64,000 nucleotides of DNA from Lachnospiraceae bacterium (GTDB lineage: Bacteria > Bacillota > Clostridia > Lachnospirales > Lachnospiraceae). Both the position numbers and the translations under genes were made by a program. Location: assembly GCA_024684085.1 (NCBI GenBank), contig JAIKXM010000006.1, forward strand, positions 27,126-91,125, written 5' to 3'. Under the pieces are notes generated by a model. That model saw only the letters and a list, made by a program, of their open reading frames with translations, did not search any database and was not told the DNA's origin. Of the stretch, positions 1-64,000 are shown piece after piece (position 1 is the first letter of the stretch; every line of letters starts with the position of its first letter).

Positions 1-2
1 CA

Positions 3-140
3 GCTGGAGAAGAGAATGGCGGTGGTACAATGCAGCCCATGCTTGAGTATGGCACCGGCGCCGACGAGACCCGCAAGCGCGTCGAGGAACTGATCACACA
101 GTTCATCGATTCCGAATTTGTTGCTACCATTAATACTTAG
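3..140 (+). CDS. 3' end of a CDS truncated by the window start; product not determined
   Basis: Frame 3 is open from the window edge: AGEENGGGTMQPMLEYGTGADETRKRVEELITQFIDSEFVATINT*; converges with the minus-strand CDS that follows. Confidence 0.5.
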   Translation, partial: AGEENGGGTMQPMLEYGTGADETRKRVEELITQFIDSEFVATINT

Positions 141-152
141 TGAGATGCTCTG

Positions 153-2753
153 TCATGATATGACGTGCGAACAAATACTCCTATAGAAGCGGATCAGAGC
201 ATCTGCTTCTTTTTTTGAGGGCTTCTGTGTGCTGTAGATATAGAGCTGGGTAAGACACTTAAGCTCATTGAGAGCTATGTTTTTCTTATTAAGGTAAGAA
301 GACATCCGCTTGTCCATTCTGCGTACTCTGAACCTGACGATACTGCGTCTGATAACTGACACAGGTGTCATATTTGTGGGCATTACGGGATAATGTCCGA
401 TCAATACATTCTGCATCAGTTCGTAAGTACGTTCGATGCGGTCGGGCTCATGTACATGATACATCTTCCTTAATCTGTCTGAGGCCTTACGGTAGGCATA
501 TATCAGAGTGGGCAGATGATCACCCCGGGCTCTTGCACGTGCACGGGCTCTGCTCTCTGAATATAACTTAACGGAACGCTTAACGATCGGTATCAGCAAT
601 AACACTATGAGTATCCATACAAAGACTGTAAAAGCAGGTGTGTTCTTGAGATTAAGGAAACTCTTCGGGTTGAAAGACGGTGCGTTGAGTCCCGAATCAG
701 TACCGGCATCACTTTCACCTATATCCATTGGACGGAAAAGTCTTGTGAGTGAGTTCATGAAATCACTGTAGGAATTGTCTTCGCCGCCATAATCGGGAAC
801 CGTGAACTCAACAGGGAACCAACCGAAGTCATGGATATATACTTCGACCCATGCGTGGGCATCCGCATCCGTTACTTCGGTAGTAACGACCGTCGATCTT
901 CCGAGAGGGTTCTCGCCTGTATAATAGTAAGAACTGTCAATAGTGTCATTAGTCACGGCATTTGTCGAGATACCGCTTGTTGTGATCACGTAGCCCTCGC
1001 AATATCTTGCAGGAATGCCGTACGAACGAAGGAGGAGAGCACCTGCGGAGGCGAAATGCGCGCAGTAGCCTCTTTTTTGCTCGTTAAGGAAATAAGTTAC
1101 AAAGTCTTCGTCTTCGGGAGTGGCGCCCGGTGCCATGTCGTAGGTGTAGTTGTCAAGGAAGTATTGGTATATGAGCTCGATCTGCTTGTACGGATTGTCG
1201 GACTCGCCGATGACCCTGTGGTAAGACGTAAGGACATCTTCAATTTCCGCAGGGATCTGCAGATAATTGGCATAGACTTCCTGCTCATAAGTGTCCATAA
1301 TATCGAGATCCTGCGTGGTCTTGACCCAATCGAGGTTGTCGGCGTTATCATACAGCATGGGCATCATGGAGCTTGTGTAAGGCATATATTCATATGTAGC
1401 TTCCTGATCGCGAGGCGATGCGCCCCTGATGATCGCAAAGCCGTCAAGCAAAGCTTTGTTCGGAAGCGATGAAGTAAAGTACGGCACATAGACATATTCC
1501 GAGCTGGCATCGACATTCTTAACAGTCATTCGTGCTTCGTGACGATCGGTCACACCCGAATCCATTAATTTGCCAAGAGTATTTGCTTCATGCAGTGCTC
1601 TAAGTTTCGATACTTCCGTGGGCATATAACCTGCCTCAAGGGGTGGCTGGTATGACTCGTAGTGCGTCGAATACGCAGGCGCATCCCAGCTGTGTTGGGT
1701 GTAGAACTGACTTGTATATCCCTTAAGGTAGATGGTCTCGAATGAGTACGGAACAAAAGTAACCTCAAGATCCGTTTCATAATCGGGAGACACGCTTCTG
1801 ATACCTCCGAGCTTACCGCCGTTGATACCGCCCTTGGCCTCGTAGCGGTTGAACAATCCGAGGATACCTGTCTGCGTCAGGATCTTAACATATTCGTCGA
1901 GAGTCTCTTTCGGAGTACTCTTATTCGTTACTGCCTCTCGCTCCGAGATCATGATGCTTGATGCTGAAAAAACAGACAGCACTATCGCAGTGACAAGCGC
2001 TACACTTGTAAGTGCGAGCATGGACAAAGCATTGGACTTGTGGAAGATCACATGTCGGCCTTTTTTATCATCGTAATCGAGGGCATACTCGCGCTTCTTA
2101 TTGGCTTTGGCGGGCGCGACGAATCGGTAATGCCCCGAAGATCTCAGCAGAAATACCCCGAAATATGAGAAGAATATGAGCACGAGTGATATATATGAAG
2201 GGTATTTGCCGATGAAGGTCCCGATCTGGAGCGGCCAAAAGGTAACGAAGAAAACCGCGAAGAACATCATGTTGTTGAAGACATCGACGTTGAGCGGAAG
2301 TATGAGGAAGATGCCGAGGAAGATGCATACTGTGGTGATGGTAGTGTATCTGTCGGTTATGAGTTCGGTGTACTGACGCATTACCGAAAGGCCGTAGTGC
2401 TCGGCATAGGCTTCGTTGACAACGTTAAGGATAGCCTGAAATCCGGAGTTGGCCTCGGCAGTCATGTTCGTCAGTGCGAAGATAAAGATGACAAAGAAGA
2501 TGATATAGCCGAAGTTATACAGGGCCTTCGTCATATGGATGAGCGACAGGAACATTGATGCCACCAATATTGAGATTAAGATCAACGGATAATTGGCGCT
2601 GAGTTCGAACTCTGACAGAAAACCGAGGACGGCGCCTGCGGAAGCGGCAAACATAAGAAGACCCACTACCACACAGTGAAGCAGATCGTTGTGTGGTGCG
2701 TGCGCCGTATTGTCGCCTATATGAAATCCGTAATATAAGGTGTCATCCAACAT
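153..2753 (-). CDS. Transglutaminase-like (TgpA/DUF3488-type) multi-pass membrane protein
   Basis: N-terminal TM segments; transglutaminase core with GYCAHFASAGALLLRSYGIPARYCEGY and DAHAWVEVYIHDFGWFPVEFT; C-terminal TM; followed by DUF58 and MoxR genes as is typical. Confidence 0.9.
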   Translation of the reverse strand: MLDDTLYYGFHIGDNTAHAPHNDLLHCVVVGLLMFAASAGAVLGFLSEFELSANYPLILISILVASMFLSLIHMTKALYNFGYIIFFVIFIFALTNMTAEANSGFQAILNVVNEAYAEHYGLSVMRQYTELITDRYTTITTVCIFLGIFLILPLNVDVFNNMMFFAVFFVTFWPLQIGTFIGKYPSYISLVLIFFSYFGVFLLRSSGHYRFVAPAKANKKREYALDYDDKKGRHVIFHKSNALSMLALTSVALVTAIVLSVFSASSIMISEREAVTNKSTPKETLDEYVKILTQTGILGLFNRYEAKGGINGGKLGGIRSVSPDYETDLEVTFVPYSFETIYLKGYTSQFYTQHSWDAPAYSTHYESYQPPLEAGYMPTEVSKLRALHEANTLGKLMDSGVTDRHEARMTVKNVDASSEYVYVPYFTSSLPNKALLDGFAIIRGASPRDQEATYEYMPYTSSMMPMLYDNADNLDWVKTTQDLDIMDTYEQEVYANYLQIPAEIEDVLTSYHRVIGESDNPYKQIELIYQYFLDNYTYDMAPGATPEDEDFVTYFLNEQKRGYCAHFASAGALLLRSYGIPARYCEGYVITTSGISTNAVTNDTIDSSYYYTGENPLGRSTVVTTEVTDADAHAWVEVYIHDFGWFPVEFTVPDYGGEDNSYSDFMNSLTRLFRPMDIGESDAGTDSGLNAPSFNPKSFLNLKNTPAFTVFVWILIVLLLIPIVKRSVKLYSESRARARARARGDHLPTLIYAYRKASDRLRKMYHVHEPDRIERTYELMQNVLIGHYPVMPTNMTPVSVIRRSIVRFRVRRMDKRMSSYLNKKNIALNELKCLTQLYIYSTQKPSKKEADALIRFYRSICSHVIS

Positions 2754-2799
2754 GGTATTGTTCCTTTATAATGTCGCGTTAGATCCTTGTGTGTGTATA

Positions 2800-3915
2800 T
2801 CATGCTATATGAACCAGAGTCCCTTTGTTAAGGCCGGCTCGTTCATATATATCAAGTGCGAGGTCCTTGGTACTATAGCTCCCGGAATAGAAGGCCTGCG
2901 TCATTATATCGACAAGGTCATCTCTGGAAGTGACTCTTAGACTGACGAAGTCGCCTTCTTTTGAGTTGTAGTACATGAAGATAAAAGGCTGGCCTGCATT
3001 GATGAATGCAAGTGATACTGCATAGGCCTCGCGGATATTGTCATCCAACAGGTTGTAGGCTTCAGTGTTCTGTCCGTCGCTGTTTATATACAACCTGTCG
3101 CATTCTTCTTTGGAAGGTTGATAGAGTTCGAGGAGAACCGTAAATTCGTTGGAGGATGTCGCTTCGCTCTCCTTGACGATGAGTTTGTCGAGCTTCTCCG
3201 TAAGCTTCCAGTGGATGCGGGAGAGACGGTCACCGGGCTGATACTCACGGATGTCTGTTACATTGCCGGTGGTATTACCGCGTCTTATCGTGTCCGAATA
3301 TTCGTCGAAGCCTTCCTGACTGATCATATCAGTGACTTCTTCCTTGGGATCGGTGTCCGGAAAGCGGGTGTATGAGGTCTCTGCTGATACTTCTTTGGTA
3401 AAAGAGAAGAGATGCAGATAATCGTATACCTTTAGTTCATATATCGATGCCGTATATATTCCGTATTTGTTAATGGTGAGCGGAAGGATGAGCCGGCTGC
3501 CGTTTCCAACGCCTAACGAAAGGGCGTGTATTATATCTTCACGGTTGCCATAGAGGGTCGATTCGGTATGAAGTGAGAACTCTGCGGCGGATATCGGAAG
3601 GCGGGAAGGATTGTTGATGCTGATCGACAGAGCCGTGGTAGAATCCATCCTTGTGATATATGCGATATCAGGCTCGAGCCTTGCGAAGGCGTGCTTCGTC
3701 AGATTATATGAGAAGATGGGCAGGCAGATGAGCAGGATCGTCACAAGGTAAAAAAAGCTCTGCAGATAGAAAGCAGAGATCAGAATTGATGCCATGAACA
3801 GAAATCCATAGGAAAGCCACGAAGCGGTCAGGGAGTTACTGTAATTCATGATCTTCCCCAGCCACTTGCGTCGTGAATCGGTATTCTTATTATTAGTCAG
3901 GTTATTATCAGCCAA
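2800..3915 (-). CDS. DUF58 domain-containing protein
   Basis: Two N-terminal TM segments and the DUF58 motif REYQPGDRLSRIHWKLTEKLDKLIVKE; between the transglutaminase and MoxR genes. Confidence 0.9.
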   Translation of the reverse strand: MADNNLTNNKNTDSRRKWLGKIMNYSNSLTASWLSYGFLFMASILISAFYLQSFFYLVTILLICLPIFSYNLTKHAFARLEPDIAYITRMDSTTALSISINNPSRLPISAAEFSLHTESTLYGNREDIIHALSLGVGNGSRLILPLTINKYGIYTASIYELKVYDYLHLFSFTKEVSAETSYTRFPDTDPKEEVTDMISQEGFDEYSDTIRRGNTTGNVTDIREYQPGDRLSRIHWKLTEKLDKLIVKESEATSSNEFTVLLELYQPSKEECDRLYINSDGQNTEAYNLLDDNIREAYAVSLAFINAGQPFIFMYYNSKEGDFVSLRVTSRDDLVDIMTQAFYSGSYSTKDLALDIYERAGLNKGTLVHIA

Positions 3916-3992
3916 ATTGAGCCTCCAAGGATTAGATAGGGCATAATAACTGTTTATCAGTTAATATGCTGATCGCTAAGTTCAATGAAGCT

Positions 3993-4916
3993 CTACATCG
4001 GAACGGGAACGGATTCCAGTGTTTCGAAGAGGAGCTCTCTGACACTCTTGTTGACAGCCTTAGCCTTGGTCGAGAGAACGATACGATGATTACATACGGG
4101 ATAGAATACCATATGTACATCCCTCGGAATGACATAGTCTCTGTCATTGAGGCAGGCATAGGCCTTAGCCATCTTAAGGATGGCGATAGTTCCTCTGGGA
4201 GATACACCCTGAATGAACATGTCTGTATTACGAGTTGCTTCTCCTAATGATACGATGTAGTCGCATATCTGATCTGAGGCGTAGACTTTGGAAGCCTGTT
4301 CCTGAAGGGCGATAAGTTTTTCACCGGTGATGACCTGATAGACTGAATCTATTGATTCAAAAGAGTGTCCCTTGAGGATCTCGGTTGCCTCGAAATGGCC
4401 CGGATAACCGAGAGTCAGCCTTACAAAGAATCGGTCAAGCTGAGAATCCGGCAGTTTCTGAGTGCCTGAAGCCCCGACGGGGTTCTGTGTGGCTATTACG
4501 AAAAAAGGAGGGCGCAGGGCGTAAGTGGTAGATTCCACGGTAACGCGTCGCTCTTCCATAACTTCGAGGAGTGCGGCCTGAGTCTTGGGAGATGTACGGT
4601 TGATCTCGTCTGCGAGGAAGAGATTGGTGAATACTGCTCCCGGACGGAAGGTGAAGCCGTTGGTCTCACGATCATACATTGAGAAGCCTACGATGTCGCT
4701 TGGAAGGACATCGGGGGTGAACTGCATACGCTTGTAAGCGATTCCCAGAGATCTCGAAAGGGCTACCGCGAGAGTTGTCTTGCCGACACCCGGGATATCT
4801 TCAAGTAGTATATGTCCGCCCGCAAGAACGGTACACAGTACCATCTCAATAACGTCGTCCTTGCCTCTCAGTACTTTACTTATCTCATTCTTAACTGTCA
4901 GAAGTTCATTAGCCAT
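3993..4916 (-). CDS. MoxR family AAA+ ATPase
   Basis: Walker A GVGKTTLA, LFLADEINRTSPKTQAALLEVMEE, FVIATQNPV. Confidence 0.95.
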   Translation of the reverse strand: MANELLTVKNEISKVLRGKDDVIEMVLCTVLAGGHILLEDIPGVGKTTLAVALSRSLGIAYKRMQFTPDVLPSDIVGFSMYDRETNGFTFRPGAVFTNLFLADEINRTSPKTQAALLEVMEERRVTVESTTYALRPPFFVIATQNPVGASGTQKLPDSQLDRFFVRLTLGYPGHFEATEILKGHSFESIDSVYQVITGEKLIALQEQASKVYASDQICDYIVSLGEATRNTDMFIQGVSPRGTIAILKMAKAYACLNDRDYVIPRDVHMVFYPVCNHRIVLSTKAKAVNKSVRELLFETLESVPVPM

Positions 4917-5294
4917 ATCTATACCTGTTTCTTAAATCTATGCCGGCATGTTCCGCCGGATCCTGATGATAGTCCGTAGAAAAGTATAACATAATATCGG
5001 GGTAAAGTCATTGAAGTGAGCTGAATTGAAATCCGAGTGCAAGTTTGTAAGGCTGAAATGGAATCCGAGGTTCCAGTTGGCAAAAGTAAATTTAGTTTTC
5101 CAATTGACTTCAAAAATCTTAGATATAAATAATTATTCTCTTCTTGCGCCTTTATATTATTTTTATAAGAAAAATAAAAAAGGAAAGTTGAATGAGCAAT
5201 TTTAAAAACGTTAAAGCCTCTCGACTTCAAAAAAAAACAGAGAGACATAGGAATATCTCTCTCAAAAAATATGCTATAATAAAGGAGTAAAAAA

Positions 5295-5651
5295 ATGAGT
5301 AAAGAATACGAAAAGTTAACGTTTGCAGATGATGTTTCAAACAACCTGTTAGATTTTTTCAATCTAATACTTACGGGAAAAGGTAATACACCACTTTCTA
5401 AAGAAATCGAAAAAGAAGTCGAGAAGGCCAAGATTAATGAAGAATGGAGGATGGAATATATATCTTTATATATGAAATACGCAGAAAAGTTTGCTGAAGG
5501 CCGTGAAATTGGTCTTGCTGAAGGTTTCATCAACGGATGTAATTCCATCGTAGACATTGTATTAGCCCTAAGAAGTGGCACAACAAAAGAAGAATTACTG
5601 AAGCAGGGTTATGATACCGAAACAATCGAACAAGCTTTGAAAATAAAATAA
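5295..5651 (+). CDS. Rpn-family (PD-(D/E)XK nuclease/transposase) derivative lacking the nuclease core
   Basis: Rpn-like start MSKEYEKLTFADD joined to Rpn-like tail NEEWRMEYISLYMKYAEKFAEGREIGLAEG; AAAGGAG RBS upstream. Confidence 0.6.
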   Translation: MSKEYEKLTFADDVSNNLLDFFNLILTGKGNTPLSKEIEKEVEKAKINEEWRMEYISLYMKYAEKFAEGREIGLAEGFINGCNSIVDIVLALRSGTTKEELLKQGYDTETIEQALKIK

Positions 5652-5687
5652 CTAAGTTGCTTTATAAACTTTGCATAGGAGGTCGTT

Positions 5688-5864
5688 ATGTTAGTTGTAG
5701 AAAATACAAAAGAAAACCGTGCATTACAGCAAGTGGTTGCAACTATGTCTATTGAGGATATGTATTTTGATAAAGACTTTCTTGAGAAGATGCTCCAAGT
5801 ATCTAAAGGAGAGAAAACATCTGAACAACTTCGACAAGAGGTATTAAAAAAGTATGCAAGATGA
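5688..5864 (+). CDS. Small antitoxin of a class I Fic toxin-antitoxin module (VbhA-like)
   Basis: Manual translation MLVVENTKENRALQQVVATMSIEDMYFDKDFLEKMLQVSKGEKTSEQLRQEVLKKYAR; AGGAGG RBS; T-M-S-I-E-D resembles the Fic inhibitory motif [S/T]xxxE[G/N]; 3' end overlaps the Fic start. Confidence 0.65.
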   Translation: MLVVENTKENRALQQVVATMSIEDMYFDKDFLEKMLQVSKGEKTSEQLRQEVLKKYAR

Positions 5865-6609
5865 TAAATACTGTTATCCTAATTCGGATGTACTTAAGAA
5901 TAAGTTAAATATAAAAGATCATGGGGAACTGTTCGAGGCAGAGAAAGAACTTACATTAATACGTCTAAGTGAACTTCAAAACAATCCTATTAAAGGGAAG
6001 TTCGACTTTAATCATCTTAAAAAGATACACAAGTACATTTTCCAAGACATCTATGATTGGGCCGGTAAAGAACGGACTGTTGATATTGGTAAAGGAAACT
6101 TGTTCTGTACTGTACGATGCATTCCCGATTATGCCCAGTCTGTTTTTGGTAAGTATTACTCTCAATGTAATGCGAATAAAGATAATTATGAAGACTTTGT
6201 GCGAACACTTGCCAACAACTACGGGGATCTCAACGCTTTGCACCCGTTTCGAGAAGGCAATGGTCGAGTTCAACGTGAGTTTGCTCGCTTAATTTGTCTT
6301 GATTGTGGCTACGATTTTGATTTATCCTGTGCTACACATAAAGAAATGCTTGAAGCAAGCCGCCTAAGTTTTGATAAAGGTGATAGTTCGGAGTTCATAA
6401 AAATATTTTCAAAAGCTGTCACCCCCTACGGGGAAAGGGATATTGATATTAATAAGTTGAATATCCTCACATCTGACGACCTTTCAATAGGCGTTCCTAC
6501 TCACTACGACTACTATGGATATAATGAGCATGAAGAATCGGAGGTGTATAACGAAATATATAAGGCAAAAATCAATAAGATGGATGCCGAAAATAATAAG
6601 CGATGCTAA
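5854..6609 (+). CDS. Fic family protein (AMPylase-type toxin)
   Basis: Canonical Fic motif HPFREGNGRVQR; start codon overlaps the antitoxin stop. Confidence 0.92.
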   Translation: MQDDKYCYPNSDVLKNKLNIKDHGELFEAEKELTLIRLSELQNNPIKGKFDFNHLKKIHKYIFQDIYDWAGKERTVDIGKGNLFCTVRCIPDYAQSVFGKYYSQCNANKDNYEDFVRTLANNYGDLNALHPFREGNGRVQREFARLICLDCGYDFDLSCATHKEMLEASRLSFDKGDSSEFIKIFSKAVTPYGERDIDINKLNILTSDDLSIGVPTHYDYYGYNEHEESEVYNEIYKAKINKMDAENNKRC

Positions 6610-6659
6610 AACAACTCTTAAACATAACTCCCTTTTCGGAAAAGTGTCCTTAATGCATT

Positions 6660-6896
6660 TTATATACCTCTAACGCCTATCGTCTCTATCCTTTCATCAT
6701 TTACATCAATACCTTCAAAAACATGGGGTAAAACCAGCATCTTTTTCTCACATTTAGGACACTTCACATCTCCAACATATTCTTTGGTCTCTTTTAATCT
6801 ATACATATAAACAATAGGTCCTTCATCGCCATCCTTATTCCACATAAATATATGACCGCACCAGGGGCATTTTACTTCTCTATATTCGTACATCAT
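6660..6896 (-). CDS. Small zinc-ribbon protein
   Basis: Two CPxCG/CPKC pairs: VKCPWCGH and VKCPKCEKK. Confidence 0.5.
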   Translation of the reverse strand: MMYEYREVKCPWCGHIFMWNKDGDEGPIVYMYRLKETKEYVGDVKCPKCEKKMLVLPHVFEGIDVNDERIETIGVRGI

Positions 6897-7054
6897 CCTC
6901 TACCCATATATAATTATTTCAAAAAGCGGACTCGATTATTAACAAACCCACAATTCCGAAAAGGGACTTTATCTATTACCTGTACTGTTCATCATTTTAC
7001 TATTGAATCAACAACGGCGATTGGCATGCCATCGTTTGACATTTGTTTCTTCCC

Positions 7055-7330
7055 TTATATCGTATGCTCACTGGCAATCTTTCTCATTTTATTTAAATCG
7101 GCTTCGGAAGGATTAATAGCGATTCTTGCATTACAGTTGGGGCAAAGTGCTATTAGGTTTTTTTCAGGTTCGTTACCGACATAACTTGAACTAATTCTAT
7201 GTATTTCAAGGTAAGGTCGTCCGTTTTTATTAAAAAAAGGAGCTTCCTTTTGACATAATTCGCAATGGCCGCCTGCATTAGCCTTGTTTACCTTGTAAGC
7301 AACTTTATTAATTTTTCTGCCCATATACAA
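7055..7330 (-). CDS. HNH endonuclease-like protein
   Basis: CELCQKEAPF, LEIHRIS, NLIALCPNCNARI: HNH motif with zinc-binding cysteines. Confidence 0.75.
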   Translation of the reverse strand: MYMGRKINKVAYKVNKANAGGHCELCQKEAPFFNKNGRPYLEIHRISSSYVGNEPEKNLIALCPNCNARIAINPSEADLNKMRKIASEHTI

Positions 7331-7407
7331 TACCTCTTAGTCCAATCCATTTATATCTAATATAGCATATTTTAAAATATTATTTTTAATATAAGATATG
7401 GGTTCAT

Positions 7408-7824
7408 ATGGCAGCACAGGAGGTAATGCAATACTTTATGTATCGAATGAAGCGCGTGGGTTTTGGTGATTTTAACCCTGGTCAAGAAACGATGAATACG
7501 ATCGTTTCTTTAGCAAAATATTTTTCTGTTTCAGAGTGCTTAAGTATTGTGTGGAGAGCTGTTAGTAATGGATCGACTATGTATGTTGATGGTACATGCA
7601 CAAAAAAGCGTGCAGCAAATTCTGTTATTTCATCTATAAGACGTCATTGTGAAAGAGCAACGAAAGAAAACTGGACGGTATCTCGTTATTATTGGCCCAG
7701 TGAATTGCCTAAAAGTGTCGCTGCAACATATGTATATGAAAAAGTGTTAAGACTTGAAAGCGATAGTTTTACAACAAAGCCATCTATAGAATTATTAAGG
7801 CAGGGTGCTTTAACTAATGAGTGA
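7408..7824 (+). CDS. Hypothetical protein
   Basis: 138-aa ORF in the AT-rich island, overlaps the next ORF by 8 nt; start codon uncertain. Confidence 0.5.
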   Translation: MAAQEVMQYFMYRMKRVGFGDFNPGQETMNTIVSLAKYFSVSECLSIVWRAVSNGSTMYVDGTCTKKRAANSVISSIRRHCERATKENWTVSRYYWPSELPKSVAATYVYEKVLRLESDSFTTKPSIELLRQGALTNE

Positions 7825-8098
7825 TTACAACAAAGAATATGAACAGGCGGTCAAGAAATTCTCTTATGTAGTAAGGAAGGCAAAGTATACAGACAAGGGA
7901 AGTATACGCTGTCTAAGTTATATTGCGTTAATTGATAATAGAACAGGGATGATCTCTTGGCTAACAGACTATGCCGATTATGTACTATATATGAAAACAT
8001 CGGATATGAGCTTTGAAGCATCAAATGATGCAGGTTTATATGCTGTTTGTCAATTTTTGAGCTGTGGAAGTTCTTCGGAACGGGAATCTGAAATATAA
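7817..8098 (+). CDS. Hypothetical protein
   Basis: 93-aa ORF overlapping the 3' end of the upstream ORF. Confidence 0.5.
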   Translation: MSDYNKEYEQAVKKFSYVVRKAKYTDKGSIRCLSYIALIDNRTGMISWLTDYADYVLYMKTSDMSFEASNDAGLYAVCQFLSCGSSSERESEI

Positions 8099-8241
8099 GT
8101 TATATTTCCAATTAATAGTCACAATTTATAAAAAATGATATGTTTTGTCTGAAAATATTATTGTCTTAAAGTATAATAATTATTATACTATTTATATGAC
8201 TAAACGAATCGTCGATTCGGGGTGATACGAGGAGGGATAGT

Positions 8242-9921
8242 ATGAAAGCAAAATTATCCATGCGAGTGACGCTATTATTGTTTGTAATGGTGCCGATGGC
8301 CATTCTGGCACTTATTCTTGAGATTCTGACTGTACATCTTACGATCTCTAATCTTGAGGAGAATACCAAGGAGCAGTTGAGAGTCGCGACACTTGGTTTG
8401 CGGGCATACTATGAATATGATCTGATCAATGACAATGCTCTTGAAGATGGCTTTTTGGAATATGCACCGGAAGAATACATAGATAAGATACATGAAGATA
8501 CAGGCTTAGAGCTTACGATCTTTAAAGATAACGTGCGTTTCATGACATCTCTCCGTAATGAAGACGGTTCCAGAAACGAGGGAACGACTGCTTCCGATGT
8601 TGTTTGGGCAGCTGTGTCACAGGGCAAGGATTTCTATTCCGACGATGTTGTTATAGGCGGTAAAGATTATTACGTATATTATATGCCGCTCACCGATGGA
8701 ACTACGATCTACGGAATGGCTTTCTCAGGAATACTTGCATCGACGGTTCAGGATGCCAAGACACGTAGCATACTTATGGTATTAGCCATCACAACTATAT
8801 GCGGACTGTTATTTGCTGTGCTCGCATTGATATTCGCTAATAAAGTCATTCTTACACCTTTCAGAAAAGCTGTGTCCGGTATTGATGAGCTCTCCACCGG
8901 CAATATAAGTGTTAGAGTTGAAGCAAAGTCGGGCATTAAAGAGATTACCAATCTTATCGGTTCGACCAATAAGCTGTCCGAGACCCTGTCGGGGATCGTT
9001 ACGGATATTCAGGATGCAATGGATTCGCTTTATTCGATCGTCGGAACAACGACAACTCTTTCTGAAGAGTCATCCGAATCTTCGTCTCAGATATCGGAGG
9101 CAATGAACCAGCTTGCCAAATCTACTGAGTTGATGTCTACATCGGTTCAGGATATCAATACCAATATTATTGAGATGGGTAATATCGTTGAGAATGCTCA
9201 GGATACCATACTTACTCTTACCGAATCAGCCGGGAAGATGGAGACAGCTAATACCGATGCCCTTGCCTGCATAGAGAGCATTGCAGAGTCTTCCGATAAT
9301 TCAGCTGAAGCCGTTGGCGGAATCGCCGATATGATCAATTCAACCAACGAAGCCGTTAATAAGATCACTAACATGGTCAACATGATCACTTCCATTGCCG
9401 GTCAGACCAATCTGCTTGCACTCAACGCTTCGATCGAGGCTGCAAGAGCGGGCGAGAGCGGCAAGGGCTTCGCAGTTGTTGCCGACAATATCAAAGATCT
9501 TGCAACTCAGTCATCTGAGTCGGCCAACGAGATCCACGTTATCGTCTCCGACATCGTTAAGCTCTCCAACGAATGTGTGGAGCAGGCCGCTACAGTTAAG
9601 CAGTATATTGAAAAAGAGCAGGAACTTTTGTCTCAGACAAAGGGTCAGTTCAACACCCTGAGCGGGGAGATTCAATCATCCGTTCAGAATATCGATACAG
9701 TAGGTTCCATTGCGAATCAGCTCGGCAATATCAAAGATACTATTGTTGGTGCGATCTCCGATCTGTCAGCTGTATCTGAGGAAACATCCGCTACCAATGA
9801 AGAGGTTACGGCTTCTTCCAATGTAGTCTCATCCGATGTAAGTGATGTATCAAGATCCATGAACGAGATCAGCGCACTTGCGGGCAGACTTAAGTCAGTC
9901 ATTAGTTTTTTCAAAGCTTAA
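8242..9921 (+). CDS. Methyl-accepting chemotaxis protein with extracellular Cache-like domain and HAMP
   Basis: TM-sensor-TM architecture; conserved hairpin [40 protein letters not shown]. Confidence 0.95.
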
Positions 9922-9941
9922 TAAGGGAATAATATGAATAA

Positions 9942-9988
9942 AGCCTCTGCGGGAAGATTGATAGTCTTCCGGCAGGGGCTTTTTATTA
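9942..9988 (+). terminator. Rho-independent terminator after the MCP
   Basis: GCCTCTGCGGGAAGA...TCTTCCGGCAGGGGC followed by TTTTTAT. Confidence 0.85.
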
Positions 9989-10224
9989 TCCTGTGATGCT
10001 TGGGGATTCCGGTGAAATAGGTACATATCAACATGCCATAGGATGCATTTTTTAGTAGTGCTCAGCTGTTTTTTCCCTTTTGGTGAAATTTCACATGTCA
10101 AATATACTTGTCATTGTGTTGCGTGCATGATAAAGTGTTCGAGACAGGTTTAGTACTGATCGGTTAACAGTTGGCCGAAAGAGAGTACTGATCACTGATC
10201 GTAAATGCGATATGAGGAGGGAGT

Positions 10225-11235
10225 ATGACTAATCAAAGACAAGTATCATCTAAGAAACCGGGGAAGTTCGATACAATAATATTTGGAATCGGGGTTACTT
10301 TGGCAGTTATTATTGTGCAGGCAATTGTTTCATTCATGGCAATGATTCCAATTGCTGTAAGTATGGCTGTAGAATCAGGCGGAGACATGAGTCTGTATAT
10401 GGAGCTCTATGAGGATTTTATTAATAACTCAGGCGGGCTGATATACTTGCAGCTTGCGGCACAGGTTGTCTGCTTTATTGTAGTGGGGCTTTGGTATTAT
10501 TTGGGCTTTGTTAAGCCTGACAAGAAGAAGGGTATCTATAAGCCGTTTAATAAGAAAGTAAGCGGTCCTTTTGATTATCTTTTTATTATCTTCGGTGCGA
10601 TCGGCACTTATGGATTAGCGGTATTGTTAGAAGAAGTGGTTTCAATGGTATTTCCGGATGCAGCTTCGGTATGGGGCGATACTCTTCAGAGTCTCTTGAA
10701 CGGACCGACGATAATTGTGGTCGTTAGCCTTATGATTTTGGCTCCTATTTATGAGGAGATTGCAATTCGTGGAATTGTTCTTCGTAAAAGTGAACGCGTC
10801 TTTGGTGTATTTGGATGTATGATCATCAGCGCGATCCTTTTTGGAGTTTTGCATATGAATATAATACAGGGGTTGTATGTTTTGCCAATGGGCCTGTTCT
10901 GGGGATATGTCAGTTTCCGATACAGGTCGGTGATTCCCGCTATTATTTGTCACATTATCAATAATAGTATTGGAGTGTTTATACCGGAGAATCTTGATCC
11001 TGTTATAGGAGGAGTGGGGATTGTTCTGATATTTGGAGCTGTTGCAGTTGTTATCGGCGTTCGCAAAGGTCTGATCTCGTCTAAGCCGGCACCTGCCGTA
11101 ATCGTTGAATCTGAGGACACCGAAGAATCTGCAGAGGCTGTAGATGCAGAAGACCTTTCCGGATATGTCACAGCAGGAACTGGCGAGCAAATTTGGGAAG
11201 AGGATGATGCGCTGGGTGACGGTGAAAGTAATTAA
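10225..11235 (+). CDS. CPBP family intramembrane glutamic endopeptidase
   Basis: Multi-TM; EEIAIRGIVLR and ILFGVLHMN (EExxxR and FxxxH motifs). Confidence 0.9.
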   Translation: MTNQRQVSSKKPGKFDTIIFGIGVTLAVIIVQAIVSFMAMIPIAVSMAVESGGDMSLYMELYEDFINNSGGLIYLQLAAQVVCFIVVGLWYYLGFVKPDKKKGIYKPFNKKVSGPFDYLFIIFGAIGTYGLAVLLEEVVSMVFPDAASVWGDTLQSLLNGPTIIVVVSLMILAPIYEEIAIRGIVLRKSERVFGVFGCMIISAILFGVLHMNIIQGLYVLPMGLFWGYVSFRYRSVIPAIICHIINNSIGVFIPENLDPVIGGVGIVLIFGAVAVVIGVRKGLISSKPAPAVIVESEDTEESAEAVDAEDLSGYVTAGTGEQIWEEDDALGDGESN

Positions 11236-11299
11236 CGGAGCCGTTACTATTGGCAGTAGGGCATTCCTAAAATCAATAGTTGTAATAAATAAGGATTAG

Positions 11300-11324
11300 G
11301 GCGTAGCTTCGGCTACGCCTTTTT
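11300..11324 (+). terminator. Rho-independent terminator
   Basis: GGCGTAGC-TTCG-GCTACGCC perfect 8-bp stem, UUCG tetraloop, T-tract. Confidence 0.9.
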
Positions 11325-11486
11325 GAGTAGGTCTACTAGGGACTGGGACTCTCGGCTTGCTATTTACCTAGCCGAGATCCGGCATCCCGAGGATCAATAA
11401 CAATTTATTGTAAAACGATAAAAATATATTGACATTCGTTAGGCACAGTGATACCATCATTGTTATCAAGTTCTTCGGAGGTATTT

Positions 11487-11957
11487 ATGAGAGATAGTGC
11501 AAGTAACAGTATTGGTGATAAGGTCTTGCTGATCACCAAATGTATGGTAAATGTAATGTTTTGGTGTGGTGTTCCGATGACTATCAGCATTCCGTGGGTT
11601 TTCAAGTGGTACGGAGCTATCGATAGTTTTTTCGAGACAAATTACGTTCGGGAGTCCGTCCTGTATATGATCAGCGGTCTGTTCGCCTGCCTTATAGTCT
11701 ATGAACTGCGCAAGATGATCAGATCGGTTGAGCTGGATGATTGCTTCATTTGGGGCAATGTAGTCAGCCTGAAGCGCATGGCCATATATGCGTTTGCGAT
11801 CGCCTTAGTAACGATCGTGAGGATCATCACACATTGGACCCCGGCAGTAGTCATAATACTCATCGTTTTTGCGATAGCTGGAATGTTCTCGGAAGTACTT
11901 GCAAGCGTATTCGCTAAGGCGGTCGAATACAAGGAAGAGAACGACATGACAATATAG
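11487..11957 (+). CDS. DUF2975-type membrane protein
   Basis: Four TM segments; GGAGG RBS before ATG 11487; followed by a small XRE regulator as commonly seen for DUF2975. Confidence 0.7.
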   Translation: MRDSASNSIGDKVLLITKCMVNVMFWCGVPMTISIPWVFKWYGAIDSFFETNYVRESVLYMISGLFACLIVYELRKMIRSVELDDCFIWGNVVSLKRMAIYAFAIALVTIVRIITHWTPAVVIILIVFAIAGMFSEVLASVFAKAVEYKEENDMTI

Positions 11958-12036
11958 CGAAGCTGTTAGGAGCGATGTACGTGTTGCGCGGACATCCGCA
12001 GATGCGGTTAGACGATGAGATTGTGAGGACATAAAT

Positions 12037-12264
12037 ATGGCGATAAATATTAATCTGGATGTTATGATGGCCAAACGGAAAATAGGACTGACTGAGTTGT
12101 CCAAGAGCGTGGACATTACCATGGCCAATCTATCGATCCTTAAGAATAACAAAGCAAAGGCGATCAGGCTGTCGACCCTTAATGAGATCTGTAAGGCTTT
12201 GAATTGCCAACCCGGGGATATCATAGAATATATCCCCGATTCGGAGGAAATGAATCATGAATGA
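12037..12264 (+). CDS. XRE-family helix-turn-helix regulator (YozG-like)
   Basis: MAKRKIGLTELSKSVDITMANLSILKNNKAKAIRLSTLNEICKALNCQPGDIIEYI. Confidence 0.9.
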   Translation: MAININLDVMMAKRKIGLTELSKSVDITMANLSILKNNKAKAIRLSTLNEICKALNCQPGDIIEYIPDSEEMNHE

Positions 12265-14089
12265 TAATATACCTGAAACACTTATATCAGAAACGCCTAT
12301 ATCAGAAACACCTATATCAGAAGCGCATATGTCTGAAGAGCCTGTATCAGAAGCACCTATGCCTGAAACACCTATGCCCGAAGCGCATATGACTGAAGCA
12401 CCTATGCCTGAAATACCTATGCCCGAAGCGCATATGACTGAAGCGCATATACCTGAAACACCTATCCCAACGCCCCGGAAGGTTCCCTTCGTTAAGAAGC
12501 TTACCGAGAATGAGATCAAGATCAAGGAGAATGTCCTCCCAATTGCGCTGGCAAGCCTGATATACAGCTTCTTCAAAGTCTTCTGCATCTATAAGAATTT
12601 CAACGGAATAACGGCGCCGCTTAATGTTGCGGCAGCCATCCTCTACTACGGATTTGTGATCAAAAAGCTTGAGCTTAAGATGGAAAAAGACGTGATCTTC
12701 AATGCGGTGGTCGCCCTTCTGCTGGGCGTGCATCTGACCATGACGGTTGACCCCCTGCTCACTGTGTGCGACTGCTTCGGAATAGTGCTGATCCTGATCT
12801 TCGGCCTCCTGCACATCTTCCTTGATGATACGGGATGGCGTTTTTCACACTATATATCTGAAGCACTCTCCACTTTCGCGGAGGCGTTAGGCAATTCTCT
12901 GATACTCCAGCCTGTCGCAGAGACTGTCAGGAAGCTCAGAGAGAAGAAAGGCGAGAGGAAGAAATTTCATATTGATAAAAAATACCGGGATGTACTGATC
13001 GGCATCGGAATTGCCTGTGCCTGTCTCACGATCATCCTTCCGTTACTGGGTTCTGCGGATTCTAAGTTCAGCGGTCTTTTGGATAATGTTCTGAGTGCGG
13101 TAGGTGACATGTTCGAGGGATTGGGTAAGTTATTTGATAAGTTATTCGGGCTTAAACACATTGATTTCGCGTTCTATGTTATCTTCTTTACATTGTTCTC
13201 TTATGGTATCGTCAGAAGTCTGTGTGCTCGTGTGGTTAAGCCTGTTACCGAAAAAGCCAAAAATGACAACACTGTCATAGTTGTAACAGTTAATGCCATA
13301 ATAGGATTCGTATATCTGCTGTTCTCCGGATTCCAGATCTATTATCTGTTTCTCGGGAAATTCGTGGATTCGGCTGATTTTAATTACGCGGAATATGCGA
13401 GAGAAGGCTTCTTCCAGTTACTGTTCGTAAGCATTATCAATGTACTGCTTGTCTACGCTTTTGTATCTATGTTCGAGGTGACAACTGGTGTACGCATAAG
13501 TCTTCTTGTGATATGTGCCTGCACATATATAATGATAGCGTCGAGCGTGTTCAGGCTGTATATGTATGTGAGTGCTTATAAGTTAAGTTATGACCGTCTG
13601 TCGGCTCTGTTCATGTTACTGCTCATTACGCTAGAGATGTGCGGACTTGTGAGATATATCTTCGACAGTTCCTTCTCGCTCCTTAAGTACAGGATCGCAT
13701 TTGTGACTATAGCTTATATTCTGTATATATATGCCAACCCTTCCGGAATGGTCGCCGCATGGAATCTCTCTGCGGATAATTGCAGAAATGAATGCGGAGA
13801 CAAGTATTATTCGAATGTTGATTTTTATTATATTAGCAATCATCTGTCTGCCGATGCCGCTCCTGCGATCGCAAGAGCCATTGAGAGAGAAGATGATCCG
13901 GAGTTCACCGGGCGCTTCGCCGACTATTTTTGGACAAATGAATCGGAAGATGACTTAAGAGTTGAATACAGGGTAAAACACGGATACAGCATCAATCACA
14001 TGGATGTGAGAACTTTCAATTTCGCCGAATACAGGAAGCTGAAACTCTATGAAAAAATCGCGGATGAACTTTCGATATGGGCGGATTGA
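12257..14089 (+). CDS. DUF4173-like multi-pass membrane protein with N-terminal pentapeptide repeat region
   Basis: Long polytopic protein; SADNCRNECGDKYYSNVDFYYISNHLSADAAPAI region; 8-nt overlap with XRE gene. Confidence 0.7.
   Translation: MNDNIPETLISETPISETPISEAHMSEEPVSEAPMPETPMPEAHMTEAPMPEIPMPEAHMTEAHIPETPIPTPRKVPFVKKLTENEIKIKENVLPIALASLIYSFFKVFCIYKNFNGITAPLNVAAAILYYGFVIKKLELKMEKDVIFNAVVALLLGVHLTMTVDPLLTVCDCFGIVLILIFGLLHIFLDDTGWRFSHYISEALSTFAEALGNSLILQPVAETVRKLREKKGERKKFHIDKKYRDVLIGIGIACACLTIILPLLGSADSKFSGLLDNVLSAVGDMFEGLGKLFDKLFGLKHIDFAFYVIFFTLFSYGIVRSLCARVVKPVTEKAKNDNTVIVVTVNAIIGFVYLLFSGFQIYYLFLGKFVDSADFNYAEYAREGFFQLLFVSIINVLLVYAFVSMFEVTTGVRISLLVICACTYIMIASSVFRLYMYVSAYKLSYDRLSALFMLLLITLEMCGLVRYIFDSSFSLLKYRIAFVTIAYILYIYANPSGMVAAWNLSADNCRNECGDKYYSNVDFYYISNHLSADAAPAIARAIEREDDPEFTGRFADYFWTNESEDDLRVEYRVKHGYSINHMDVRTFNFAEYRKLKLYEKIADELSIWAD
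12269..12463 (+). repeat. 15-bp in-frame tandem repeat, about 13 copies, encoding xxETP/xxEAH pentapeptides
   Basis: ata-tca-gaa-acg-cct / atg-ccc-gaa-gcg-cat units read directly. Confidence 0.9.
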
Positions 14090-14262
14090 TCTTGGGCCTT
14101 CCTGATTGTAAATAGCAGTATTTTTTTCTATACAGATAATAGGGATTCATGATATAATCTTTGCGGTGTGGTTAGATATGAACGTGAAGGGAATCGCTTT
14201 CACGGATGAACTGATCATTATAATGACAATTGAGATTATATGTTAAAGAAAGGCGGAGAATT

Positions 14263-15501
14263 ATGTATTCTTTAGATGAAATCAGGGCTGTTGATGCTGA
14301 GATAGCTGATGCGATCGTCGCTGAGCAGGAGAGACAGAACAGTCATATCGAGCTTATCGCTTCAGAGAACTGGGTTAGCAAGGCTGTTATGGCAGCAATG
14401 GGAAGCCCTCTTACCAACAAATATGCGGAAGGTTATCCGGGCAAGAGATATTACGGCGGTTGTGAATGCGTAGACGTAGTTGAGAATCTTGCAAGAGAGA
14501 GAGCTAAGGAGCTCTTCCACTGTGACTATGTTAACGTACAGCCTCATTCAGGCGCTCAGGCTAACATGGCAGTGTTCTTTGCGATTATGGAGCCCGGCGA
14601 TACTTTCATGGGAATGAATCTTGATCACGGCGGACATCTGTCACACGGTTCACCGGTTAATATGTCAGGTAAGTATTTTAACTGTGTACCTTACGGCGTT
14701 AATGATGACGGTTTCATCGATTATGATGAAGTAAGACGTATCGCTCTTGAGTGCAAGCCCAAGATGATCGTTGCCGGCGCAAGCGCATATGCAAGAAAGA
14801 TCGATTTCAAGAAGTTCAGAGAGATCTGTGATGAAGTCGGTGCAGTACTTATGGTAGATATCGCTCACATTGCAGGACTTGTTGCTACAGGTTACCATGA
14901 GAGCCCCATTCCTTATGCTGATGTTGTTACAACAACAACTCATAAGACACTTCGCGGACCTCGTGGCGGTATGATCATGTGCAACCAGGAAGTTGCTGAT
15001 AAGTACAACTTCAACAAGGCTATTTTCCCCGGTATTCAGGGTGGCCCTCTTATGCACGTTATCGCAGGTAAGGCAGTATGCTTCAAGGAAGCTCTTAGTC
15101 CTGAGTTCAAGGAATATGCTAAGAATATCATCGACAATGCACAGGCACTTGCCAACGGTCTGATTAAGCGGGGATTAAGCATCGTATCAGGCGGAACAGA
15201 CAATCATCTTATGCTTCTTGACTTAAGACCTCAGGGACTTACAGGTAAGGAGATCGAGAAGTTACTTGATGAGGCTCATATCACAGCCAACAAGAACACT
15301 GTTCCCAATGATCCTCAGAAGGCGTTTGTTACAAGCGGTATCCGTCTCGGTACACCTGCTGTTACAAGCCGTGGAATGAATACAGAAGATATGGACAGAA
15401 TCGCTGAGGCGATCTCACTTATCGTATTCAAGGGTGCTGACGGTGTAGAAGAGGCAAGAGCTATCGTTAAGAGCCTTACAGACAAGTATCCTCTTATCTA
15501 A
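14263..15501 (+). CDS. glyA: Serine hydroxymethyltransferase
   Basis: [56 protein letters not shown]; start at 14263 after AAAGGCGGAG. Confidence 0.97.
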
Positions 15502-15522
15502 TAGAAGATTCATGGTAAATTT

Positions 15523-15586
15523 AAACCCTGCAAGTATGAAATGTGTCCGGTGATCCGGGTGCATATCAGACTTGCAGGGTTTTTTG
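15523..15586 (+). terminator. Rho-independent terminator after glyA
   Basis: AACCCTGCAAGT...ACTTGCAGGGTT followed by TTTTT. Confidence 0.8.
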
Positions 15587-15595
15587 TAAAAGGTA

Positions 15596-15643
15596 GATGC
15601 AAAGCATCCGCGCTCGGCGCAGGAATGTCGCAAGCGACATTCT
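15596..15643. repeat. Multi-hairpin intergenic element, copy A
   Basis: GATGC-AAA-GCATC, GCGC-TCG-GCGC and GAATGTCGC-AA-GCGACATTC hairpins in immediate succession; last two recur at 20081-20115. Confidence 0.7.
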
Positions 15644-15673
15644 ATTTATGATCATCAATGGCCCGCGTGTTTT

Positions 15674-16264
15674 TTAATATGTTCTTCCGGTGTCTAAGAG
15701 AACCTTCCTGGCAGGTGTTACAACTAAGAGCAGCATCGCGCCGATGGTGGTGAAGATCAATTCGGGGAGCATGTAAGAACCGTTGTACAACAGGCTGTAC
15801 AGGATCGTGCTGTCGGTACTGAAGCCCTCCCATAATTCTCCGAAGCTGTGCCAGATGATTACGCCGCTTGCAAAGTGGAAGAGAAATCTGAGTGTGATGG
15901 CAACAATGGTTCCGATGATTATTCCGCCTGCTTTCTTCTCACGCAGAAATCCTGCTATTCCGAGTATCGTAAATGCTCCGATGTAATCGATGAATATGCA
16001 GGCGATCAACATGACCGGAGTGAGTCCCCAGCCGAACAGACCATCCGTGATCCCCTGTCCGAACTGGATCAGTGAGAAAGCAAACGCTGTGATGAATCCG
16101 TCTTTGATGCCCCATCTGATCGAATATACGATGATGGGCAGCATTGAAAGGGCTGTGACCGATCCGCCCCAGGGCAGCTTGAATACCCTGATGAAACTGA
16201 GTACTGTGGCAAGTGCTACCATTACCGCACCTTCTACGATCTTTCTTGTCTTTGTGTTTTGCAT
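15674..16264 (-). CDS. thiT: Energy-coupling factor thiamine transporter ThiT
   Basis: Polytopic, ends FTTIGAMLLLVV; RFLFHFASGVIIW; preceded by TPP riboswitch; AAAGGAGG RBS. Confidence 0.93.
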   Translation of the reverse strand: MQNTKTRKIVEGAVMVALATVLSFIRVFKLPWGGSVTALSMLPIIVYSIRWGIKDGFITAFAFSLIQFGQGITDGLFGWGLTPVMLIACIFIDYIGAFTILGIAGFLREKKAGGIIIGTIVAITLRFLFHFASGVIIWHSFGELWEGFSTDSTILYSLLYNGSYMLPELIFTTIGAMLLLVVTPARKVLLDTGRTY

Positions 16265-16342
16265 AAAAAATCCTCCTTTTTTTAAGCAAGGAGGGAGATT
16301 GCAGCCGAAAGGCATCCGCTATAAACGGATTTCTTTTTTTAG

Positions 16343-16420
16343 CTTCCTTACGCCGGTCTTAACCGGTTCAAGTTATGAGGGTCAGAAACTTAAGTTCCAA
16401 TCTCAGCAATTGCTCCCCTA
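16343..16420 (-). promoter_or_regulatory. TPP (THI-box) riboswitch
   Basis: Reverse complement GGGGAGC-AATT-GCTGAGA...GACCCTCATAACTTGAACCGGTTAAGACCGGCGTAAGGAAG matches THI-box consensus. Confidence 0.93.
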
Positions 16421-16473
16421 GCTTTTATTTTTTTCATATGTAAATATATACAATCTTTTTTAAGGTGTCAATT

Positions 16474-16584
16474 GGTTTGACCGGAATCACTAAAAAGGCC
16501 GGTCTATTTAGAAATTACTAAAAAAGGCCGGTTTTACCGAGATCAATAAAACGGTTGGCTTAATCGAAATCACTAAAAAGGCTT
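16474..16584. repeat. Four degenerate tandem repeats of about 27-29 bp
   Basis: Units with core GAAATCACTAAAAAGGCCGG at 16474, 16501, 16530 and 16559. Confidence 0.8.
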
Positions 16585-16611
16585 GACCTGTTTTGTATAT
16601 TATGCTAATAT
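16583..16611 (+). promoter_or_regulatory. Sigma-A-type promoter upstream of the ACT-domain gene
   Basis: TTGACC - 17 bp - TAATAT. Confidence 0.55.
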
Positions 16612-16733
16612 ATCCATTATTGACACACAAATGTACGCCATGCACGGACAATAGTGTGATTTGTTCGCACATGACAAACATTTTACCGTGTCAGACTTGC
16701 ATGGTATTCGGCTTTTAGCCGGTGGGGAATCGG

Positions 16734-17180
16734 ATGAATAAAGATACGCAGGAATATTATGTATTGAAGGAACGGGCTGTGCCGGAGGTGTTGCTTAAGG
16801 TGGTTGAAGCCAAGCGACTGCTGGATACGGAGAAGGCTCTGAGTGTGGGCGATGCCGTGGACAGAGTAGGTATCAGTCGAAGCTCTTTTTACAAATATAA
16901 AGATGACATCTTCAGATTTCATGACAATACGAGGGGTACTACGATAACGCTTACCTTCGATATGGATGACGAACCGGGGCTTCTCTCGGATGTGCTGAAG
17001 ATAATTGCCGATTTTGGCGGTAATATCCTGACGATCCATCAGAGTATTCCCATTAACGGCGTGGCAGGACTCACGATCAGTATTCAGGTGCTTGAGACTA
17101 CGGGTGATGTCTCTGAGATGATAGACCGGATGGAGAAGCAGAAGGGCGTTCACCACGTAAGGATCTCCGCTAAAGAATGA
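16734..17180 (+). CDS. ACT domain-containing protein (PheB-like)
   Basis: YYVLKERAVPEVLLKVVEAKRLL; ACT region TLTFDMDDEPGLLSDVLKIIADFGGNILTIHQSIPINGVAGLTISI; upstream of hom. Confidence 0.9.
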   Translation: MNKDTQEYYVLKERAVPEVLLKVVEAKRLLDTEKALSVGDAVDRVGISRSSFYKYKDDIFRFHDNTRGTTITLTFDMDDEPGLLSDVLKIIADFGGNILTIHQSIPINGVAGLTISIQVLETTGDVSEMIDRMEKQKGVHHVRISAKE

Positions 17181-17348
17181 TCATTTGGTAATCGGATACT
17201 TACCTGTTTATCGAGACTGACTGATAAGGCAGGATCGATCATTCCGGTAAGGCGGTATCGATCATTTCTCATTAATAACGAACGTACGAATTATATATAA
17301 TAATAAAAGCTTCGATAGAAGATCCTGATCGGAGCAAAGGAGGAACAT

Positions 17349-18548
17349 ATGGTAAAAGTTGCGGTTTTGGGATACGGCACTGTAGGAAGCGGTGTTGTAC
17401 AGATCATTGATGACAATAATGCTCTTATCAAAGAGAGGATAGGAGATGACATTGAAGTTAAATACATTCTCGATCTGAGGGATTTCCCGGGTGATAAGAA
17501 TGAGGCAAAAGTTGTGCATGACTACAATATCATTCTTAACGATCCTGAGATCAGCATCGTATGTGAGACCATGGGCGGGGTTAAGCCTGCATATCAGTTC
17601 TCCAAGGATGCTCTCGAGGCGGGCAAGAGTGTATGTACTTCCAATAAGGAACTTGTTGAGAATTACGGACCGGAGCTTATTAAGACAGCACGTGCCAATA
17701 ACTGTAATTATCTCTTTGAGGCAAGCGTTGGCGGCGGTATTCCCATCATTCGTCCCATGAATACATCGCTTGTACCTGAGAATATCCAGAGGATCATGGG
17801 TATCCTTAACGGAACTACCAATTACATCCTTACCAAGATGGCTAAGGAAGGTGCTGATTATGCCGATGTTCTCAAGGAGGCACAGGATCTCGGATATGCC
17901 GAGCGTAATCCCGAGGCTGATGTCGAAGGACATGATGCCGGTAGAAAAATAGCGATACTTTCGTCACTTATGACAGGTAAGACTGTGAAGTTTGCAGACG
18001 TACATACAGAAGGAATCACAGGTATAGATACAGTTGATTTTGAATATGCTCATGCATGTGGCAAGTCTATCAAGCTCCTGGCTACATCAGAGCAGACAGA
18101 TGCAGGTTATGTAGCGATGGTAGCACCTTTTATGATCGGTGCGGATCATCCTCTTAACGGAGTTAACGGAGTGTTCAATGCCGTATATGTAACCGGCAAT
18201 ATGCTGGGGGATGTAATGTTCTACGGACAGGGAGCAGGTAAGCTTGCGACCGCAAGTGCCGTAGTATCGGATGTGTGCGAGTGTGCCCGCAATGTCGGAC
18301 GTACACTTCCCTGCGTATGGTCTGAGGAGAAGCTCGAGCTTGCGGATCCTTCAGCGTCCGTAAGAAAGTTCTTCGTAAGAGTTAAGGCTGAGGGTGAGAA
18401 CTCAGTTGCCGATGTTTTTAAAGATGCAGAGAAGATCAGGGTTAAGGACGGCGAGTTCGCGTTCGTTACCGGCGAGATGTCAGAGGCGGACTTTAAGCTT
18501 AAGCTTGAATCAGTTAATGGTGTGATCAAATCCATCAGACTTGCTTAA
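17349..18548 (+). CDS. hom: Homoserine dehydrogenase
   Basis: VAVLGYGTVGSGVVQII; GILNGTTNYILTKM; ERNPEADVEGHDAGRKIAILSSL. Confidence 0.97.
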   Translation: MVKVAVLGYGTVGSGVVQIIDDNNALIKERIGDDIEVKYILDLRDFPGDKNEAKVVHDYNIILNDPEISIVCETMGGVKPAYQFSKDALEAGKSVCTSNKELVENYGPELIKTARANNCNYLFEASVGGGIPIIRPMNTSLVPENIQRIMGILNGTTNYILTKMAKEGADYADVLKEAQDLGYAERNPEADVEGHDAGRKIAILSSLMTGKTVKFADVHTEGITGIDTVDFEYAHACGKSIKLLATSEQTDAGYVAMVAPFMIGADHPLNGVNGVFNAVYVTGNMLGDVMFYGQGAGKLATASAVVSDVCECARNVGRTLPCVWSEEKLELADPSASVRKFFVRVKAEGENSVADVFKDAEKIRVKDGEFAFVTGEMSEADFKLKLESVNGVIKSIRLA

Positions 18549-18593
18549 TGGATTGAATATATACGCTGCGGATGCAGCTGAGTGGAGGATGTT

Positions 18594-19913
18594 ATGAAAA
18601 AGGTTGTAAAGTTTGGCGGAAGTTCACTTGCAAGTGCCAAGCAGTTCATGAAGGTCGGAGAGATCATTAAGAGTGATTCGGCACGTAAGTACGTGGTTCC
18701 CAGTGCGCCGGGTAAGCGTGACAAGAAGGATACCAAGGTTACGGATATGCTCTATGGTTGTTATGCTCTTGCCGAGGCTGACAAGAATTATGCCAAGGAG
18801 CTTAAGGCGATCAAGGAGAGATATAACGAGATCATAAAGGGTCTTAATCTTGATATGACTCTGGACGAGGAATTCAAGGTGATCGATAAGGATTTTGCGG
18901 CTAAGGCAGGATCTGATTATGCCGCAAGTCGTGGCGAGTTCCTTAATGGTAAGATCATGGCAAAATATCTTGGTTTTGAGTTTGTTGATGCGGCCGAGGT
19001 TATCTTCTTCAAGGCAGACGGATCATTTGATGCCGAGAAGACCAATGAAGTTCTGGGCGAGAGACTTGGCAAAACTGACAATGCTGTCGTTCCCGGATTC
19101 TACGGAAGCCTTCCTGACGGAAAGGTTAAAACTTTCTCAAGAGGCGGTTCGGATATAACAGGTTCGATCGTTGCAAGAGCAGCAAGAGTTGACGTATATG
19201 AGAACTGGACAGATGTATCAGGTTTCCTTGTAGCTGATCCGAGGATCATCGATAAGCCTGCGGGAATCGAGACTATTACATATAAGGAACTTCGCGAGCT
19301 TTCATACATGGGAGCATCGGTTCTGCATGAAGATGCTATCTTCCCTGTAAGAATGGAAGGCATCCCCATCAATATCCGCAATACCAATGCACCTGAAGAT
19401 CCCGGTACATGGATCGTTGAGAGCACATGCCAGAAGTCTAAGTATACCATAACAGGTATCGCAGGTAAGAAGGGATTCTGCTCAGTCAATATTGAAAAGG
19501 CCAAGATGAATTCTGAGATAGGTTTCGGCCGTAAGGTTCTCCAGGTATTTGAGGATAACGGAATATCTTTCGAGCATATGCCTTCGGGAATCGATACAAT
19601 GACGATCTTTGTTCATCAGGATGAGTTCATGGACAAGGAGCAGCAGGTGGTCTCAGGCATTCATCGTCTCGGAAGACCTGACAGCATAGATATAGAAGCA
19701 GACCTTGCGCTTATCGCAGTTGTTGGACGCGGAATGAAGTCCACCAGAGGTACTGCCGGAAGGATATTCTCGGCACTTGCTCACGCTGAGGTCAATGTTA
19801 AGATGATCGATCAGGGCTCATCCGAGCTTAATATCATCATCGGTGTTGCCAACAATGATTTTGAGACAGCGATCAAGGCAATCTATGATATCTTCGTAAC
19901 GACAAGGATTTAG
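18594..19913 (+). CDS. Aspartate kinase
   Basis: VVKFGGSSLASAKQF; FSRGGSDITGSIVARA; two C-terminal ACT domains; RBS GGAGG before 18594. Confidence 0.97.
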   Translation: MKKVVKFGGSSLASAKQFMKVGEIIKSDSARKYVVPSAPGKRDKKDTKVTDMLYGCYALAEADKNYAKELKAIKERYNEIIKGLNLDMTLDEEFKVIDKDFAAKAGSDYAASRGEFLNGKIMAKYLGFEFVDAAEVIFFKADGSFDAEKTNEVLGERLGKTDNAVVPGFYGSLPDGKVKTFSRGGSDITGSIVARAARVDVYENWTDVSGFLVADPRIIDKPAGIETITYKELRELSYMGASVLHEDAIFPVRMEGIPINIRNTNAPEDPGTWIVESTCQKSKYTITGIAGKKGFCSVNIEKAKMNSEIGFGRKVLQVFEDNGISFEHMPSGIDTMTIFVHQDEFMDKEQQVVSGIHRLGRPDSIDIEADLALIAVVGRGMKSTRGTAGRIFSALAHAEVNVKMIDQGSSELNIIIGVANNDFETAIKAIYDIFVTTRI

Positions 19914-20024
19914 TCGTATCAGACTTCCTGCGGAGCGTCTTTGAAGTCTTAGGAGAAGATGGGCGGGTAGACGTATCTGTCAGGGCTGTTACAGATGTTG
20001 TATTATTGATATTGTATTTGCACG

Positions 20025-20052
20025 GCTTCCGGAGCGATCCGGAAGCTTTTTT
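20025..20052 (+). terminator. Rho-independent terminator after aspartate kinase
   Basis: GCTTCCGG-AGCGAT-CCGGAAGC-TTTTTT. Confidence 0.85.
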
Positions 20053-20115
20053 GTGTAATAGTTATTACACAAAAAAGCTCCGCGCTCGGCGCGAGAATGT
20101 CGCAAGCAACATTCT
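20044..20115. repeat. Multi-hairpin intergenic element, copy B
   Basis: 17-bp perfect inverted repeat AGCTTTTTTGTGTAATA-GT-TATTACACAAAAAAGCT, then CGCGC-TCG-GCGCG and AGAATGTCGCAAGCAACATTCT. Confidence 0.7.
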
Positions 20116-20257
20116 TTTTCGTAGCGCTGAGTTGCGTGCAATTTTTAAATTGTTTATACAATTTGTTATATATATGAATTATATACAGTTAATATTACGC
20201 AAACATCAAATACAACAATAAACTGTAAAAAAATATTGTTATTTTTATAAAATTGTC

Positions 20258-20286
20258 TTGACAAATTATCACACACATAGTATATT
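20258..20286 (+). promoter_or_regulatory. Consensus sigma-A promoter
   Basis: TTGACA - 17 bp - TATATT. Confidence 0.8.
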
Positions 20287-20291
20287 AGTAT

Positions 20292-20608
20292 CAACAACAG
20301 AGAAGAGAGAAAGAAATCCTACTTACTCATGTAGGTGTCTATAGATGAAGGTGTAGGCAAAATATTAAGATTAGGAGGACGGTCCACCAGAGTAGTTATC
20401 TAACTTTCAAAGCGACGTGAGATGGGGCATAAGGATGAGCGCTTAATTAAGAAGTGCGGTACGTGTGTACAGTAGATGGAAATGCCGGAGAAGACGTCAT
20501 CACAATTGAATACGGAGACAAATTTTTGAAAGAGAGGTATTAGTCCATTGGATTTATCGTCGTAGAACGGGCATTGATTATTAGATTGTAGTCGATGCCC
20601 GTTTTGTT
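20292..20608 (+). ncRNA. Candidate structured non-coding RNA (family not identified)
   Basis: Starts just after a consensus promoter, ends in a strong intrinsic terminator, no convincing ORF, several hairpins (CCTAC..GTAGG, GGACGGTCC, GCGCTT..AAGTGC). Confidence 0.6.
20566..20608 (+). terminator. Intrinsic terminator of the candidate ncRNA
   Basis: ACGGGCATTGA...TCGATGCCCGT followed by TTTGTTG. Confidence 0.8.
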
Positions 20609-20751
20609 GTGCGCAGATGTGCGTCAGATTCTGTGTCGGGTATTGCGAAAGCCTATAAAATGATATAACATTATAAATTGAATGAAAGTTAGCATTAACG
20701 CATTTGAGATATCAAAGCGACTGTAGATAAGACGTTAAGAAGGAATCGGTT

Positions 20752-22095
20752 ATGAGTGAACATTCAAGCAGACGTGAACAGAGAAGAAGAAGAAGAATGA
20801 TCACCCAGCTGGTCGCATACGGCGCTGTGGCTGTCGTATTGTTGCTGATCGGTCTGGGCGTTACTCTGTTGATCAAATATTTCAAAAACGCAGGCAATTC
20901 GGCTCCCTCGCCCGCTGCGCAGGTGGAGACTGAGACATCCTCGCAGGAATCATCATCGGATGAGTATGTATTATATATCAATGAAGAAGAGACTTCGGAG
21001 GCGGAGACGGAGACTGAGACGGAGACTGAAGAAGAGACAACAGTGGATCTGCTCGAAGAGGTCGTACGCGACTGCATTGATGATATGCCTATAGAAGACA
21101 AAGTAGCAGGCCTTTTTATAATAACACCCGAACAGCTTACGGGAGTGGATACCGTGCTTCAGGCGGGAGACGGCACAAAGGAAGCCTTGGATAAGTATCA
21201 TATCGGCGGTCTGATCTACTTCGATAAGAATATCAAGTCGGAAGAACAGCTGACGGAGATGATCACCAATACAAAGGCTTTCAGCAAGTATCCTCTGTTC
21301 ATCGCTGTTGATGAGGAGTTGGGTGATGTTGCGAGATTAAGGAAGGGACTTAATCTTGATCCGATCCAGTCGGCGGCTGATATAGGTGCTGCCAATGACG
21401 CGTCCAAGGCGTATGAAGCATATAATTCGATCGGTAAATATATGATCAAGTATGGTTTTAATCTGGACTTTGCACCGGTTTCGGATGTGCTCCTGAACGC
21501 CGATAACAAAGCGATCGGCAACAGGTCATTCGGAAGTGATGAAGCCATCGTATCTTCAATGGTAGATTCGTCGGTACGCGGACTTAAGGATGCGGGGGTA
21601 ACTGCCTGTCTTAAGCATTTCCCCGGACAGGGTGCGGTTAATTCGGATACCCACGAGGGTGTAGCGCTTCTGGACAGAAGTGAAGCTGAGATAGATTCGG
21701 TTGAGCTGAAGCCTTTCCTTGCGGGGATCGAGGCCGGAGCGGATATGATAATGGTGGGACATATGACTGTTCCTCAGATCACACAGGATAATGTATTGCC
21801 GGCTTCTCTTTCAAAGGAGATAATCACGGATCTTCTTCGTGAGAAGTATCAATATGAAGGTGTTGTGATAACGGATGCTCTTAATATGGCTGCCGTTTCC
21901 GATTATTACAGTGCGGATGAAGCAGCTATCAAAGCTTTGAAGGCCGGAGCGGATATGATACTTATGCCCGAAGATTTCGTGCTTGCATATGAGGGAGTCC
22001 TTAAGGCAGTTGACGAAGGTGTCATAAGTGAGCAGAGGATCAATGATTCGCTCGCACGCGTATACAGGATCAAGTACAGGGCTACCGTAGAGTAG
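20752..22095 (+). CDS. Glycoside hydrolase family 3 protein (beta-N-acetylhexosaminidase-like), membrane-anchored
   Basis: N-terminal TM, acidic T/E/S linker, KHFPGQGAVNSDTHEGV and VVITDALNMAAVSDYYSADEAAIKALKAGADMIL. Confidence 0.93.
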   Translation: MSEHSSRREQRRRRRMITQLVAYGAVAVVLLLIGLGVTLLIKYFKNAGNSAPSPAAQVETETSSQESSSDEYVLYINEEETSEAETETETETEEETTVDLLEEVVRDCIDDMPIEDKVAGLFIITPEQLTGVDTVLQAGDGTKEALDKYHIGGLIYFDKNIKSEEQLTEMITNTKAFSKYPLFIAVDEELGDVARLRKGLNLDPIQSAADIGAANDASKAYEAYNSIGKYMIKYGFNLDFAPVSDVLLNADNKAIGNRSFGSDEAIVSSMVDSSVRGLKDAGVTACLKHFPGQGAVNSDTHEGVALLDRSEAEIDSVELKPFLAGIEAGADMIMVGHMTVPQITQDNVLPASLSKEIITDLLREKYQYEGVVITDALNMAAVSDYYSADEAAIKALKAGADMILMPEDFVLAYEGVLKAVDEGVISEQRINDSLARVYRIKYRATVE

Positions 22096-22143
22096 ATAAG
22101 AGTATGTTAATAAAGAATGAACATAAATGTGAAAGGTGACAAA

Positions 22144-23367
22144 ATGGACCGAATTATTACAAGTTTATTGGAAACAGATGCGTATAAGTTCTCGATGGGA
22201 CAGACGATCTACCATCAGTTCAGCGATTACAAGACGACATGGTCGTTCAAGTGCAGGAATGAGGATGTCTTCTTCACCGAGGAAATGGTGGAAGAGATAA
22301 AGAGACAGATCAAGCTGTACTGCGATCTCAGATTCAATGAGGACGAGCTGGAATATCTTCACGGCATCAAGTGGATCAAGGGTTCTTACTGTGATTTCTT
22401 AAGACTCTGGAAGCCCCGCTATGAAGACTTCTATTTCGGAACGGATGCTCCCTGCGGACTTACGATCGAGACTAAGGGAACATGGCTCAATACTTCAATG
22501 TATGAGATCCCGACGCTGGCGATCGTCAATGAAGTATACTTCAGAATGGCTTACGATTATGATGTTCTCATGGAGAGCTTTAAGAAGAGGCTGGATGATA
22601 AGGTCAGTCGTCTTGTGGACGGTACATATGAACTCGGACCATTCAGTGAGTTCGGTATGAGAAGACGTCTCTCTGCAGAGGCACAGGAGCTTGCCGTAAA
22701 AACGCTTGCGGCTAACAAGTATCCAACATCTACATTTGTCGGAACATCCAACGTGTATCTCGCTAAGAAGTTCGATATCACACCTGTAGGAACAATGGCA
22801 CATGAGTGGATCATGTGCGTCGGTCAGGGCAATCACAAGCATAATCCTGCATATTCTAACTGGTATGCGCTTGATGCATGGGTTAAGGAATATGGAGTGC
22901 TCAACGGAACAGCTCTTACGGATACAATCACTACGGATTGTTTCCTGGAGGATTTCCAGCTGACATATGCGACTCTTTTCAGTGGTGTAAGACATGATTC
23001 GGGTGATCCGATCGCATGGGGCGAGAAGATGATAGAGCATTATAACGGACTTGGCATCGATCCTCACACCAAGACACTTCTGTTCAGCGACAGTCTGGAC
23101 TTCGAGAGAGCGACCGCTATCATGAAGCACTTCAAGGGCAAGGCAAAGGTTGCTTTCGGTATCGGAACTTATATTGCCAATGATACCGATGTTGAGGCAC
23201 TTAATATAGTAATGAAGACAACGGCCTGCAACGGTATGGATGTTGCTAAAATGTCCGACATTCAGGGTAAGGGCATGTGCAAGAATCCGGATTACGAGCA
23301 CTATCTCAGAAGATGTATCGCATGGAGAATGGAGCACGAGACCGGCAATAATTCACTCAGGGTGTAA
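22144..23367 (+). CDS. pncB: Nicotinate phosphoribosyltransferase
   Basis: LLETDAYKFSMGQTIYHQF; GTMAHEWIMCVGQGN; FSGVRHDSGDPIAWGEKMIEHY. Confidence 0.95.
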   Translation: MDRIITSLLETDAYKFSMGQTIYHQFSDYKTTWSFKCRNEDVFFTEEMVEEIKRQIKLYCDLRFNEDELEYLHGIKWIKGSYCDFLRLWKPRYEDFYFGTDAPCGLTIETKGTWLNTSMYEIPTLAIVNEVYFRMAYDYDVLMESFKKRLDDKVSRLVDGTYELGPFSEFGMRRRLSAEAQELAVKTLAANKYPTSTFVGTSNVYLAKKFDITPVGTMAHEWIMCVGQGNHKHNPAYSNWYALDAWVKEYGVLNGTALTDTITTDCFLEDFQLTYATLFSGVRHDSGDPIAWGEKMIEHYNGLGIDPHTKTLLFSDSLDFERATAIMKHFKGKAKVAFGIGTYIANDTDVEALNIVMKTTACNGMDVAKMSDIQGKGMCKNPDYEHYLRRCIAWRMEHETGNNSLRV

Positions 23368-23387
23368 GAGGCGTTACCGAGGACTAG

Positions 23388-23572
23388 CTACTGTTCACAG
23401 GTGTCTGTTCGCTGCAGAAAATATATTCACCGAAACGGCACTCTCGCTCCGATGTAAGCGTAGCGGATACTAAGCTCGGCTTTGCCTCGCTAAGTACCGA
23501 CGCTCACATAGGCATTTCTTGTGAATATATTTTCTGTAGCCATTAACAAAAACACGGGTGTAAACAGTAACG
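23388..23572. repeat. MITE-like intergenic element, copy 1 (about 185 bp, imperfect terminal inverted repeats)
   Basis: CTACTGTTCACAGGTGTCTGTTCGCTGCAGAAAATATATTCAC ... GTGAATATATTTTCTGTAGCC...ACACGGGTGTAAACAGTAAC; second copy at 26380. Confidence 0.85.
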
Positions 23573-23684
23573 GGGACTGTATAAAAAGTTGAAATACCGT
23601 GTAAACGGCTATTTACTTTTTAAGTAAAATGATTTAGCATAAAAACGATGTGTTATAAACAATTACTAATAAAGGAGTTTAACT

Positions 23685-25343
23685 ATGGATCTTTCAGCAC
23701 TTCAGAAGGCAAGATATGAGTATTCACCCAAGCTTCCGGGGATGCTCAGAAACGGTATCTCAGATATCTGTGTAAAAGTAGGTGAGGCAACAAGTTCAGT
23801 AGCAGATCAGGATAAGATCAAGGCTCTCTTCCCTAATACTTATGGTAAGGAGGAGATCACTTTCGTTAAGGGTTCCAACACTTCAACTCCCAAGAAGCAG
23901 GTTGTAGGTGTTATCCTCTCAGGTGGTCAGGCACCCGGCGGACATAACGTTGTATGTGGTCTTTATGATGCTGTTAAGGCAACAGATAAGAACAATGTGC
24001 TCCTTGGATTCAAGGGCGGCCCGAGCGGTCTTATCGAAGATGATTACATAGAGTTCGACGATGAGTATATCAATCTGTTCCGTAATACAGGTGGTTTTGA
24101 TATCATCGGTTCAGGTCGTACCAAGCTTGAGACTGAAGAGCAGTTCAAGATCGTAACAGAAGTTGCCAAGAAGCATGGTCTTACAGCTATCGTTATCATC
24201 GGTGGTGATGATTCCAATACTAATGCAGCAGTACTTGCTGAGTATATGGCAGCTAACAATACAGGCGTTCAGGTTATCGGTTGTCCCAAGACAATTGACG
24301 GTGACCTTAAGAACGAGGATATCGAGGCTTCTTTCGGTTTCGATACAGCAACAAAGACATATTCCGAGGTTATCGGTAATATTGAAAGAGATGCTAATTC
24401 AGCTAAGAAGTATTGGCATTTCGTTAAGGTTATGGGACGTTCTGCTTCTCACGTAGCACTTGAGTGTGCTCTTGAGACACAGCCTAACATCTGCCTTATC
24501 GGTGAGGAAGTTGCAGCTAAGAAGATGTCACTTTCAAGCATCGCAGATTACATCGCTGATTCAGTAGCTAAGAGAGCAGCTAATGGTGATAACTTCGGTG
24601 TAGCTATCATTCCCGAAGGTATCGTAGAGTTCGTTCCTGAGTTTTCAACACTTATCAAGGAGATCAATGAGCTCCTTGCAGGTAAGAAGACAGAAGAGTT
24701 CAATGCACTTCCTGATTGGGCAGCTAAGTATGACTTCATCAAGAATGGTCTTACAGCTGAGTCAATGGCTGTATTTGCTATCCTTCCTGAGTTCGTTCAG
24801 CAGCAGCTCTTCTTAGAGAGAGATCCTCACGGTAATGTACAGGTATCTCTTATCGAGTCAGAGAAGTTATTCTCAGCTCTTGTTAAGGATAAGCTTGCAG
24901 AGAGAAAGGCAGCAGGTACTTACAATGGTAAGTTCAATGCACTTCATCACTTCTTCGGTTATGAAGGAAGATGTGCTTTCCCTTCTAACTTCGATGCAGA
25001 TTACTGCTACTCATTAGGATACAATGCATTCATGCTTATCCAGTATGGTTATACAGGATATCTTTCAAAGGTTTCTAACCTCTCTAAGACTGCTGATGAG
25101 TGGGTTGCAGGTGGTATGCCTATCACCAAGATGATGAACATGGAGAGAAGAAACGGTGAAGATAAGCCCGTTATCAGAAAGGCTCTTGTAGAGCTTGACG
25201 GTAAGCCCTTCAAGTTCTTTGAGGCTCACAGAGATGCATGGGCTGTTGAGACAGCTTACACATATCCCGGTGCAATCCAGTACTTCGGACCTGCAGAGGT
25301 ATGTGATCTTACAACAAGAACACTTGCACTTGAGAAGGCTTGA
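23685..25343 (+). CDS. pfp: Diphosphate--fructose-6-phosphate 1-phosphotransferase
   Basis: [65 protein letters not shown]. Confidence 0.97.
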
Positions 25344-25437
25344 TCCTTCCGGCAGTTTTGAACTGAGTGAACTATATGGCGCTTCCTTATTGACAGGCTC
25401 TTTAAGGAAGCGTTTTATATCTAGATGTGAGGTAATC

Positions 25438-26367
25438 ATGGTATACGATAATGTACTTGAAGCAATGGGGCATACCCCTATGATCAGACTGAATAAGATG
25501 GTAGGCGAGGACAGTGCAGAAGTACTTGTAAAATATGAGGGACTTAATGTGGGTGGTTCCGTTAAGACCAGAACGGCCTATAATATGATATTGGATGCTG
25601 AGAAGAAGGGCCTGATCAACAAGGATTCCATTATAGTGGAACCTACCAGCGGCAATCAGGGTATCGGCCTTGCGCTTGTCGGTGCGGTAAGAGGATATAA
25701 GACTATCATAGTTATGCCGGATTCCGTCAGTGAGGAGAGAAGAAAACTTGTCAGACACTATGGAGCCGGAGTTATCCTGATACATGATGATGGTGATATC
25801 GGTAAATGTATCGATGAGTGTCTTCAGACTGCTCTCAAGATGCAGGAGAAAGATCCTAATGTCTTCGTGCCACAGCAGTTCACCAACCCGGCCAATAATA
25901 AGGCTCATAAGCATCATACCGCTCTTGAGATACTTGAACAGGTCGGAGGCCCGATAGATGGCTTCTGTAGCGGCGTGGGAACCGGTGGAACTATTTCCGG
26001 TATCGGGGAGACTCTTAAGGCTCAGAATCCCGATATCACGATATGGGCAGTGGAACCCGAAGATGCCGCTATCCTTGCGGGAGGCAATATCGGTACACAC
26101 CTTCAGATGGGCATTGGCGACGGTATCGTTCCCGATAATCTTAATCAGAGCATCTATTCCGATATATGTATCGTGAGCGATGAAGAGGCTATTCAGACGG
26201 CTAAGGATCTTGCTTCCAAGGAAGGTCTTATGTGTGGTATCTCAAGTGGTACCAATGTATTCGCAGCATTGAAGCTTGCTAAGGAACTTGGCCCCGGAAA
26301 AACAGTGGTGACTATCCTTCCCGACACAGCGGAGAGGTATTTCTCGACTCCATTGTTCGATGAATAA
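25438..26367 (+). CDS. cysK: Cysteine synthase A
   Basis: NVGGSVKTRTAYNMI; EPTSGNQGIGLALV; GVGTGGTISGIGE; GISSGTNVFAAL. Confidence 0.95.
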   Translation: MVYDNVLEAMGHTPMIRLNKMVGEDSAEVLVKYEGLNVGGSVKTRTAYNMILDAEKKGLINKDSIIVEPTSGNQGIGLALVGAVRGYKTIIVMPDSVSEERRKLVRHYGAGVILIHDDGDIGKCIDECLQTALKMQEKDPNVFVPQQFTNPANNKAHKHHTALEILEQVGGPIDGFCSGVGTGGTISGIGETLKAQNPDITIWAVEPEDAAILAGGNIGTHLQMGIGDGIVPDNLNQSIYSDICIVSDEEAIQTAKDLASKEGLMCGISSGTNVFAALKLAKELGPGKTVVTILPDTAERYFSTPLFDE

Positions 26368-26379
26368 ACGGTCGACAAG

Positions 26380-26703
26380 TTACTGTTCACAGGTATCTGT
26401 CCGCTACAGGAAATATATTCACCGAAACGGCGCTCTCGCTCCGATGTAAGCGTAACGGATACTAAGCTCGGCCTTGCCTCGCTAAGTACCGACGCTTGAC
26501 TAGGCGTTTCTTGGTTAGATTACGAGCCAAGTATGCAACATCGTGCTTGCACGGAATGTTGCATATTTGGCGACTGTAGGACACCGAAAAGCGAAAGCTT
26601 TGAGGTGGACAACAGCGTTGTCATCGAGTAGGGGAGGTAAGCCCCTACTCGATAGAATATATTTCCTGTAGCTATTTACAAAAACACGGGTGTGAACAGT
26701 AAC
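26380..26703. repeat. MITE-like intergenic element, copy 2 (about 324 bp, carrying an internal multi-hairpin insertion)
   Basis: TTACTGTTCACAGG...GAACAGTAAC termini; flanks align with copy 1; extra segment of roughly 135-140 bp at about 26515-26653. Confidence 0.85.
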
Positions 26704-26829
26704 GAAAAGTCCGTAAAATCAATAAAAAATGGCTCTTTCTGTTGACAAAAGAGTGAAAAAAGGCTATATATAGTATATGTGCGAATGAACGCGCTACAAA
26801 ATTTGGAATTATGTATGGAGGAGAACTCA

Positions 26830-27105
26830 ATGAACAAGACAGAATTAGTAGCAGCAATGGCTGAGAAGAGCGGCTTAGAGAAGAATAAGGCAGAGGCAGC
26901 TCTTAAGGCTTTTACTGATGTAGTAGCAGATGAGCTTAAGAAGGGTGGCAAGGTTCAGTTAGTAGGCTTTGGTACATTCGAAGTATCTGAGAGAGCAGCA
27001 AGAGAGGGTAGAAATCCTCAGACAGGTAAGTCAATGAAGATCGCTGCTTCTAAGGCACCTAAGTTTAAGGCTGGTAAGGCTCTTAAGGATATGGTTAACG
27101 CATAA
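26830..27105 (+). CDS. hup: HU family DNA-binding protein
   Basis: MNKTELVAAMAEKSGLEKNKAEAALKAF...GTFEVSERAAREGRNPQTGKSMKI. Confidence 0.97.
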   Translation: MNKTELVAAMAEKSGLEKNKAEAALKAFTDVVADELKKGGKVQLVGFGTFEVSERAAREGRNPQTGKSMKIAASKAPKFKAGKALKDMVNA

Positions 27106-27135
27106 TAGATAAGATTACCATATAAGTTTACATAA

Positions 27136-27164
27136 TGACAGGGTGTCGAGCCCTGTCATTTTTA
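27136..27164 (+). terminator. Rho-independent terminator after hup
   Basis: TGACAGGG-TGTCGAG-CCCTGTCA-TTTTTAT. Confidence 0.9.
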
Positions 27165-27205
27165 TATAAGGGCACCAATATTCGTTATAAAGAGGCAGAA
27201 ATAGC

Positions 27206-27445
27206 ATGAGACTGGATAAGTATCTGAAGGTATCAAGGCTGATAAAGAGAAGGACTGTAGCCAATGAAGCCTGCGATGCAGGAAGGGTTATGATCAACGG
27301 AAACGTAGCCAAGGCTTCGACCAATGTGAAGCCGGGTGACCGGTTGTCTATCAGCTTCGGTAATAAAGAGGTTAATGTGGAGATCCTTGATGTGTCGGAG
27401 ACCGTCAGGAAAGATGAAGCGGGAGATATGTACAGATATATATGA
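27206..27445 (+). CDS. rqcP: RNA-binding S4 domain protein (RqcP/HslR family)
   Basis: MRLDKYLKVSRLIKRRTVANEACDAGRVMINGNVAKASTNVKPGD. Confidence 0.93.
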   Translation: MRLDKYLKVSRLIKRRTVANEACDAGRVMINGNVAKASTNVKPGDRLSISFGNKEVNVEILDVSETVRKDEAGDMYRYI

Positions 27446-27759
27446 AGAACAAATATATATTAAGAAGCGCCCGTAAAAGGCATAATAGAATAAGCATGAT
27501 ACTTGTTACCATCGTTCTGGTGTTGCTTACAGTGGTCGTCTCTGTCGGCAAGTATAATCTCCGTCAGAAGAAGGCTGAATACGATAAGCGAAAGGCTCAG
27601 CTGGAACAGCAGATCTCGGAAGAAGAAGAGAGATCTACTGAGATCGCCGAGTATGAGAAGTACACCAAGACCAAGAAGTTCGCGGAAGAGACTGCCAAAG
27701 AGAAGCTTGGACTTGTTAATGAAGACGAGATAGTATTCAAGAATGAGAGCGAAGAATGA
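27442..27759 (+). CDS. Septum formation initiator family protein (DivIC/FtsB)
   Basis: Single TM plus coiled coil, KYTKTKKFAEETAKEKLGLVNEDEIVFK; 4-nt overlaps with neighbours. Confidence 0.9.
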   Translation: MKNKYILRSARKRHNRISMILVTIVLVLLTVVVSVGKYNLRQKKAEYDKRKAQLEQQISEEEERSTEIAEYEKYTKTKKFAEETAKEKLGLVNEDEIVFKNESEE

Positions 27760-29129
27760 TAGATTCTGTAATTAATACCATGCGGCGCTATAAGATGATA
27801 GAGCAGGGCGATCATGTGGTGGCAGGTATCTCGGGCGGCGCTGATTCGGTACTGTTGCTGATACAGCTGGCAGAATATCGTAAGGTCGTGCCTTTCAGAC
27901 TATCCGTGGTTCACATCAATCACCTTATAAGGGAAGATGCGTCCATGGATGCCGATTTCGTAAGAGAGCTCTGTGAACGCCTGGATGTTCCTTTTCATCT
28001 TAAGGAAGTCGATGTTACCGCAGAGAGTGTCCGTCGGCATATGTCGGTCGAAGAAGCCGGACGTATGGTGAGATACGAAGCTTTTAACAGTCTTGATCCG
28101 GATAAGATCGCAACCGGGCATCATAGGGATGACTGCGTTGAGACATTTCTGCTTAACCTGTGTCGTGGAACAGGAATACACGGTCTTAAGGGTATAGCTC
28201 CGCGTAACGGTAAGGTGATAAGACCGTTGATCGATCTTACAAGAGCAGAGATAGAGGAAGAACTGTTACGTCTCGGTCAGTCTTACAGAACGGATTCCAC
28301 CAATCTTAAGACTGATTATTATCGTAACCGTCTGCGCCTTGAGGTGATCCCTTATCTTAATGATAAGATCAATGACAATGCATCGGCTCATATAGCTTCG
28401 GCTGCATCGAGACTGTCATCAATGGACAGATATCTGTCGGGCGTTGTGCATGAGAGGTTCTTAAAGGCCATCCGTTTAAGGGATGAGAGGTGCCTCATAC
28501 TTAATCTTGATTCCCTTAGGAATGAGGACGAATACATCCTCGGAGAGATGCTGTTAATGGCAGTGGATGAGCTTCATAAGGGTCGTAAGGATATAACGGC
28601 CGCTCATATAGAGGCAGTTATGTCGGTCATCAATTCTTCGGGTGAGAAGAGGATCAGTCTTCCGTATAATATTACGGTCATCAAGAGTTATGATACGCTG
28701 ATATTCGATTGTGACAGACAGGAGAGCGAACATCGGGAATATGTTATCAGCTTTCCGGAAGGCAGTACCGAATGCAGAGTGGAACTGGAAGACGGAAGGG
28801 TGTTGGAGGCCAGATACAGGCCTATAGATGGCAGAGCTTATCCTGCAAGTGAATCGGTCAAGTGGTTCGACATGGATAAGGTCAACGGACAGATAATGTG
28901 CAGATGCCGAAGAGAGAAGGACTATCTTGTTATCAATGACAGGATGCAGACCAAGTCTCTTAAGGATTATATGATCAATGAGAAGATCCCGAAGTTCCAG
29001 AGAGATTCGAGATTGCTTATTGCGGACGGAAGTCATATAATGTGGGTCATCGGCGCAAGGATAAGTGAAGCGTATAAGATAAGTGAAGATACGAAAAGAG
29101 TTCTTGAGATAGCCATCAAAGAGTCGTAG
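27756..29129 (+). CDS. tilS: tRNA(Ile)-lysidine synthetase
   Basis: VAGISGGADSVLLLIQL P-loop; TGHHRDDCVETFLLNLCRGTGIHGLKGI. Confidence 0.96.
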   Translation: MIDSVINTMRRYKMIEQGDHVVAGISGGADSVLLLIQLAEYRKVVPFRLSVVHINHLIREDASMDADFVRELCERLDVPFHLKEVDVTAESVRRHMSVEEAGRMVRYEAFNSLDPDKIATGHHRDDCVETFLLNLCRGTGIHGLKGIAPRNGKVIRPLIDLTRAEIEEELLRLGQSYRTDSTNLKTDYYRNRLRLEVIPYLNDKINDNASAHIASAASRLSSMDRYLSGVVHERFLKAIRLRDERCLILNLDSLRNEDEYILGEMLLMAVDELHKGRKDITAAHIEAVMSVINSSGEKRISLPYNITVIKSYDTLIFDCDRQESEHREYVISFPEGSTECRVELEDGRVLEARYRPIDGRAYPASESVKWFDMDKVNGQIMCRCRREKDYLVINDRMQTKSLKDYMINEKIPKFQRDSRLLIADGSHIMWVIGARISEAYKISEDTKRVLEIAIKES

Positions 29130-29144
29130 CGGAATGGAGATATT

Positions 29145-29669
29145 ATGAGTGAACGAGTTGAGATAATGTTCACCGAAGAAGAGGTGAACAAGAGGATAAG
29201 GGAACTGGGTGAACAGATAAGTCGTGATTACGAGGGCAAACAACTGCACCTTATCAGTATTCTTAAGGGCGGTACTTTTTTCACCTGTGAACTTGCCAAG
29301 AGGATAACCGTACCGGTAACTTTGGATTTTATGAGTGTGTCAAGTTACGGAAGTAAAACGGTGAGCAGCGGAATAGTCAAGATAGTCAAGGATCTTGATG
29401 ACAGCATTGAGGGCAAGGATGTTCTGATAGTGGAAGATATCATTGATTCGGGCAGAACCCTGAGTCATCTCATGGAGCTCTTAGAGAAGAGAAAGCCCGC
29501 CAGCATTAGTCTGTCCACTCTTCTTGATAAACCGGACAGGAGAGTTGTGGAAGTACCCGTGGATTATACCGGATTCGTCATTCCGGATGAATTTGTGGTG
29601 GGTTACGGTCTTGACTATGACCAGAAATACAGGAATCTGCCGTACATAGGCGTTGTTAAGTTCGACTAA
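29145..29669 (+). CDS. hpt: Hypoxanthine phosphoribosyltransferase
   Basis: LISILKGGTFFTCELAKRI; VLIVEDIIDSGRTLSHLMELL. Confidence 0.96.
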   Translation: MSERVEIMFTEEEVNKRIRELGEQISRDYEGKQLHLISILKGGTFFTCELAKRITVPVTLDFMSVSSYGSKTVSSGIVKIVKDLDDSIEGKDVLIVEDIIDSGRTLSHLMELLEKRKPASISLSTLLDKPDRRVVEVPVDYTGFVIPDEFVVGYGLDYDQKYRNLPYIGVVKFD

Positions 29670-29699
29670 TGAAAGAAATATAAGAAAAGAGATCTGAAA

Positions 29700-31505
29700 G
29701 TGAATAATAATAAAAGATTTAATATACTGTTTTTTTTAATGATCGCGTTGTGTCTGTTGGGATTCATGATATTCAACAGGACGCAGACATTGTCAAGGCT
29801 GACTCCGGGCGAGTTCAGTAAGGATCTGGCAGCAGGTAAGATAGTGGAAGCCGAGATCCATCCCAACAAGGAAGTGCCTACGGGTGTTGTATACCTGACA
29901 TATGCCGACGGAAGTGTTCAGACCATGAACGCACTTAATGTCGATGAGGTAAGGGATGAGCTTATTGAGGCGGGTATCGATCCCCTTGTCGGAGCGGTTC
30001 CCAAGGACAGCTGGCTGGTAACGATTCTTGTACCTATGGGTGTCATTGTGATACTGTTCATCCTCGTTATACTGATGTCGGGTTTTATGGGCGCGAGCGG
30101 AGGCGGCGGCAGTAACGGGATGATGAATTTCGGTAAGAGCCGTGCGAAGATGTCAACAGATGTTAAGACCAAGCTTGGAGATGTTGCCGGACTTCATGAG
30201 GAGAAAGAGGATTTGGAGGAGATCATAGATTTCCTTAGGGATCCTTCCAAATATACCAGGGTCGGAGCAAGGATACCCAAGGGTGTTCTTCTGGAAGGTG
30301 CACCCGGTACAGGTAAGACCCTTTTGGCCAAGGCTGTTGCGGGTGAGGCCAATGTACCCTTCTTCAGCATCTCCGGTTCTGATTTCGTAGAGATGTTCGT
30401 AGGTGTAGGTGCTTCCAGAGTAAGAGATCTCTTTGCGGAGGCCAAGAAGAATGCACCCTGTATAGTGTTCATTGATGAGATAGATGCCGTAGCAAGAAGG
30501 CGTGGAACCGGTATGGGCGGCGGTCATGATGAACGTGAGCAGACTCTTAACCAGATGCTCGTTGAGATGGACGGTTTCGCTATCAATGAAGGGATCATTG
30601 TAATGGCTGCCACTAACCGTGTGGATATCCTTGATCCCGCTATCTTAAGACCCGGAAGATTCGATCGTAAGATAACAGTCGAAGCTCCCGATGTCAGAGG
30701 CAGAGAAGAGATCCTTAAGGTACATGCGCGTAATAAGCCGATCGGTGATGATGTTGACTTCAAGCAGATAGCTCAGACTTCAGCGGGATTCACCGGAGCG
30801 GATCTGGAGAATCTTCTTAATGAGTCTGCGATACTTGCAGCCAAGAATAACCGTGCATTTATCTCAATGGAAGATATCAAGATGTCGTTCATCAAGGTAG
30901 GCATCGGAGCCGAGAAGAAGAGCAGGATAGTATCCGATAAGGAGAAGAAGATAACCGCTTATCATGAATCGGGACATGCTATTCTCTTCCATGTGCTTCC
31001 CGATGTGGGACCTGTATATACCGTATCCATCATCCCTACAGGACAGGGAGCTGCCGGATATACAATGCCTCTTCCCGAGAAGGATGAGATGTTCTTGACC
31101 AAGGGCGGAATGATACAGGATATAATGGTATTACTCGGAGGAAGGATCGCCGAGGAGCTTATCTTTGACGATATTACAACGGGAGCTTCCAATGATATCA
31201 AGAGAGCAACCAATATCGCAAGGAAGATGGTCACACGTTACGGTATGTCCGAGAATCTCGGTGTGATCAATTATGATGACAATGAAGAGGAAGTCTTCAT
31301 CGGTAGAGATCTTGCCCATCCACGTAATCACAGTGAATACATAACCGGCGAGATCGATAAGGAAGTTAAGCTTATCATCGATAAGTGTTATGCTGATGCC
31401 AAGAAGATAATCCTTGATCATAAGGATGTACTTGAGAAGAGTGCAACCCTCCTCCTTGAGAAGGAGAGGATCGGCAGAGAAGAGTTCGAGGCGCTCTTTG
31501 AGTAA
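29700..31505 (+). CDS. ftsH: ATP-dependent zinc metalloprotease FtsH (copy 1; GTG start)
   Basis: [46 protein letters not shown] zinc motif. Confidence 0.97.
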
Positions 31506-31546
31506 TGCCTGTATGAATTAAAGCGCAGAGAGGAAGACTTCACGGA

Positions 31547-31951
31547 ATGTGCGATAAGACACCTATTTTTTCCATAGAGGGTACTGTTATAAAGGGAAGA
31601 CAGATGGGGCATACCTGGGGCTTCCCCACGATCAATGTACCCATGAAAGATAAGCCTGAGTTCCTGCATTCCGGAGTGTATTTCTCTGAGGTTACCTTTG
31701 ACGGTGAGGTGCATTATGCCATTACCAATATCGGTGTGAAGCCCACAATAGAAGGTGTTAACGGACTTGGTGCCGAGACATTTATATATGATTATGAGGG
31801 CGACCTGTATGACAGGGAAGTGAGAATAGACTTATATCATTACAATCGCCCCGAGTGTAAGTTCTCTTCCATAGATGAGCTTAAGTTAAGGATAGGTCGG
31901 GATATAGAAGAGGGCAGGTCTTATTTCGGACTTACGGGAGCAAAAGAGTGA
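31547..31951 (+). CDS. Stand-alone riboflavin kinase domain protein
   Basis: GTVIKGRQMGHTWGFPTINVP...SGVYFSEVTFDG...ITNIGVKPTIEG; no FMN adenylyltransferase domain. Confidence 0.9.
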   Translation: MCDKTPIFSIEGTVIKGRQMGHTWGFPTINVPMKDKPEFLHSGVYFSEVTFDGEVHYAITNIGVKPTIEGVNGLGAETFIYDYEGDLYDREVRIDLYHYNRPECKFSSIDELKLRIGRDIEEGRSYFGLTGAKE

Positions 31952-32931
31952 GTACCAGAGACAAATTACTTGAATTGCTTGAGTCTTCGTCGGGTGAATA
32001 TCTGTCCGGTGAAGAGATAGCCGAGAAGCTTAATATATCGAGGACATCTGTGTGGAAGGCGGTCAACAGCCTTAAGAAAGACGGGTATGATATCAGGTCT
32101 CTTCACAATAAGGGCTACAGTCTTGATGCCAATGCGGATATCTTAAGTGAATACGGGATACGCAAATTCCTTAATGGCAAAAATAAGGGCTTGGACTTTG
32201 ATATACGCGAAGAAGTGACTTCCACCAATGCTCTTCTTAAGAAGAGGGGAGATAACGGCGAGAAGGCGGATCTTGTTATGATAGCCGTTAAACAGACGGA
32301 GGGACGAGGAAGATTCGGCAGAAGTTTCTTCTCGCCATCCGGTACGGGATTATATATGTCGATACTCCTAAGACCCGTCAATACAACGGTTGCCGAAGCC
32401 ACCATGTATACGACGATGGCGGCGGTAGCGGCGATGAAAGCCGTGGAAGAACTGACAGGATGCAGACCCTCTATCAAATGGGTCAATGACCTGTATATGG
32501 ATAACAGGAAGGTCTGCGGTATACTTACCGAAGCAAGCGTCAATATGGAGAACGGCTGCATAGACTATGCGGTTCTGGGCATAGGATTCAATCTCTATCC
32601 CCCGAGCGGAGGATTTCCGGAAGATATAGAGAATAAGGCGGGATCGATCTTAAAATACAGCAGGGCTGATTCAAGGAATAAACTGGCTGCTTTTTTCCTG
32701 AATGAATTTATGGAATATTACAGGAGCGGAAGCAGATCTTCGTATATTGATGAGTACCGTGCAGGCTCGATGGTGATCGGAGAGAGAGTCAATGTGATAA
32801 TGCCTGACAGCGAAAGAGAGGCGTATGTACTCGATGTCGATGAAGAATGCAGGCTGGTAGTAAGATACGATGACGGAAGTGAAGAGAAGTTATCAAACGG
32901 TGAAGTGAGCATAAGGAGAATTGAAGGATGA
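31948..32931 (+). CDS. birA: Biotin--[acetyl-CoA-carboxylase] ligase / repressor
   Basis: N-terminal HTH; TEGRGRFGRSFFSPSGTGLYMSILLRP; SIKWVNDLYMDNRKVCGILTE. Confidence 0.96.
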   Translation: MSTRDKLLELLESSSGEYLSGEEIAEKLNISRTSVWKAVNSLKKDGYDIRSLHNKGYSLDANADILSEYGIRKFLNGKNKGLDFDIREEVTSTNALLKKRGDNGEKADLVMIAVKQTEGRGRFGRSFFSPSGTGLYMSILLRPVNTTVAEATMYTTMAAVAAMKAVEELTGCRPSIKWVNDLYMDNRKVCGILTEASVNMENGCIDYAVLGIGFNLYPPSGGFPEDIENKAGSILKYSRADSRNKLAAFFLNEFMEYYRSGSRSSYIDEYRAGSMVIGERVNVIMPDSEREAYVLDVDEECRLVVRYDDGSEEKLSNGEVSIRRIEG

Positions 32932-33482
32932 GCAAAGTATTGATTTTTTTGGCAGACGGTCATGAAGAGATAGAGGCTCTTACCGTAGTGGATCTCTTAA
33001 GAAGAGCAGGTATCGATATCACAATGGTATCGATGAATCCCGACAGGAATGTCACCGGTTCACATAACATAAGAATAAATGCGGATATAACCCTTGCGGA
33101 AGCGGACTTCGACAGTGCGGATATGCTGGTCCTTCCCGGCGGAATGCCCGGTACACTTAATCTTGAAGCTAATGAACTACTCATGAGCAAGGTTGAGGAA
33201 TTTAATAATGCCGGAAAATATATCGCAGCCATATGTGCGGCTCCCACGGTATTCGGTCATAAGGGATTGCTTAAGGGCAAGAAGGCATGCTGTTATCCCG
33301 GTATGCACGATCAGCTGACAGGTGCGGAAGTAAGCTTCGACAAGGTATGTGCCGACGGCAATATCATCACTTCGAGAGGACTCGGTACAGCGATAGAGTT
33401 CGCACTTATGATAATATCCAGGTTAAGCGGTCAGGCTGTGGCTGATAAGATCGCTAATTCAGTAGTATATGAAAGCAGGTAG
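32928..33482 (+). CDS. DJ-1/PfpI family protein
   Basis: VLIFLADGHEEIEALTVVDLLRRAGI; YIAAICAAPTVFGHKGLLKGKKACCYPGM. Confidence 0.95.
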   Translation: MSKVLIFLADGHEEIEALTVVDLLRRAGIDITMVSMNPDRNVTGSHNIRINADITLAEADFDSADMLVLPGGMPGTLNLEANELLMSKVEEFNNAGKYIAAICAAPTVFGHKGLLKGKKACCYPGMHDQLTGAEVSFDKVCADGNIITSRGLGTAIEFALMIISRLSGQAVADKIANSVVYESR

Positions 33483-33486
33483 AGGA

Positions 33487-34437
33487 ATGAAGAAATATAA
33501 GGTATTTATAGACGGAAGCGAAGGAACAACGGGACTCAGGATCAATGAGCGTTTTAAGAACAGGGAAGATATAGAGATCCTCCATATCGATCCGGAACTT
33601 CGTAAGGATCCCGCAGAGAGAAAGAGACTTATCAATGAATCGGATTATACCTTCCTCTGCCTTCCCGATGCGGCAGCTATTGAGGCAGTAGCACTTGTGG
33701 ATAATGACACTACTGTCATAATTGATGCTTCCACGGCACACAGGACCAATCCCGACTGGGCATACGGACTTCCCGAATTGTCTGAGGAGTTCCGTGAGAG
33801 GATAGCGACATCCAAGAGGATCGCCGTTCCCGGCTGTTATGCATCAGGTTTTATAATGATGGCTTATCCTTTGGTTAAGATGGGTATCATAGGTAATGAT
33901 TATCCGATGACGATCTCGGCTCTTTCAGGATACAGCGGAGCAGGTAAGAAAGCTATCGCTTTATATGAAGCCGAGGATAAGAGTAATGAGTTGTGGGCTC
34001 CGAGACAGTATGCGCTTAAGCAGCAGCATAAGCATCTGAAGGAGATGAAGGCTATACCCGGACTTGCTACAGAACCCATATTCATTCCTATCGTGGATGA
34101 CTATTATTGCGGAATGATCGTTAACCTTCCTCTGCATAAGAGTCTTATGAAGATCAGACTCACTCCCGAGGAATTAAGGGACAGACTTGCCGATTATTAT
34201 AAGGGTCAGAGGTTCATCCGTGTGGCCAATTACGGAGCGGAAGAAGAATATAACGGTTATTTCAATGCCAACGAGATGGCAGGTCTCGACAGTGCTCAGA
34301 TATTCGTAACAGGTAATGATGACAGGATAGTAGTATCCGCAATGTTCGATAATCTTGGAAAGGGAGCTTCGGGTGCCGCAGTTGAATGCCTTAACATCTC
34401 AATGGGCATAGATCCTGCGACCGGACTTGTGTTATGA
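33487..34437 (+). CDS. argC: N-acetyl-gamma-glutamyl-phosphate reductase
   Basis: YKVFIDGSEGTTGLRINERF; VPGCYASGFIMM; short argC type. Confidence 0.93.
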   Translation: MKKYKVFIDGSEGTTGLRINERFKNREDIEILHIDPELRKDPAERKRLINESDYTFLCLPDAAAIEAVALVDNDTTVIIDASTAHRTNPDWAYGLPELSEEFRERIATSKRIAVPGCYASGFIMMAYPLVKMGIIGNDYPMTISALSGYSGAGKKAIALYEAEDKSNELWAPRQYALKQQHKHLKEMKAIPGLATEPIFIPIVDDYYCGMIVNLPLHKSLMKIRLTPEELRDRLADYYKGQRFIRVANYGAEEEYNGYFNANEMAGLDSAQIFVTGNDDRIVVSAMFDNLGKGASGAAVECLNISMGIDPATGLVL

Positions 34438-34955
34438 ATATAGTACTCCATCAGCCGGAGATTCCGGCTAATACGGGCAATATAGGACGTACCTGCGTTG
34501 CTACGGGAACTTCGCTTCACCTTATCGAGCCTTTGGGATTCCATATAGATGAGAAGTCTCTTAAGCGTGCGGGTATGGATTACTGGGATAAGCTTGATGT
34601 TCACAGATATGTTAATTACAGTGACTTCTGTGAAGCTAATCTGAAGGGTGATAAGAATGATAAAAATGCGCCCAGGTTGTGGATGGCAACTACCAAGGCG
34701 CATAAGTGTTATACTGATGTCACTTTCGGACCCGACGATTATATAATGTTCGGTAAGGAAAGTGCCGGTATACCTGAGGAGATACTCGTGGATAACGAAG
34801 AGTACTGTATCAGGATACCGATGTTAGATGAGATAAGATCTCTTAATCTGTCCAACTCTGTGGCGATCGTGCTCTATGAGGCCTTAAGGCAGAATAACTT
34901 CGCCGACATGGCCCGCACCGGAAGCTTGCACAGACTGGCCTGGAAGGATCAGTAA
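34434..34955 (+). CDS. trmL: tRNA (cytidine(34)-2'-O)-methyltransferase
   Basis: MNIVLHQPEIPANTGNIGRTCVATGTSLHLIEPLGF; IRIPMLDEIRSLNLSNSVAIVLYEALRQ. Confidence 0.96.
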   Translation: MNIVLHQPEIPANTGNIGRTCVATGTSLHLIEPLGFHIDEKSLKRAGMDYWDKLDVHRYVNYSDFCEANLKGDKNDKNAPRLWMATTKAHKCYTDVTFGPDDYIMFGKESAGIPEEILVDNEEYCIRIPMLDEIRSLNLSNSVAIVLYEALRQNNFADMARTGSLHRLAWKDQ

Positions 34956-34963
34956 GATATGAC

Positions 34964-35569
34964 TTATATATCCGCGGCGCTGTAATCACGTCCGCGGGTC
35001 TTTTTAAGCAGTTTCTTCATAAAGGCAAAGGCGGCGTCTTCACCTTCATCTCTCATGATGATGAGTGCTTTTTCGAGAACCGCCCTTGTGTCCTCATCTA
35101 TTACCAGATGTTCTCTTGAAGGTTCGTAATAATTCCAGGGTGCGCCTGAATTATATTCCTTACTGTTGTAAGCCATGCAGGCGGCATATCTGTCAGCGAT
35201 CATTTCGGCAACGTATTTCATAGGCATACGACATCCTACGATATAAGGAGCATTGCGGGGAGTGTAATCTGTCCAGTATTCGAAGTGATGCTTGTTGCGC
35301 CCCTTGTGATGAAGCCAGCTTGTTGACACTCCTGTCAGAACTCTCGCTGTCGCATTGGGTGAGAAAGTACCGCAATAGTACTTAACGCTTGGGATAAATT
35401 CCGTGGGAGAGAACTTGCTCATATCATGCATTATCCCCTGATAATACAGCCCCATTTTGAAACAGGCGACTCTCACATAATGCTTATGCGTCATTATTGT
35501 CTTTAAGTGTCCGAAGAATCTCTCGGGGAAATTCTTTTCTTTGTATAATTCGTATTTTTTAGTATCCAT
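34964..35569 (-). CDS. DUF5662 family protein
   Basis: GHLKTIMTHKHYVRVACFKMGLYYQGIMHDMSKFSPTEF; SWLHHKGRNKHHFEYWTDY. Confidence 0.8.
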   Translation of the reverse strand: MDTKKYELYKEKNFPERFFGHLKTIMTHKHYVRVACFKMGLYYQGIMHDMSKFSPTEFIPSVKYYCGTFSPNATARVLTGVSTSWLHHKGRNKHHFEYWTDYTPRNAPYIVGCRMPMKYVAEMIADRYAACMAYNSKEYNSGAPWNYYEPSREHLVIDEDTRAVLEKALIIMRDEGEDAAFAFMKKLLKKTRGRDYSAADI

Positions 35570-35701
35570 GCGTCTAATATACCACAAAACAGCCCGCAAT
35601 TGTTGTATAATAAGACCGATATGTGTGAACGTATCAGGCGATCATGACAGGGTGCAGACCTGCGTCTGACACTACAGAAAGATCAGTGAAAGTATATATA
35701 T

Positions 35702-38077
35702 ATGAATCAAAAAGTTTTATCAGTTTTGGAATATAACAGAATATCGCAGATGTTGGTTGACAGAGCCTCTTCCCCGCTTGGGCGTGAGATGGCTTCAGAG
35801 CTTAAGCCCTTTAGCGATATCAACATCATCAACAGGGAGCAGGACAATACGGCAGATGCCCTGCAACGTTTACTTAAGAAAGACGGAATAAACTTCGGTT
35901 CCAATAAGTCGGTACTCAGGAGCCTTCGATCACTTGAGATAGAGGCTACTCTTTCTATCACGGAACTGCTGACACTGGCGGAACTGCTTAATAATGTGAA
36001 GCGTGTGGCTGATTACGGCCGCAGGGAGAGGGATGATGAGAGTCCCGATTCCCTGACAGAGAAGTTCGATGCGCTTAAGCCTCATACACAGGTGGCAGAA
36101 GAGATCTTCAGATGTATCATCTCTGAGGATGAGATAGCTTCGGATGCTTCCCCTGCTCTTAAGGATATACGCAGGCAGATAGGCATAACCGGAGATAAGA
36201 TCCACTCTACACTTAATTCAATGGTCAACGGTTCACTTCGTACCTATCTTCAGGATGCGGTGATCACTCAGAGGGACGGCAGATACTGTATACCGGTCAA
36301 GGCCGAATATAAGAGTCAGGTGCGCGGTATGATACACGATCAGTCATCCACAGGCTCAACTCTTTTCATAGAGCCGCAGGCGGTGGTCGATCTTAATAAC
36401 CGCATCAGAGAACTCGAACTTGAGGAGAAGCGAGAGATAGAGAAGATCCTCGCTGACTTAAGCCGTTTGGTTGCAACAGTCGCAGATGACATTAAGCTGG
36501 ATCAGAAGATCATGACCGAGCTTGACTTTATCTTCGCCAAGGGACGTCTCGCTCTTGATATGAAGGCCTCAAGGCCTATCTTCAATACTTCGCATAAGAT
36601 CAATATACGTAAGGGAAGGCATCCGCTTCTGGATCCCGGTAAAGTGGTTCCCATAGATATAAGACTGGGAGATGAATTTGATCTTTTGGTTGTGACAGGT
36701 CCCAATACCGGAGGTAAGACCGTGAGCCTTAAGACGGTAGGTCTGCTTACGTTGATGGGACAGGCGGGTCTGCACATTCCGGCGCTCGACCGCTCAGAGC
36801 TGGCTGTTTTTACCAAGGTATATGCGGATATAGGCGACGAGCAGAGTATCGAGCAGAGCCTGTCAACGTTCTCTTCCCATATGAAGAACATAGTCACTAT
36901 CTTAAAACATGCCGATGCTGACTCTCTGTGCCTCTTTGACGAGCTGGGAGCCGGTACGGATCCAACAGAGGGAGCCGCGCTTGCGATTGCCATTCTCGAT
37001 CATCTTCATGTTAGAGGTATCAGGGCGATGGCGACCACTCATTACAGCGAGCTTAAGCTCTACGCTTTGTCTAAGGGCGGCGTTGAGAACGCAAGCTGTG
37101 AATTTGATGTTGAGACACTGTCGCCGACGTACAGACTGCTTATCGGTATTCCGGGTAAGAGTAATGCTTTCGCGATATCCAGAAGGCTGGGGCTTCGCAA
37201 TGATATCATCGAAGCTGCCAAGGAGCAGATCTCCGATGAGAAGGAGAGCTTCGAGGATGTTATAACCGATCTTGAGAATACGCGCAGGGAAGTTGAGAAA
37301 GAGCGGGAGGAGATAGTTCAGTATAAGCAGAAGATCAGATCGCTTGAACAGGCGCTTGAGCGTAAACAGGAGAAGATCGACGATGCTCGAGATAAGATCA
37401 TAAGAGAAGCCAGAGAACAGGCAAGAGATATATTAAGAGAAGCCAAGGATGTGGCGGACGAGACGATCAGAACCTTCAATAAACTTGGCCCCGACGTGAC
37501 CATTAAGGAACTTGAACAGGCGAGGACGAAGGTAAGAGATAAGGCCAACAAGAATAACGAGGGCTTAAGTATTAAGGCTGATTCGAAGCCTGTCAAGAAG
37601 GTCAAGGTTGCCGAGATCAAGCTCGGCAGTGAGGTAATGATAAGATCGATGGGTCTTAAGGGAAGTGTCAATTCCCTTCCCGACGCAAAAGGTGACATGT
37701 TTGTCATGTGTGGCATCATGCGTACCAAGACTAATATCAATGACATCGTTCTGCTGGATGAGCCGATCGAGACAGGGCCTAAGAAGAAAGAACGTTCAGG
37801 AGTGGGTCAGATCAAGATGAGTAAATCTTACTCCGTAAGGGCGGAGATCAATCTTCTGGGCAAGACCGTGGATGAGGCGATATACGAACTGGACAAATAT
37901 CTTGATGATGCTTATCTGGCACATCTTCCAAGTGTCCGTATCGTACACGGCAAGGGAACAGGAGCCTTAAGGCAGGCAGTAATGGCGCATCTTAAGCACA
38001 ACAAATATATCAAGAGTTACAGACAGGGCGAGTACGGCGAAGGCGATGCGGGAGTTACCATCGCGGAGTTTAAGTGA
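35702..38077 (+). CDS. mutS2: Endonuclease MutS2
   Basis: VVTGPNTGGKTVSLKTVGLL; DELGAGTDPTEGAALAIAIL; C-terminal Smr domain INLLGKTVDEAIYELDKYLDDA...VRIVHGKGTGALR. Confidence 0.97.
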   Translation: MNQKVLSVLEYNRISQMLVDRASSPLGREMASELKPFSDINIINREQDNTADALQRLLKKDGINFGSNKSVLRSLRSLEIEATLSITELLTLAELLNNVKRVADYGRRERDDESPDSLTEKFDALKPHTQVAEEIFRCIISEDEIASDASPALKDIRRQIGITGDKIHSTLNSMVNGSLRTYLQDAVITQRDGRYCIPVKAEYKSQVRGMIHDQSSTGSTLFIEPQAVVDLNNRIRELELEEKREIEKILADLSRLVATVADDIKLDQKIMTELDFIFAKGRLALDMKASRPIFNTSHKINIRKGRHPLLDPGKVVPIDIRLGDEFDLLVVTGPNTGGKTVSLKTVGLLTLMGQAGLHIPALDRSELAVFTKVYADIGDEQSIEQSLSTFSSHMKNIVTILKHADADSLCLFDELGAGTDPTEGAALAIAILDHLHVRGIRAMATTHYSELKLYALSKGGVENASCEFDVETLSPTYRLLIGIPGKSNAFAISRRLGLRNDIIEAAKEQISDEKESFEDVITDLENTRREVEKEREEIVQYKQKIRSLEQALERKQEKIDDARDKIIREAREQARDILREAKDVADETIRTFNKLGPDVTIKELEQARTKVRDKANKNNEGLSIKADSKPVKKVKVAEIKLGSEVMIRSMGLKGSVNSLPDAKGDMFVMCGIMRTKTNINDIVLLDEPIETGPKKKERSGVGQIKMSKSYSVRAEINLLGKTVDEAIYELDKYLDDAYLAHLPSVRIVHGKGTGALRQAVMAHLKHNKYIKSYRQGEYGEGDAGVTIAEFK

Positions 38078-38110
38078 TCTGTCGTGGCGGATGTAAAACG
38101 GAGAGGTAAA

Positions 38111-38812
38111 ATGGCAACAAAACAAAAGATAATGATAGTCGATGATGACAATAATATAGCTGAGCTTATCAGTCTCTATCTTGTGAAGGAGTGTTTTGAG
38201 ACTCTGATAGTGAATGACGGCGAGTCGGCCATCAGCAGTTTCGAGAGCTTCGCTCCCAATCTTATATTACTGGATCTGATGCTTCCCGGCATGGACGGAT
38301 ATCAGGTGTGCAGAGAGATAAGGATGAAAAGCAATGTGCCCATCATAATGCTGTCTGCAAAGGGTGAGGTCTTTGACAAGGTACTGGGACTTGAGCTCGG
38401 GGCTGATGATTATATGGAGAAGCCCTTTGACAGCAAGGAGCTCGTAGCCCGGGTTAAGGCTGTTCTGCGAAGGTTCAAACCTTCTCCCGATACTGAGATG
38501 GCAGAGCAGATTAAGCTTGTGGAATATCCCGATCTTTCGGTCAATCAGACCAACTATTCGGTCGTCTATCACGGACGCAATGTGGATATGCCGCCCAAGG
38601 AACTGGAGCTTCTCTATTTCCTCGCATCTTCGCCTAATCATGTATTTACAAGAGAGCAGTTACTGGATCAGATCTGGGGCTACGAGTATATCGGTGACAC
38701 AAGAACGGTTGATGTTCATATCAAGAGACTGCGTGAGAAGATCAAGGATCATGAGTCATGGAGGATAGCTACCATCTGGGGTATCGGCTACAAATTCGAA
38801 GTGAGAGCATAA
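38111..38812 (+). CDS. OmpR-family response regulator
   Basis: IMIVDDDNNIAELISLYL; LLDLMLPGMDGYQVC; winged-helix DNA-binding domain. Confidence 0.96.
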   Translation: MATKQKIMIVDDDNNIAELISLYLVKECFETLIVNDGESAISSFESFAPNLILLDLMLPGMDGYQVCREIRMKSNVPIIMLSAKGEVFDKVLGLELGADDYMEKPFDSKELVARVKAVLRRFKPSPDTEMAEQIKLVEYPDLSVNQTNYSVVYHGRNVDMPPKELELLYFLASSPNHVFTREQLLDQIWGYEYIGDTRTVDVHIKRLREKIKDHESWRIATIWGIGYKFEVRA

Positions 38813-38816
38813 GTAT

Positions 38817-40241
38817 ATGAGAAAAACTCTTTATCTGAAGTTCATGCTGGCGTATGCATTGTTTGGCATCTTCGCATTCATAATGGTGGCCACTTTTGCA
38901 TCAAGCATGACTCTTGAGAGACTGAAAAGAGAAAAAGCGGATAATCTCTATGAAGAGGCCACGATCATAGCCAATCATTATGCCAGAGATCTCTACAGTA
39001 ACGCGATATCTCTGGATGCGGTTAAGAATCAGCTCGACGCTCTGGCGGTATATCTTGATTCGAGGATCTGGATCATCAATCCTTCGGGACGAATGGTTCT
39101 GGATTCATCCAGGAAGCTGGATGTTGAGAAGGAAGTTGTGGTCGATCATTTTGATTCCACCATAATGGCCGGTTCGTATTACACAACCGGCAATTTTTTC
39201 GACAGCTTTGATGATGAGATGCTGTCTGTCTTCGCGCCCATAACATCCGATTATAAGGTCAAGGGCTACGTAGTGATCCATTATCCGATGTCGGATCTCA
39301 GACAGTCAAAAGAGAGTATACTCAGTATCTCGTATATTCTGCTGATACTGATATTGCTTCTCTCAATGATAATCCTGATATTCTTCACGGAGTTCGTATA
39401 TATACCGCTTCGCAAGATCACGGATGCGACCGAGCAGTATGCCGCCGGTAATATGAATTATGAATTTTCCGTCGATAGTGATGATGAGATAGGTTATCTG
39501 GCCGCTGCCCTTCAGTTCATGGCGAGTGAGATCTCCAAGGCCGAGGACAATCAGAAGAAGTTCGTGGCCAATGTCTCTCATGATTTCAGGTCGCCGTTGA
39601 CATCCATTAAGGGCTATCTCGAGGCGATGCTTGACGGAACCATTCCGGATGAGATGCATGAGAAGTACCTTGGTATCGTGCTTAACGAGACAGAGCGCCT
39701 GACTAAGCTTACCAACTCCCTTCTTACTCTTAATAACCTTAATGTAAAAGGTGTGATACTCGAGAAGACGGAATTTGATATCAATGAGATAATCCGTAGT
39801 ACAGCCGAATCTGCGGAAGTTCAGCTTCGTGCCAAGAAAATCGAACTGGAACTGGTGCTCACGGATGAGAGTCTTATGGTCGAAGCCGATATGGGTAAGA
39901 TACAGCAGGTACTGTACAACCTTTTGGATAATGCCATTAAGTTCTCACATAACGATTCTTCGATCAAGATCGAGACTACGGTCAAGCATCAGAAGGTCTT
40001 TGTCTCCGTCAAAGACAGCGGTATCGGAATCCCGAAGGACAGCATTAAGCTGATATGGGACAGATTCTATAAGACCGATCTTTCACGAGGCAAGGATAAA
40101 AAAGGAACGGGACTCGGTCTGTCTATCACCAAAGAGATCATCAATGCCCATAACGAACACATTAATGTCATCTCGACCGAGGGCGTCGGAACCGAGTTCA
40201 TCTTCTCACTTCCGGTTGTGGAAGATGAGGAAGATTACTAA
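38817..40241 (+). CDS. HAMP-containing sensor histidine kinase
   Basis: FVANVSHDFRSPLTSIKGYLEAMLDG; QVLYNLLDNAIKFS; KGTGLGLSITKEI; adjacent to the response regulator. Confidence 0.96.
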   Translation: MRKTLYLKFMLAYALFGIFAFIMVATFASSMTLERLKREKADNLYEEATIIANHYARDLYSNAISLDAVKNQLDALAVYLDSRIWIINPSGRMVLDSSRKLDVEKEVVVDHFDSTIMAGSYYTTGNFFDSFDDEMLSVFAPITSDYKVKGYVVIHYPMSDLRQSKESILSISYILLILILLLSMIILIFFTEFVYIPLRKITDATEQYAAGNMNYEFSVDSDDEIGYLAAALQFMASEISKAEDNQKKFVANVSHDFRSPLTSIKGYLEAMLDGTIPDEMHEKYLGIVLNETERLTKLTNSLLTLNNLNVKGVILEKTEFDINEIIRSTAESAEVQLRAKKIELELVLTDESLMVEADMGKIQQVLYNLLDNAIKFSHNDSSIKIETTVKHQKVFVSVKDSGIGIPKDSIKLIWDRFYKTDLSRGKDKKGTGLGLSITKEIINAHNEHINVISTEGVGTEFIFSLPVVEDEEDY

Positions 40242-40432
40242 TGCTACAGAGCTTATTTTTTCGCCGTTCGGACGAAGATTAAATGCCCTTGATTTTGGGC
40301 AAATCATCTTGACTATAAAAATCTAAAAATGTACAATTGACACTGTGTTTTTATGAAAAAATTCATATATATACGGCATTAGACGGTAGATCAATACCCT
40401 GTGCCTAAGGATTACAGAGTTGGAGAGAAGTT

Positions 40433-41920
40433 ATGAAGATAGGATTTGACAACGACAAATATCTTAAGATGCAGTCTGAGCACATCAGAGAGAGGATACA
40501 CAAGTTTGACAATAAGCTGTATCTTGAGTTCGGAGGTAAGCTCTTTGATGATTTTCATGCTTCCCGTGTATTGCCCGGTTTCCAGCCGGACAGTAAGCTT
40601 AAGATGCTTCTGCAACTGAAAGATCAGGCAGAGATCGTAGTGGTAATAAGCGCAGAAGATATAGAGAATAATAAGATCAGAGGCGATTACGGCATCACTT
40701 ATGATCTTGATGTATTGAGACTTATCGATGCCTTTACGGAGATCGGTCTGTATGTCGGAAGTGTATGTATCACCAAGTACAACAGTCAGGCCGGAGCGGA
40801 TCAGTTTATTGAGAAGCTTTCTTCTCTGGGTATCAGATCATATAAGCATTATAAGATTCCCGGCTATCCTTCGGATATTAAGCGTATCGTATCCGAAGAA
40901 GGTTATGGCAAAAATGAGTATATTGAGACAGAGAGACCTCTTGTCGTGATCACAGCTCCCGGACCGGGTTCGGGTAAGATGGCAACCTGTCTTTCACAGC
41001 TTTACCATGAGCATAAGAGAGGCATCAAGGCCGGATATGCCAAGTTCGAGACTTTCCCTATATGGAATCTGCCTCTTAAGCATCAGGTAAATATGGCATA
41101 CGAGGCAGCAACGGCTGATCTTAATGACATCAATATGATCGATCCCTTCCATCTGGAAGCATACGGCGAGACAACGGTTAATTACAACAGAGATGTTGAG
41201 ATCTTCCCCGTGTTGAATGCCATGTTCGAACAGATTCTGGGTGAAAGCCCTTATAAGAGCCCGACTGACATGGGTGTCAATATGGCGGGCAACTGTATCA
41301 TAGATGATGATGTCTGTAGAGAGGCATCTGAGCAGGAGATAATCAGAAGGTATTATCAGTGCCAGTGCGATCTTAAGAGGGGCGAGGATTGTAAGTCTGC
41401 TCTTTACAAGCTTGAGCTTATCATGAAGCAGGCAACTCTCACTACCGAAGACAGAGCGGTAACAACCGCAGCACTTGAGAGAGAGCAGGTTACCGGACAT
41501 CCCGCAATGGCAATAGAACTTCCTGACGGAAGTATCATAACAGGTAAGACATCGGATCTTCTGGGTGCTTCGGCAGCAGCCATTATGAATGCGCTTAAGG
41601 CTCTCGGCGGTATCGATCATGAACTTCACCTGGTATCCCCCGAAGCTATAAGTCCTATTCAGACTCTTAAGACAGATTATCTCGGAAGCCGGAATCCCAG
41701 ACTTCATACGGATGAGATTCTGGTGGCACTTTCGATTTCGGCAGCTACCAATAAGGAGGCTGAGAAGGCACTTAAGCAGATAGGTCGTCTCAAGGGATGC
41801 GAGGCTCATTCTTCAGTAATGCTCTCAAGAGTTGATGAAGATATGTTCAAAAAACTGGGCATTCACTTAACCTGCGAGCCTAAGTACGAAGAGAATAATA
41901 AGAAGTATCATAAGCGTTGA
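40433..41920 (+). CDS. DUF1846 domain-containing protein
   Basis: KIGFDNDKYLKMQSEHIRERIHKFDNKLYLEFGGKLFDDFHASRVLPGFQPDSKLKML; typical size and sequence. Confidence 0.95.
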   Translation: MKIGFDNDKYLKMQSEHIRERIHKFDNKLYLEFGGKLFDDFHASRVLPGFQPDSKLKMLLQLKDQAEIVVVISAEDIENNKIRGDYGITYDLDVLRLIDAFTEIGLYVGSVCITKYNSQAGADQFIEKLSSLGIRSYKHYKIPGYPSDIKRIVSEEGYGKNEYIETERPLVVITAPGPGSGKMATCLSQLYHEHKRGIKAGYAKFETFPIWNLPLKHQVNMAYEAATADLNDINMIDPFHLEAYGETTVNYNRDVEIFPVLNAMFEQILGESPYKSPTDMGVNMAGNCIIDDDVCREASEQEIIRRYYQCQCDLKRGEDCKSALYKLELIMKQATLTTEDRAVTTAALEREQVTGHPAMAIELPDGSIITGKTSDLLGASAAAIMNALKALGGIDHELHLVSPEAISPIQTLKTDYLGSRNPRLHTDEILVALSISAATNKEAEKALKQIGRLKGCEAHSSVMLSRVDEDMFKKLGIHLTCEPKYEENNKKYHKR

Positions 41921-42012
41921 GGCTGTGATGGGGAATTGTGATTAACCGTTAGCCACCATTCGGATCAGACGTGAAAAAGTCTTTTGAACACGGAAATTTC
42001 ATACTTTTTTAA

Positions 42013-42042
42013 TTGATTTTGTAAGATCGAATACTCTATAAT
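42013..42042 (+). promoter_or_regulatory. Sigma-A-like promoter upstream of ftsH copy 2
   Basis: TTGATT - 18 bp - TATAAT. Confidence 0.5.
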
Positions 42043-42044
42043 CA

Positions 42045-42077
42045 AAACTGTCAGTGCAGTAGCACCGGCAGTTTTTT
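42045..42077 (+). terminator. Intrinsic terminator-like hairpin immediately after the promoter
   Basis: AAACTGTCAGTGCAGTAGCACCGGCAGTTTTTT. Confidence 0.7.
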
Positions 42078-42163
42078 AAATGGTTTGATAGAACAGATCC
42101 GTTCGGATATGCAGGGATCTCGGGTGGTAATGGGATAACACCCGATCATGACAGAGGTAGAGA

Positions 42164-44167
42164 ATGAACAATAACATTAATAATTACGATGGCAATAACC
42201 ACGGTGGAGACATGCGTGGTCCCGGCGGTCAGGGAAATGGCGGTAATGGGCAGGGCAATCCTAATCTACAGCCCCACAAGCAGAGCTTTTTATTCCTTTT
42301 GATCGCAGTTCTGGTGACACTTATATTCATGAGTTATTTCATGAAGTCCGTAAGTGGTTCCGCAACAAAAGAGATAACTTATGACGAATTTGTTCAGATG
42401 CTTAGCGAAGACAAGGTAAAGAGCGTCTATATCGGCTCGGATAAGATCGAGATCATTCCCAAGACGGAGAAGAGTGAGAACACCGCCAATAATTATATGA
42501 GGAGTCTGATGGATTCCGGGATCACATATTATACGGGTATAAGTGAGAGCGGTGATGCGCTTACCGCACGACTGCTGGAGGCAGGTGTTGAGATCAAGAA
42601 TGAGATACCCAACAATTCCAGCTGGCTCTTATCGATCTTCCTGATGTATATCCTTCCGATCATCCTTCTGTGGGCATTGTTGAACATGTTGTACAAGAAG
42701 ATGTTCTCCGGTGGCGGTGGCATAATGAATGTCGGCAAGTCCAATGCGAAGGTATATGTACAGAAGGAGACAGGAGTTACTTTTGCGGATGTGGCAGGAG
42801 AGGATGAGGCTAAGGAATCTCTTGTTGAGGTTGTGGACTTCCTTCATGATCCTGCGAAGTATATCAAGATAGGTGCCAAGCTTCCTAAGGGAGCCCTTTT
42901 GGTAGGCCCTCCCGGAACAGGTAAGACTCTTCTTGCCAAGGCTGTTGCCGGAGAAGCTCATGTACCATTCTTCTCGCTTACGGGTTCTGACTTTATTGAG
43001 TTATATGTAGGTGTCGGTGCTTCCAGAGTAAGAGATCTGTTTAATGAAGCCAATAAGAATGCACCCTGTATTATATTCATAGATGAAATAGATGCCATAG
43101 GAAGAAGCCGTGACAGCAAGTACGGCGGTGGTAATGAAGAGCGTGAACAGACTCTTAACCAGCTTCTGTCAGAGATGGATGGTTTTGATACCACTAAGGG
43201 TATCCTTGTACTCGGTGCTACCAACAGACCTGAGATACTCGATAAGGCATTACTTCGTCCGGGACGTTTTGACAGAAGGATTGTTGTAGAGAGACCTGAC
43301 CTTAAGGGTCGTGTCAATATCCTTAAGGTACATGCCAAGGATGTTAAGATGGATGAGACGGTTGACTTCGATGAGATTGCTCTTGCTACAAGCGGTGCAG
43401 TTGGTTCGGATCTTGCCAATATGATCAACGAAGCAGCTATCAACGCTGTTAAGGAAGGCAGGGAACTTGTATCTCAGAAGGATCTTTTGATCGCGGTTGA
43501 ACAGGTTCTTATGGGTAAAGAGAAGAAGGACAGGATCATGTCCAAAGAAGAGCGAAAGATCGTATCTTATCATGAAGTCGGACATGCTCTTATCTCGGCA
43601 CTTCAGAAGAACTCAGAGCCGGTTCAGAAGATCACTATAGTACCAAGGACAATGGGAGCTTTGGGATATGTAATGCATATGCCCGAAGAGGAGAAGTTCC
43701 TTAATACCGAGGCGGAGTTAAGGGATATGTTAGTCAGTCTTCTTGGCGGTCGTGCTGCTGAGGAACTTGTCTTTGATACTGTTACCACAGGTGCTTCCAA
43801 TGATATAGAGAGAGCTACGGATATAGCAAGGTCAATGATCACCCAGTACGGTATGAGTAAGAGATTCGGACTTATGGCACTTGCTACGGTAGAGAGTAAG
43901 TATCTTTTAGGTACAGCGACTCTTGATTGTGCTGATTCTACTGCCGCTCAGATCGATGATGAGGTTATGAAGCTCTTGGCTGACAGCTATGAAGAGGCCA
44001 AGAGAATGTTATCCGAGAACAGGGATGTTATGGACAAGATAGCGGAATTCCTGATAGAGAAAGAGACCATTACAGGTAAGGAATTTATGGATATCTTCCG
44101 TGAGCTTAAGGGACTTCCCGAGCCGGATCCCGAGGAGGAGAAGAGATCAAGGATCAATATGAAGTGA
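42164..44167 (+). CDS. ftsH: ATP-dependent zinc metalloprotease FtsH (copy 2)
   Basis: [47 protein letters not shown]. Confidence 0.97.
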   Translation: MNNNINNYDGNNHGGDMRGPGGQGNGGNGQGNPNLQPHKQSFLFLLIAVLVTLIFMSYFMKSVSGSATKEITYDEFVQMLSEDKVKSVYIGSDKIEIIPKTEKSENTANNYMRSLMDSGITYYTGISESGDALTARLLEAGVEIKNEIPNNSSWLLSIFLMYILPIILLWALLNMLYKKMFSGGGGIMNVGKSNAKVYVQKETGVTFADVAGEDEAKESLVEVVDFLHDPAKYIKIGAKLPKGALLVGPPGTGKTLLAKAVAGEAHVPFFSLTGSDFIELYVGVGASRVRDLFNEANKNAPCIIFIDEIDAIGRSRDSKYGGGNEEREQTLNQLLSEMDGFDTTKGILVLGATNRPEILDKALLRPGRFDRRIVVERPDLKGRVNILKVHAKDVKMDETVDFDEIALATSGAVGSDLANMINEAAINAVKEGRELVSQKDLLIAVEQVLMGKEKKDRIMSKEERKIVSYHEVGHALISALQKNSEPVQKITIVPRTMGALGYVMHMPEEEKFLNTEAELRDMLVSLLGGRAAEELVFDTVTTGASNDIERATDIARSMITQYGMSKRFGLMALATVESKYLLGTATLDCADSTAAQIDDEVMKLLADSYEEAKRMLSENRDVMDKIAEFLIEKETITGKEFMDIFRELKGLPEPDPEEEKRSRINMK

Positions 44168-44360
44168 TCATCTCTGTTATCAGACCGTTGTTTCTGTAAT
44201 ATGAAGTTAAGGATCAGGCGTGATCAAGAAAGAATATACAGCTGCGCTCATGTTGTTGCCCATATTTAATGTACGGTTTTTGATGAAAAATGACTGAAGT
44301 GATGATATGATATAATATAGTTGTTTTAAAGAACTGTATAGATAAGGAGAAAAACTTAAG

Positions 44361-45431
44361 ATGGCAGATGTTGCATTGATCACAGGAATCACGGGTCAGG
44401 ACGGATCTTACCTGGCAGAGTTCCTGTTGGAAAAGGGATATGAAGTACACGGACTTATAAGGAGACTCAGTATATCCGGTACAGGAAGGATAGATCATAT
44501 TATTCGTAATAAAGAATATGAAGGCAGGTTTTTCCTTCATTATTCGGATACAACGGATTCAAGTTCTCTTATAAGGATAGTGGCGGAAGTGAAGCCGACT
44601 GAGGTATATAACCTGGCTGCGCAGTCGCACGTAGGTGTATCTTTTGATGTTCCCGAATATACGGCAGAAGCTACGGGTGTATCTACGCTTAAGATTCTTG
44701 AGGCTATTAGATTATACGGAGGTCCCTGCAAGTATTATCAGGCTTCCACATCTGAGCTCTTCGGTGGCATTCCCGAGACAGCGCCTCAGAGTGAGAAGAC
44801 ACCTCTTTATCCAAAGAGTCCATATGGCGTAGCCAAGCTCTATTCGTATTGGATAACTGTTAATTACAGGGAATCATATAATATGTTCGCTTGTAACGGT
44901 ATCCTCTTCAATCATGAATCTCCCAGAAGAGGAGAGCTGTTTGTAACCCGTAAGATCACTCTTGCCATAGCCAATATCCTCGCCGGTAAGCAGGAGAAGA
45001 TTTCTCTCGGTAATATGAATTCCAAGAGAGACTGGGGTTTTGCAGGAGATTATGTTAAGGGTATGTGGATGATGCTCCAGCAGGGTAAGCCTGATGATTA
45101 TGTTCTTGCTACCAATGAGACACATACCGTAAGACAGTTTGCCGAGAGAGCTTTTGCAGACTGTGGTATCACTATCCGTTGGGAAGGTGAGGGCTTGGAT
45201 GAGAAGGGTTATGATGCAGCTACAGGCCGTCTGCTTGTGGATGTTAATCCTGAGTTCTACAGGCCGGCTGAGGTTGAGTTCCTGTGGGGAGATCCTACCA
45301 AAGCAGAGAAGATCCTTGGATGGAAGAGAGATATTGATTTCGAAGGTCTTGTAGATATGATGATCGATGCCGACATGAAGGCGATCACGGGAATGAGTTG
45401 TAGCGAGTATATTGCTTCGCAGAGAAAATAA
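44361..45431 (+). CDS. gmd: GDP-mannose 4,6-dehydratase
   Basis: [56 protein letters not shown]. Confidence 0.97.
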
Positions 45432-47221
45432 TGTTAGAGATTATTGTAAGTTGGTTCGTTATTACGATAATTACATATAGTATTGGATATAGCGTGCTTC
45501 GACTTCCGGCGGTTATCAACCGCCGGGTAAGGTTGGAGCGCTTCTTTTTACCTTCGATGCTTGCGGGAATGATGGTATGTAACGTCTATGCGGAGGTCTA
45601 CAGCCTTTTTGACGGGGTCGGAATGCTGGCTTTTGTTATTATGTCAACCATAGCCATCATACTCCTCTTTATCAATCGAAGGAGAATAAAGGAAGATCTG
45701 TCGACAGCTTTTTCTGAGGCGCATCCTGTTTCCGTGATACTGAGGATCATACTTATCCTGCTTATCAGCTTCTGCAGTTCAACAGGATATATGCATTTTG
45801 ATACAGGCTTGTATCATGCTCAGGCTATCAGATGGATAGAGGAATACGGTGTTGTTCCGGGACTTGCCAATCTTGAATTAAGATTCGGTTATAACAGTTC
45901 GGAATTTGCTCTTAATGCTCTGTTTGGCTTCAAGTGGCTTCTGGGAAGATCCCTTCATACGACGGGCGGTTATCTTCTGATGGTGTCATGCATGATCGCG
46001 ATGGGTGTCGGCAATGCCTTCAAGCGTATCGCGTTTGGTGCCAAAGATAAGAAGATCGATATCAGATTAAGTGATCTTGTAAGGATAGGACTGATATTCT
46101 ATATATGTACCATACTCGGAGAGATCGTCTCTCCGGCTTCCGACTATTATGCGCTTCTGCTTGTCTTCGATATAGTCATATTGTGGCTTGATGCCACTTA
46201 TCTTCATGACGAGCTTGTCATATCGGAAGCTGAACTGATGGCGATGTACACCTTCCTGTCGGTACTGATACTGTATACTATTACCATTAAGCTTAGCGCG
46301 GGATTACTTGTTATACTGGCTGTAGAACCGGCATTAATGCTGATCCGTCACAAGAAGGTGAAGGGAATACTCATGGGAGTGGGTTCGGGGCTCATAGTGT
46401 TGATACCTCACCTCATTCGAAACGTGATAATATCGGGATGGATGCTGTATCCCGCTGTTTTTCCGGATATATTCAGTGTGGACTGGAAGGTTCCCAAGGG
46501 CGATGCGCAGTTCGACGCTGTTGAGATAGGTCTCTATGGCAGGGGCATCACCGATATGTCTCATATGTACGACCCCATCACTCAGTGGTTCGGTAACTGG
46601 TTCGGTGCTCTTAAGATGCTTGAGAAGGTCTGGGTCATCGGTTCTGCGGTTGCCGTGGTGGCAGGCCTTATCCTGCTTGTAGTGTTACTGATCAATGCCA
46701 TCAGGCTTAAGAAGGATGGAGAGCGCGATCTTCCGTCGCTGATGATCTTACCGGAATACTCGGTGGTATTCGTTACCATAGCATCCTGCGTGATATTCTG
46801 GTTCAGGTCGGCGCCTCTTGTAAGATACGGATATGCGTACCTTATCATACTTCCGATACTTGTATTCGGATACGTATTCATCCTGATAAGGGAGCTGATC
46901 GCGGAATACAGTGAGCGGTTAAAGAAGATAACAGGCCTGCTTGCAGCGGCAGTGGTTATGCTGTTTCTGTTATCCAAGGCATATGATATAATAGTACTTG
47001 TGGGATCTGAAGTGGATAACGGAACACTGTTGACACAGATGGATTACCCGAACGGAGCTGCGGAATGTTATGATGTGGACGGTCAGAATATATATATTGC
47101 CGTTGACAGAGGCCAGATCGGTTATTATAAGTTCCCCGCAACTTCGCTTATAAGAGATGATCTTCATCTGCGGGGAGACAGCCTCGAGGATGGATTCACC
47201 CGCAATAAGATTCGGGATTGA
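45431..47221 (+). CDS. Multi-pass membrane protein of the EPS locus (possible glycosyltransferase/polymerase)
   Basis: 596-aa polytopic protein between gmd and fcl; STGYMHFDTGLYHAQAIRWIEEYGVVPGLANL. Confidence 0.6.
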   Translation: MLEIIVSWFVITIITYSIGYSVLRLPAVINRRVRLERFFLPSMLAGMMVCNVYAEVYSLFDGVGMLAFVIMSTIAIILLFINRRRIKEDLSTAFSEAHPVSVILRIILILLISFCSSTGYMHFDTGLYHAQAIRWIEEYGVVPGLANLELRFGYNSSEFALNALFGFKWLLGRSLHTTGGYLLMVSCMIAMGVGNAFKRIAFGAKDKKIDIRLSDLVRIGLIFYICTILGEIVSPASDYYALLLVFDIVILWLDATYLHDELVISEAELMAMYTFLSVLILYTITIKLSAGLLVILAVEPALMLIRHKKVKGILMGVGSGLIVLIPHLIRNVIISGWMLYPAVFPDIFSVDWKVPKGDAQFDAVEIGLYGRGITDMSHMYDPITQWFGNWFGALKMLEKVWVIGSAVAVVAGLILLVVLLINAIRLKKDGERDLPSLMILPEYSVVFVTIASCVIFWFRSAPLVRYGYAYLIILPILVFGYVFILIRELIAEYSERLKKITGLLAAAVVMLFLLSKAYDIIVLVGSEVDNGTLLTQMDYPNGAAECYDVDGQNIYIAVDRGQIGYYKFPATSLIRDDLHLRGDSLEDGFTRNKIRD

Positions 47222-47305
47222 GTGATAAGACTTTAGACCGGTCGGTAAGATTCAGGATTAAGGAATAAGATTCAGGAAGGAGGGTCCTCTAAGGACTTTT
47301 GAGAA

Positions 47306-48256
47306 ATGGCTAATTTGGAGAAAAATGATAAGATTTACGTTGCAGGTCACAGAGGCCTTGTAGGAAGTGCGATAGTAAGAGCCCTTAACAGAGCCGGCTA
47401 TACCAACATCGTCGGAAGAACACATTCAGAGCTTGATCTTATCGATCAGGCGGCTGTAAGAGAATTCTTCGAAGCTGAGAGACCTGAAGTGGTGGTACTT
47501 GCAGCGGCTAAGGTCGGTGGTATCAATGCCAATCAGACAGCTCCCGCTGAGTTCGCATACGAGAATATGCAGATACAGTGTAATGTTATCAAGTGCTGTC
47601 ATGACTATAAGGTTAAGAAGCTTCTTTTCCTTGGAAGTACCTGTATATATCCCAAGATGGCACCTCAGCCCATCCCCGAAGATGCACTGTTAACAGGTCC
47701 CCTTGAGACTACCAATGAGGCGTATGCCATTGCCAAGATATCGGGTCTTGAGATGTGTAAGTTCTTCAAGATGCAGTACGGTGATGACTTTATAAGCTGT
47801 ATGCCTACCAATCTGTACGGACCTTATGACAATTATGATCTGAGCGGAAGTCATGTAATGCCCGCACTTATTCGTAAGTTCCACGAAGCTAAGATCAACA
47901 ATTCACCTTCGGTTGAACTGTGGGGAACAGGTTCGCCGTTACGAGAGTTTTTGTATTCGGATGATATGGCTGATGCCTGTGTATATCTGCTTGAGCATTA
48001 TGACGGTCTTCAGCATGTTAATATCGGTACAGGTAAGGAAGTTACGATCAAACAGCTTGCTGAACTTGTCCGCACAACCGTAGGATATGAGGGCGAGATC
48101 GTATGGAACACCGATATGCCTGACGGAACACCAAGGAAGCTTACGGATGTTACCAAACTCCATGAATTAGGCTGGACACATAAGATCGAACTGGAAGAGG
48201 GCGTTAAGCTTGCTTATGACTGGTTCAGAGAGAATGTAGAGACAGCGAGATTATAG
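47306..48256 (+). CDS. fcl: GDP-L-fucose synthase
   Basis: [75 protein letters not shown]. Confidence 0.97.
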
Positions 48257-48284
48257 ATATTACCCGTGATCGGGAGAAAGTTAT

Positions 48285-48304
48285 AACTGACACATGTGTC
48301 AGTT
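48285..48304. promoter_or_regulatory. Perfect 20-bp palindrome AACTGACACATGTGTCAGTT upstream of the manC RBS
   Basis: Sequence is identical to its reverse complement; located directly before TTGGAGGG RBS. Confidence 0.5.
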
Positions 48305-48316
48305 GGAGGGTTACCA

Positions 48317-49390
48317 ATGAATACTTACGGAATCATTATGGCCGGCGGTGGCGGAACACGTTTCTGGCCCTTATCAAGAGCTGACAAACCCAAGCAGTTC
48401 CTCAATCTCTCAGGTGAGGATACCATGGTAAGAGAGACTGCTGTAAGGTTGGGTAAGATAACAGGAGAGGAGAATCTGTTCATTGTTACCAGCGCCGCTC
48501 ACAGAGATATGTCGATAGGGTATACAGAAGGTGTGGTCGATCCTTCCCATATATTAGGCGAGCCTGCTGCCCGTAATACTGCTGCCTGCATCGGATATGC
48601 CGCAATGGAGATCATTAAGAAATACGAAGACGGTATCATGGTGATCGCCCCTTCGGATCATTTTATCAAGGACGAAGAAGAATTCGTCAGAGTCATGAAG
48701 GAAGCTGTTAAGACTGCAGAAGAGACTTCCGCGCTTGTGACTGTTGGTATCAAGCCAACCTTTCCTTGTACGGGATATGGTTATATAAGGAATTCCGAGA
48801 CGGATTCGGATGTATATCGCAAAGTTGATGAATTTGTGGAGAAGCCTGATCTGGAGACTGCCGAGAGTTATGTGGATAGCGGATATTACGCATGGAACAG
48901 CGGGATGTTCGTATGGAAGGCATCGGTTATCCTGGGATATTTTGAGAAACTTCTTCCCGATATATATGATCATCTTAAGAAGATCGGTGATGCTATGGGA
49001 ACGCCCAAAGAGAAGGAGATAATAGAGGAGATCTATCCGTCTATCCCTAAGATATCCATCGATTATGGCATAATGGAGAGAGCAGATAACGTTCTTATGC
49101 TTGAGGGTGACTTCGGCTGGAATGATGTGGGAAGCTTTGATGCGCTTGAAGAAGTATACGGAACCGATGAGAACGGCAATGTCAATATGGCCAATTCCTT
49201 AATAGTAGATTCTCATGACAATGTTTTCTGTGGCCCTAAGGACAAGCTTATAGCAGCAATGGGCGTTGAGAATATTGTGGTAGTCACAACCGAAGACGGT
49301 GCGGTAATGGTATGTGACAAGAGAAGAGTTCAGGAGATTAGGAGATTCCCGGAGCTCCTTAAAGGAACAGATAATGAGAAGTTCATATAA
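48317..49390 (+). CDS. manC: Mannose-1-phosphate guanylyltransferase
   Basis: IIMAGGGGTRFWPLSRADKPKQFL; GEPAARNTAACIGYAA; GDFGWNDVGSFDAL. Confidence 0.95.
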   Translation: MNTYGIIMAGGGGTRFWPLSRADKPKQFLNLSGEDTMVRETAVRLGKITGEENLFIVTSAAHRDMSIGYTEGVVDPSHILGEPAARNTAACIGYAAMEIIKKYEDGIMVIAPSDHFIKDEEEFVRVMKEAVKTAEETSALVTVGIKPTFPCTGYGYIRNSETDSDVYRKVDEFVEKPDLETAESYVDSGYYAWNSGMFVWKASVILGYFEKLLPDIYDHLKKIGDAMGTPKEKEIIEEIYPSIPKISIDYGIMERADNVLMLEGDFGWNDVGSFDALEEVYGTDENGNVNMANSLIVDSHDNVFCGPKDKLIAAMGVENIVVVTTEDGAVMVCDKRRVQEIRRFPELLKGTDNEKFI

Positions 49391-49557
49391 GCGATAGAGG
49401 ATAAGATCCGTAAAAGTCCGTTAACTATAAATGTATTCTGATCAAAGTGATCTTCTTAAGAATACGGTATAGTGATGCGTTAAATGGACGTTGGTAAGCT
49501 TAAGACAGCGTAATCTGCTAAATGGACTTAAATGAGCGTTTGTGATAGAATTTGCCT

Positions 49558-50607
49558 ATGAATATTTTAGGAATAACAGCTATCCTGGTCTTGCCGTATA
49601 TGGCCGGATATATTTTGAGATTTATATTTAATAGCAAAGAGACTAGTCAGATTGAGACATATCTGATTGGTTTCTTTTTTCTGTTTTTTCTTAACGGAAC
49701 ATCTCTTGCCATAGCGATCAGGCAGAATGCTACGATAGGGGATATGACTTTTATGATCAAAGCTATTGAGATCATAATCGCTGTCGCATCTGTAGTTGTA
49801 TTCGTTATGGGGCGGATGATGGGAAGAGGTAAGCCCTACAAGTATACTCTCGAACCCGAGTGGAAGAATGAAGAGAAGATAATGCTCTTAATTGTCTGTC
49901 TGCTGGCAGGTATCATAGCATTGAGGATAGTACTTCTTGCTTCATATGTTAGGGATGATGAATACCTCGGAATGATCAAGACTATCCTGAATACGGATAC
50001 TCTGTTCAAATACAATCCCATTACTTCGCAGATATCTGACATGGGTGTCATAGGTTCCAAGAAGATCATCACGCTTCCGATATATTACACATGTCTTATC
50101 AGGATATACGGGTTTGCTCCGGTGGATTTTCTTTATATACTTCTTACGATGCAGACTGTTGCCTGCATATTCTTCGTGTCGGTTATCCTTGCAAGACCGA
50201 TACTTAAGTCTCGTAAGAAGCTTCTGACTTATATCCTGTTTGTTGGATGCGTTATTCTGAGCGGTGACTATTTCAGTGGAGCGATATGTAAGAAGATCTT
50301 ATGGAACGGATATGCCGGTGATACGATAGTGGCATCTGTTATGTTAACCTACATACTCTTCGTGTTGACACGCTGGTACAGGCAGGAGAGGGGCGACGAT
50401 CTTCTGACCAAGCCCGATGAGGAGCAGGTGACATCGATTGGTAAGGCAGGCTGGTACAACAGATTCCTTAATCTTTTGCGGATATTACTGTGTACACTTG
50501 CTTCGCTTACCATGACGCGAGTGGCATCGGGAGTCTTGCTGATAATCATAGTAATAGGTGTGGGCAGCGTAGCCTGTACTCTTCGCTTTGGTAAGGAGGA
50601 GTTGTAG
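49558..50607 (+). CDS. Multi-pass membrane protein (EPS locus)
   Basis: Polytopic hydrophobic ORF, about 350 aa. Confidence 0.6.
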   Translation: MNILGITAILVLPYMAGYILRFIFNSKETSQIETYLIGFFFLFFLNGTSLAIAIRQNATIGDMTFMIKAIEIIIAVASVVVFVMGRMMGRGKPYKYTLEPEWKNEEKIMLLIVCLLAGIIALRIVLLASYVRDDEYLGMIKTILNTDTLFKYNPITSQISDMGVIGSKKIITLPIYYTCLIRIYGFAPVDFLYILLTMQTVACIFFVSVILARPILKSRKKLLTYILFVGCVILSGDYFSGAICKKILWNGYAGDTIVASVMLTYILFVLTRWYRQERGDDLLTKPDEEQVTSIGKAGWYNRFLNLLRILLCTLASLTMTRVASGVLLIIIVIGVGSVACTLRFGKEEL

Positions 50608-50609
50608 AT

Positions 50610-51380
50610 ATGCTGCAGATAATCAATACAATGAGCAACTTCTTCGCGGGAAGCAAACAGGAAGGAAGCTATTTCCTGTTGCTGGCGATAAGTATATTCG
50701 CTCTTTACAAAATGGATAAGACTAAGAACCGCTGGTACATCCTGTACGTAGTGGCTCTGGTTCTTCTGGTAGTGGGTAATCCGTTGACGATATGGCTTTT
50801 GAGTCTTGTATTTCCGGCGGTTGCGGGATACAGCTTCGTTATACCGGTTCTTCCGATACTGATCTTTATTCCATATACGGCAACGGAGCTTCTGTTCACT
50901 TTAAAGACTTCGAAGGAGAGATATATCCTGACGGCGGTCCTGTTCATCTATGTTTCGCTCTGCGGTAATCTCTTCGGCACTTTTGGCGGTAATACGGTCA
51001 CGGCAGAGAATTACTATGACAGTGAGAAGAAGGAGATAGTCCGTTTCGTGGATGAGAAAGATCCGAAGCTTTTGCTGGGTGATACGACGATACTTCCTTT
51101 TATCGTAAGTTTCGGCGATAATGTACCCCTGCTGTACGGAGCAGACCTGTGGAAGCAGGATCTGGATCTGGGTTATATGGACGAGTATGATGAGGAGATC
51201 TACAGGATCTTCGATCTGATGCAGAATCCTGTCGTATATATGCCACAGATAGCTGATTTGGGCAATCTATACGGTTGTGATATAATAATAGTCGATAATT
51301 TTGAAGGACATAAGGCTGCCGAAGGTGAGTATACCCTTGGCCTTGAGACAGACCACTTCCTTGTCTACATGAAGAGGTGA
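50610..51380 (+). CDS. Membrane protein, possible C-terminal partner of the preceding ORF
   Basis: 256-aa ORF starting 2 nt after the upstream stop; AAGGAGGAG RBS; TM segments followed by a soluble tail. Confidence 0.55.
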   Translation: MLQIINTMSNFFAGSKQEGSYFLLLAISIFALYKMDKTKNRWYILYVVALVLLVVGNPLTIWLLSLVFPAVAGYSFVIPVLPILIFIPYTATELLFTLKTSKERYILTAVLFIYVSLCGNLFGTFGGNTVTAENYYDSEKKEIVRFVDEKDPKLLLGDTTILPFIVSFGDNVPLLYGADLWKQDLDLGYMDEYDEEIYRIFDLMQNPVVYMPQIADLGNLYGCDIIIVDNFEGHKAAEGEYTLGLETDHFLVYMKR

Positions 51381-51384
51381 GAAG

Positions 51385-52314
51385 ATGCTACTGAGTGTTA
51401 TAGTACCCTGCTACAACGAAGAAGAGAATGTCCCGCTGTTTTACGAGGAATTAATGAAGAACAGCGGTTTTTTCGAAGAGAAGGCTCTCGACGTTGAGGT
51501 AATATATATTGATGACGGTTCTTCCGACTCTACGGTGGAGGAAGTGAAGAAACTGCATGAGCGGGACGAGAGAGTTAAGCTGGTCTCTTTTTCGCGTAAT
51601 TTTGGTAAGGAAGCTGCAATATATGCGGGTTTTGAAAAATCATCCGGCGACTATGTTGTCATGATGGACGCAGATCTTCAAGATCCCCCGTCACTTCTGC
51701 CGGAACTGTTCGGATACGTGGAAGAGGGATATGATTCCGTTGCCACGAGGAGGGTGACCAGAAAGGGCGAACCCCCGATCAGGAGCTTCTTCGCAAGGCA
51801 GTTCTATAAGATAATGAATAAGATCAGCCGTACGGATATAGTGGACGGCGCAAGAGATTACAGGCTGATGACCAGACAGGTGGTAGACTCGATTCTGGCG
51901 CTTGGCGAGTATAACAGGTTCAGCAAGGGAATCTACGGCTGGGTTGGATTCAGGACCAAGTGGGTTGAGTTCGAGAATGTCGAGAGGATCAAGGGCGAGA
52001 CCAAGTGGAGCTTCTGGGGACTGGTACTCTATTCGCTTGAGGGTATCGTGGCCTTCAGTACCGCGCCTTTGGCACTGGCTTCTTTTATGGGTATTGTCTT
52101 CTGCCTGCTGGCTGTGGCTCTGATCGTGTTCATACTGATAAGATCAATATTCTGGACCGATCCGGTTGGCGGCTGGCCGTCGCTTGTATGTATAATATCG
52201 CTTGTAAGCGGTGTGCAGCTGCTCTGTCTTGGTATTCTCGGCCAGTATCTTGCCAAGACTTATCTTGAGGTTAAGAAGAGACCTATATATCTGAAGAAGG
52301 AAGAGATAGATTAA
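51385..52314 (+). CDS. GT2 glycosyltransferase (GtrB/DPMS-like, two C-terminal TMs)
   Basis: LLSVIVPCYNEEENVPLFYEEL; VIYIDDGSSDSTVEE; MMDADLQDPPSLLPEL. Confidence 0.95.
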   Translation: MLLSVIVPCYNEEENVPLFYEELMKNSGFFEEKALDVEVIYIDDGSSDSTVEEVKKLHERDERVKLVSFSRNFGKEAAIYAGFEKSSGDYVVMMDADLQDPPSLLPELFGYVEEGYDSVATRRVTRKGEPPIRSFFARQFYKIMNKISRTDIVDGARDYRLMTRQVVDSILALGEYNRFSKGIYGWVGFRTKWVEFENVERIKGETKWSFWGLVLYSLEGIVAFSTAPLALASFMGIVFCLLAVALIVFILIRSIFWTDPVGGWPSLVCIISLVSGVQLLCLGILGQYLAKTYLEVKKRPIYLKKEEID

Positions 52315-52317
52315 ATA

Positions 52318-53073
52318 GTGATCAGTATAATAGTTCCTGTCTATAATGCGGTCAACTACATAGAGACTACCATTGAGATGGTGTTGAAGCAGACCTTCAC
52401 CGATTGGGAGATGATCCTTGTGGATGATGATTCGAATGACGGCACAAGGGAGCTTCTGAAGAGATTAGAGGAAGAGAATGCCCTTGATGGCAGGATCAGG
52501 GTCGAATACCTCGATGGCAATAAGGCGCGTGCCGCAGGTGCGAGGAATAGAGGACTTGAGCTTGCGACAGGAAGATATATTGCCTTTCTTGATGCCGATG
52601 ATGTGTGGCTTGAGGATAAGCTTGAGACACAGCTTGCTTTCATGGAGGAGAAAGGTGCTGCTTTTTCATTCACCGCATATGAATTTGGTGATGAGGAGGC
52701 AAGAGGAACAGGTAAGATAGTTAATGTGCCGGATAAGATCACTTACAGGGAAGCTCTGTCAAGGACGGTAATTTTTACATCAACAACGATGTTTGATACT
52801 GAGCGGATGGATAAAGAACTGATCTTTATGCCGGATATAGCAAGTGAAGATACCGCAACATGGTGGAAGATACTTAAGAGCGGGATCACGGGTTACGGAC
52901 TGGGCAAAGCCCTCGTGATATACAGAAGACCTGCGAACTCTTTGTCTTCCAATAAGGCGAAGGCGGTTGTAAGGATATGGAATCTGTATCGCAAGGCGGA
53001 AGGCCTTGGCGTGATCGAGAGCGCGTATTACTTCTGCGGTTGGGCGGTAAGAGCGACATTTAGAAGATTATAG
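52318..53073 (+). CDS. GT2 glycosyltransferase (GTG start)
   Basis: ISIIVPVYNAVNYIETTIEMVLKQTFTDWEMILVDDDSNDGTRELL; FLDADDVW. Confidence 0.93.
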   Translation: MISIIVPVYNAVNYIETTIEMVLKQTFTDWEMILVDDDSNDGTRELLKRLEEENALDGRIRVEYLDGNKARAAGARNRGLELATGRYIAFLDADDVWLEDKLETQLAFMEEKGAAFSFTAYEFGDEEARGTGKIVNVPDKITYREALSRTVIFTSTTMFDTERMDKELIFMPDIASEDTATWWKILKSGITGYGLGKALVIYRRPANSLSSNKAKAVVRIWNLYRKAEGLGVIESAYYFCGWAVRATFRRL

Positions 53074-53113
53074 ATTAGAGTCATTCTTTTTGATAAATAA
53101 CTCGGAGATTATT

Positions 53114-54484
53114 ATGAAACCTGCTGAGACTGTAAAAAGAACCGTGATCCTGTTATGGAGCCTCCTGGGAGTGCTGATCATGACAGGCATGTATATTTAT
53201 ACCTGGTATTTTGTCTACAATAATGTCGATCATAAGCTGGTATGGCACGTTAAGCTCTACCTTAAGGGTCATATCCTTATGGGTATCATCTATCTGGTAT
53301 TGTTGTTTTTCTTCGTAAGTACATTCGGAGGTATGAAGATAGGATATCTTAAGCCGATGGATGTCTTCTTCTCACAGCTATTCGGTATAGCGATAGTAGA
53401 TGCCATAAGCTACGGACAGATCTCGCTTATGGAGGTAAGACTTGTTAAGGCCTATCCGATGTGGCTCCTTCTTTTTGCACAGCTCATATTCTCGCTATGC
53501 TGGTGTCTGGCAGGCAATATGCTCTACAGGGTATTCTTCCCGCCGAGGAAGCTGCTGCTCATATACGGCGATCATGACACCGGTTCGATCAGGAGTAAGT
53601 TCGCAAGCCGTAAGGATAAGTATGATATAGTCGCACTTAAGTATATGTCCGAAGAGGGTATATACGACGATATGATAAGTTCCGAATATGACGGAGTCGT
53701 GCTCTGGGATGTACCGGCCACCGTTCGCAATAAGATGCTTAAGTACATGTATGCCCATAACATAAGAGTATATATGATGCCCAAGATCTCGGATGTTATC
53801 ATAAAGGGAAGCGATCCCCTTCATCTGTTCGACACACCCATCTATCTTACAAGGGAGTATTCGCTGAAGGTGGAGCAGAGATTCGCAAAGAGGTGTATAG
53901 ACATAGTCTGTGCTCTTTTACTCGCAGTACTTACCTCACCCATAATGCTGATAACGGCGATCGTGATCTTCTGCTACGACAGGGGCCCCGTGCTCTACAA
54001 GCAGGTCAGATGTACCATCAACGGCAGGCAGTTCAAGATAATGAAGTTCAGATCCATGCGCGTGGATGCCGAGAAGGACGGAGTTGCAAGACTTGCCACC
54101 AAGAACGATTCGAGGATAACGCCTATCGGACGATTTATTCGTGCGGTGAGGATAGACGAACTTCCCCAGTTGTTCAATATTTTAAAAGGAGATATGTCTT
54201 TCATTGGACCCCGTCCCGAGAGACCTGAGATAATCGAGCAGTATATCGAGGAGATTCCGGAGTTCGCTTTCAGAATGAAGGTGAAGGCGGGACTTGCCGG
54301 ATATGCGCAGGTGTATGGCAAGTATAATACCACACCTTATGACAAGCTCAAGCTCGACCTCTCATACATAGAGAATTACAGTGTATGGCTGGATCTTAAG
54401 CTCATGCTGTTGACACTTAAGATACTCTTCACCCCCGATGCTACAGAGGGCGTGGATGAAGACAAGACTACGGCAGCAGGCTGA
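53114..54484 (+). CDS. Exopolysaccharide sugar-phosphate transferase (polyprenyl glycosylphosphotransferase)
   Basis: KRCIDIVCALLLAVLTSPIMLITAI; KFRSMRVDAEKDG; RIDELPQLFNILKGDMSFIGPRPERPE. Confidence 0.95.
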   Translation: MKPAETVKRTVILLWSLLGVLIMTGMYIYTWYFVYNNVDHKLVWHVKLYLKGHILMGIIYLVLLFFFVSTFGGMKIGYLKPMDVFFSQLFGIAIVDAISYGQISLMEVRLVKAYPMWLLLFAQLIFSLCWCLAGNMLYRVFFPPRKLLLIYGDHDTGSIRSKFASRKDKYDIVALKYMSEEGIYDDMISSEYDGVVLWDVPATVRNKMLKYMYAHNIRVYMMPKISDVIIKGSDPLHLFDTPIYLTREYSLKVEQRFAKRCIDIVCALLLAVLTSPIMLITAIVIFCYDRGPVLYKQVRCTINGRQFKIMKFRSMRVDAEKDGVARLATKNDSRITPIGRFIRAVRIDELPQLFNILKGDMSFIGPRPERPEIIEQYIEEIPEFAFRMKVKAGLAGYAQVYGKYNTTPYDKLKLDLSYIENYSVWLDLKLMLLTLKILFTPDATEGVDEDKTTAAG

Positions 54485-54538
54485 GTGCGAAGATCAGATG
54501 ACAGTGCTGTCGTCGACCACAATGACTAATGGAGATTG

Positions 54539-55450
54539 ATGATGAAGAAGCAATATATGGACGAGCCGGTAGATCTCAAACGACTTATGTCCTTCCTTAT
54601 CAGAAGAGCGTTTATAGTCCTCTTATCGGTTGCAGTCGGTGCGCTCATAGGCTTATGCCTCTACAAGGCCTATACCGGCATCACGAACGGTGAGCCCAAG
54701 TACAGGATAACCGATGACTATTACATAACCTTTGATTTTGATAAGTTCATCCATGCGACGGATTATTATAATGCCTATACATGGAATGAGATCCTCCATG
54801 ACGATCCGATCGTCGATCGCGTGATGGCGGAGCTTCCCGAGGGTACTGACAGAGAAGAAGTGCTCGCTTCGGTTACGAGCGAGATGCTAAGCGACTATAG
54901 GATCCTTACCGTCTACATTACCGCAAAAGATCCCGAACTGACAGACAGGATAGCCACGGCATACAATAAGGCCATGTTTGCGTTTGGTGAGCAGATAGAT
55001 ATGATCACAGTGATTGAACTGTGGAGTGACGGCGATGTAGTAGAATATAACGAGAATACACGTGGCGGAAATGCGGCGATCCTGGGAGCGATACTTGGAT
55101 TTGTGATAAGCTTCTTCGCGCTTCTGATAATGTATCTTGCCGACGACGGAATATATTCGGAACGCGACTGGCGTAACCGTTATAAGGATATAGTCTTTCT
55201 TGGTGCGAAAGGCAGCGAGATGTATAAGAAGAATAAGGACTTTATACTTGGCGAAGACAAGGATTATCCTTTTGTTAATGTATCGGATATTAGGCCTGAG
55301 GATCTGGATTATGATCCATTAAGGAACGCCGGAGGCGTTATCTTAGAGTTTACTAAGGGGCGCGACAAGGGCAGGGATATCGATGAGATGATATATGCTC
55401 TTGAGAAGCAGAATGTAGATATAGTTGCATCATGCTTTACGATGAATTGA
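54539..55450 (+). CDS. Wzz-like chain-length regulator with cytoplasmic C-terminal extension
   Basis: KRLMSFLIRRAFIVLLSVAVGALIGLCLYK; second TM GAILGFVISFFALLIMYLADDG; about 100-aa cytoplasmic tail. Confidence 0.7.
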   Translation: MMKKQYMDEPVDLKRLMSFLIRRAFIVLLSVAVGALIGLCLYKAYTGITNGEPKYRITDDYYITFDFDKFIHATDYYNAYTWNEILHDDPIVDRVMAELPEGTDREEVLASVTSEMLSDYRILTVYITAKDPELTDRIATAYNKAMFAFGEQIDMITVIELWSDGDVVEYNENTRGGNAAILGAILGFVISFFALLIMYLADDGIYSERDWRNRYKDIVFLGAKGSEMYKKNKDFILGEDKDYPFVNVSDIRPEDLDYDPLRNAGGVILEFTKGRDKGRDIDEMIYALEKQNVDIVASCFTMN

Positions 55451-55545
55451 TGGAAACTTTAGTTTTCTAAAGCGGCGCACACTTGTGACTTTAGTCGTGT
55501 GAGGCTTCGCGGTTTGATCGTACCTTAGTGTATGAAGGAGTAAAA

Positions 55546-56328
55546 ATGACCATACAGACACTTGTGTCAGCTCTACAACAGAATACGGAAGCGCTTCCGG
55601 ATAAGATGGGTCTTGAGGCAGATGCCATCATCATCAATCAGTGCGATGAGTATTCTTATTCCGAGACTGATGCGGATGGAAGGAAGATAAAAGTCTTCAA
55701 CTGCAATGACAGAGGTGTCGGTTTAAGTCGTAATACGGCTCTGATGAGAGCAGACGCGGATATAGTCCTCTTTTCCGATGAGGATATCATCTATGAGAAG
55801 GGATATACGGAGACTATCCTTAAGGCATTCGAAGAGAGAACGGAAGCCGATATACTCATCTTCAATCTCGAAGTTGATGAGAGCAGAAGAACCTACTTCA
55901 ATACTTCCGAGCATAAGGTGCACTGGTATAACTGCGGAAGGTATCCGACCTACAGTTTTGCGTGCAGAAGAGAAAGGCTGATAAGCCATAATATAACCTT
56001 CAATCTTAACTTTGGCGGCGGTACACCGTACTGTAACGGTGAGGACAGTCTCTTCATAAGCGAATGTCTGAAAAAGGGGCTTAAGGTGGTGGCTCTCCCC
56101 ATAACGATAGGCAGGGAAGAGGTACGTCCAAGTACCTGGTTCAAGGGATATAATGAGAAGTTCTTCTTTGACAGAGGTGTGCTCTATCACTTCCTCTACG
56201 GCAGGATGGCAAGAGTCTGGGGACTCAGATTCATCTTTAAGAATAAAGGTGAGATGTGTAAGGAAATAACTCCCGGGAAGGCGTATTCGTTGCTTTCCGA
56301 AGGCATAGATCACGGAGCAGGGATGTAA
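55546..56328 (+). CDS. Glycosyltransferase (GT-A fold, GT2-like)
   Basis: GVGLSRNTALMRADADIVLFSDEDIIYEKGYTETIL; GEDSLFISECLKKGL. Confidence 0.8.
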   Translation: MTIQTLVSALQQNTEALPDKMGLEADAIIINQCDEYSYSETDADGRKIKVFNCNDRGVGLSRNTALMRADADIVLFSDEDIIYEKGYTETILKAFEERTEADILIFNLEVDESRRTYFNTSEHKVHWYNCGRYPTYSFACRRERLISHNITFNLNFGGGTPYCNGEDSLFISECLKKGLKVVALPITIGREEVRPSTWFKGYNEKFFFDRGVLYHFLYGRMARVWGLRFIFKNKGEMCKEITPGKAYSLLSEGIDHGAGM

Positions 56329-56343
56329 TAGACGGTAAATAAC

Positions 56344-57525
56344 ATGTTGTTGTATACGGGAATCACTTTGCTGACAGTATTACTGGCAGCTTTGGTCAGA
56401 CCAACTTCATACAGGAACAGCAGGCAGCGGGTAATGAACATGGTAAGCTTCGCTGCCATTTTCACAATACTTACTCTGCTTGCGGCATTCAGGCTTGAAG
56501 TGGGTAATGACTACGGTAATTATGTAACGACCTGCCATGAGATATTCAACAAGGGTTATGTGGTGACAGAGCCCGGCTTCAATCTTGTGGTTCGTATTCT
56601 CTATACCATTTCGGGCAAAGAAGACTACATTCTGATGTTCGCATTTTTCGGTGCTGCGATAGTCTTCCTGTTCTTATATGCCTTTATCACGATGAGTGAC
56701 AGCTTCCTCTGGTCTGTTTTTCTTTTTATGACTTTGGGTGTATATTTCAGGTCATTCAATACGGTAAGATATTATTTCGTTCTTGCGATAACTCTTTTGT
56801 TGCTGCGACTTGTGTCCGATGTGGTCGTGCAGGATCCGAAGGACGGCAGCAGGCATATCAGTTATCAGAGACTTATATTTTTCATAATTCTGACACTTGT
56901 GTCAGCTACCTTCCATAAAAGTGTGCTGGTCATCATTCCTCTGTATCTCTTTTGCAGACTGCCTCTGCGCAAGTGGATGCTGTTATTGATAGGTGTTCTG
57001 GCGGCCGCGGGATTCTTCCTGTATGAGCCTATCATGGAACTGGGGCTTAAGTTCTATCCGTCTTACATCGGTACGGAATATATCACCCGACAGGTGTCGA
57101 TAAGTGACTATCTGCCGGCAGTCGGCAGGGGTATCCTTGTTCTGATCTTATCGATCATCTGCTACAGAGAGGCTGTAAGCGATAGGGCCGATAACAAGCT
57201 GTATATGAATATGAACATTCTGGGAATCGCGCTGTATTGCAGTTGCTACAGACTTCCTCTGATATCGAGGATAGGTTATTATCTGATGACTTCACATCTG
57301 ATCTTCGTCCCCAATATCATCAGTTCCCTGACGGGCAGGAAGAAGAAGATCGTCATGATAGCTGTAGCGGTATTTGCTTTGATATATTATGTGTATTTCC
57401 TAAGAGGAGCTTACGAAGTGGGAACGAGAGTCCTGCCATACAGAAGCTGGCTCTTTGATACGGCCGACTGGCTCGACCAGACGGATATATTTGACTGGGG
57501 TGTACTGACACCTCTGGAGCGATGA
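56344..57525 (+). CDS. EpsG-family/Wzy-like polysaccharide polymerase
   Basis: Polytopic; FRLEVGNDYGNYV and GYVVTEPGFNLVVRIL, typical of EpsG proteins. Confidence 0.85.
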   Translation: MLLYTGITLLTVLLAALVRPTSYRNSRQRVMNMVSFAAIFTILTLLAAFRLEVGNDYGNYVTTCHEIFNKGYVVTEPGFNLVVRILYTISGKEDYILMFAFFGAAIVFLFLYAFITMSDSFLWSVFLFMTLGVYFRSFNTVRYYFVLAITLLLLRLVSDVVVQDPKDGSRHISYQRLIFFIILTLVSATFHKSVLVIIPLYLFCRLPLRKWMLLLIGVLAAAGFFLYEPIMELGLKFYPSYIGTEYITRQVSISDYLPAVGRGILVLILSIICYREAVSDRADNKLYMNMNILGIALYCSCYRLPLISRIGYYLMTSHLIFVPNIISSLTGRKKKIVMIAVAVFALIYYVYFLRGAYEVGTRVLPYRSWLFDTADWLDQTDIFDWGVLTPLER

Positions 57526-57527
57526 TT

Positions 57528-58550
57528 ATGAAGATAAGATTTGTGATCTTTGTCGTATGTCTCAATTCAGGAGATAAGCTTATGAGTACTCTTAAGAGTA
57601 TATATGAGCAGACTTACGACAATGTGGAGATAGTGATCAAAGACGGCCTGTCAACAGATACGTCTGTTAAGGAACTTAAGACGTTACTTAATGTAGATGG
57701 TGACAGCTTCGCTACAGATACGTCTGTTAAGGAGCTTAAGACATTACGTAATGCTGAAGGCGACAGCTTCTCAACAGATATGTCTGCTAAAGAACTTAAG
57801 GCTTTATTTAATACGGAGGGTGATAGCTTCGCTACCGTATACGAGGGTAAGAAGACGGTCTTTACCGCTAAGTCTGATAAAGGTATCTACGATGCCATGA
57901 ATCAGGCGGTAGAGATATGGTATGGCCTGAACAGTTCGGTGGATGAGGGCGAGAGGGTGTACTGCCAGTTCCTTAATTGCGGGGATGTTTTTTATAATAA
58001 GACTGTTCTTGAGGATATGGCGGAAAAGATAAAAAGTGATACGCGTGTCAGTGATGATGAGTTATTGATCTGTTACGGTGACAGGTTTAATGTATTACAG
58101 GGATCCGTGGTGACGTCGAGTCCCAAGATCAATGATCTTGCGCTGTATCGGAACGTGCCCTGTCATCAGGTGTGCTTCTATGACTACAGGCTGATGGCTG
58201 ACAGAGGTGGAGAGTCTTATACCTGTTATTATCAGAAGTACAATGTGCGAGGGGATTATGAGCACTTTCTGAACTGTGTCTATGAGAGAGGGGCAGGGAC
58301 CCGTCATATGGATATCGTGATATGCAGATATGAGGGAGGAGGTTATTCCGAGACCCCCGAGAACAGGAAAAAGAGTGAGCAGCAGCACAGAGAGATAACC
58401 CGGAGGTATATGGGCGTTAAAGCGGACATATACAGGTGGATAATGATACTCAGCGGAGCGAGGATAAGGACATATCTGTCGGAGAGTCCGGTTTTCGCAG
58501 GTGTATACAATAAGATCAAGTCGGCTATTTATGGGATGGGTAGAAAATGA
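57528..58550 (+). CDS. GT2 glycosyltransferase with internal 20-aa tandem repeats
   Basis: LKSIYEQTYDNVEIVIKDGLSTDTS; KGIYDAMNQA; three 20-residue repeats. Confidence 0.85.
   Translation: MKIRFVIFVVCLNSGDKLMSTLKSIYEQTYDNVEIVIKDGLSTDTSVKELKTLLNVDGDSFATDTSVKELKTLRNAEGDSFSTDMSAKELKALFNTEGDSFATVYEGKKTVFTAKSDKGIYDAMNQAVEIWYGLNSSVDEGERVYCQFLNCGDVFYNKTVLEDMAEKIKSDTRVSDDELLICYGDRFNVLQGSVVTSSPKINDLALYRNVPCHQVCFYDYRLMADRGGESYTCYYQKYNVRGDYEHFLNCVYERGAGTRHMDIVICRYEGGGYSETPENRKKSEQQHREITRRYMGVKADIYRWIMILSGARIRTYLSESPVFAGVYNKIKSAIYGMGRK
57655..57834 (+). repeat. Three in-frame 60-bp tandem repeats inside a glycosyltransferase CDS
   Basis: TDTSVKELKTLLNVDGDSFA / TDTSVKELKTLRNAEGDSFS / TDMSAKELKALFNTEGDSFA; nucleotide period exactly 60. 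Confidence 0.95.
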
Positions 58551-59878
58551 GAGTTTTATGGCTATGTAATCTTGTTCCGCCAATGATAGCGGAGAAACTG
58601 AATCTTCCGGTCAGTGTTAAAGAAGGCTGGATCACGGGGACACTTCAGAAGATAGTCGAAGATTATGAAGAGGACGGCGGACTGGAGCTGGAGATAGGTA
58701 TATGTTTTCCCGTGCCTTCCGAGAAGCAGGTCTTTAAGTTCGAAGTCGGTGTAACGGTACTGGGAAGGAAGCAGTATCCCGTAACCTGTTATTCTTTTTA
58801 TGAAGATACCTCTAAGCCTCAGGATTATTGTGAATCCATGACAGGCAGGTTCGAAGAGATCATAGAAGATTATCAGCCTGATCTGGTGCATGCCTTCGGT
58901 ACGGAATATCCTCATACCTTCGCCATGTCATTGGAGCTTATAGGATCCGACAGACTGCTTATAGGTCTTCAGGGCATCATAAGCAGATGCGGAGAAGAGT
59001 ATCTTGCTTCTCTGCCTGAGGTCATAGCGAACGGAAGGACCTTCCGGGATATAGTCCGGAGAGACAGTATTGCGGAACAGCAGGCCAAGTTCCTTGAGCG
59101 CGGTGAATATGAGAAGCAGGCCATCAGGAATTGCCGCCATGTAATGGGAAGAACGGATTTTGACAGGGAAGCGGCGCTTTCCCTTAATCCTGATATTAAG
59201 TATCACAGGCTTAATGAGACCATGAGGGATACCTTCTATGACGGAACCTGGGATGTGAATAATTGTGATAAGCATGTCATATTCGTGAGCCAGGCCGACT
59301 ATCCGCTGAAGGGCTTCCATTATCTTCTTGAGGCTATGCCGGAGATATTGGAGGAATATCCCGATGCCACCATCAAGGTAGCGGGTAATGATATAACAGG
59401 TTTTGAGACACTCAGGCAGAAGATCAGGCTGGGTGGTTACGGAAGATACTTAAGAGCACTTATGCAGACATATCAGCTTACTGAGAAGGTCTCTTTCCTC
59501 GGCATGATGAATGCGGAAGAGATGAAGCTCCAGTATCTGAGGTGTCATACTTATGTTTGTCCATCTGCTCTTGAGAATTCACCCAATTCCGTAGCGGAGG
59601 CCATGCTCATGGGTGTTCCCGTTGTTGCTTCCGATACGGGCGGTATACCTTCGATGATAGATTCACCTGAGGAAGGTCGTCTTTTCCCGGTAGGCAACAG
59701 TCATGAGCTTGCCGAGAATATCAAGGCTATATGGAAGGACGACGGCCTTGCGAGTGAAATGTCCGCCTGCGAGATGCAGAGAGCTGCGGATACTCATAAC
59801 AGAGAGAAGAATTTTAACAGATTGATAGAGATATACAGAGAGGTTATAGATGCTGCCAAGAATAGTAATGGTGAGTAA
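58547..59878 (+). CDS. GT4-family glycosyltransferase
   Basis: VIFVSQADYPLKGFHYLLEAMPEIL; HTYVCPSALENSPNSVAEAMLMGVPVVASDTGGIPSMI. Confidence 0.93.
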   Translation: MRVLWLCNLVPPMIAEKLNLPVSVKEGWITGTLQKIVEDYEEDGGLELEIGICFPVPSEKQVFKFEVGVTVLGRKQYPVTCYSFYEDTSKPQDYCESMTGRFEEIIEDYQPDLVHAFGTEYPHTFAMSLELIGSDRLLIGLQGIISRCGEEYLASLPEVIANGRTFRDIVRRDSIAEQQAKFLERGEYEKQAIRNCRHVMGRTDFDREAALSLNPDIKYHRLNETMRDTFYDGTWDVNNCDKHVIFVSQADYPLKGFHYLLEAMPEILEEYPDATIKVAGNDITGFETLRQKIRLGGYGRYLRALMQTYQLTEKVSFLGMMNAEEMKLQYLRCHTYVCPSALENSPNSVAEAMLMGVPVVASDTGGIPSMIDSPEEGRLFPVGNSHELAENIKAIWKDDGLASEMSACEMQRAADTHNREKNFNRLIEIYREVIDAAKNSNGE

Positions 59879-61052
59879 TTATATCAACCACCATCAGCTT
59901 CCCTTCTGTAATGCCATGTACGGAAGACTCGGTGACAATTTTATATTTATCCAGACTGAGCCTATGGAAGAGGAAAGGGTCAGGATGGGATGGCAGATCA
60001 GAGAGGAAGATGTGCCCTACCTTCGCCTGTCCTATTCCGACAGGGAAGAGGCAATGAGGCTTATAATGGACTGTGACCTTCTCCTGGCAGGCTGGACTGA
60101 AGCGGAGCAGATGTTCAGACCGCGCCTTAAGGCCGGCAGGCTGACTCTCAGGGTGAGTGAGAGGATATACCGTGAGGGCAGATGGAAGTTCATCTCACCC
60201 AGGGGTCTTATACGCAAATATATGGATCATACCCGATTCCGCAATTCCCCTGCATATCTGTTGTGCAACGGTTCTTATGTTGCGGGGGATTTTAACCTTA
60301 TAGGTGCATACCCCGGCAAAAAATACCGCTTTGGGTATTTTCCCGAGACCAGAGTCTTCGAAGACGAGTCCGAACTGTGGGAGAAGAAGGGAATATTCAA
60401 CAGAGTTAAGATAGAGCATCCGGAGGAGCTGCCGCTTACGCCTCCCATACTCTATGACAGACCGTTTGAGATAGTCTGGGCAGGAAGGTTCATGGAACTT
60501 AAGCATCCGGAATATATGATAAAGCTCGCAGCGGATCTTGTAAGAGCAGGATTCAGGTTCCATATACATATGATCGGTGACGGTGAGTTAAAGAGCCGTA
60601 TGGAAGAATATGCCGAGGCGGAGCTTGTGGCGGAATATATTACAATGTACGGTTACAAGTCGCCTGAGGAAGTAAGGGATATAATGGAGAACTGCCATAT
60701 CCATGTATTCACCAGTAACCGGCTTGAGGGCTGGGGAGCTGTGGTCAATGAGGGCATGAATGCCGGACTGGCCGAGGTAGTAAGCGGTGAGGCAGGTTGC
60801 GCTGATTATCTTATAGAAGACGGAGTTAACGGTCTGATATACAGGAAAGACCGCTATGAGGATATGAGGGACAGAGTTATCAGTCTTATGGAGGACCCGG
60901 AGTATATGTTCAGGTTGGGTAAGGCTGCCTATAAGACTATTGTGACGGAATGGAATGCCGAGACGGCGGCAGACAGAGTCATTGCTTTTTATGAAGGCCA
61001 TACGAACGGCAGGATAGATATTCCAGCGTCGGGACCGATGTCAGAAGCCTGA
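59850..61052 (+). CDS. GT4-family glycosyltransferase
   Basis: PFEIVWAGRFMELKHPEYMIKLAADLVRAGFRFHIHMIGDGEL; HVFTSNRLEGWGAVVNEGMNAGLAEVVSGEAGCADYLI; overlaps upstream gene by 29 nt. Confidence 0.92.
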   Translation: MLPRIVMVSNYINHHQLPFCNAMYGRLGDNFIFIQTEPMEEERVRMGWQIREEDVPYLRLSYSDREEAMRLIMDCDLLLAGWTEAEQMFRPRLKAGRLTLRVSERIYREGRWKFISPRGLIRKYMDHTRFRNSPAYLLCNGSYVAGDFNLIGAYPGKKYRFGYFPETRVFEDESELWEKKGIFNRVKIEHPEELPLTPPILYDRPFEIVWAGRFMELKHPEYMIKLAADLVRAGFRFHIHMIGDGELKSRMEEYAEAELVAEYITMYGYKSPEEVRDIMENCHIHVFTSNRLEGWGAVVNEGMNAGLAEVVSGEAGCADYLIEDGVNGLIYRKDRYEDMRDRVISLMEDPEYMFRLGKAAYKTIVTEWNAETAADRVIAFYEGHTNGRIDIPASGPMSEA

Positions 61053-61094
61053 TCGATTGGCAGTCGGTTACTTAATAACAGTCGGAGAAGGATA

Positions 61095-62075
61095 ATGGTT
61101 ACAATAATCGTACCCGTCTATAATACGGAGAAATATCTCGAGAGATGTGTCAGATCTGTAATGGCGCAGACTTATAAGGATCTTGAGATCATACTGGTGG
61201 ATGACGGATCGACGGATTCATCCGGCAAGATGGCCGATGAACTTGCCGTGGAGGATGGAAGGATAAGAGTTATCCATCAGGTTAACGGCGGTTCTTCGCG
61301 TGCGAGGAATACCGGTATAGATAATGCTCACGGAGATTATATAGGCTTTGTGGACAGTGATGACTATATTGACGAAGATTTTGTCAGTCTTATGATGGAT
61401 GCCATAGAGCGGTATGATGTCCAGATGGCACAGATATCGAGGGATGAGATCGACGAACAAGGTGAGAGACGTCCGGATGTATGCATCCCGCCTTCGGAGG
61501 AATCGCTGATCACATCCGAGGAGCAGCTCAGAGAGCTTTTGATGCACAGAGGAGATTGTAGTTTCTGTACGAGGATCACGAAGCGGGAACTGTTTGATGA
61601 TATGAGATTTCCCGAAGACCGTCTCAACGAAGACTTTTATCTTCTTGTGGAGATGCTGGGAGTCATAGATAAGTATGTGATACTGCCGAAGCAGGCTTAT
61701 CATGTGTTCTATAGAATGGGAAGTAATTCCCGAAGAGAAGACCCCGAAGACTTCAGCAGGGTGTTCACGGATATTGTCGTTAATGCGGATCATGTGGAAG
61801 AACTGGTATCGGTCAGATATCCGTTCCTTACGGAAACGGCGAAGAGGTTCGCCCTGATCCAGAGATTGGATTATATGCTTCATATACCCATATCCGCAAT
61901 GAATAAGGATAATGTATTCTATAACGGGGTTAAGAGATATCTGAGGAAGAATTTCGGAAGGATGATCCTCAACAGATATCTGACACCCAAGAATAAAGCA
62001 TATCTGGCGGTTCTTGCCATAATGCCAAGGACTGTCCGCAGCCTTCACAGGAAAGTGAAGAGTATAAAGAGGTAA
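61095..62075 (+). CDS. GT2 glycosyltransferase
   Basis: VTIIVPVYNTEKYLERCVRSVMAQTYKDLEIILVDDGSTDSSGKMAD; GFVDSDDYID. Confidence 0.95.
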   Translation: MVTIIVPVYNTEKYLERCVRSVMAQTYKDLEIILVDDGSTDSSGKMADELAVEDGRIRVIHQVNGGSSRARNTGIDNAHGDYIGFVDSDDYIDEDFVSLMMDAIERYDVQMAQISRDEIDEQGERRPDVCIPPSEESLITSEEQLRELLMHRGDCSFCTRITKRELFDDMRFPEDRLNEDFYLLVEMLGVIDKYVILPKQAYHVFYRMGSNSRREDPEDFSRVFTDIVVNADHVEELVSVRYPFLTETAKRFALIQRLDYMLHIPISAMNKDNVFYNGVKRYLRKNFGRMILNRYLTPKNKAYLAVLAIMPRTVRSLHRKVKSIKR

Positions 62076-62078
62076 AAA

Positions 62079-63410
62079 ATGGCATCAACAAGGGATATGA
62101 CGGAGGGAAGGACGTTTCCCATTATTTTTGCTTTTTTTATACCTGTGCTCGGTTCCACACTTTGTCAGCAGTTATACAATATTGTTGACACTATTGTTGT
62201 GGGCAAGGGTGTGGGTGACATGGCGCTCGCCGCAGTCGGTGCAACCGGCGCCATAACTTTTTTCATGTACGGATTCATCTTCGGTCTCGGAAGCGGAATG
62301 GGTGTATTGATGTCCCAGAGGTTCGGAGCCGGTGATTATAACGGATTAAGAAAGTCCATTACCATGGGTATCCTCACTAACGGTATAACCGGTATCACTA
62401 TTGCGTTACTGGGCATGATATTCATGAGGTCCATTTTGGAGGCGCTTAATACTTCCGAGCTTCTGATGCATGATGCAATGTTGTATATCATCATCATTCT
62501 GTGTGGTACGCCAATATCATTATTCTATAATTGCTATGCGGCCATACTTTCCTCGCTCGGAGACAGCAGAACTCCCTTAATGGCAGTGCTTCTGTCATCA
62601 GGAGTTAATATCGTTCTGGATATAGTTCTGGTAATCGTTGTCGGAATGGGAGTCGAAGGCGCTGCCATCGGTACTCTTCTTGCTCAGATATGTGCGGGTG
62701 TCTTTTGTTATATCAAGGTTAAGTCGATCGAGGTCGCAGGCATCAGTCGTGAGGATTGGATAATTGACACAGGTGTCATTAAGCAGATGTTCAGCATCGG
62801 TGTTCCGATAGCTTTCATGAACTCCATTACAGCTATCGGAGTTCTTGTATTGCAGTTCTTCGTTAATGCTTTCGGTGTTCAGTATACGGCAGCTTATTCT
62901 GCCGGAGGAAGGATAGTAGAATTTGCCATGCAGCCCTGCGCTGCGGCCGGAATGTCCTTAAGCACTTTCGCAGGTCAGAACCTCGGTGCTAAGAAAATAG
63001 ACCGAATTATGCGAGGTCTTGGAGACGGAGTAATTCTGGCAAGTGCACTGGCTGTCATATCCGGTATCTTGCTCTTCTTTTTCCCGGAGCAGATAGTATC
63101 ACGTATGCTCACGGATAAAGAGATAATAGCTTTGGCCGTTCCCTACCTTAAGATCTGCGGTTCTATGATGTGGGCAATAAGTTTCCTGTTTCTTGTGAGA
63201 GATACACTTCAGGGAATGGGTAAGACCTTTGTTCCCATGTTATCCGGTATCCTTGAACTGATCGCAAGAGTTGTGGTCGTATTCCTGTTCTCCGAGTCTC
63301 TTGGGTTTAAGGCCATTGCACTTTCAGAGACGGCTGCATGGGTCGGAGCCTTTATCTTAAACGGAGTCTTTCTTGTGATAGAACTGAAGCGCCTGAAGCG
63401 TTCATTTTGA
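62079..63410 (+). CDS. MATE family efflux transporter (possible flippase for this locus)
   Basis: FIPVLGSTLCQQLYNIVDTIVVGKGVGDMALAAVGATG; 12-TM pattern. Confidence 0.93.
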   Translation: MASTRDMTEGRTFPIIFAFFIPVLGSTLCQQLYNIVDTIVVGKGVGDMALAAVGATGAITFFMYGFIFGLGSGMGVLMSQRFGAGDYNGLRKSITMGILTNGITGITIALLGMIFMRSILEALNTSELLMHDAMLYIIIILCGTPISLFYNCYAAILSSLGDSRTPLMAVLLSSGVNIVLDIVLVIVVGMGVEGAAIGTLLAQICAGVFCYIKVKSIEVAGISREDWIIDTGVIKQMFSIGVPIAFMNSITAIGVLVLQFFVNAFGVQYTAAYSAGGRIVEFAMQPCAAAGMSLSTFAGQNLGAKKIDRIMRGLGDGVILASALAVISGILLFFFPEQIVSRMLTDKEIIALAVPYLKICGSMMWAISFLFLVRDTLQGMGKTFVPMLSGILELIARVVVVFLFSESLGFKAIALSETAAWVGAFILNGVFLVIELKRLKRSF

Positions 63411-63625
63411 CATGTTTCTAAATTTGAACCGGAGGATATCTTTGTTGTTTGCATTTAATCAGTTAACAAAAGGACTTAGCGGATATGAAGATATAGAAAA
63501 AGAGTATCCGCTTGAAGAATTGAACTAAGGCAACAGTTATCAACGAGAAAGCTATGAAAAAAATTAAAGTGCATTATGTGTTATCGCTAAAATGTAGATA
63601 CTGTATTGAAGGATGGTAATAATGT

Positions 63626-64000
63626 ATGGGAGCATGGGGGCCGGGTTTATATCAAGATGATATAGCAGAAGATGTGAAAGTGCGATATGAAGAGAATCTG
63701 AGGAAAGGCTTGTCAGGGACTGAGATAACTAAAATATTGATAGAAGAAAATGAGTATATCTTGGATGACGCAGAAGAGGCTTCTGTTTTTTGGTTTGCTC
63801 TGGCTGATACTCAATGGAAGTTCGGGCGACTGGAAGATAGTGTTAAAAATAAAGCGATTGCCTGCTTGGAAGAAGGAACCAATCTTAAGATATGGGAAGA
63901 GAGTGAAGAACCTAAGGCGTATAAAAAACGGCAGGAAGTTCTTAATGCGCTTAAGGAAAGATTACTCTCGGAGCAACCTCCGGAGAAGAAAATCCGTATT
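63626..64000 (+). CDS. Conserved hypothetical protein (MGAWGxGxxxxD family), truncated by the window end
   Basis: Manual translation MGAWGPGLYQDDIAEDVKVRYEENLRKGLSGTEITKILIEENEYILDDAEEASVFWFALADTQWKFGRLEDSVKNKAI...; open to the end of the window. Confidence 0.75.
   Translation, partial: MGAWGPGLYQDDIAEDVKVRYEENLRKGLSGTEITKILIEENEYILDDAEEASVFWFALADTQWKFGRLEDSVKNKAIACLEEGTNLKIWEESEEPKAYKKRQEVLNALKERLLSEQPPEKKIRI

Follow-up and report, generated by a model that had tools for sequence, protein, structure and literature searches.

Mini-ORFs behind conserved ribosome-binding sites in a candidate family of RNA genes from Lachnospiraceae and phages

The locus studied here raises the question of what is encoded between an aspartate kinase gene and a GH3 gene, where a promoter and a terminator enclose some 300 nt lacking any annotated gene. 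An earlier sequence-only reading of the window, i.e., the whole 64,000-nt stretch of DNA, had proposed a self-contained, structured non-coding RNA, more probably trans-acting than a simple leader, and had recommended a search against Rfam as well as a covariation analysis in relatives. Our analysis points, with a confidence somewhat short of even, to a new family of RNAs in Lachnospiraceae, for which we use the name mini-ORF RNA. The locus would be an independent gene for such an RNA, acting in trans through the ribosome by means of abortive mini-ORFs.

The locus is preceded by genes for homoserine dehydrogenase and aspartate kinase and followed by a GH3 glycosidase gene (Pfam assignments). 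The promoter and the strong terminator recognized in the earlier reading are indeed present (Table 1), and they are not mere chance occurrences, since homologues preserve both: at least 11 of 12 promoter consensus positions are matched in 99/152 homologues, compared to 2/152 reversed controls, and the terminator stem shows changes on both sides at 14 of its 15 pairs among 40 homologues. The RNA is apparently strongly transcribed. From the end of the terminator (20608) to the GH3 start codon (20752) there is a gap of about 144 nt, and with downstream genes varying among homologues, the description of the unit as self-contained and separate from the next coding sequence holds. Two further elements were noted in the vicinity. 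Strong inverted repeats at 20024-20094, 3' of the aspartate kinase gene, could terminate transcription on both strands, and the REP-like palindromic repeat GAGAATGTYGCAAGCRACATTCT, located at 20082-20115 and again at 15610-15643, has 42 copies in the genome (backward control: 0).

Table 1. Coordinates of the features predicted for the mini-ORF RNA locus, counted from the first nucleotide of the window.
Feature	Position	Strand	Remarks
Sigma-A type promoter TTGACA-N17-TATATT	20258..20286	+	11/12 consensus positions matched
Predicted transcript, about 316-317 nt	20293..20608	+	Delimited by promoter and terminator; start inferred from the -10 position
Copy 1, internal Shine-Dalgarno-type motif without start codon, AGGAGGACGGTCCACC	20373..20388	+	Family motif GGAGGUACRGWCCACC
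Stem GACGT 20414-20418 / ACGTC 20494-20498	20414..20498	+	Minimum-energy fold; encloses the GGCAT/ATGCC, GCGC/GTGC and GTAC/GTAC stems
Stem GGCAT 20426-20430 / ATGCC 20482-20486	20426..20486	+	Helix 3; both-sided changes at 3/5 pairs
Two small stems, GCGC 20439-20442 / GTGC 20454-20457 and GTAC 20459-20462 / GTAC 20467-20470	20439..20470	+	Helices 4 and 5; compensatory changes
Conserved motif ACAATTGAATA (ACAAYUGAAUA)	20502..20512	+	Core AAYTGAATA
Shine-Dalgarno site GAGAGGT of the mini-ORF	20532..20538	+	Followed by a conserved spacer to CCA 20545-20547
Five-codon ORF TTG GAT TTA TCG TCG TAG (M-D-L-S-S-stop)	20548..20565	+	Frame and stop conserved in homologues
Intrinsic terminator	20566..20608	+	Stem 20566-20604, then a short T-run; stem starts right behind the stop codon

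The assumption of a structured RNA with several hairpins was supported by the predicted fold of the window RNA, which reaches -87 kcal/mol compared to -67.2 +/- 4.8 kcal/mol for dinucleotide shuffles (z = -4.1), and by stems covarying in relatives. In the genus alignment, several stems are preserved along with the promoter and the terminator, and its RNAalifold structure contains 12 pairs changed on both sides, exceeding all 500 shuffled or slid versions. As judged by eye, the GACGT/ACGTC stem becomes GACAU/AUGUC in relatives. Apart from the stems, the core AAYTGAATA was found in 56/154 homologues (reversed controls: 5), mostly 35-50 nt 5' of the mini-ORF start. As the fold of the window RNA pairs the start region of the mini-ORF in part to largely, folding could possibly regulate access to it.

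The Rfam search gave no match on the RNA at the gathering cut-off, consistent with the initial view of an unannotated element outside the known families. The sole match in the window was a TPP riboswitch at 16328-16429 (minus strand, 68.2 bits), located 5' of the thiamine transporter gene Thia_YuaJ (15674-16315, minus strand). Among 20 homologous loci searched with Rfam 15, there were four matches up to an E-value of 0.5, all below the gathering score. A raiA-like RNA, one of two identities initially left open, received no support, as no raiA match falls on the RNA. The other, 6S RNA (RF00013), is unlikely because a full-length, sub-threshold candidate occurs elsewhere in the same genome (G000:C3:17912-18101; 32.4 bits, cut-off 46.4; the sole 6S match of the genome), while 19910-20755 gave no 6S match at E-values up to 10. 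Neither Rfam nor the open-licence literature yielded a description of a mini-ORF RNA.

Within the genus, the RNA was found in 15/20 genomes by DNA search, and a covariance model detected the 3' module in 18/20 genomes with one strong copy each. R1, the covariance model built for this module, was trained on UUG-start sequences only. Homologues occur in about a third of the sampled Lachnospiraceae genera; R1 matches 163/299 Lachnospiraceae genomes at an E-value of 0.01 and about 94 below 1e-6. A motif scan of genomes returned many diverged homologues, with the profile-confirmed ones being nearly all from Lachnospiraceae. Outside this family, R1 gave chance-level matches down to about 1e-5; the sole match below 1e-6 (E-value 3.7e-7) was judged by eye to be the 3'-terminal part of a protein-coding gene. 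More than one copy is present in a number of genomes (e.g., L060, L206, L207 and genome G186, with tandem or multiple copies, two pairs of which lie about 570-890 nt apart). Among cultured strains, [Clostridium] aminophilum DSM 10710 has the RNA gene (locus L126).

Most loci of the genus adjoin aspartate kinase, GH3 or both, and some lack one of them in the flanking DNA examined. In the wider comparison, neighbours belong to many families: GH3 lies downstream in 48 cases, and 55/151 downstream genes have the opposite orientation, i.e., are convergent. Because downstream genes vary in this way, the mini-ORF RNA is, by its genomic context, an independent gene rather than a leader. An effect in trans, preferred in the earlier reading, is retained here as a proposal.

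What is most conserved in this RNA is a ribosome-binding site followed by an ORF of mostly 5-7 codons ending at the terminator, and "non-coding" in the strict sense is not supported. The absence of a convincing ORF, as stated previously, applies to ORFs of normal size only, since a conserved five-codon ORF is present (Table 1). Reading on in frame from the pattern CCATTGGA, a stop is reached after 5-11 codons in 58/58 loci. We used R1 because this pattern had TTG fixed and was thereby unable to test the start codon. In 102 R1 matches from loci fetched after model building, a few of which had also served for training, we counted 66 ATG, 34 TTG and 1 GTG as start triplets and one chance match, and TG occupies positions 2-3 in 101/102. 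Among 156 distinct modules, which are related sequences and not independent events, a stop within nine codons occurs in frame 0 in 152 cases, whereas the two remaining frames have 68 and 65; the stop codon itself is TAG (71), TAA (65) or TGA (20). A fixed UG at the start and a variable stop kept in frame is, as a sequence signature, the pattern of a translated ORF. Its length is exactly five codons in 115/156 modules, and across homologues the terminator stem begins at or just past the stop codon. Only an acidic residue at position 2 stands out in the otherwise variable peptide; it is encoded by GAY or GAR in 108/115 five-codon ORFs with a variable third base. At codon 4, ATA is found in 45/115, with ATT and ATC almost absent. 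This bias suggests a constraint at the RNA level in addition to translation, for which the minigene model does not account.

Upstream of the mini-ORF, many of these RNAs carry further Shine-Dalgarno sites, in which CCR replaces the start codon. Complementarity to the anti-Shine-Dalgarno sequence extends over 8-10 contiguous nt in 54/80 internal copies, exceeding that of the terminal site. A single RNA can contain up to three repeats of the motif GGAGGUACRGWCCACC, for which 58 sites were found in 53/299 Lachnospiraceae genomes (backward pattern: 0). All nine sites inspected appear to be located in the same RNA type, and an mRNA regulon sharing the ribosome-site motif was rejected, as the sites inspected were of the same RNA type or chance-like. 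Of the loci with the start-codon version of this motif, about one in thirty has a full-length gene behind it. The ribosome-site motif AGGAGGTACAGTCCATTGGA also occurs in the viral contigs L309 (position 1559) and L320 (position 1411) without the terminator architecture, probably by chance. Some internal copies do have a start codon followed by a stop within 2-6 codons (MK, MDR, MGK, MKT, MA, MYT); such extra upstream units amount to 15 in 156 RNAs, compared to 1 and 0 in controls, and can form chains, e.g., AUG AAA UAG and AUG GAC AGG UAA in L346, L409, L414 and L419. In the shortest RNAs, only about 65-90 nt precede the start codon.

Scans of IMG/VR revealed a compact, conserved version of the RNA in eleven phage contigs of up to 132 kb (L293, L385-L394), a small sample of closely related members. 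It consists of a promoter, two modules of ribosome site and mini-ORF, and a terminator; the promoter is missing from two copies, of which one is truncated and the other divergent. R1, although trained on bacterial sequences only, recognized the phage modules with E-values of 4e-7 to 1e-3 in 83 kb and a few at about 0.1. The peptides differ (MGM, MGK, MYR, MYN), whereas start, stop and spacing stay, and in several contigs a PolC-like DNA polymerase gene lies 3' of the RNA. The phage versions, like the conserved architecture, the frame from start to stop and the independence from neighbouring genes, can be read directly from the sequences.

An RNA engaging the ribosome is the explanation we favour because ribosome recruitment and very early termination are conserved here, and not a protein. 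According to this model, the RNA would extend over roughly 150-500 nt between its near-consensus promoter and its intrinsic terminator and present the ribosome with at least one Shine-Dalgarno site. NUG and a stop usually 2-7 codons on would follow the last of these sites and, in some cases, also earlier ones, while internal copies would have CCR instead of a start codon and an often even stronger Shine-Dalgarno sequence. After binding, 30S subunits could initiate and then immediately terminate or abort, and the RNA would thereby, minigene-like, buffer or divert initiating ribosomes, initiator tRNA or the tRNAs of the last codons; no functional protein would be made. Transcription and translation of the mini-ORF RNA, its abundance and its effect on translation in trans are inferred. 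With a Shine-Dalgarno site, a start and a stop within about 2-6 codons, the locus has the make-up of natural minigenes, and in published cases this combination can titrate tRNA, depleted via peptidyl-tRNA release, or protect RNA via ribosome occupancy (PMC8708949). Several points count against the favoured model: minigene toxicity drops with length, five codons being long for a toxic effect (PMC8708949), the spacer UAYAGWCCA is conserved beyond the needs of a plain ribosome site, codon 4 has its ATA bias, and the predicted fold of the window RNA leaves little of the start region unpaired.

The main rival, which we consider unlikely, is a base-pairing regulatory RNA for which the 5' Shine-Dalgarno copies and a ribosome at the mini-ORF would chiefly provide stability or control of decay, as described for STAB-SD or the LEE4 minigene. 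Such a role would be in line with covarying lineage-specific stems, the conservation of ACAAYUGAAUA outside the ribosome sites and the position of start-less Shine-Dalgarno sites 5' of the mini-ORF; LEE4 mRNA is in fact protected by a ribosome at a strong Shine-Dalgarno site before a six-codon mini-ORF (PMC8708949). However, the regions between ribosome sites are poorly conserved across genera, a shared segment pairing with targets was not found, and chains of mini-ORFs exceed what stabilization requires.

Quite improbable is a sponge for an RNA-binding protein recognizing the ribosome-site motif, comparable to the sequestration of CsrA by CsrB. The repeated motif with GG and CC arms that could pair and a strongly conserved spacer would suit such a protein, and a closing pair in internal copies with 6-nt loops is more common than in shuffles (p = 0.002, uncorrected for relatedness). 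Terminal copies, in contrast, gave no support for hairpin pairing, since base changes do not favour it there, and a search for regulated mRNAs found none, the CCACC-motif sites inspected belonging to the same RNA type. A CsrA sponge in particular was rejected, as GGA motif counts are mostly close to those of dinucleotide shuffles, with no clear enrichment.

It is very doubtful that the gene serves to make the tiny peptide, e.g., as a signal: many genera share MDSIV and MDEIV, and the acidic second codon is common, but the sequence changes freely (METSS, MDNVER, MIEPQ, MSDSTEEK and the phage peptides) while the position of the ORF is constant. A leader-peptide attenuator of the GH3 gene is highly improbable. 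GH3 is downstream in many species and the mini-ORF abuts the terminator, but the context is too variable for a cis leader, with many convergent or unrelated downstream genes, the terminator is about 144 nt away from GH3 in the window and the codons show no pathway-linked amino acid.

If the model of a ribosome-engaging RNA is true, a major gut bacterial family and phages would share a new class of RNA genes with initiation followed by immediate termination as conserved content, and whether dedicated RNAs buffer ribosomes or tRNAs would become a directly testable question. Such genes lie in a blind spot, as Rfam has no entry for the family and ORFs of only a few codons are passed over by gene callers. 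A broader version, which we regard as rather unlikely, would be a class of trans-acting RNAs governing translation globally via decoy ribosome sites and abortive 2-7-codon ORFs, as ribosome counterpart of what 6S is for RNA polymerase, in Lachnospiraceae and phages presumably infecting them or their relatives. Judged by the negative results in Rfam and the open-licence literature, the architecture is new as a gene class, with the minigene as an already known ingredient.

Among known systems, 6S RNA is of a similar size class, independent and structured, and has its separate candidate in this genome. Dual-function small RNAs (SR1/SR1P, SgrS/SgrT) likewise combine a regulatory-size RNA with a small ORF; their ORFs encode proteins of tens of residues, whereas those of the mini-ORF RNA mostly comprise 2-7 codons of changing sequence. 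STAB-SD elements stabilize protein-coding mRNAs, unlike copy 1, which is part of a mini-ORF RNA. As described in PMC3997798 with reference to Agaisse and Lereclus (1996), STAB-SD is, like copy 1, a 5' Shine-Dalgarno site without start codon. A strong Shine-Dalgarno site followed by an ORF of 2-6 codons is shared with the lambda bar minigene (work cited in PMC8012679) and the natural minigenes axe-txe mg2, LEE4 and ycbK. The latter three, however, act in cis before another gene (PMC8708949), whereas the mini-ORF RNA would have a dedicated gene, retained across Lachnospiraceae and equipped with a promoter and a terminator of its own, whose entire product is the minigene.
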